Below, piece by piece: positions 1 through 38,088 of a stretch of DNA of 38,088 nt; position 1 is the first letter of the stretch, and every line of letters starts with the position of its first letter. Location: assembly GCA_024220525.1 (NCBI GenBank), contig JAMYWO010000343.1, positions 1 through 38,088 of the forward strand, read 5' to 3'. Made by a program: the position numbers and the translations under genes. Below the pieces are notes generated by a model, which saw only the letters and a program-made list of their open reading frames with translations, was not told where the DNA came from and made no database searches. The DNA is from Cochliopodium minus (taxonomy: Eukaryota > Discosea > Himatismenida > Cochliopodiidae).

Positions 1-110
1 TTTTTTATTTTTTATTTTATTTTTATTTTTATTTTTATTTTTATTTTTATTTTTATTTTTATTTTTATTTTTATTTTTTATTTCTTATTTTTTATTTTTT
101 ATTTTTTTTT
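1..110. repeat. (ATTTTT)n microsatellite in MFS intron
   Basis: Tandem A+T5/T6 units, two of period 7 followed by many of period 6, lie just upstream of the acceptor at 168-169. It matches the microsatellite at the other end of the window (38010-38088). Confidence 0.9.
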
Positions 111-603
111 CAACTGTTTTGTTTATTTATCAAATTTCCATCCAAATTAATAATTTTTTTTTACTCCAGGAATTATTGCAGCAAGTTTTATTTTCAGCCC
201 AATAATAGGGATATTGACGGAGAAAAAGGGATTTGTTTTCACATTTGTGTTCATCCAGATTCTTTCACTCTTTTATCACATTTTGCTTTTTTTCAAGGTT
301 GCCCGCCTACAAATTCTCACCTATTGCATCTACAGTGTTTATAGAGGATTTTTTTACAGTACAGTGATGAATTGGTTGCTGAGTTCTTTTGGTTTCCGTA
401 ATTTTGGAAAACTGTGGGGGGTTACTTTGGTCTTTTCTGGTTTGTTTTGCACCATTCAATATTTAATTTTGTTCTTAAATCTTAACTATTTCGATTCTTT
501 TTTGCTAATTGACATCATCCAGACTTCTTCCTGTGTTCTTTTGTTCTTTTTTCCCATTTATATCCATTTTTCGAAAAACAAAAGATTTGAAAAAAATTTT
601 TGA
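1..603 (+). CDS. MFS transporter (SLC43/FMP42-like), 3'-terminal exon only
   Basis: The coding exon runs from 170 (after the acceptor ctccag) to the stop at 601-603; bases 1-169 are the end of an intron. The exon encodes about 144 aa with roughly five hydrophobic segments, starting IIAASFIFSPIIGIL. This looks like TM8-TM12 of a 12-TM major facilitator, including the short charged loop TEKKG that MFS proteins carry between helices 8 and 9. The exon needs one base from the previous exon (phase 1). The truncated gene at 36198-38088 ends in exactly that phase after TM7, and its last intron starts with the same T-rich microsatellite, so the two pieces read as one gene (see findings). Substrate is unknown; SLC43 relatives move neutral amino acids. 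The family call is firmer from the other half. Confidence 0.75.
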
Positions 604-706
604 TGTATAAATATTTAAAAAACCTTATTCCTTGATTACTTTCAATCTTTGAATATATTTTTTTCAAATTTTTTTAAATTATTCAAAAAAAAAAAAAAAA
701 AAAAAA

Positions 707-2364
707 ATGCAAAAAATAATTCCTTATCTTTGTTTCTTTTTTTTATTTTTCACTCTCTGCTTTTCTTGGGGTCACCTTGGTCATTCAGCAATTGCTGAAG
801 TAGCATATTCCTTGCTTAATGAAGATGCAAAGCTTGTAAAATTAATCTAATTAAATAAAATATTCTTTGAATAATCTAAATATACCATCTGATCATAAAT
901 TATAATGCTTTACTTTGATCAACATTATAATTATATTTTTTTGAAATTTTTCTTTTGAATATTCTTTTTTGACTCCGAGTTTTTGAAATAATATCAAAAT
1001 ATTTTCTTTAAAATTCATTTCTTACAGGCTGTACAAAACTACATCAGGTAAAAAAAAAAAAAAACTACAACTAATAATTTTAAATGCGTGAAAGTCCATT
1101 TTCTCTGGCTGGTGTTGCACCCCAAGTAATCCTTTTAATTTAATTTTAATTTTTGATATAAATTTAATTTAATAAATTAATAATAATCAAAATAATTTTT
1201 TCAAAATTTTTTTCTTGAAAAAAGCCAGATGAATATGCATTCACAACAAAGGGAGGATGGAGTGAACCATTACACTTTTTAAATTTGGCAAGAAACGCAA
1301 CAGGCTACACCAATGCTTCTTGTCCTGATCCTCCTTCTTGTGTTGTCAGAGCCATTCTCAACTACACCAATATTTTGATAAAGTAAGTTAAGTACTTTTA
1401 AATATTTTTACTTTTTTATTATTTTTTATAATTATTTTTATTTTTTAAATTATTTTTATATTTTAAATTATTATTTTTATTTTTATTATTAATTCACTAT
1501 TTCTAAAAAGGGAGGGAAGAAATGGGCCATTTTGCATTTCAGAGTACTCACCATACGTTTATGAGCCTTGTTCTCTCATTTTTCTCACTCACTTTGTCGG
1601 AGATATCCATCAACCTCTCCAGTAACTTTTTAAAAAATTAATATTTAAATTAATATTTAAATTAATATTTAAATTAATATTTAAATTAATATTTAAATTA
1701 ATATTTAAATTAATATTTAAATAAAATTAAAAGCTGTGGATATGGAGATGATGAAGGAGGAAACCTCGTCCCAATATACTATTACTCTCTCAAAACTGGT
1801 TTTTATTTCATTTTTTATTTTATTTATTTTAAATTTTCGTTTTTATATTTTTTTCTTGTAAAAAGAATTACATCAAATATGGGATACAAACATGATTGAA
1901 AATTACACAATGAGTAATTTGGACATCAACAAATTGGCAGAGGGAATAAAAAGAACAATGCTTCTTTTCCCAGACATGGTACATTACTACTACAACAACA
2001 TGAATGTTATTTCATGGGCAAATGAATCCTTTGATTATGTGAGAAACACTTGTTATGTTTTCACTCCCAATGATGCTGAAATGAAGAAAAACTCTTTCAA
2101 CTCTTCTCCTTTCAAAAATAGCTTTCAAATTAATCCTCTTTCTGGTAAAGATAAAAATGTTATTCCTCAACTTGGTATTCTTCTCCTTTTTTTTTCTTTT
2201 TTTTCTTTTTAATCTTGGAATTAAAAGGAACCTGGTATCTTGAAAAGAATCTCCCTATCATTTTTCAAAGACTCACTGCTGCTTCAATCAGACTTGCTCA
2301 TCTTTTGAATGATGTTTTTGGTACAAATCCTGTTTCAGTTTTATCAAAATTGGATCCAAAATAA
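707..2364 (+). CDS. Secreted S1/P1-type zinc nuclease
   Basis: Eight exons join in frame: 707-835, 1028-1047, 1095-1125, 1225-1382, 1511-1621, 1734-1798, 1866-2174 and 2228-2364, giving 319 aa, normal for the family. A hydrophobic signal peptide (residues 1-20) is followed by SWGHLGH; in S1/P1 nucleases the mature N-terminal Trp and the nearby His are zinc ligands. Further zinc-site motifs are EPLHFLN, HFVGDIHQPLH (spliced across 1621/1734, which creates the last His) and LHQIWD, then the C-terminal RLAHLLN helix. All three zinc sites look filled, so an active single-strand DNA/RNA 3'-nucleotidase-type enzyme is expected, acting outside the cell or in a lysosome/food vacuole. An A-run of about 23 bases precedes the ATG. 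The gene converges on the RNA-ligase gene, with only 53 bp between stops. Confidence 0.9.
1638..1721. repeat. 12-bp minisatellite, 7 copies
   Basis: The unit TTAATATTTAAA is repeated seven times without error. It fills the intron between exons 5 and 6 of the nuclease gene. The unit is partly palindromic. Confidence 0.9.
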
Positions 2365-2417
2365 ATATTTAAAATTTGGAAATAATATAAATTATTTAAT
2401 TAATTTTTTGATCGATT

Positions 2418-4516
2418 TTATTTGTTGATAAGTTCCAAAAATAATTTTTTGGCACTTTCCTTCAAGATTGGTTCTATTTCAGAAAATTCAAGTTCATTTT
2501 TTTTAATCTCTAAGGAAGTTTCTCTTTTGATATCTTCACATATCCACTGCAAAAATGGCTGAATCTTTTCAATAGTAATTTTACCATTACAAACCTCTTC
2601 TATTGCTTGTTCTATTCTGGATGGTGTTAATGTTAATTCTACAAATTGTTCCGCACTTTCTATTTTTTGGGGAGAAAGCTGCATCATATCTTGATTTATT
2701 ATTTTATGGGTTGGTCCCTTAACCTTGAAAACCCTTTTTTTATTTATTAAAATTAGTATTTCTTTTAAAAAAAAAGAAAAGTACATTTCACTAAAATCTG
2801 AAACATTAATCAAACTTTCCTTGAAAACAGGATAAAAAACTAATAAAAAATTATTAATTTTATTCAACAATAAAAAAAAAAATACCTAATCCTTCTCCAA
2901 CTCCTTTAACCCCAAATTCTTTTTCTACCCAAGGATCTAAAATTAAAAAGATATTTAATGTGGAAAAAAAAACAGAATATAATAAATATAAAAAAAGAAA
3001 TATTATAATAATCAAATAATAATCAAATAATAATCAATTAGAATGATAATTATTTAATTTATAGTAATAAAATTGGGTTGTGTACCATTTTGGTCAATTT
3101 GTAAAACGAGTTGATTGACAGAGAGAGCGAGGGGAGAAAGAGAAGAAGGATCATGAAAGGGGAAAAGAAAAGAAGGGGATTGCCAGGGGAGGAGATGGAG
3201 ATTGGAGGGGAGGGGGAGAGGGAAAAAAGAGGAGAGAAGGAGAGGATCAACGACCATTTTATCATCAATTTGTAAAGCAAAAACAGCAAAAATATTTTTG
3301 TTTATTTCACTTATTGCCGCTCTTTTCATTATTCCCTTCCCGCAAAATTCTCCAAACACTGTCACACTTTCTTTTGCTTTCGCTATTCCCCATATCCCCT
3401 TAAAGTACTCTTCGTTTTCTTTCACAAATTTCCCATAAAACCCTTTTTTAAAAAAAATTTGTTCACAAAAATCAAAAAATTAATTAAAATATTCAATAAT
3501 AGTATAAAAAAATATTAAAAAAAAAAAAATATTAAATAATAAATCATAAATAAATCATAAATAAATAATAAAATAATTAATATTAAGGAGAATAAAAGAA
3601 GAAGAGGAGGTGAAGAACCATAGTTAGATTTTTTATCAGTAAGAAATTTGTTTCTGGATTGTGCATATACTTCTTTTCCTCCTTTTTGAATAGTTATCCC
3701 TGCGTTTGTTCCATGTAACTTTATCTTCCCTCTTTTTATTTAATAAAAATATTACTATCTATTTCTTATAAAACTAATTTTTTTTTGAACATTGTCCAAT
3801 TTATTCTAATATTTTTATAAAAATTATTTCTTTTTTCTTTATAACAATTTATTTCCCATTGAATTTTTAAATTAATAATAAAATTAATAATAATAATATT
3901 TTTTATTAATAATAAAATAAAATTAATTTTTTTTACCTATATTCGATTGGCTCTTTTAATTCTCTTTTGAGAATGGATTCTCTCACATGATAAAACATGT
4001 AAATTTTAGGGAAGGGAATGAATTTTCCAATTGGTTTTTTTGTTTTTTTCTTTACTTCAACTTTTTTTGAAAAAATAACATCAAATAACATCAAATAACA
4101 TCAAATAACATTAAATAACATCAAATAACATCCAATAACATCAAATAACATCCAATAACATCCAATAAGAATTAATTTATATTGATATTAAAGAACCATC
4201 TCAAAATAATTTTGATTAAATAAATTTACCCTTAAGATCAGGATATAAATCTTTGCAATTCTCAACCAACCATGGAATGCATTTTCTGAATGTTTTTTTA
4301 TTTTCGATACAAAATTCAGCTGGAAATTTGCATACTTTGTTATAAAATGAAATAGGTTATATTTAATTAAATACGTTAATATTTTGTAAATTATTTTCTT
4401 TTACCTTGACAATAAATCACTTTGATTGGTTCAATTTTGATTTTGTTATCATTAATTTCAATCCCTTCAACATCCTCATCCTCTTCTTCGATTTCCTTAA
4501 CAAAATCTTTTTCCAT
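2418..4516 (-). CDS. DENR-type zinc domain fused to an RNA ligase
   Basis: Seven exons join in phase: 4516-4405, 4334-4230, 4060-3937, 3731-3619, 3442-3086, 2936-2886 and 2761-2418 (401 aa). Residues about 28-72 match the N-terminal zinc domain of DENR/TMA22: YCQVC, FPAEFC, then a Cys before IPWLVEN, with Cys 36, 39, 46 and 56. From about residue 85 it is a nucleotidyltransferase RNA ligase. Motif I is KLHGTNAG (predicted AMP-accepting Lys118). It is followed by FGEFCGKG, a DPWVEK segment, GVGEGL (motif IV) and FKVKG (motif V), then a helical C-terminus. The layout resembles the Deinococcus DRB0094-like ligase family, which seals RNA breaks. The SUI1 domain of true DENR is absent. The domains are clear; the fusion rests on the phase-1 join 4230/4060 across a 169-nt intron and could be two genes. 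In the ligase part there is no convincing separate start before Met in FPKIYM. Confidence 0.8.
3121..3246 (+). other. Purine-rich, G-run tract inside the ligase exon
   Basis: About 126 bases are almost all G and A on the + strand, with several GGGG runs, in otherwise AT-rich DNA. On the coding (-) strand it encodes a Pro/Leu/Ser-rich segment. Near-copies of CCATTTT..TCAATTTGTAAA lie on both sides (about 3085-3108 and 3254-3275). Confidence 0.7.
4075..4170. repeat. 10-bp minisatellite (TCAAATAACA), about 9 copies
   Basis: Tandem TCAAATAACA units with a few C/T and A/C changes fill the intron between the DENR-like and ligase parts of the fused gene. Confidence 0.9.
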
Positions 4517-4698
4517 TTTTTTTTTTTTTCGAAAAAAGAGAAAAATTTGGGTAAATAAAAAAAACAAAAAGTTTGGAATGAAAATGTTTGAAACAAATAG
4601 CTCTTAATGAATTACAAGAAAATTATGAGAAAATACCAGATAAGAAGTTTTTAAAATAAACAAAATTTTTAATATTTTTAATTAAATTAAAGAAATTA

Positions 4699-7170
4699 TC
4701 AATTATCATCATCCAATTGAATATCATCTAATTTATTTTCTTGTAAAAAGATTATTTCATTGTTTTCCAAAGATTTTAGTGAATTCTTTTCTGTATTATT
4801 AGAACTATTTTTTAAATCTTCTCCATTACTGCTACCTTTAAGATCTTTACCATTATTATTATTACTAGCTTTAGTATTATTACTATTACTGCTACCTTTA
4901 AGATCTTTAGTATTATTATTATGATTACTAGCTTTAAGATCTTTAGTATTGTTACTTTGACTTTTACCATTACTGTCATCTTTTGAAGTGATACAACTAT
5001 AATTCGTGTTTGTGTTGTTATTAGATTCTATAATCGTGTCAGTTTTATTATTATCGCTAATTGTAGTTGTATTATTGTTATTATCATTATTATTATTTGT
5101 ATTATTATTATTATTATTATCATTATTATTATTTGTATTATTATTATTATTATTATCATTATTATTATTTGTATTAGTATTATTATTGTTATCACTTCTA
5201 TTATTATTATCATTATTTGTAGTTCCATTATTATTATTATTATTATTTGTATTTGTAGTAATATTATTATGATGAGAAGAAGTGAGGGGGAGGAAAGGGA
5301 GGAGGGGATCCCAGGGAGGATGAGTACCAGTAAAACCACGATAAAGAGGAACATTGAGAAGAAGAAAGGGATGAGAAAGAAGCTGAAGAGCAGAAGAACG
5401 GTGTTTGGGATCCATTTTAACACAATTTTCAAAGAAATCTTTAATTTCTTCACTGCATTTCGTACTTTTTTCCAAGTAAATTCCCTCTGTTTTAATTTTC
5501 TCCATAATTTCTTGTTTTTGTAAACCCCAGTACGGTGGATCTTTTTGTAACATTTCCAATGTCACTACTCCTATTGCCCATATGTCCACTCCTTCCCCGT
5601 ATCCCTCTTTTCTAATACTTTCTGGTGCCAACCAATTGTATGTCCTTTTTTTAAATAAATAAAGTTAAAAATTAAAATAATAATAATTAAAATAATAAAA
5701 ATTAAAAAAATAAAAATAAAAATAATAATAATTAAAATAATAATTAAAATAATAAAAATTAAAATAATAAAAAAAAGATTTTGAATAAAAAGAAGTACCC
5801 CACAACTTGACTTTGATAATGAACATCTCTAATGGAAGTAGCAAAACCAAAATCTGCCAATTTAATTGAACCATCCGCCCCATACAAAATATTGTCACTC
5901 TTTATATCCCTTTTTTTTTTTCGAAATAAATCAAAATTAAAATAATTTAAATATTAAAAATAAAGAGAAATAAATAATAAAATAAAAAGAAATAAATATT
6001 AAAATAAAGAGAAATAAATATTAAAATAAATAATAAAATAAATATTAAAATAAATAATAAAATAAATATTAAAATAAATAATAAAATAAATATTAAAATA
6101 AATATTAAAATAAATAATAAAATAAATAATAAAATAAATAATAAAATAAATATTAAAATAAATATTAAAATAAATAATAAAATAAATATTAAAATAAAGA
6201 GAAATAAATATAGAAATTAAAAATAAAGAGAAATAAATATTAAAAACATATAAAAGGAAATAACCTATGAATTTTTCCGAAATGATGCAAATAAGCAATG
6301 GCACGGAGAGTTTCTTGGAGTACAAAAGCCATTTCAGGTTCAGGTATTCTATCTTCTTTCAATATTCTTTGAAATAAGTTTCCTCCTGGCAAATACTCCA
6401 ATATCATCTTTTTTATCGTTAAAGGAATAACATTTAAAATAAAAAATAAATTAATAATAAATTTAAAATAGAGAAATAAAGGAATAACATTTAAAATAAA
6501 AAAATAAATTAATAATAAATTTAAAATAGAGAAATAAAGAAATAATATTTAAAATAAAAAAATAAATTAATAATAGATTTAAAATAGAGAAATAAAGAAA
6601 CAATATTTAAAATAAAAATCTAAACATATCAGTATCAATTTAAAAAAAATGTTAAAAAAAATTGTTTTAAAAATTATTAATTTAAAAAAAAAGAAAAAAC
6701 CCAAAGTTGCTGTTTTTGAATGACCCAAAAAGCTTCATAAAAGGAAACAATGTTGGGATGTTTGATAGTTTTATGATTGACAATTTCATCAACAACATAT
6801 GAAAAATTTAAATTTGTTATAAACACTATTTTCACTGCTACTCTTTCTTTTGTTTTTTTGTTCATTGCTGTGTATATTGTCGAGAACCCCCTTTAAATTA
6901 AGTAACAAAATTGAAAATTCATCTTTGATATCTTTAATATCTTTAATATTTGAATATATTATCTTTTATTATCTTTAATTTTTAATATCTTCAATATCTT
7001 TATTATCTTGAATATATTATCTTTTATTATCTTTAATTATCTTTAATTTTTAATATATCTTTTATTATGGTTATTATCTTATTATTCGATTTGGTTTGGT
7101 TCAAAAAAAATTACCCCTTATCAATTTCCATTTTGTTTATGAATATTTCTTCCGGATCACCTGTTGACAT
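4699..7170 (-). CDS. STE20/PAK-like Ser/Thr protein kinase with Asn-rich tail
   Basis: Five exons: 7170-7115, 6890-6701, 6407-6265, 5909-5799 and 5644-4699, all phases consistent (481 aa). The kinase domain begins almost at the N-terminus: glycine loop [14 protein letters not shown] (Lys39), alpha-C Glu about 54, [29 protein letters not shown] (Asp131), ADFGFA (Asp149), [15 protein letters not shown] and [23 protein letters not shown] and the PGGNL hinge are typical of the PAK/STE20 group. All catalytic residues are present, so it should be active. The tail (about residues 270-481) is a long N/T tract followed by four near-repeats of KDLKxSSN. There is no visible CRIB or PH domain, so its activator is unknown. 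Introns are packed with A/T repeats; one donor is GTTTTT. It lies 80 bp downstream of the C2 gene. Confidence 0.9.
5940..6235. repeat. AAATAATA/AAATATTA repeat array
   Basis: A dense array of AAATAATAAAAT and AAATATTAAAAT units fills the intron at 6264-5910 of the kinase gene. On the transcribed sense strand it is T-rich. Confidence 0.85.
6421..6620. repeat. 57-58 bp tandem repeat, about 3.4 copies
   Basis: Units start at about 6421, 6478, 6536 and 6594 with AAAG(G/A)AATAA and end with TTTAAAATAGAGAAAT. They lie in the kinase intron 6700-6408, and the last copy is partial. Confidence 0.85.
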
Positions 7171-7250
7171 TATGTTTGCATACTATGTAATAAAATTGTA
7201 ATTAAATTTAAAAATCAAAAATGGATAAAATATTTATTTTTATAAAGTCT

Positions 7251-8303
7251 TCAAAAGATTTTTTTTTCTCTTACATCAATATCTTTATGCTCTTCTATGA
7301 CAAACTTTCTTTTGACATTATTCTTTGATCTATTAAAAAAACAGACTTTGACAAGAAGTTGGCCGGTGATATAATCGTCTATTTCATTTTCTTTGGGTGA
7401 TAATTTAAACCATTTGTTTATTTCCTCCTCCCCCATTATCTCCAAAAACACTTGTCCATGAAATTGTCCTTTTGATGACCAAACCTCTATCAATAATTTT
7501 GTTGGTAATTCTGTTGTCCTACAAAAAGCAATAAATTAGAATGTTTGATTATCTTAAATTATCAGGCAAACAATATAAAGATATTTAAAAGAGATAATTA
7601 ATTTTGACAAATAATAATAATAATTAATAAAAGAGAGCATTTTTAGGTTGTAATCTCATAAAAATAATTTCAATTCTTACAATAACCAATGAGATTTGAA
7701 TTGAGGACTAAAACTAGAATCTGATTTTTCTGATTTTGCTTCCAATTTATTTTTTTTGGAATTTATATTGGATGGATTCAAGAATATTTTGACATATGAT
7801 GGATTGCTATTACCTAAAACAAAAAATGTTTTGAAAAATATGAAAAATATTTTTTTTTAAGTGATATATTCGCCTTTGATATTAATTTTGTGAAATACAA
7901 TTAAAAGTTTTAGAACCAAATGGATTGAATATCAATTGAAAGGAAAATTAAATATAAATTTTCATTTACCAGTGGGTGTTGATAATTTCCTTGCGGAAAC
8001 AATTTCAAGAAGCCAAGTTTCTTCATGTTTAAAGATGAAGTTTCTTGGCGTCTTTCCTGTTTTTTCTACCATTCCCCAATCGCTAACAGTCCTTGGTGTT
8101 ATACCAGGGAAACCATTGGTATTTGTTTTATTCTTTGTTGGTTTTTGTTGATTATTGTTATTATTATTGGCTTTTTCATTTTCATGAGATGAATCAATAT
8201 CTGAATTACTTTTGTCAGAATTTGTAGATTTATGGATGATGGGTAATGAATTCCTATAATCATCCTTTTTAGATTTTGGCTTATTTATATTATATTGGCT
8301 CAT
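7251..8303 (-). CDS. C2-domain protein, Asn-rich N-terminus
   Basis: Three exons: 8303-7970, 7813-7681 and 7518-7251 (244 aa). Residues 1-90 are polar and N-rich. The rest reads as a C2 beta-sandwich: WLLEIVSARKLSTPTG, NPSYVKIFLN, SPQFKSHWLL, LLIEVWSSKGQFHGQVFLEI and GQLLVKVCFF. C2 domains bind membranes or partners, often with Ca2+; here the acidic Ca2+-binding loops look poor, so Ca2+-independent binding is more likely (inference). A good donor-like GTAAGA sits just before the stop at 7251, so a further exon cannot be excluded, but only 80 bp remain before the kinase start. The exact family is unknown. Confidence 0.75.
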
Positions 8304-8387
8304 GGAGAAATATATCTAAGTATCAAAGACAATATTTTTTTTTTTTATAATTCTTTTAATTTTATAAAAAGGTTTGTTGGATTGATC

Positions 8388-8960
8388 TCATTTTGCATAC
8401 AATTTGGTCCATTCTGTTGCTGTTTTTTTTGCTTGAACAAGATTCTTTTTCCATTGTTCAGCAACATCATTTGCAAGAGGATCATCAGGATTTGGTTCTG
8501 AAAGTAAGGATTGAATGGATAATAAAACTTTTTCGACTTGTAATGCTGCAGACCAATTTTCTGGTTTTAAAATACTCAAACAAATTCTTCCCAATTTATC
8601 TAAAATTATTTATAAATATATATTATGAGTTTAAAATTAAAAGATACTTACCAATATTTGGATGGTAAATTTTGGTCAAAAAGCGAACTTTTGGAGCTTC
8701 CATTGGATAGTTTTCAGATAAAAAAAGTTCCAATTTGAAAATTCCCAATTCATATGGAGAATCTTTTGGTCCTTTCATTGTGATATCAAAATATCTCATA
8801 TTTTCTTCTTTTGGGATTGCTGTTATTCCCTCAGCTTGAATAATTAAGAGTAATGAAATTAATATATATTTGTTAATATTAATTTTGGTAATATTAATTA
8901 TATACGTGGATTTTTTTGAAGTTTTGAAGTTTCTCTTAATATTCTAGTTTTATAATCCAT
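8388..8960 (-). CDS. Ubiquitin-conjugating enzyme E2, Ubc13/UBE2N-like
   Basis: Three exons: 8960-8906, 8834-8652 and 8599-8388 (149 aa, against about 152 for Ubc13). The E2 fold is complete: [35 protein letters not shown], the active-site stretch GRICLSILK with Cys86, then [20 protein letters not shown], diagnostic of Ubc13/UBE2N. Ubc13 pairs with a Uev protein to build K63-linked ubiquitin chains for DNA-damage tolerance and signalling. Compared with the usual ILKDKW, it reads ILKPENW, one residue longer beside the active site. A RING/TRAF-type protein at 19400 is a plausible but untested partner. It lies 84 bp upstream of the C2 gene on the same strand. Confidence 0.95.
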
Positions 8961-9074
8961 TGAATCAGACCAATTTTTTTTTTTTTTATTTTTGAATATC
9001 AATATCACAAATTCGATTGTAAATAAATTTTAATTCTCATTTAATCAGAGAAAGAAGATATCTCTCTTCTTTGT

Positions 9075-11025
9075 TTAATTTTGTTGTTTTTGTTGATTTT
9101 CGTAATCGGTTTGAAGTTGACCCCATTTGATTCTGTTATTGGAGAGAATTTCAACAATTTCACTGGTGGAAGGGAGAGAGTTGGAGACATTCTTGAAAAA
9201 AGGGCTTGCAACAAAATCAATAAAGTTACAAGTATTTTTAAACATGGAGCTCTTCTCTCTATCCATGAAAGGAGCAACATCAATATTTTTGGATTTTTCT
9301 AAATCACCTTGATTAAAAAACTCTTTGGTGAGATATTCGGTCCATTTGTAGGAACAATTCCAAATTTTGGCAACATTGGAAATATCAGAGACTTTCATGA
9401 TCAATTGACACAAAAGAATTCTATCATCCTTATCTTCTCTGTTCCATTGTTTTCCACTTTGAGTTCTTGATTCAATTTTAGAAACAAATTCAAAATGAGC
9501 GGCCATATCGGTAGCCAAAATGCAAGCAATAATAATTTTTCTTAATTCTAAGAATTCTGTTTTGGGAGTTTTTCCAAGGATAGAGTTATCAAGCAATAAT
9601 TTGAAAGTGATGTAGCAATGATGATTCTCCAAAACAGATTTATCGTTGTATTTGATAGCAAGCTCACTGTGGGTGGCGACTTGATGGGGATTGTTCAAAC
9701 CAGGATGTTGTAAATCATGGCAAAGGCCAGAAATGAGGAGTCCAAAGATATCTAAGTGTGTCAAATACTGGCCAAGATTCATCGAAATTAACATCGAAAA
9801 GATGGTTTGGGTGACATCAAAAGCATGAACAAAATTATGGTAGGGATTATCGAAATAATTTTTTTTGACCAAAAGGAGGAATTTTTCGAAATTTTTTTCG
9901 TCGATTTGAAAGCGATTGAGGAGATCAAAGTGTACAAAAAATTGTTTTAATTGTACGAGCATCTCTTGTTCAGAAAGTTCAAAAAGATCAAATGTCCACT
10001 TTTCCACTTTTGGATTGGTGATAGATTGATTGGGAAGAAGAGGAAAGGTGAGGTTAATGTTCAAATCTTCTTTCAAATTTAAATTTTTTCCACTAATTTC
10101 TGAAACAATGTAAGATTTGGTAACTGAGTCTAATTTATCGTTTGATATAATGTTTTCAAAGGTTGGTTTGTACAGATTTTGATTGCTCACAAACATTAAG
10201 AGTTGTTTCAATTTGGATTGAACATTTGGCATTGTTTTGCAGCTTTCTTCTTCCATCAATGAAGAGATCATCTTTGTTAATTCTTGTATTGGTGTTTTTA
10301 ATTCTTCCAATGCACTGCTTGATAGATTCTTCACTTCAATCAAATGTTTTTTAAGATTCCCTATTTCTTCTTCTTTCTCTTCCAGTTCTTTGGTTTTTAA
10401 TATTATATTCTTGTTTTGTTTTTCCATCAATTCTTTTCTATATTTTCATGAGAGAATTGGATTTTATGTTTATTATTGAATATGAAAAAATTTTATAAAA
10501 TTTAATATTTTTAAAAAGAGGGTATTAAAATTTGAATCAAAATTGAGGTATATTTAGTTTTGGAAATTAATTTACGCTTGATAATTTTCTATAATTGTCT
10601 GCACTTTTTTTAAAAGAACGGATCTGATGAGAGGTTTGAAAAGATAGTCATGGCTTCCTTTTTCAATAGCTTGTTTGGCTGAATTTTTATTGGTTTCTTC
10701 AGCAGTCATAAAGATCACTGGCAAATTTTTTGTTCTTTTGTCATTAATCATTTTTTCAACCAATGCAAATCCTCCCATTTTAGGCATATGAACATCACTT
10801 ATCATAAGGCTTATTTCTTCGCATCTTGAGTTTAAAATTTCCCATGCCTTTTCACCATTTTCAGCAGTAATTACTAAAATATTCGATATTTTATTATTAT
10901 TTTTTTTGTACTTCATTTAAATTTAATTTACCTTCGTAATTTGATTTCATCAACCATTTTGTCAATGATTGTCTCAATAATGGTTCATCATCAACCACAA
11001 GAATCAAACTTTTTTTATTCTCCAT
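9075..11025 (-). CDS. regA: RegA-type response regulator - cyclic nucleotide phosphodiesterase
   Basis: Three exons: 11025-10932, 10873-10576 and 10437-9075; both junctions keep frame (584 aa). The N-terminal receiver domain has VVDDEP (Asp12/13), phospho-acceptor Asp58 in SDVHMPKMGG, Thr in FMTAEE and Lys in YLFKPL, all intact. A short coiled coil (KELEEKEEEIGNLKKHL) links it to a class I HD-type phosphodiesterase: YHNFVHAFDVTQ, GLCHDLQHPGLNN, ILATDMAAHFEFV and CQLIMKVSDISNVAK, so the metal-binding His/Asp set is complete. Dictyostelium RegA has this architecture; phosphorelay through RdeA to the receiver controls cAMP breakdown and thereby PKA and encystation/sporulation. The same role is inferred here. 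The introns matter: read without splicing, the receiver and the enzyme look like two separate genes. Confidence 0.93.
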
Positions 11026-11266
11026 TTTTTTATTTAATTATTTTTTTATTTGGTATTTATTGATTAATATTCCTATTTTGAACTTGATCAATCTAAAAAA
11101 AAATGGATTTAATACTGAATAATATTCTGTTTGGGAATGGTTGTGACGAAATCAAGATGGAAAACTAGTCTATAAACTCTTCTCAAAAATTTCAAGAAAT
11201 ATCAAAATGTTGAATAACAAAATTATAAATTCTTGAAATTAAAACAATTCACAATATTATAAATAT
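11026..11266. other. Intergenic upstream of regA-like gene
   Basis: 241 bp of AT-rich DNA between the RegA-like start codon and the LINE remnant. I see no gene or clear promoter motif. Confidence 0.5.
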
Positions 11267-11600
11267 TCAAACCATTCGAGTATTAATACTTTCAAGGACT
11301 TTCTCAAGATAGAGGTGGTTTACACGATCAAATGCTTTTGAACAGTCGAGAAACATTGCATGTGGGTCGGTTCCGCTTTCCTTTGCTCTTTCAACAAGTA
11401 AATTCACAGCGTGCACATTATCATGGATGAGCCTTCCAGGATGACAAAACTGATTTTCACTTATCAAATTGTTTTTCAAGACATTGTTTGATTCTTTGAG
11501 TCTTTGCTTTGGTGATTATTTTCCTGGATATTTCGAGAAGTGTAATTGGTCTAAGGTCGTTCACATCATTGCTATCTTCTTTCTTTGGGATGAGAGTGAT
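11267..11600 (-). mobile_element. Degenerate non-LTR (LINE) reverse transcriptase fragment
   Basis: Two overlapping frames on the - strand carry RT-domain motifs. The first has LIPKKEDSN, then NDLRPITLLEISRKI (the RPI-L block). The second has NQFCHPGRLIHDN and FLDCSKAFDRVNH (RT motif A with a catalytic Asp). The frame changes by one base in an A-rich run around 11465-11478, and a stop follows soon after motif A, so this is a dead fragment of perhaps 110 codons out of a full element. Its 5' side stops exactly at the ambiguous base 11601. No endonuclease, poly-A tail or target-site duplication is visible. Being repetitive, it is also the kind of sequence at which assemblies break. Confidence 0.85.
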
Positions 11601-11601
11601 N
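11601..11601. other. Single ambiguous base (n), probable assembly junction
   Basis: This is the only n in the window. It sits exactly between the LINE fragment and an (AAAAAT)n microsatellite, both classic contig-end sequences. See findings. Confidence 0.7.
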
Positions 11602-11735
11602 AATAAAAATAAAAATAAAAATAAAAATAAAAATAAAAATAAAAATAAAAATAAAAATAAAAATAAAAATAAATAAATAAAAATAAAAATAAAAATAAAA
11701 TAAAAAATAAAAAATAATCAAATTTAAAAAATAAA
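11602..11735. repeat. (AAAAAT)n microsatellite
   Basis: More than ten perfect AAAAAT units and then variants. It lies in the last visible UVRAG intron and abuts the n. Confidence 0.95.
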
Positions 11736-11757
11736 AATAAAAACAAAAAATGTTTAC

Positions 11758-13821
11758 CTAAATGGTCTTTGTACTTTTCGTTGAGACTCATCAAGTTTTT
11801 AAAACTGTCCAGGTTGTAAGTGGCCAGTCTTTGAATTTTGCTCATTTGAGAATTTTTGGTGGGAGGAGCAATCGAATTCACGTTAAACTTTCTTTCGATC
11901 TTGAAAAATAATGAGGTTTTAAAAATAAAATAAAAATGTAAAAGTGAAAATGAAAAAAAAAAAATGAATTAATTAAAAAAAAAAATAAAAATGAATAAAT
12001 AATAAATAATAAAAAATAAAAAATAAAAAATAAAAATGAAAAAATAATTAAAAATAAAAAATAGATGAAAATTAAAGAAAAAGTGAAATAAAAATACAAA
12101 ATAAAAAATAAAAAATGAATAATAATTAAAAATAAAAAATAGAAAATGAAAAATAAAAAAAATAAAAGAAATTAAAAAAATAATAAATAATAAAGATGAA
12201 CGAAAAATAAGAAATAAAGCAACAAATAAAAAATAAAAATAAGAAAATAAAATAATAAAATAAATAAAATTAATAAATATTAAATGATAAGCTTTAAAAA
12301 TGAAAAATAAAAAATAAAAATGAAAAAATAATTAAAAATAAAAAATAAATGAAAACTAAAGAAAAAGTGAAATAAAAGAAATTAAACAATAAAAAAAAAA
12401 TAGAAAAATAAAAAATAAAAAAAAATAAAATAATAAAATAAATAAATAAGTTTTACCAAAAAATCAATGAGTTCAGGCATGACGTAATAACCGTCGGAAA
12501 GTTTGAAGACGAGACTTCTACGAGGGATTTTTTCACGCATAAAAATCAAGTCACCGATGTACTCCAACCAACAGAGATTTACTCTCTTCTCCACCACAAG
12601 CGAACAAGAATAATTTTTGTTGAGGTGACAGTTTATTATGTCTCCCACCTCCACTTTCTAAATTTTATTAAATATAAAAAATAAGAAATTCTACGTAGAT
12701 AACTAGATAATTTTTATATAATAATTAATCTTTTTAAAGAATTCATTTGTCAAAATCAAATAAACATAAAAATAAAATGTAAAAAAAAAAAAATACAAAT
12801 ACAAATACAAATAAATAAAAGTTGGATCGGAAAAAAAAGAAAAATTTTTAAAAAAAAATGTAAACAAAAATAAAAAAATATTTAAAAATGTTCAACATCA
12901 AAATAAAAATAAAATAAAAAAATATTTAAAATAAAAAATAAAAATAAAAGTAAAAATAAAAAAATAAAAAAATAAATGAAAATGAAAATAAAATGAATAA
13001 AAAATAAAAATAAAAATAAAATAAAAATAAGAATAAAAAGAAAAAGAAAAATAAAAAGAAAAATAAAAAATGAATAAAAAAATAAAGATACCATTTTATG
13101 AAAATAATTGAAAAAAAATATTAAAAATTATTAAAAAAAAATTTTTTGTCAATAAAAATAAATAATTTACAAATTGAGGGAAAGAGGAAGAATTATCGAA
13201 ATGGGTGCCAGATCGACGGAAGGGAGGAGTCTCATAAAGAAGAGCATTGTTCTCCACACTCTCGTTGAATTGATGGATATGGTTGTTGTTGTTCGAGCTA
13301 TTGAAGCTGCTTATGATATTGTCTTTGGTGTCTTCATTGTTATCTTTGTTTTTATTAATTTATTTAATTTTTTAAAAAGAATTTTTAATTTTTTTGTTTT
13401 TTTAAATTTATTTTAAATTTAAATTTTTGAATTAAATTTTGTTTATTTATTTCAATTTTTTTTTTAAAAAATACATTATTCATATATTAAATTTTAATTT
13501 TTTATTTATTTTGTTTTAAAGATTTAATTTTTTTGAATTTAATTTTTTTTCAAAATAAAAATTTTACCTGTAAAAAACCTTTTGTCATCAAAACTGGGTA
13601 TACTTTCGCCAATAATATTATTTTCATTGATAATGTCATTATTATTATTATTGTTAATGTTAATGTTAATGTCATTATAATTTTTTAGACTGTTGTTTAA
13701 TTTGTTATAATTTTTAAAACTGTTATTATTGATATTATTATTATTATTATTATTATTATGATTATTATTATTATTATTATTATCATTATTATCATTATTA
13801 TTATTATTATTGTTACTACTA

Positions 13822-13852
<31 letters not shown>

Positions 13853-15669
13853 TATTATTATTATTGTTGCTGTTTATTTCGTTATAGTTTTTGAAGCTGT
13901 TGTTATTGCTGCTGCTTCCTTTTTCGTTGTAATTTTTGAAGCTGTTGTTGCTGTTGGCTAGTGTTTCGAAATTAAAAAATAAAATAATAAAAAAAAAACA
14001 AACAAAGAAAAATAAAACAGAAATAAAAATTAATCGAAAAAAAAATTAATCAAAATAAATAAATTTAACATTAAAATAAAAATAATTTAAAAAAAATGGT
14101 TACAGCCTTTTTCGTTGTAGTTTTTAAAGCTGTTGCTGTTATAATTTTTATAGCTGTTGCTGGTGCTGTTGTTGGTATCGCTTTCGCTACTGCTATCGCT
14201 GTCTTTATCATTTAAATTTCTAAATTTTAAAAAATTGTAAAAAATTTTTTAGTTTGAGAATAAAAAAATTTCTTTTAAATGTGAAGCTATTGTGAAAAAT
14301 GAAAAATTTCCAAAAAAATACAACGAAAAAAAAAATTTAAAAAAAAATAAAATTCTAAAGTCATTGATAAAAAATAAAAAATAAAAATAAGAAATAAAAA
14401 ATAAAATAAAATGATATGAAAATAATAAAAATAAACAAAAAAAAAATAACAAGAAATAATAAAAATAAAATGGAAAATAAAAAATGAATAAAAAATGAAT
14501 AAAATAAAATAAAATAAATAATAAATAATAAAAATAAAATGATATGAAAATAAATAATAAATAAATCAAAAAATAATAAAAATATAAAAATATAAAATAT
14601 AAAAATAATTAAAATAATAAAAATATAAAATATAAAAATATAAAAATTTTAAATCTCAAAAATAAAAATATAGATGTGATACGTCTCACCGCCGAACTGA
14701 AAAGAAGGAAGGACATTCTGAAGATTGAGACTCTGAGAGAAAAGAAGCTCCTCGTTCTTAGGAAAAACGAACTGCTCCTGATAAGGGAGGAGTCTCCAAA
14801 TGCGCACCACAAACTCGTGGATGTCCTGGTCGAGAACTAGGTTTTCGGTAGACTCGAGGAACTGCCAGTTGGGATTCAGTGTGTTTCTTTCCACTTCGCT
14901 TGTGTAGAAGGGCTCAAAGTTTTTCTCGTTGTTGTAGTGGAGTGTGTAATACAAGTGTGGTAGTGTCTTTTTTTTTTTTGAAAATTAAAAAATAAAATGA
15001 AAAATATAAAAATAAAAAATAAAATAAAAAATAAAATAAAAAATAAAATAAAAAATAAAATAAAAAATAAAAATAAAATTAAAAAAAATAAAAAATAAAA
15101 TTAAAAAATAAAATAAGAATTAAAAATAAAATTAAAATATTAGATTTAAAGATTTATAAATTATAAAAAAAAAATTAAAAAAATAATATTATTAAAAAAT
15201 GAACAAAAAAATGAAACTCATCAAAATAAAAAATATTAGAAAATAATTATGCCGATAAAATTTTTTACAAAATATAAATAAAAATTTTCTGATAGATAAA
15301 TATAAAAAAGAAAATAAAATTTTTTGAAACAAAAAATAACAAATGAAAAATAAAAAACAAAATCAAAATTTTAAAAATATGAAAAAAAAAAAATGTTAAA
15401 ACAAAACTGATAGAAATAAAATTTAATTAAAAATAAAAAATAAAAATAAAAAAATAAAAAAATAATTTATAAATAAAACTTTCAGTTAAAATCATTACAG
15501 AATGATCGTCTTTGAGGGTGGTCTCATTTCTTTGGGCCATGTTACGACCTATGATTCTTTTGATGTGCCTGAGTCTACGTTGTCGAGGGGCCAAGTTGGA
15601 AGGACCGCTGATTGGTACTCTTCTCCTTTTGTTCTCCATGTTTTGGTGTGAAGTTGATTCATTCAGCAT
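11758..15669 (-). CDS. UVRAG/Vps38-like PI3K-complex subunit, 3' part missing
   Basis: Seven exons join in phase: 15669-15499, 14966-14683, 14219-14104, 13957-13568, 13343-13171, 12657-12457 and 11899-11758, about 492 aa and then open. The start has APRQRRLRHIKRIIGRNMAQRN, very like the UVRAG N-terminus. A C2 domain follows: YYTLHYNNEK, FYTSEVERNTLNPNW and FVVRIW. The conserved YIGDLIF...LVFKLSDGYY block and a basic/helical start (IQRLATYNLDSFKNL) come next. UVRAG/Vps38 brings Vps34 PI3-kinase to endosomes and autophagosomes. Exons 3-5 insert about 225 Asn/Ser-rich residues inside the C2 region, with repeated S(F/L/Y)KNYN motifs. The last exon ends in phase 1, but the expected long coiled-coil half is absent: the intron runs into the n and the LINE piece. 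The start could instead be Met at 15639. Confidence 0.85.
13735..13870. repeat. (ATT)n trinucleotide tract, polyAsn-coding
   Basis: An ATT-rich run with a few ATC/GTT/ACT changes. Read on the - strand in UVRAG exon 4 it is mostly AAT/AAC codons for asparagine. Confidence 0.85.
14967..15498. repeat. A/T-rich repeat-filled UVRAG intron 1
   Basis: 532-nt intron holding (AAAATAAAAT)n at about 15005-15075 and other A-rich runs. I see no coding or RNA signal. The other long UVRAG introns (14682-14220, 13170-12658 and 12456-11900) are of the same kind. Confidence 0.7.
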
Positions 15670-15753
15670 CAGTTCTTTATAAATAAATCAAAAATAAAAT
15701 AAAATAAAAAAAATAAAAATAAAAATAAAAATAAAAATAAAAATAAAAAATAA

Positions 15754-15784
<31 letters not shown>

Positions 15785-16076
15785 TAAAAAAATGAAAAAA
15801 AAATAAAAAATAAAAAATAATAAATAAAAAATAAATAATAAATAATAAATAATAAATAAATAATAAATAATAAATAATAAATAAAACAAAAGAAACAAAA
15901 ATAAAAATAAAAAAAAATAATAATAAAAAATAATAAAAAATAATAAAAAATAATAAAAAATAATAAAAAATAATATTAAAAAATAAAATAATAAAAAATA
16001 AAATAATAAAAAATAAAATTAAAAATAAGAAAAATAAAAACTAAAACTAAAAATAAAAATAAAAATAAAAAATAAA
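15670..16076. repeat. Low-complexity intergenic A/T microsatellites
   Basis: About 400 bp of (AAAAAT)n, (AAATAAT)n and (TAATAAAAAA)n blocks between the ankyrin gene and UVRAG. No gene is seen; any UVRAG promoter must lie within this simple sequence. Confidence 0.8.
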
Positions 16077-17122
16077 TTAAAAGTTACTCATTTTCAAAAG
16101 AGAAAGAATCTCTTTGATTGGAGCAGAGACCTGCAGACAAGTACCGTAATCAGACAAGATGTTGACATCTGCTTTGTTATCGATGAGAAAACTCACGTTT
16201 TCAAAAATACCACTCCTTGCTGCAAAATGGAGAGGTGTCTCTCCAGATCTTAAAAATAAAAACAAAATATTAATAAAAAAAAACAAAAAAAATAAAAGAG
16301 AAATAATAATCAGAGATTAAACAAAAAAATAATCCTAAATAAAAATATCAATTTTATTAAAATTTAATTTGGAATTCATTTATAATATTTTATTATTGAT
16401 AAAAAATGATGAAAGTGGGTATGAATTAGAAATGGAAAATTCTAAAATACAAACAATATATATTGAGAAACAAAAAATATGAGGTATTATATAATATAAA
16501 TTGATGAAATATAATTGATATGAAGAGGATATCCTCATATATATATATTTGCATCATTCTTTAATATATTTTTTTTTTTTTACTCAGTAGTGATATTGAT
16601 ATCTGCTTTGTATTCTATCAACAACTTTAATGTTTTCAAGCCCTTCCTACAAGCGCTTTGATGCAACGCAGTCTCGCCATTCTCGTTCTGTTGATCGATG
16701 TCGCCATTCTTCTGGATGAACAGATCGATCACCTTCTTGAATTGCTGCTCTGTTTCTTCAGATGCTTCATCGATATTCAATCGAAAGATATATTGCAGGG
16801 GTGTGGTGCTTGATGAATTTTCAATATTCACATCCAAATTTTCATTTTTCAATAATAAATAGGTGGCATCCAATCTCCCTTTTATTGTTGCACAATGTAA
16901 TGGTGTCCATCCTTCTGTATCTTGTGCATTTACATCTGCTCCATTATCTATCAACACCTGCATGATATTCAATCCCACCTGCTCTTCGTAGCACGCCACA
17001 TGTAGTGGGGTTTGTTGCAGTCGATATGCTTTTTTATTTACTATTGATCTTCCATCTTTGTTTATCGCATTGCATATCATATTTATGTCTCCACCTCTTA
17101 TAAGATCATGGAATTGTGCCAT
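16077..17122 (-). CDS. Small ankyrin-repeat protein
   Basis: Two exons, 17122-16584 and 16248-16077, spliced GA|GTAAAA to AG|A so that a repeat reads on as ITTESGETPLHFAARSG (236 aa). About five or six ankyrin repeats are visible from residue 35: QQTPLHVACYEEQ, EGWTPLHCATIKG, STTPLQYIF, NGETALHQSACRKG and SGETPLHFAARSG, with the usual DNGADVN/DNKADVN turns. No other domain is present, so it is probably a protein-binding adaptor; partner unknown. It lies back to back with the small membrane-protein gene at 17388, sharing a 265-bp upstream region. Confidence 0.9.
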
Positions 17123-17303
17123 ATATTCTATATTCTATATTCTTCTCTTTTTCTTTATATGTCGTGGATGTTATATTCGAATATAAGTGGGTAGATATAT
17201 GGTATATTACAAAAACAAATATGTTGAATATAATATATAACTTTTTTTTTATTTTATTCAAAAGTGTTGTTTAATTGTAATTACATTTGTATCCTAGGAT
17301 AAA

Positions 17304-17312
17304 TATATAAAA
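17304..17312 (+). promoter_or_regulatory. TATA-box-like element
   Basis: TATATAAAA followed by GGGCC lies 76-84 bp before the start codon at 17388, in the divergent region between two genes. In AT-rich DNA such matches are common, but the adjoining GC block makes this one stand out. Confidence 0.4.
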
Positions 17313-17387
17313 GGGCCTCTTTTGTGTTGTTTGAATAGAAATTAAAGTAAAAAAAAAAAAAAAAATTAGTTGGATATAATTTTCATT

Positions 17388-17833
17388 ATGAACTCCAAAG
17401 ATCCCAAAAGTTTCCCCATCCACTCTATAAAATGGAATGGAATATGGAATAGAAGAGAATGGTTGAAATTCGGAACATATGTTATCGTACCAATCATGTG
17501 TTTATTTATTTATGAAATCGATGAAATAAGAAATGTAAAAAGATCATTTAATCATATAGTGTATATTCATTTAAATCCCTTCGAATCATATAAAAATATT
17601 TTTAGAATTATAGACAAATTATTGATGTAGAAGATGAAACCAAGAAACAAAAAGAAAGAAATCAAAAAATTATGGAAGACAGTATCGCATTTGATAGATT
17701 ATCTTTCAAGGATAAAGTTAAAGAGGCAAATAGATTAAAAGAGGAATTATCACAGATCGATAAATCCAAATATATTGCAGAAACCCCAAGAGAATCACCA
17801 AAAATTTCATTTTTTAATATATGGTCAAGATAA
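17388..17833 (+). CDS. Small single-TM protein, possibly PET100-like
   Basis: Two exons, 17388-17534 and 17606-17833, join in phase 0 (124 aa). A basic segment (WNRREWLKFG) leads into one membrane helix (TYVIVPIMCLFIYE), then a charged helical tail (QIIDVEDETKKQKERNQK, KVKEANRLKEELSQ). The order 'LKFG-Y--P--', one TM, charged coiled tail resembles PET100-type cytochrome oxidase assembly factors of the mitochondrial inner membrane, but similarity is only in layout and a few residues. It could equally be another small mitochondrial or ER protein. The gene model itself is sound: clean donor and acceptor, no internal stop. Confidence 0.65.
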
Positions 17834-18007
17834 ATTAAATCATCTTATCATCATAATCAAACATATTCTAGAATAGATAAAATTCTTGTTTATCATATCC
17901 TTCAAACTATATTTATTTTAAGTACATTATTTTCAAATATGCAAATGAGTCATCTCTTTTTGTCTATTTGAATTGATGCCTTTAGAAAAATAAAATTAAA
18001 AAAAAAA

Positions 18008-19015
18008 ATGAAAATTGTTTTATTGGTTTATTTATTTTTTTTTGGCACATTGGTAATTTTGGGAAAAGCTGAAGAGGTGTATGATTACGAGCCACTTGAT
18101 TATGAAATGATTGAAAGAGTGAATAGAGAAGCAGCAGAAAGAATTGGACAACCAATGTTTGTTCTCAAGGAAGAATGTGGGAGAGAACAATTCGGATCTA
18201 CAACTCAAAATAAACCTCAACAACCCCAACAACCACAACAACAAAAACAAAGGACACCTCCCCATGAACATATTGTGAAATCTTTTGATGGATCATTCGA
18301 TGCATTGGCAAGTTTGATGGATCAAGATTCTTTGATCATCATTAGTACTGGAGTGGAGAGATTGGAATTTGCTGGATCCAAAGATTTATATGATTTTTGG
18401 ATTCAAAGATGGAAAACTGAGCTAAGAATCGAAAAATATGAGGTTCTCAACTGGGATGGAAGCAAACCACATGAAAATGATTTCCAATCCAAAGCCAAAA
18501 TCGTGCTAAGATCGTTGTATAAATCCAAAGCCATCACTGTCCATGCCATCACTAAATTCAAACTCACCAAAGATTATAATATGCCAATGATCTTCAATTT
18601 CAATTTTGAAATCATTGAAAAAAATGATTTTTTGGAGCTTGTAGATAGTCCTTGCCATTATTTGCAAGAATTGGGATATTATATCAACCATAAAAATACA
18701 AAGAGATTTGTTCAATATCATTTTTCGGATAAAATTGAGATTGAAATCAGCGAAAATCTCAAAGATATCCAATCTTTTTCTTATTTTCCTTTGACAATTA
18801 AAGAAAGACCAAAGATTATTGAATTCCTCGACAACTTGAGAGATATCAATTTTCCTGAGAATAATATTTGTGTACATAAACAAACCATCTCTACCACTTG
18901 CAAAGTCAGACATGGGGAGGAGAACATTGAAGATTACTTTCTGATTGAATGGGAGATCTCTAACAATAAAGTGGATAATGCAAGATTCATTTTGGGTGAA
19001 AAACCTCCATTTTGA
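18008..19015 (+). CDS. Secreted protein, possibly two NTF2-like domains
   Basis: Intronless, 335 aa. Residues 1-21 form a clear signal peptide (KIVLLVYLFFFGTLVILGKA). A short Gln/Pro-rich linker (about residues 68-85) precedes a region reading like an NTF2/SnoaL-type cone fold: HIVKSFDGSFDALASLMDQD, ISTGVERLEFAGSKDLYDFW, then alternating strands. A second similar region (RFVQYHFSDKIEIEIS, KERPKIIEFLDNLRD) may be a second copy. Four or five Cys could pair outside the cell. I do not recognise an ortholog, and function is unknown. It starts 174 bp after the preceding + strand gene, and an A-run abuts the ATG. Confidence 0.75.
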   Translation: MKIVLLVYLFFFGTLVILGKAEEVYDYEPLDYEMIERVNREAAERIGQPMFVLKEECGREQFGSTTQNKPQQPQQPQQQKQRTPPHEHIVKSFDGSFDALASLMDQDSLIIISTGVERLEFAGSKDLYDFWIQRWKTELRIEKYEVLNWDGSKPHENDFQSKAKIVLRSLYKSKAITVHAITKFKLTKDYNMPMIFNFNFEIIEKNDFLELVDSPCHYLQELGYYINHKNTKRFVQYHFSDKIEIEISENLKDIQSFSYFPLTIKERPKIIEFLDNLRDINFPENNICVHKQTISTTCKVRHGEENIEDYFLIEWEISNNKVDNARFILGEKPPF

Positions 19016-19399
19016 GATTCCCCAAAAGGATAATATTCTGAACTTAGTGAATTAAAATTAATTTATTATTGAAAACATAAATCTTATTTAATTTGAAATC
19101 CTTCTCAATCTATTATTAAGGAAATATTTACTTGGGAGGATTTATTTATCTTTGTTTGATGGAAATTTTCCAGGATCATATTTTTTGGTTTTAAATATTT
19201 ATCAAATTGGAAAATTTCCTATTATACTGAGATGAATTTGGTTTAACAGTATCAAGTAAAAATAATCATTCGTTGAAACTTATTTTATATTCATTTATTT
19301 GTGCTTTTAGCTAATAATTTTTAAAGGTATTCAGAAAATTTTAAACTATAGTCCATTAAATATTAATAAAAAAAAATTTAACTTTATATTCTCTCAAAC
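19016..19399. other. Intergenic region
   Basis: 384 bp of AT-rich sequence between two + strand genes. I see no open frame, RNA gene or obvious repeat. Confidence 0.5.
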
Positions 19400-21738
19400 A
19401 TGGACGAGGAACCAAATAGACCCAATCCTATTTTAAAACCAAACCATAAATCATCTCCAAAGCTCAAATCACAACCAAAAAAGAAAAAATTGGTAAAAAA
19501 GAAAGTGAAGAAAAGAATAGTGAAATCCGTTGCTCCAAAAAAGAAACTAAAAAGGAAGGAAATAATCAAAGATGCGATAAATATCCACAAGAGCGAATAT
19601 GTGCCAGAATATGTGGATGACAACCATGAAAATTTTGAATGTGCTATTTGTACAGATATCTTCAAGAGTCCTATGGTTTTGAATTGTGGTAAATATTTCC
19701 TCCAACAAAATCGATCTCTTCATTTAATCAATTTTAATATAATTAAAGGTCATATATTTTGCTCGAAATGCATTAAAAAATGGAAATCTCAATCGAATGA
19801 AGCTTCTTGTCCTACATGTAGGAAAAAGATAATATCATTAAACAACATCCCTTTAATCCAAAATATGATCGAAACATTGCAATTAAAATGCAAATTCTCG
19901 CCAGTGGGATGTGAATGGCAAGGACAGTCGTCACAACTAGATGAACACATTAGATTGTGTCCAAAAAATCCAAAAAGATGTCCGCATAAAGGCTGCAATC
20001 AAGTGATGGTAAAAAGAAATAAAAGATTAATAGATAACAAAATCATTAAATAATTTCATTGAAAGATGTGATTTCCTCTCAAATAAAAATTTTATCTTTT
20101 ATTATCATAGTTCCCTCCTGATATGAAGAAACATGTGACTAAATGCAGATACAGATTGGTAATTTGCAAATTCTGTGAAAAAACCACGCAATTTCAGAAC
20201 CAACAAAAAAATCATTCGCTCGTCGAATGTTTGTTGTGCGGAAAGAAGAACGCAACTTGCTTGGGCAATTCCCATGTGTGCAATTATTTTGAGAAAAAAC
20301 CTCCGGTCCAAATCAAAGAAGAAAACATAGAAATTATTGAGAAGATTGATGAAAAAACCATAAAGTAAATCACTTTTCAATCTAAAATTACATCTATAAT
20401 TATAAAAATATTATTTTGATTGTTGGAAGAGAGGAATTAATCCCGGCATTATTTATTTGAAATGCATCTACAAATTAATTAATAAATTTATAAGAAAAAT
20501 TTTCTCTGATGACATAGATGCAAATCTGATTTCAGATAAATTTCAAATTTTTTTTTAGGACCACCAACAGCAACAAAGTGTGCAACTTCTGCAACAAAAC
20601 CTTCCCAATCGATTTCATCTTCGAACACAAGACCCTGTGTTCCAAAAGCAACAAGGACAAGAACCCCTCCAAGGAGTTGATGCTCAAAGACAACAGGAAG
20701 AGCATCAGTTTCCACGTCTCAAGAAACAAACCTGCTTATGAGGGAATCACCAAAATCGATCTGATCCATGCCGATAAACGTCTCTTGATGAACTTTGCAG
20801 AGAAGAAGGACAACATCTTTTCGGATCCCCTCCGCTTGAGCGACTCTTCTTCCACTACTGAGTCTTCTGAGGACGATGAGGAAGCTACTTTGTTGAGGCA
20901 AAAAAAGAAGAGCGAAAGTATGAAGGTAAATATCAAAAGATTTTTCATTATTTTTTATAAATTTATTTTATTAATTTTTAAATTTATTTTATAAATATTT
21001 TTTTTTTCATTTATATCAAAGTCAATTCATTATTTTATTTAGAGGACAGTCAGTGTGAGATTTCACAGAAATAACTATCTCCATCTGAAAGAGATCAAAG
21101 AGAACAACAATGAAATGCCATCATCTCCGAGATCCAGAAACTGGATCGCCACCTCCCCCAACGAAAGCGTGCGAAGAGAACTCCCTCAAGAACGCATGAT
21201 TATTGGCAGAAAAAGCAAGAACAACAACCTCAACAACAGCAACAAACTCAACATCAGGAACAGTATCAACAATGTCAATAATAACAATGTAAATAATGAC
21301 AATGGTGTCAATATTAGGAACAGCAGTAACAATGTAAAAAACAACAATCTCAAAAGTGTCAACAATAACAACAGTAATATCAACAACCAAAAAAAGAGGG
21401 AGCAAAAGTTGGAGTTGGGTATTGGCGACTTTTATTGTCCTCACTGTAGGGACTTGGTGGTCGGAACTGAGCGTGTTGACCATTACAACGTCTGCAGCGC
21501 TTTTCCTCACCCTTGCATCTATTGTTTGTACAAGTACCCTCGCTCCTTCATTTCTGAACACATGGCTCTGTGTCCTCACAACACTAAAAAATCAAAGGAA
21601 AACAATCACAACAATCATGATAAAGATGACAAGGACGATAATCTTAAGGACAGCAGTAACAATAACAACAATATTAACGACCCTGTCACTTCACCTTTTG
21701 ACATTTTTGTTCAGAAATTCAGAAACATTTTCAAGTAA
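19400..21738 (+). CDS. RING finger protein with TRAF-type zinc fingers, no MATH domain
   Basis: Five exons, 19400-19688, 19749-20008, 20111-20364, 20559-20925 and 21043-21738, join in frame (621 aa). Residues 20-60 are very Lys-rich, a likely nuclear signal. A C3HC4 RING (CAIC, NCGHIFCSKC, CPTC; split by intron 1 right after the Cys) is followed by TRAF-like fingers: CKFSPVGCEWQG...HIRLCP, CPHKGCNQV, HVTKCRYRLVICKFC, CNFCNKTF...HKTLC and near the end YCPHCRDL...HYNVC, CIYCLYKYP...HMALCP. Such proteins are E3 ubiquitin ligases; TRAF-type ones usually work with Ubc13, present at 8388. The C-terminal MATH domain that ends most TRAFs is missing; instead there is an acidic/Ser patch and an Asn-rich stretch. 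A donor-like GTAAGC overlaps the stop. Confidence 0.87.
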
Positions 21739-21943
21739 GCCTCACTGCGATTTTCTTTATTTTTTGAGTTTTGTAAAATTAAATCGAATAAAACAATTTT
21801 AATTAATTCTTTTGTACTTTAAAATTTTATTGAGATTAAAACGGATTTATCTTATAATTTATTGAATTTGAAGATGTTCTATGAGAATTCAAAGAGAAAC
21901 TATTTTTTTTATTTTAAAATTATATTTAATTGATTAGTGATTT

Positions 21944-23385
21944 TCAATTCTTTTTGAGCTCCAATACAATTTTATCTTTTGGATGATGAATGTTAGCAAG
22001 AGGTTCACCATTTGCCATTATTTTGATATCGTCATTCTCATTCAATATTGAAAAAATCCTGAAAATAAAAAATAAATAAAAAAATAAAATATATAAATTT
22101 TTTTTTTTTTTTGCCAATTCGCCGTTTCTAAATCAAATTCTTTGATTTGATTTGAATAATTGATGCTGATTTTATCATTTGCATTTTCTTCTTGTGTAAA
22201 CTTTGAGATATTTTCAGAATCAACAATTATATTTTTTTTATCGTTTAAAAAAGTGGAGATGGATTCAGATGAAGGGGAATCAGATGGAGATGTGTTTTTG
22301 GGGATGAATATATTTTTTTGATTGGCATCGAGAAAAATGTTCTTATTAAGGAAATGAGCGACAGATGGAACACTATCTGTACTTTCTGGGAAAGTGAAAT
22401 TCAATTGAACCCATATTTCTTTTTTGAGATTGTTATTAGGATCTTCAATCTAAGTTTTATACACAGATAGAAAAAAAAAAATGAAAAAAGATTAACATTT
22501 GGAAATGATAATATATTGATTGTTTCTCATTATAGTATTTCTCTAAAATATGCAGATATTAATAGATTTAATCCGAATAATAATAATTGAACTTTATAAA
22601 TATAAGGTTATTGATTGTATACCCATTTTAATGGCTCCAAAATAATGATGTAATCAGATAAATTATCATTTTTCTCCCCAGAATTACTCAAATGATATTT
22701 TTCGAGATCATTCTCCTGATTTTCACAGATCCAAATTGATTGAAATAATAATTTTCTCCATTTATCTGATTCTACCTTTTATGAATATTTATGTGTATTA
22801 AAATTTTTTTTTTTTTTGATCTTGAAATAATTAAATAATTTTATACTCTGTATTAAATTTAAACCAAAAAAATCAATTTTGAAAATATCAAACCTCTTTA
22901 TCCCATGCATAACTTGTTGGCTCAATTTTGAACCACCATTTATCTGTTCCCAATTTGCTTATGGTAGAAATATATGCGATAGAGAGCCAATCACCCTGAA
23001 AATAAGAGGATCCTGATTTTTCCAATTTTTTGAGAAAAGAGCAACAAATATCATCCTCCCTCCTTCCATTTACATAATATACATTAAATTTTGTTCCTTT
23101 ATTATTTTTAAATATTCCTTTTCCATCTTTTTTATCCTCTTTCCAAATACCCCTAAAGATGTTACCATTTTTGAGGGTATATTTTCCTTTTAATAGGAGA
23201 AAAATATAAATTTTTATTTTTTTTATTTTTCTTCCATTACCCTTTCCATCCCTCTTATCATCTTTCCATAATCCTTTATATTTATCTCCATTGGCATAAT
23301 ACATCATTCCTTTTCCATCACGAGTGTGGCTATTTTTGATTTCACCAACATAAGTGCTTCCAGAAGGGTATTGAATTTTCTTCAT
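21944..23385 (-). CDS. MORN-repeat protein
   Basis: Five exons: 23385-23241, 23186-22894, 22775-22623, 22449-22115 and 22058-21944 (346 aa). The first 75 residues hold three to four MORN repeats (YPSGSTYVGEIKN, YANGDKYKGLWKDDKRDGKG, LKNGNIFRGIWKEDKKDGKG), which usually bind membranes or partners. The rest is unfamiliar, with Trp-rich strands (KLGTDKWWFKIEPTSYAW, WRKLLFQSIWICEN, KEIWVQLNFTFPES) that could form a beta domain, plus a Ser-rich linker. The last intron starts GC rather than GT: TG|GCAAAA..TTTCAG|G restores the Trp codon, and no GT alternative exists nearby. The gene begins 78 bp after the Roco gene ends; the shared MORN motif may reflect a local duplication. Confidence 0.83.
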
Positions 23386-23463
23386 TTATAATGAAATAAC
23401 AAAATCAATTTTTTATTTTTTATTTCAAAATTTTTTTTATATTTTTTAAAATGTTTGAAAAGA

Positions 23464-26400
23464 TTATTTTTTTTCGTTTAGCAATGAGAGTATTTTCTGT
23501 TCTTTTTCGAAAAGCAAGTTCTTGTATTTTTCTTCCATAAGATCCAGTTTTTGTTGATGATCTTGTTTGATGTGGAAGACTTGTTGCTGATAATGACAAA
23601 ACTGAGAAAGATGGTAAAACTGGAGGGAGGGGAGTGAAAGGAGATCTGAACAAGGAGAAGAAAGGGGAGGGTTAATGAAAGGAGAGTTATCTAAAGTGGA
23701 AACATCAAAAGAAAAGTTGAGTTTTTTGGAAATGGAAAGAAAAGATTGGATGAGGGAGGAGATGGAAGGCCTTTTTTCCACTTCTAAACTTGTCATTTCA
23801 TTTAGTAAGAGTTTCACAGAAGGAGGCAAGTAAATAAAATTGTTTTTTTGTACAAATTGAAGGAGGGTTGCTCCCAAAGAAAAGGTGTCAGTGGAGAAGG
23901 TTTCTTGGGGGGTATTCTTTTCTGGCGCTTCGAAAATGGAGAGCATGCTGGGATTAAGTAAAGAAGGAGGTGAAGAAGAAGAAGAAAGGTAAATTAGAGA
24001 AAAGCAAAAAAAAGGATCATTGGTTGTGTTCTTCAAATGATTGATATCATTTTGGTTTTTTTCAACAGTTTTTTGATTATTAAAATAAATTAAAATAGAA
24101 TCAAGGGAAATAGAACGATGGAGAAGATGATGTGAATGAATGTGGGAAAGTTGATGGAGCAGCAGAAGAGTCATTCGAAGAAAACTAGAAAGGGGGTTCG
24201 AAGAGAAGAAGGAAGAAATGAAGAGCTTTTCTTTTTTTATTTTTGATAAAACTTTGCAATTTTCGTTCCATTCAATCACAATGTAGTGATTGAGAAGTGG
24301 ATCGTTTTCTCCGTGAAACAATAATTTGTTGGTGGTTATGTTTTCAAATTTGGAAAAGGATTGAAAGGTGGAGAGATTTTTTTTCCAGAGATTGTGGTCT
24401 GTAAACTTGAGGAGGAGAACAAATTGATTATTTTTCAAATCGAAACATTTGTAGAGGGAAATCAACTCGTCTTTATTTTTAGTTTTGATTATCTTCTTTT
24501 TGATGAAAACCAATCTCCCATCACAAAGCAGCTTGTTCCTTTGGCTTTGAAAGAGGGAAGCACATTGGGTGCAGGTTTTTTTGGTTTGGGTGTTCTCAAC
24601 AACTAGATTCATTCCACATGACCTACATTTCTTTTTTTTGTAGTCCAAGTCAATGTTGTTAAGAGGAGAATTAAAATCGAATTGCAAATTGATTCTATCA
24701 TTTTGATAGAAAGGGTTTGTGAAAGAAGAAATGTTTTTGTCAACACTTTTTTTCTCTTGAATGAAATGAATTTCCCTGAAATGAGGAGAATAATTTTCAA
24801 AGAAGTATTTGATTATATAGAAAAAATGTTCTGCCATATCCTCCACCTTCTCTTTAGTTGGATGTGAAGAGTTGTGAGGGAGAAAAGTTTTAATCGAAAA
24901 AAAGAGAGATGCTTTAAAGTTTTCACTGAAGCTGGAAGAAGGAGCATATGACAAGGGCTTTATGAGAAGATCTATTATTTTTCCGCCTCCTTCTTTTTCT
25001 TTGATGTTCATGTGGCATCCATTTTTCCAATAATATTCATCAATCACCTCTCCTTTACCTTCTTCAATTCCCTCCTTCAAAAATTAAAAATTAAATGTAA
25101 AAAGTTTGATGAAATTAAACAACAAAAATCTTACAAGTCTGATGAGTGAAAAAAGAGTTTTGATGGAAAGAGGACTATAAAAAGGAAGAAAAAAGACAAA
25201 AGAATGATCATAAGTATAGAAATTGTTGAAGTGAGAGTAGTACATCCTTTTTTCATACTCCAAAGCACTGTTGTTTATGTTTCCCATACTATTACTATTA
25301 TTGGAAGAAAAAACAGTGTTTTGATTTAGAAAGGAAGGAGCAGAGTTAGGGAGGGAGTAGCTGATGGAAGAAAGGGAAATTCGAGGAGCAAAATTGAGGG
25401 GTTTATTTGTTACAAACAAAGATGGAAAGAAATAAATTTGAGAATCTAAAATCTCTGTGAGTTTGTTCAAATCATTATCTCTTTTAAAATTATCATCTTT
25501 TTCATTGGTGTAAATTTTGTTGAAGAGATAAGGAGATTTTGGAAAGAGAAGAGAAAGAGAGGAAAAGAAGCGAAGGAAGTAGAGCTTGAAGGAAAGATGT
25601 TTGTATGATTGTTGCTGTTCTTTTACTACGAGAGAAGGAGAGGAAGTTATGAGAGAAGTGAAAGAAGAATAATTGGAAGGAGAAGTCAAAATGGAGGTGG
25701 AAGAAGACAAAGTGGGGTTAGAAAAATTCAAGTTGCCATTTTTATTACTATTTCCATTGTTATTTAAAAGAAAGAATGAGTCCAATAAAAAACTTAGAGA
25801 AGAAAAATCGAATTGGTAAAGAAGAGAAGAGTGAAGAAAGTTGTTTTGAAAAATGATAGATTCTTCGTGCAACTGGATCTTTATGTTCTCATATTGAGTC
25901 AGCAGAACGTGATAGGGCGTCTTCTCCACCAATGAAAGTTTTCTTTGCTCCTTGAGCTCCCAGATCTCCTGGATGGTGTAGGTCGGTTTCGCTTTGTGTT
26001 TTAAAAATTTTAAAAAGTTTTCGAGTTTTATTTTGCAATTTTCGTTTTTTTTAGAATGAATGTACTTTCCTTTTTTTTCCAAATCAGACAAATACAAAAA
26101 ACATTTCTGTAAATTATTTTCTATTTTTTTTTTGCCCAAATTCAATAGGAGCTTGAAAAGTTTGTTGAGCCAGTTCACATCATAAACGATCATCCCCTCC
26201 TTCTCGAAATAAGACATGTGCACATTATTTTCGATGACTTCCTTGGTTAACCTTTGCAAGTTGACGTTCATGGTGTCCCACTCTTCTTTCTTTTCTTTTT
26301 TCTCTTTTTCAACATTTTCTTTGATGATAGGGTTCTTCTGTTTCTGGGAATAGGAGAAGATGTGCTTCCTCAGCTTGGAGATGTCCAGAACGTACTTCCT

Positions 26401-27383
26401 GGCCAAGTTTTTCTCTGATTTGGGAAGATCATTGATGTCGATGTGATTCATATCATTCAAAAAATGATTTTTATCATGTTCATTATCATTTTGATTATTT
26501 TCATTTGAATTAATTAAATTATTATTTTTTACATTTTTTTGATTATTTTCATTGAAATCAACCTTTTTTTTGTTGGCGGAGAGTTTTAGAAGGGAGAGAA
26601 GATGATTGAAGAGTTTGTGTTGAAGGGTGAAGAGGGGAGTATGTTTGATGGTGTCGTATTTGTTCACAATCAAGTTTTTAATGGTTTGTACTCCGCTCTT
26701 TTCAAAATCTGTCTCGCTGTTGTTAATTGGCACAAAAAAGAAATCTTCCTTCGAATAATTCGTTCTGAATTTTCTTATTTTCAATTCTATCTTATTTTCT
26801 TCTATCATCTTTTTTATTTCTTTCAAAAATGAAGATAAATTAAAATATTAAATGATAATCCAAGAAAAAATGAAATAAAATTTATGAAAAAAACGAATAA
26901 AGATATTAAAAATTACGATTGTTCAAGTGACACAAAGCATCTCGCTTTTTGGATTCCATCTCACTTGACCAAAAAGAATAGAATTTGTTCTGGAAGAGGT
27001 CGAGTTTGGTGGAGAGGAGGACGACGTTGGCGTTTTTTCCTGCCTTAGCCTGTATTGTGGAAAGCCAGAAAGAGACGTCATTGAGAGATAAAAGAAGGGA
27101 GAAAGGATTCTTACTATTCTCATTTGAAAAATTGTTAACATTATTTACATTGTTATTATTGTTGGAGGGGGAGGTATAGGAGATGTTGGAGGGGGAGTTG
27201 ATGGTGCCGTTGTTGACAAAGTTGCTGTTGGGGGGGTAGAAGGGGTTGTTGGTGCCGTTGAAGAAGACACTGTTGTTTATGTTGCTGTTGTTAATGCCTC
27301 CGATGTTCAAATTGTTGAAATAATTATTATTATAATTGAAATTATTAATATTTATATTATTGTTATTATTATTGTTATTATTA

Positions 27384-27418
<35 letters not shown>

Positions 27419-27428
27419 GTTATTATTA

Positions 27429-27460
<32 letters not shown>

Positions 27461-30400
27461 GTTATTATTATTATTATTATTATTAATAAGGGGAGAAGGG
27501 GAGAAGGGGATGGAGGCATCGAAGAGGGAAGCGTCGAAAAGGAGGAGGTAGAGGGAGGAGGGGGCAGAGGAGAAGTAGTGGGAGAGGAGAAGATGGTACT
27601 CCTCGTAGCCACTGTTGAACTCGCACACCGTGAATTTATTCTCATTCAAAACTTCTTCTTCCCATTTGTACACTTTAATAATCCCCTCTCCTTTTTTATT
27701 CTCTGAAACATTATTCTTGTTAATGTTATTATTACTGTTATTATTACTGTTATTATTAATGTTATTATTACTGTTATTATTGCTATAAATTATGTTGTTA
27801 CTGTTGTTATTTACATTGGTATTGTTGTTGGAATTATTGTTATTGTAGTTGTTTGTGTTGTTAACAACATTTATATTTTTGTTTTCTTTTTTGGTGATTT
27901 TGTTGTTGATGGGGCATTGTAACAGTTTTTTTATAAATGTTGTTTTTCCCACATTCTTTCCTGAAAAAAAAAAAAAAAATAAAAAAATAAAAAAATAAAA
28001 AAAAATTAAATAAAAAAATAAAAATATATTGTTTTATTAAAAATTTTATACCACCAATCACGTTGACTCGAACACCATCAAAACATCGATGCCTTTCTTC
28101 AAAGATTTCGTTTCCTTCATTGTCAAATTCCACAAAATACTGTCTCCCTCCCTCTATGCAAATGCCTTCTCCCTTTTTTTTTCCCTCTTCAAAACTTCCT
28201 ATAAATAAATTTTTTTTATATTAATTAATAGTGTAGTTGGAAATGTAAAAATAGAAAAGGTTAGATATATAAAATGTTAAATATGAAAAAATAATTAAAA
28301 AAAAAATAAATAAAAATAAATAAAAAGTAAAAATAATAAATAGATAAAAAAAATAAATAAAAATAAATAAAAATCAATAAAAATCAATAAAAATAAATAA
28401 AAATAAATAAAAATAAATAAAAATCAAAAAAAATAAATAAAAATAAATAAAAATAAAATAATCAAATAAAATACCAGAAAAACAAGTGAAGGAAGAAAAG
28501 GAAGAAGAAGAAAGTGGGAAATTAAAATTGTTGTGATGATAGGAAGAATAAGGAGAAATATGATGATTTCTGGAAAAGTCGCTCGACATGTTCCTGCTCA
28601 TATAATCCACAAAAAAACTGTTCGTAACATTTTCTTCGTATTCATTACTTTTTTCATTATTATTTTTAATATCATTATTTTTATTTTCAATGTTTATATT
28701 ATTATTTAAATTAATATTATTACTGTTATTATTATTATTAATATTATTATTTAAATTATTATTATTAATATTATTATTTAAATTATTATTATTAATATTA
28801 TTATTTAAATTATTATTATTATTATTTATATTATTATTTATGTTATTATTATTATTAATTCCAATATTGATATTGTTATTATTATTTATATGTTGTTTGT
28901 TGTAGAGGGGAGAAGACTTGGTGGAGAAGGAGTAGTGGGAATTCCCTAGGAAGGGGTTGATGGAAAGCTGGTTTATGATCATTGGCTCGTTTGAAATCGT
29001 TCCTCTTCCTTTTTCAAAATTTAAAATAGAAAATAAATAAATAAATAAGAATTTGATAATTAAAAAAAATATGATTTTAATTAATAATTATCAATTAAAA
29101 TATTATTAATTTAAAAAATCTTGTTTCAAAAAATTTTAATTCTTTTTAAAAAAAGAATTATTTTTTGTTTTACCATGGGGAAGAGAAAAACGGAGAGGAC
29201 CAAAGTAATAAGAAGGGGAATGATGATGAAGAAGATAAGAAAGGCCAGTACCATTCCATTTGACATCTCTTTTCCACTCGCCTTTCCAATGAAACAAATG
29301 ATCCAAGTTTGTCAAAATGATTGTTTTTCCCTCTCCTTCTTTTTCTCCCTTTTCGTTCATTTCTCCCTCATAAAATGAGATCATTAATGGTTCTCTGTAA
29401 ACTTTTTCTCCTCCTAAAAAAAAAATTGGTTATAAAAAAAAAAAATCAAATCAAAAAAAAATTAATTTAAAAAAATAATTTAAAAATTTGAAAAAAAAAC
29501 TTGATTTAAATTTTTAAATGAAAAAAAAAAACTCTTTTAAAACAGAATTTATTTACGAGTGTCTTTTAAAAAAGTATACTTGAATGGGAAACGAATGAAA
29601 ATTAAAATGAAAAGAATTATTTTTAAAAAAGAATTAATAAATATGTTCAAGTTCAAAAAATAGGAATTTAATATATTTTATATATAAATTAAAATAAAAT
29701 TTAATATATTTTATATATAAAATATAAATTAAAATAAAATTTACCTTTTATATTTTTAAAATCAATTTTATTTACACTTTGATAATCTCCACCCCCTTTC
29801 TCGATCAAAAGTTTGAGAATAGGAAGATGGATCTGTTCATTCTCACAAGCAAATCGTACACTCCCCCAGCTGGCCTCGTTCCTCAGAAGCACATCTGCTT
29901 CTTTCTCCAAATACATTCTGATTCGATCGATGTTATTTCCATTCATACATTCCCAATGGAAGGGAGTATTTCCATTTTCATCTTGAAGATTTGGATTGGC
30001 TTTGTTTTCAAAGAATAATCTCAAAATTTGTTGATTCAATGAACATTCACTCATTATATGAAATGGTGTGATCCCATTTTCATTTGGGTTGTTTGCATCT
30101 GCATTCTCATGGAAGAAATGGGAGAGGACATCGTGATTATTGATCTTATCATTGCCACATGCATAATGGAATGGACTGTTTCCCTTTTTATCGCCCAAAT
30201 TGGGCAATGATCCATTCTCCAATAGATAATGAATGATTTCTTCTTCCATCTTTTCATTGATACAAGCGAAATGAAATGGTGATTTTCCCTCCTTATTTTG
30301 AATATTAGGAGAACATTTGTTCTCCAATAGCAATCTTATAATTTCAATATTTGGATTTTCAAATGCCCAATGAAATGGTGTCCATCCATGATCATTGGCA

Positions 30401-30553
30401 CTATTCAATTCGTATCCTTCTTTCAGATATTCCCTTATCTTTTCAATATTGCCTTGCCAAATTGAATGGGTAAACTATTAAAAGGAAGAGAAGTTATATG
30501 AAAGTAAAATTCACATTAATTAATGTATTTAAGACCTGAAAATTTTGTTTCAT
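23464..30553 (-). CDS. Roco protein: ankyrin-MORN-Roc-COR-Cys4-pseudokinase
   Basis: Eight exons: 30553-30536, 30474-29745, 29413-29174, 29008-28475, 28198-28052, 27960-26917, 26819-25135 and 25074-23464. All phases fit; 6009 nt, 2002 aa. Residues 7-245 are ankyrin repeats (HGWTPFHWAFENP, NGNTPFHWECMNG). Residues about 250-335 are MORN-like (FYEGEMNEKGEKEGEGK, FHWKGEWKRDVKWNGTG). Roc spans about 545-903: P-loop GGKNVGKTT, G3-like EFNSGYEEY, G4-like LSTKLD, with a long polyAsn insert. COR (about 904-1560) has FFFVPINNSE, GMIVYDVNWLNKLF and IDEYYWKNG. A C-x2-C-x14-C-x2-C motif is at about 1616-1637. The C-terminal kinase-like domain keeps EAPEK, FSLGATLL and KRPS but lacks key residues, then ends in a coiled coil. 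LRRK1 has the related order ANK-LRR-Roc-COR-kinase. The ankyrin-MORN join is the least certain: ankyrin exon 2 could instead splice to a 14-nt exon (29562-29549) with a stop. Confidence 0.85.
27357..27485. repeat. (ATT)n tract coding for about 45 Asn
   Basis: Almost pure ATT/GTT triplets. On the - strand they are AAT/AAC codons in the Roc exon, between the G3-like and G4-like motifs. Confidence 0.95.
28690..28890. repeat. TTATTATTTAAA-type repeat, Asn/Leu-coding
   Basis: Near-identical units of about 27 bp (ATTATTATTAATATTATTTAA) recur, coding on the - strand for NNNLNNNIN-type repeats in the linker ahead of the Roc domain. Confidence 0.8.
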
Positions 30554-30609
30554 TTCTATTTTTTTAATTTTTTATAAAACTATTTTTGCAAGTCAATCAA
30601 GATCGGAGA

Positions 30610-33511
30610 TTAATTGTTTTTGGTGATATACTTTTTGGGAACTGGATTTTTCACTGGATTTGGAAGGGGAGGCAACTGATAAATAAAAAAATATTATTGA
30701 ATTCAAAAATAATATTATTAAATTGGGAAAAATAGAAATTTGAACCTTTTTCACTACTTTGGAAGGATTATTTTGGTAAGAAAGTGAAGGATTTTTGAAA
30801 ATGGGAACTCTTTTGGTAAATACAAGAGGATCATTTTTAATAGGATGATTCAAGATGGGAGAAGAAAACTTGTGATGTTCTTCGACAACAAAAAGATCAT
30901 CTGATTTTTTCGGATCTGATTTGAGATCATAAGAACTTCTGTTGTCCATGGTACTGAAAATATCATAAGATTTGGTAATCATGGAAGAAAGATTTCCAGA
31001 AGACAAAGTTTTCTTCATTTTCTTGTTGGGATCCCTACTGTGTGACTTTTTTTCAACAAAAATGTTGTCAGATCTTTTAAAGGAGGTGTTCAAAATTTTA
31101 TCTTTGGGAGTATCTACAATCTCAACTCTTTCTCTTTCCACTTTGGGAGCCTCTACAATTTCGACTTTATAGTTGTGTTCTCCCTTATCCCCTTTGTCTC
31201 CTTTGTCTGAAAAACGAAGAGAGAAAAGTTGAGAAATTTCGTTGGATTTGTGTTGTATTGCTAATTGGAGGCAATTTTTTTTGTTAGAGTTTTCAGACAA
31301 GAGATTAGCACCGTTAGCAATGAGAAACTGGGCAAGAGAAGCATTGTTTGTTTTTGCGGTTAGATCCAAAAAAGAAACATCCTTGCTTCTAAATTCTAAA
31401 TTGCAATTAGAAAGGACCAACTGGATTACAATTTTGGGAATGGGACTTGAAGGCAGAGATTCAGAAATGGCATTGAAAAGGAGCATATTTTTCTCGTCCT
31501 CGTTGCAATGTAAAGCGAGAAGGAACTTCTTGTCGACATACTTTGATTGGATGAATGTTTCCCTCATTTGTCTGGGAGAAGAAGCGGTAGGTTTCATTTC
31601 TTTCACCAGATTTACATTTTCTTCCAAAACAGCGTTCATTCTTTCATTTCCTATGTTCCTCATCATCATGATTCGAAAGTCATCCCATACTTGGGTATCC
31701 AGAGTCAAACTTCTCACTTTGGAATAAAACACACCTATTTTTCTGTGCACACCAGAACACTCGATGCATATCAAGATTCCCAAGTTTACAGATGCCCAAT
31801 CTGGGTCTTTTTCTCCACAATCTGCACAATAGTGATTACATTCCATGTCTTTTCTGATTTTGAAGAGAGGATGTTCTGTGTCTTTCAATGGATTCTTCGT
31901 TTTGACTGCTTTGTCATCTATGACATTATTATTCAATTGAAGACTAATGCTGTTGTGTAACACCTTTAACCATTGATCTCTTTCTTCCTATAATTATAAT
32001 GATAAAATTTAATTAATTAAAAATAAAATGTATAAATAAAATATTTGAAATATAATTGCTTTCAAGTTTGCTTATTTTTGAATAAAAATATAATTACGAT
32101 AGATGTGCACCCCAAAATCATTTTTTTCCTTGGAGAAATTAATTCGATGCAAAATTTTTGCTCATTTTCGAAATCCGAGGTAGGTTTTGCAGAAAACAGC
32201 AAAAGATCAAACTCCCTTTTTAATTTATAGTTTTCGAAAGATTTATACTTGTACAATTTTCCTTCATTAATAACCCACCTTCAAAATGAATGTAATTTTA
32301 AAAACATAAATAATTTTGAAAATCTTTTATATATTACCATTTCTTACTCCATAATATCCCAACTTTTCTTTTTGTGTACAGATATCCTTGTATTTCATAA
32401 GAATCTGATTGTTTATTTAAATTTTGAGAAATGAAATTATATCTATCTTCACTCTGATCTTTATATAATCTGATAAAATTATTAAAATTATATTTAAAAT
32501 TGAATTAATAAAAAAAAAGAAATTTAGAAAAAAAGTTGACGTTTTATTTTGATGTATTTGTTTGATATTCAATCTGATGGCTTCATCTTTTTCCTCTACC
32601 ATTTTCCAATTGCTTTTCATGTTCGATAAAAAGGAGACGATCCAATTAAAAAAGATTTCTTCGAGCTGAAGATTCTTTTTCTTGTTTAAATCCAATAATT
32701 TATTTACATATTCGATATTTGAAGAATCAAAATCTTTTTTCTTAAGATTTTGTTTATATAATAATTCCTCCAATTTCTTTTTATCAACTTTATTTGCTTT
32801 TAATTTGGATCTGTCCATTCAGATGTTGAAATTTTTTTTAAAATAATAAAAAAATAGTGAATTTACTTCTCATATGATTCTCTCTTTTTGCATACTTCTT
32901 TTTGAACTTCAAGACAATTCTATTGAATATATGGAGGATATTTTTAATATCTTAAATAATCAAAGATATAAATTACCTCTGCTTCTTTTTCCAGAATAAT
33001 CAATGGATCAACGAGCATCCCTTTTATCCTATCCAATATTTTGGTTCTATTCCTTGTATTTAAAAGATCTGAAATGTTGCAAAATTCTTTGATTGAAGAG
33101 TCTTCCTTTGTTTCAAATTGCCTCAGCGATTCAATAAATTTTTTTTCTGCTTCAATAAAGAGATTCAATGCTTTTTGATAATGCTTTATTGATTTGGTCA
33201 TTTGGGATAGATTTGTCTTTAATTTTTCAGCATCCTTTAAATTATTTATTTGTTTATTGAATTAATTTTATTTTGAAAAAAAATTTCCGATAACAATCTT
33301 TTTACATTCTGTAAAACCTATCAATTGATGATCATAAAGTTTAAATTAACAATATTATTAATTTGGGATACTTTTAAAGTTTCTCTTGTCCTTATTGCTC
33401 CATGATTTAATATATCTTCGGAAATATCTGTTGAATCTTTATGAAAGGAAATAGAAAATGAGGAAATAGAGAAAATAGATGAAAATTAAAAGGAAACTGA
33501 CCATTTATCAT
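30610..33511 (-). CDS. ACAP-type ArfGAP: BAR-PH-ArfGAP-ANK
   Basis: Nine exons: 33511-33502, 33436-33372, 33234-32977, 32919-32867, 32810-32541, 32469-32338, 32278-32098, 31987-30746 and 30675-30610. All phases fit (758 aa). Residues about 30-250 are helical and charged like a BAR domain ([36 protein letters not shown]). A PH domain follows ([23 protein letters not shown] in part, ending [13 protein letters not shown]). The ArfGAP zinc finger is CADC-x16-CIEC with the GAP Arg in SGVHRKIG and KVRSLTLD. Then come two or three weak ankyrin repeats ([14 protein letters not shown]) and a Ser/Lys-rich tail ending in a Pro-rich LPPLPNPV piece. ACAP proteins sense membrane curvature and switch off Arf6-type GTPases on endosomes and at the cell edge. 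The first exon codes only three residues plus one base, so the start is less sure than the rest. Confidence 0.9.
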
Positions 33512-33653
33512 TTGAATCTTATTTTTTTTATATTATAATTAATTCATTAATAAAATAAAATTGAATCCTCTTTTTGCATGGAAAGTAAAGTGTAGATATA
33601 TTTTTATAGGATCTCCCAAAAATTTTTAATTAAATTATATAATTTTTTAATAG

Positions 33654-34545
33654 CGCTGAAATAATTGATGGAGTATCCATCGCTCAACAAGTCAGAAATG
33701 AAATCAAAGAAAAAGTTGTTAAATTAAAGGAAAAATTTAATACAGTACCAAAATTATCAGTAATTCTTGTAGGAGCAAGAAAAGATAGCGAAACATATGT
33801 AAGAATGAAAGAAAGAGCAGCAGCAGAAGTCGGAATAGAATTCCAATTGGTAAAATTTGAAGAAGATGCAAAAGAGGAGGTTGTGATAGAAACCATCAAC
33901 AAATTAAACACAGATGAATCTGTGAGTGGAATAATTGTACAATTGCCTCTTCCTCAACATATGAATGAGAAAAAGGTGGCTGGATCAGTGATCTATACAA
34001 AAGATGTTGATGGATTTCATGTCGAAAACATGGGTGCATTGGCTTTGAAAGGTTGGGAACCTGCCTTTGTTGCATGCACACCAAGAGGGGTGATGGAGAT
34101 GTTGAAAAGAAGCAATATCTCTGTAGAAGGTAAAAAGGCGGTGGTGATAGGAAGAAGTAATATCGTTGGTATTCCAATTTCCCTATTGCTTTTGAATGCC
34201 AATGCGACTGTTTCCATTTGTCATTCAAGATCCCAAAACATCGAAGAAGAAGTAAGATCAGGTGATATTGTCATTGCTGCTGTCGGTAGAGCTAATTTTG
34301 TCAAGGGTAGCTGGATCAAACCTGGCGCTATAGTAATTGATGTGGGAATCAATCCTGTCGAAGATAAAAGCTTGAAAAGTGGATATAGACTTGTGGGTGA
34401 TGTTTGCTTTGATGAAGTCAAATTGGTTGCTGGTAAAATCACAAAGGTTCCTGGTGGTGTGGGTCCGATGACTGTTGCCACTTTGTTACTTTCTACTTTG
34501 GAAGGATATGAGAAGGCTCTCAAAAATAAAGGATTTGATTTTTAA
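33654..34545 (+). CDS. folD: FolD: methylene-THF dehydrogenase/cyclohydrolase
   Basis: Coding from the acceptor at 33652-33653 to the stop at 34545, about 297 aa, the full length of the family minus its first residues. Signatures: EIIDGVSIAQQV, SETYVRMKERAAAEVGI (conserved Tyr and catalytic Lys), IVQLPLPQHM, KDVDGFHVENMG, CTPRGVMEML, GRSNIVGIP (NADP site) and KVPGGVGPMTVATLL. It interconverts 5,10-methylene-, methenyl- and 10-formyl-tetrahydrofolate, feeding purine and methionine synthesis; cytosolic or mitochondrial cannot be told. The start is unresolved: the only upstream ATG (33579) would need a donor in phase 2, but GTAAAG and GTGTAG there give phases 1 and 0. Only 142 bp separate it from the divergent ArfGAP gene. 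The coding sequence has no internal intron. Confidence 0.93.
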
Positions 34546-35038
34546 AAAATCCTTTTCCAATTAAATTATTGAAAACAGATCAAGATATCTAAATTATTGA
34601 AACTTATAAGTTCAATTAGATAACTATCTGATACTCTTAAAAAAAAAATAATATGAGAACGGAATTAGATTTTTTTAATGAAATAACAATGTTAACTTTA
34701 CAAAATATACATTTACTATTTTTTCGAAAAATTTACAATTCTTTAAAGAATTAATCCGACTAAATTAGATTTTCTAAAACAATAAATTTAAAAATTTTTA
34801 TTTGATGACAAACTATATCAAATCTTTTAATTTTTTAATTTATTATTTCGAAAATATTTTTCCTATTTCTTTTCTTTTGAAGGAAACTATTACACTTTGT
34901 ACTTGTTGGGCAAGATCCTTCTTCAAAATTATCCAAATTTTTGTTTGATGAATATTTTTCTTACTTATAATTTGAAAAAAAAAAAAATAAAAAAAAAAAT
35001 TTAATTCCATATTTATAATATATTCAAGACATAAGCCA
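34546..35038. other. Intergenic region
   Basis: About 490 bp, very AT-rich, between two + strand genes. No coding potential, RNA gene or strong repeat is seen. Confidence 0.5.
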
Positions 35039-35988
35039 ATGGAAATAGAGAAAAAGAAGAAATACACCAAAATACCAAGACCAGAAATTCCTGTGAGAGT
35101 CCAGGAAAACATATGGTGTCATCAATGTAAAATGAGAAAGGGCGAATTAATCTGCTGTGATAATTTTTTCAAGCAACAAAAAGAAGGAAGATGTACTGGA
35201 AGATATTGCAATAATTGCATAAAAAGGCATTATAACTGCGATCCAACAAATTTAAAGATGCTAAATGAATGGATATGTTTCAAATGTAATAAGACATGTG
35301 TATGTGCATCTTGTAAAAGAGAAAGAGGACAGAGCGTACCTAAGAAAAAAAGAAATAGGACCAAAAGAAAATTAGATATTATGACTAATCTTCAACATGA
35401 AAACATTCCACATACAAATCCTTTCCTTTATTCTTCAACTAGTTCGATAGAACAAAATATAATTATAACTCCCAAATCCCAAATTTTTGATACTCTAGCT
35501 GAAGCAGCTTTCCAGAGATTGACCACATCTCCTAAACCCACTAATGATGATTCTATTCAAGTTCAATCAAATATAAATGTAGAATTTTTTAGAAATCTTA
35601 AGCAAATTTCTCAAAAAATTGAATTTATTATTTTTTAAATTAGATTCCAGAATCATCTTATGATCATATTCCAGATGAGTGTTGTGAAGAAAAGATTTTG
35701 GATAATTCTAAAAAGCCAAAGATAGATAATAATATTCAAGAGAATAATGTGTATCAACACCCTCTTGACTTTAAATGTAATTGTGAAATATTTGGCTGTA
35801 AATGTTCATGCCAAACTAAAATCCATTTTTTGAAGAATAAACTGAAGCTATTGGAAGAAGAATTGAGCAACATGAAGGAATATGTTAATCAACTTTCTAA
35901 CAATACTTCCGAGAATTGCAAGCATTTAAAAGAATCAATAGATAAACAAGCATCCAAGAATCAACTCAGCTTTTTACTCAATAATTGA
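35039..35988 (+). CDS. CDCA7-like zinc-finger protein (zf-4CXXC_R1)
   Basis: Two exons, 35039-35578 and 35644-35988, spliced AAT|GTAGAA to TTAG|ATT in phase 0 (294 aa). Residues 25-100 form the cysteine-rich domain: WCHQCKMRKGELICC, RCTGRYCNNCIKRHYNCD, NEWICFKCNKTCVCASCKRERG. The spacing matches zf-4CXXC_R1, found in CDCA7, which recruits the HELLS remodeller to DNA and supports DNA methylation, and in plant/protist relatives. The Arg after the third Cys in CDCA7 is replaced (ICC), so this may be a divergent class. A second small Cys cluster (FKCNCEIFGCKCSCQTK) and a leucine-rich coiled coil (LKLLEEELSNMKEYVNQL) end the protein. Likely nuclear, with a basic segment KKKRNRTKRK. Confidence 0.8.
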
Positions 35989-36197
35989 TCCATATCAATA
36001 AATTAATTTTTCAAATATTAAAGGTTTGAGTTCTTGTAATCAATTTTGATTCATAATTTTGTTTTGAATGAACCAATCATCTTGGAAAATTTGTTTGATC
36101 TTGAATCAAAGCAAATCATAATTTTTCACTTAAAAAGACTTCTAGAGAAAAATAAAAAAAAAGCTCGAAATTATTCTGGAAACAAAATCTGGAATAG

Positions 36198-38088
36198 ATG
36201 ACATTTTTGAATAGAATAAGAATAACCCCAAATAGGACATGGAAGAAAATATTGATTTTCACTATTGCGACAATTTCGGTGCTTTTTACCAGTGGAATAA
36301 TATTTGGATGGCCTGCATTGCTTTTGGTTTTCAAAAAGGAACAAGTTTTTCATTATCTATGCCCTAAAGATACAGATCCAAATGATTTGGTAAATCCTTT
36401 TCCATTATTCGATTTGTTATTGAATATACCTATTGTCACTTGGCATGTTAGTGTGATGATCAATATCTTCGATTGACTTTAGTTTATTTGATTGGGGTAA
36501 TTGCATCTATTGCCAGTTCATTACCCATAGGAATAGGATTGGATAAAATAGGAGCGAGAATAATGGGATTGTTTGGATGTGTATTATTATGTTCTGGAAG
36601 CATGTTGATTAGTTATTGGGAATTATATGGTCTCACCAGTTTGCTGATTGGTTTTTTATTTCTGAGCACTGGTGGAAATTCATTGTTTTTATCAATCATC
36701 ACTCTCACAGATATTTTCAAAGAGAACATGTCAATAGCTGTTGGGATACTCAATTGTAAAATTTCAATATTAAATTTTATGTGCTTAAATTTTTTCAATT
36801 CGTTTTTATTTCAATTTTAAATAAAGGTGCATATGATGCCAGTACCATTGTTTTCTTCATTTTTCTTATTTTAAATAAACAATATGACTACAAATCATCT
36901 GATCTCTTCTTTTCCTTTTCTTTTTTCCCTCTGGGATTGATTGTTTTGCTTCTGTTTTGGCCATCGAAAGAAGAAATCTCCATGATAAGCTTCTCCAGTG
37001 AAAATTCAAACTATATCAAAAATGAAAGGTGAAAAAAAATAATTATTGAAGAAAAAGAAAAAGATTATTCATTTTATTTTAATAAAATAAAAAAAATAAT
37101 ATTCAAAGGAAAAAGATTAAAAAGATTAATATTTATATATTAGTTATAAAAGTGCAACGAATGTTTGGAATGCAATAAGAAGCCAGATTATGATTTCAGA
37201 TCGACATTATGATGAAATCAATCAAGATGTAGATGTCAAGATGGATGACGAAGAAGAAGAGGACAGCAGCGAAGAATTCAATCATCAACTCGATAGAAGG
37301 GATTTCTCTCAGGGTTCTTCATCGAACAGAATGTTTAATGATGAAGATGAAATCAGTGACGAGTATTCAACCAATCATAAAAATAAGAAAGATTCAATTC
37401 CTCACATTAAAAAAAAAAAAAAAGAGATAATGAATAATAAGAATAATAATAATAATGTTAAAAAAAATAATGAAAATAATGAAAATGATAAAAATAATGG
37501 GAATAGTAATGATGAAAATTTTGAGGATAGGATCGTAATTATAGAACACAAAGAAGGAGAAATCGTTTTTGATGAAAAATCTTCTCTTCTTTCAAAAAAT
37601 AAAAATAATTATAACAATTATTATTATAATGATAATAAAAATAACAATAATAATAAAAATAAAAATGATAATAACAAAATTGATAATAATAAAAATAAAA
37701 ATGGTAAAATGAATAAAAATGATAATATTGACAACAAAAACATTTTTGATAGTAAAAATGAAAAAAAAAATGAAAAAAACAAAATTAAAAATGAAAAAAG
37801 TGATTCAATGAAAAGAATAGAGAAAGGGAGGATACCATATTTATCTACTTTACCTTTTGCAGAACAAATGAGGAGTAAGGAGTACATCATGTTTTTGATT
37901 TACACTCTCTTCAGTCTTTTGTGGCTCACCATGTTTTTGGCTACTGTGGACCGAAGGCTTTACTACACGGATGAAAATACTCGAAATGAATTGGTTGAAA
38001 TGTTCACTGGTATCTTTTTATTTTTTATTTTTTATTTTTTATTTTTTATTTTTTATTTTTTATTTTTTATTTTTTATTTTTTATTTTT
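36198..38088 (+). CDS. MFS transporter (SLC43/FMP42-like), first four exons
   Basis: Exons 36198-36389, 36452-36755, 36827-37028 and 37144-38009; an intron then runs off the window (GGTATC donor at 38010). TM1 and its loop read ILIFTIATISVLF, IIFGWPALLLVFKKEQVF, HYLCP; after splicing, CDDQYLRLTLVYLIG matches the conserved C-x-x-Q...L start of TM2 in SLC43/FMP42 proteins. The MFS signature loop is GIGLDKIGARIMG. About six TM helices, a very long acidic and Asn/Lys-rich cytosolic loop (about residues 235-490) and TM7 (YIMFLIYTLFSLLWLTMFL) follow. SLC43 proteins carry large neutral amino acids; substrate here is unknown. TM8-12 are missing here but are exactly what the exon at 170-603 supplies, in the right phase. 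Confidence 0.88.
38010..38088. repeat. (ATTTTTT)n microsatellite at window end
   Basis: Period-7 A+T6 units begin right after the intron donor and run to the last base; the first bases of the window continue the same pattern for two units. Confidence 0.95.

What the first reader, a model, noticed from the sequence alone, without database searches (positions are those of the whole stretch)
36198..38088. The two ends of the window are two halves of one gene
The transporter at the right end stops after TM7 in phase 1 (..TTC ACT G|GTATC). The exon at 170-603 begins in phase 1 (..CCAG|GA ATT ATT) and supplies TM8-TM12 and the stop. Joined, the exons total 1998 nt, an exact frame of 665 codons plus stop, and the shared intron would be about 248 nt of one T-rich microsatellite. 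Chance or two unrelated paralogs cut at the same intron is unlikely. Options: (a) scaffold pieces in the wrong order, the true order being 11602-38088 then 1-11600; (b) a circular molecule of about 38 kb; (c) one unit of a large tandem array. The gene set is ordinary nuclear housekeeping, with no replication gene, and the n at 11601 favours (a).
Basis: partly seen in the sequence, partly recalled or inferred. Interest (0 to 1): 0.88.

Follow-up and report, generated by a model that had tools for sequence, protein, structure and literature searches.

The report
One gene split by misordered scaffold
The two ends of this 38-kb piece of an amoeba genome are, very probably, the two halves of one ordinary transporter gene, because the assembly put neighbouring fragments in the wrong order; two other pieces of the same genome appear to show the same fault, so it is an assembly error and not new biology.

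Summary
Four exons at the right end (36198-38009) and one at the left end (170-603) make one 1998-nt frame, 665 codons plus stop, of an SLC43-type transporter. None of five readable paralogues has the phase-1 intron at the join, and each half has one full match in the genome. The window is a whole scaffold, almost certainly of the published Cochliopodium minus draft: its longest scaffold has exactly the length of contig C1. That draft was scaffolded with SSPACE and artificial mate pairs. The n at 11601 joins a LINE cut in mid-element to an intron of a 3'-truncated gene. In C400, RUVBL2 is split between the outer ends while the only n cuts a formin. In C179, a formin FH2 is split between an N run and the contig end. 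It is an assembly artefact, probably recurrent; wrong mate-pair orientation is my inferred cause. Circles or arrays are not excluded but unnecessary.

The parts
36198..36389 (+). transporter exon 1 (start codon, TM1 region; ends phase 0)
   Evidence: lies in the N-half stretch that matches 9l38_A
36452..36755 (+). transporter exon 2 (ends phase 1)
   Evidence: MFS_1 on the exon's ORF, E=3e-4, below the Pfam cut-off; only one full match in the genome
36827..37028 (+). transporter exon 3 (ends phase 2)
   Evidence: gene model
37144..38009 (+). transporter exon 4: Asn/Lys-rich loop and TM7; ends phase 1 at GT donor 38010
   Evidence: its end has one match in the genome
38010..38088 (+). 5' part of the broken intron, (TTTTTAT)n microsatellite to the contig end
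1..169 (+). 3' part of the same intron, (TTTTTA)n microsatellite, T-rich tract and CAG acceptor
170..603 (+). transporter exon 5 (TM8-TM12, stop)
11601..11601 (.). single n: join between piece A (1-11600) and piece B (11602-38088)
   Evidence: scaffolding method in PMC9198077 section 20
11270..11600 (-). LINE-like reverse-transcriptase fragment cut at the n; copies elsewhere continue past this point
   Evidence: 19 other matches in the genome; copies stay alike for about 600 bases more
11602..11749 (.). (AATAAA)n microsatellite at the left end of piece B, in an intron of the minus-strand gene
11758..11899 (-). last visible exon of an unidentified minus-strand gene; donor GTAAAC follows, later exons not seen
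   Evidence: by eye; no Pfam match
12457..12657 (-). preceding exon of the same truncated gene
   Evidence: no second match in the genome

Best explanation
The contig is a two-piece scaffold written in the wrong order. Piece A (1-11600) and piece B (11602-38088) are real neighbours, but the true order is B then A, with the transporter's microsatellite intron between them. That intron stopped the contigs. The scaffolder knew the two pieces were close and in the same orientation but wrote A-n-B. The outer ends are therefore the true junction, and the n is a false or incomplete one. The same reversal is seen in two other scaffolds, so it is probably recurrent. My inferred cause, not shown, is that the artificial mate pairs were given to SSPACE with the wrong orientation, which would swap order while keeping strand. 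The gene itself is an ordinary SLC43-type membrane transporter.
For: Shown: exact joined frame. Both halves match one solved SLC43 protein in order. The join intron is absent from five readable paralogues: C11 at 96 kb, C493, C98 and C329 have none there, C2 has one about 8 nt further on in another phase. Each half has one full match in the genome. The LINE at the n is cut in mid-element. C400, read in full, has exactly one n; RUVBL2 5' exons leave its left end and the next exon enters from its right end, matching residues 294-359 and 362-428 of the solved chain 5oaf_B, with two junction codons between; no other good match to either half was found. C400's n follows a formin FH3 region, and none of 50 listed FH2 matches lies on C400. 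In C179, FH2 positions 3-94 stop just before a 119-N run and 95-371 begin 3 bases from the right contig end in the matching phase. Published method: SPAdes contigs plus SSPACE with artificial mate pairs of 200-50,000 bp. Longest published scaffold 649,451 bp equals C1.
Against: No read or transcript across the join could be examined; the protein database gave none. I know of no n shown to be a correct join, but I did not survey n positions inside intact genes. The 119-N run in C179 could be a withheld stretch and not a gap, and I did not read between 47.5 and 81.1 kb there. Matching microsatellites at both ends prove nothing alone: of 8 contigs with such ends among 35 read at both ends, 5 have the same strand, and the ends of C465 and C470 did not look like halves of one gene. 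Breaks also occur at microsatellites without any n (C79, C84), so scaffolding is not the only weakness of this assembly. The genome searches are capped and partly masked, and RUVBL1, which should exist, did not appear. The wrong-orientation cause is inference; the supplementary command file could not be read.
Confidence: 0.88

Rival explanations
1. The contig is a real circular molecule of about 38 kb, for example extrachromosomal circular DNA enriched by whole-genome amplification, opened inside the transporter intron by the assembler; the n would be the circle's own junction.
For: The ends fit; wrap-around units of about 38, 31 and 35 kb exist; DNA of nuclei and single cells was amplified with REPLI-g, whose enzyme favours circles (recalled).
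Against: The flanks of the n or N run in C339, C400 and C179 are mostly places where assemblies break for ordinary reasons: LINE, microsatellite, T-rich intron; a circle's breakpoint has no reason to sit there. C339's ends share only 12 exact bases. The genes recognised look like ordinary nuclear ones. The similar sizes partly reflect which contigs I sampled.
Confidence: 0.05
2. One unit of a tandem array: many 38-kb copies head to tail, collapsed into one contig.
For: Would give the same wrap-around; tandem copies of this transporter family exist on C11.
Against: The C11 copies lie within about 15 kb, and the one readable there lacks this intron. The gene cut at 11758 and the LINE are not completed across the n, which an array would need unless the unit boundary falls at the n.
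Confidence: 0.02
3. Two different paralogues happen to be cut at the same intron at the two contig ends.
For: The family has members on at least six other contigs: C11, C493, C98, C329, C2, C20.
Against: None of the five readable paralogues has this intron; only one full match exists for each half; frame and spacing fit. RUVBL2 in C400, with no second copy found, shows the same thing.
Confidence: 0.03

Closest known systems
Scaffold order (relocation) misassembly in mate-pair scaffolding
   Same: Pieces in right orientation but wrong order, joined by n or a short N run at repeats; genes broken at the joins
   Different: Here the swapped pieces are true neighbours in three of three scaffolds where a partner half was found, so the error looks recurrent and not like random false links
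SLC43 family (ENBT1/SLC43A3, LAT4/SLC43A2) MFS transporters
   Same: Both halves match 9l38_A in order; the C half also matches 9jbs_A; Pfam MFS_1 46.5 bits on the joined protein. Gene numbers SLC43A3 and SLC43A2 are recalled.
   Different: Long Asn/Lys-rich stretch in the central loop; substrate unknown
Extrachromosomal circular DNA
   Same: Contig ends belong together
   Different: Only 12 exact bases of end overlap in C339, and breakpoints sit at assembly-break repeats

Membership tests
Scaffold order misassembly | A scaffold gap mark separates the pieces | tested here: met
   n at 11601; 14 distinct single-N sites in 60 loci; C400 has one n; SSPACE method. The 119-N run in C179 may be a gap or a withheld stretch
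Scaffold order misassembly | A gene followed up to the gap does not continue across it | tested here: met
   4 of 4 followed: C339:11601, C400:26022, C179:46827, C11:108181, where the rest of the gene is absent from the next 6.2 kb. These were met because genes broke there; not a random sample
Scaffold order misassembly | Outer or later ends rejoin the broken gene exactly | tested here: met
   3 genes: C339, C400, C179
Scaffold order misassembly | Reads support B-A and not A-B | not testable with these tools
   no reads available
Circular extrachromosomal DNA | Ends of the assembled contig overlap | tested here: inconclusive
   C339: 12 exact bases, no overlap of 95% identity or more; C400: 45 exact bases, all microsatellite
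Circular extrachromosomal DNA | Covalently closed molecule, raised copy number | not testable with these tools
   no read depth or long reads
SLC43 transporter family | Sequence match to both halves of a family member in order | tested here: met
   26-195 to 18-194 (47.7 bits) and 550-654 to 372-477 (17.0 bits) of 9l38_A
SLC43 transporter family | Transport of nucleobases or neutral amino acids | not testable with these tools
   needs an assay

The most novel reading that the evidence does not exclude
Cochliopodium carries many circular DNA molecules of about 30-40 kb that hold ordinary nuclear genes, perhaps linked to its nuclear fusion and fission (PMC9198077 abstract; PMC11606643 passages); C339, C400 and the end of C179 would be three of them, enriched by rolling-circle amplification.
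Probability: 0.04. Interest if true: 0.75.

Novelty: not a real feature. Interest (0 to 1): 0.2.

Why it matters
It warns users of the C. minus draft that piece order within scaffolds, and genes near gaps, may be wrong. The paper considers transferred bacterial genes only where they lie on scaffolds dominated by amoeba and eukaryote genes, so the joins matter to such claims, though neighbours in swapped order are still neighbours. The same artificial-mate-pair tools were used for another genome, Beroe ovata (PMC11184263, passages), so the cause deserves a check; nothing here shows an error in that genome.

Tried and rejected
Matching microsatellites at both contig ends as a general sign of swapped pieces: rejected as a statistic (5 of 8 on the same strand, among 35 contigs read at both ends: 22 of 28, six having a withheld left end, and 13).

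Finding the missing 3' exons of the gene cut at 11758: I guessed an RGS domain and searched PF00615 (50 matches) but saw no match placed as an orphan at a contig end; contig lengths were known for only some of them. C494, first suspected, turned out to be 20 kb long. The preceding exon has no other match in the genome, and Pfam gives nothing. The gene stays unidentified.

Transcript support: two protein searches with the joined transporter found one distant relative and nothing. FolD from the same window has a 100% match to a EukProt transcript protein, so a transcriptome of this or a very near organism is held, but this gene is not seen in it.

More swapped genes by long conserved domains: myosin (76 matches) and kinesin (49 matches), read by position only, showed no further wrap-around; three myosin heads are incomplete (C84, C79, C496). 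C598 (one n, same microsatellite at both ends) could not be resolved at gene level. The rest of the C11 gene cut at 108181 was not found by a search for its next segment.

I thought the exon right of C400's n MOSC-like (recalled); Pfam did not confirm it. The meaning of a single n in SSPACE output (negative gap) is recalled; searches for it in print and passages of PMC8110574 and PMC6733440 did not give it.

Full report
What is there. The window is a whole contig, C339, of a 44.65-Mb genome in 598 contigs. At its right end four exons (36198-36389, 36452-36755, 36827-37028, 37144-38009) encode the first part of a membrane transporter and stop in phase 1 at a GT donor, followed by a (TTTTTAT)n microsatellite to the last base. 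At its left end a (TTTTTA)n microsatellite leads to an AG acceptor and an exon, 170-603, in phase 1. Joined, the exons are 1998 nt, 665 codons and a stop.

Is it one gene? Very probably. In the Protein Data Bank the joined protein's best match is the nucleobase transporter ENBT1 (9l38_A): the right-end part matches residues 18-194 and, weakly, the left-end part residues 372-477. Pfam MFS_1 rises from 20 bits on the exon-2 frame alone to 46.5 bits on the joined protein. The genome holds several relatives at 25-40% identity, with tandem copies on C11. If the two ends were two paralogues they should share the intron at the cut. Of five paralogues readable there, C11 (96 kb), C493, C98 and C329 have no intron at that place and C2 has one about 8 nt downstream in another phase. 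The C20 and C11 (109 kb) copies could not be read there. Across the join the alignment has no gap opposite C493, C11 and C329 and one gap column opposite C98 and P0001. Each half has one full match in the genome; these searches score only the best candidates and do not see withheld stretches.

What is at the n. Left of 11601 a LINE-like fragment stops at the n. Nineteen other matches exist, and copies remain alike for about 600 bases past that point, so the copy is cut by the assembly. Right of the n a microsatellite sits in an intron of a minus-strand gene whose later exons are not seen; the next minus-strand gene to the left starts afresh with a response regulator and a phosphodiesterase. 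Nothing is shown to continue across the n.

Which genome, and how it was made. The published Cochliopodium minus draft has a longest scaffold of 649,451 bp and 26.33% GC (PMC9198077; I saw the abstract, sections 5 and 20, and passages). C1 here is 649,451 bp and the window is 26.4% GC. The draft was made from SPAdes contigs scaffolded with SSPACE, using artificial mate pairs of 200-50,000 bp made after a Supernova assembly of linked reads, and was split at gaps over 10 kb; part of the DNA was amplified. In the 60 loci scanned I counted 14 distinct single-base N sites, the window's included, many at LINE or microsatellite edges; loci fetched by LINE matches are over-represented there.

The same thing elsewhere. 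C400 (30,708 bp, fully read) has exactly one n, at 26022. On its minus strand RUVBL2 exons run off the left end after LLIITTN, and the next exon, YSPEEIAKIIQIRC..., enters from the right end; both ends carry the same 9-mer microsatellite. The halves match residues 294-359 and 362-428 of the same solved chain (5oaf_B), leaving two residues for the junction codons. No other good match to either half was found in the genome (one chance-level match at E=0.98). The sequence left of C400's n ends in a formin: FH3 clearly, GBD just under the Pfam cut-off. The sequence right of it is not identified, and none of the 50 listed FH2 matches in the genome lies on C400. C179 (82,096 bp) is the third case: FH2 positions 3-94 end just before a 119-N run, positions 95-371 begin three bases from the contig's right end, and the splice phases fit. 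Formins are many here and the N run may be a withheld stretch, so this case is weaker than RUVBL2. I found C400 by reading contig ends and C179 through the FH2 search.

How it most likely works. In all three scaffolds the right end of the contig fits the left end of an earlier piece. The pieces are thus true neighbours written in swapped order with strand kept; random false links would not do that. Shown: the three rejoined genes and the broken genes at the gaps. Inferred: that a wrong mate-pair orientation setting caused it. Four of four gaps to which I followed a gene are wrong or hide much sequence (C339, C400, C179, C11), but these were met because genes broke there; correct gaps inside intact genes were not sought.

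Rivals. A circle or collapsed array would also make the ends fit, but the flanks of the n are mostly ordinary assembly breakpoints, and C339's exact end overlap is 12 bases. Two paralogues are unlikely for the reasons above. Against my reading: matching microsatellites alone are not informative (5 of 8 on the same strand), C465 and C470 did not behave as swapped by eye, myosin and kinesin surveys gave no new case, and contigs seem to break at microsatellites without an n too (C79, C84).

Verdict. As biology it is ordinary; as a warning about a published assembly it is useful.

Noticed in passing
window 9075-11023, minus strand: A response regulator domain and a cyclic-nucleotide phosphodiesterase domain in neighbouring exons, resembling RegA of Dictyostelium (recalled).
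   Followed up: no
L027 (C11:107026-110196), C11:108181: A single n cuts a transporter paralogue in mid-exon after about TM5; an A-rich microsatellite follows and the rest of the gene is absent from the next 6.2 kb.
   Followed up: partly
L146 (C79:162900-163320) and L145 (C84:94200-94900): Incomplete myosin heads next to unrelated-looking sequence across a microsatellite with no n: possible chimeric contigs made before scaffolding.
   Followed up: partly
L024 (C1), position 2600: An n joins a T-rich microsatellite directly to an A-rich one, which no single repeat would do.
   Followed up: no
C11:95-110 kb: Tandem copies of the SLC43-like transporter, 92-95% alike in the TM1 and TM2-TM3 pieces.
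   Followed up: no
L012 and L056 (C598, 10038 bp): One n at 2378 and the same T-rich 7-mer at both ends; may be a further swapped scaffold, unresolved.
   Followed up: partly
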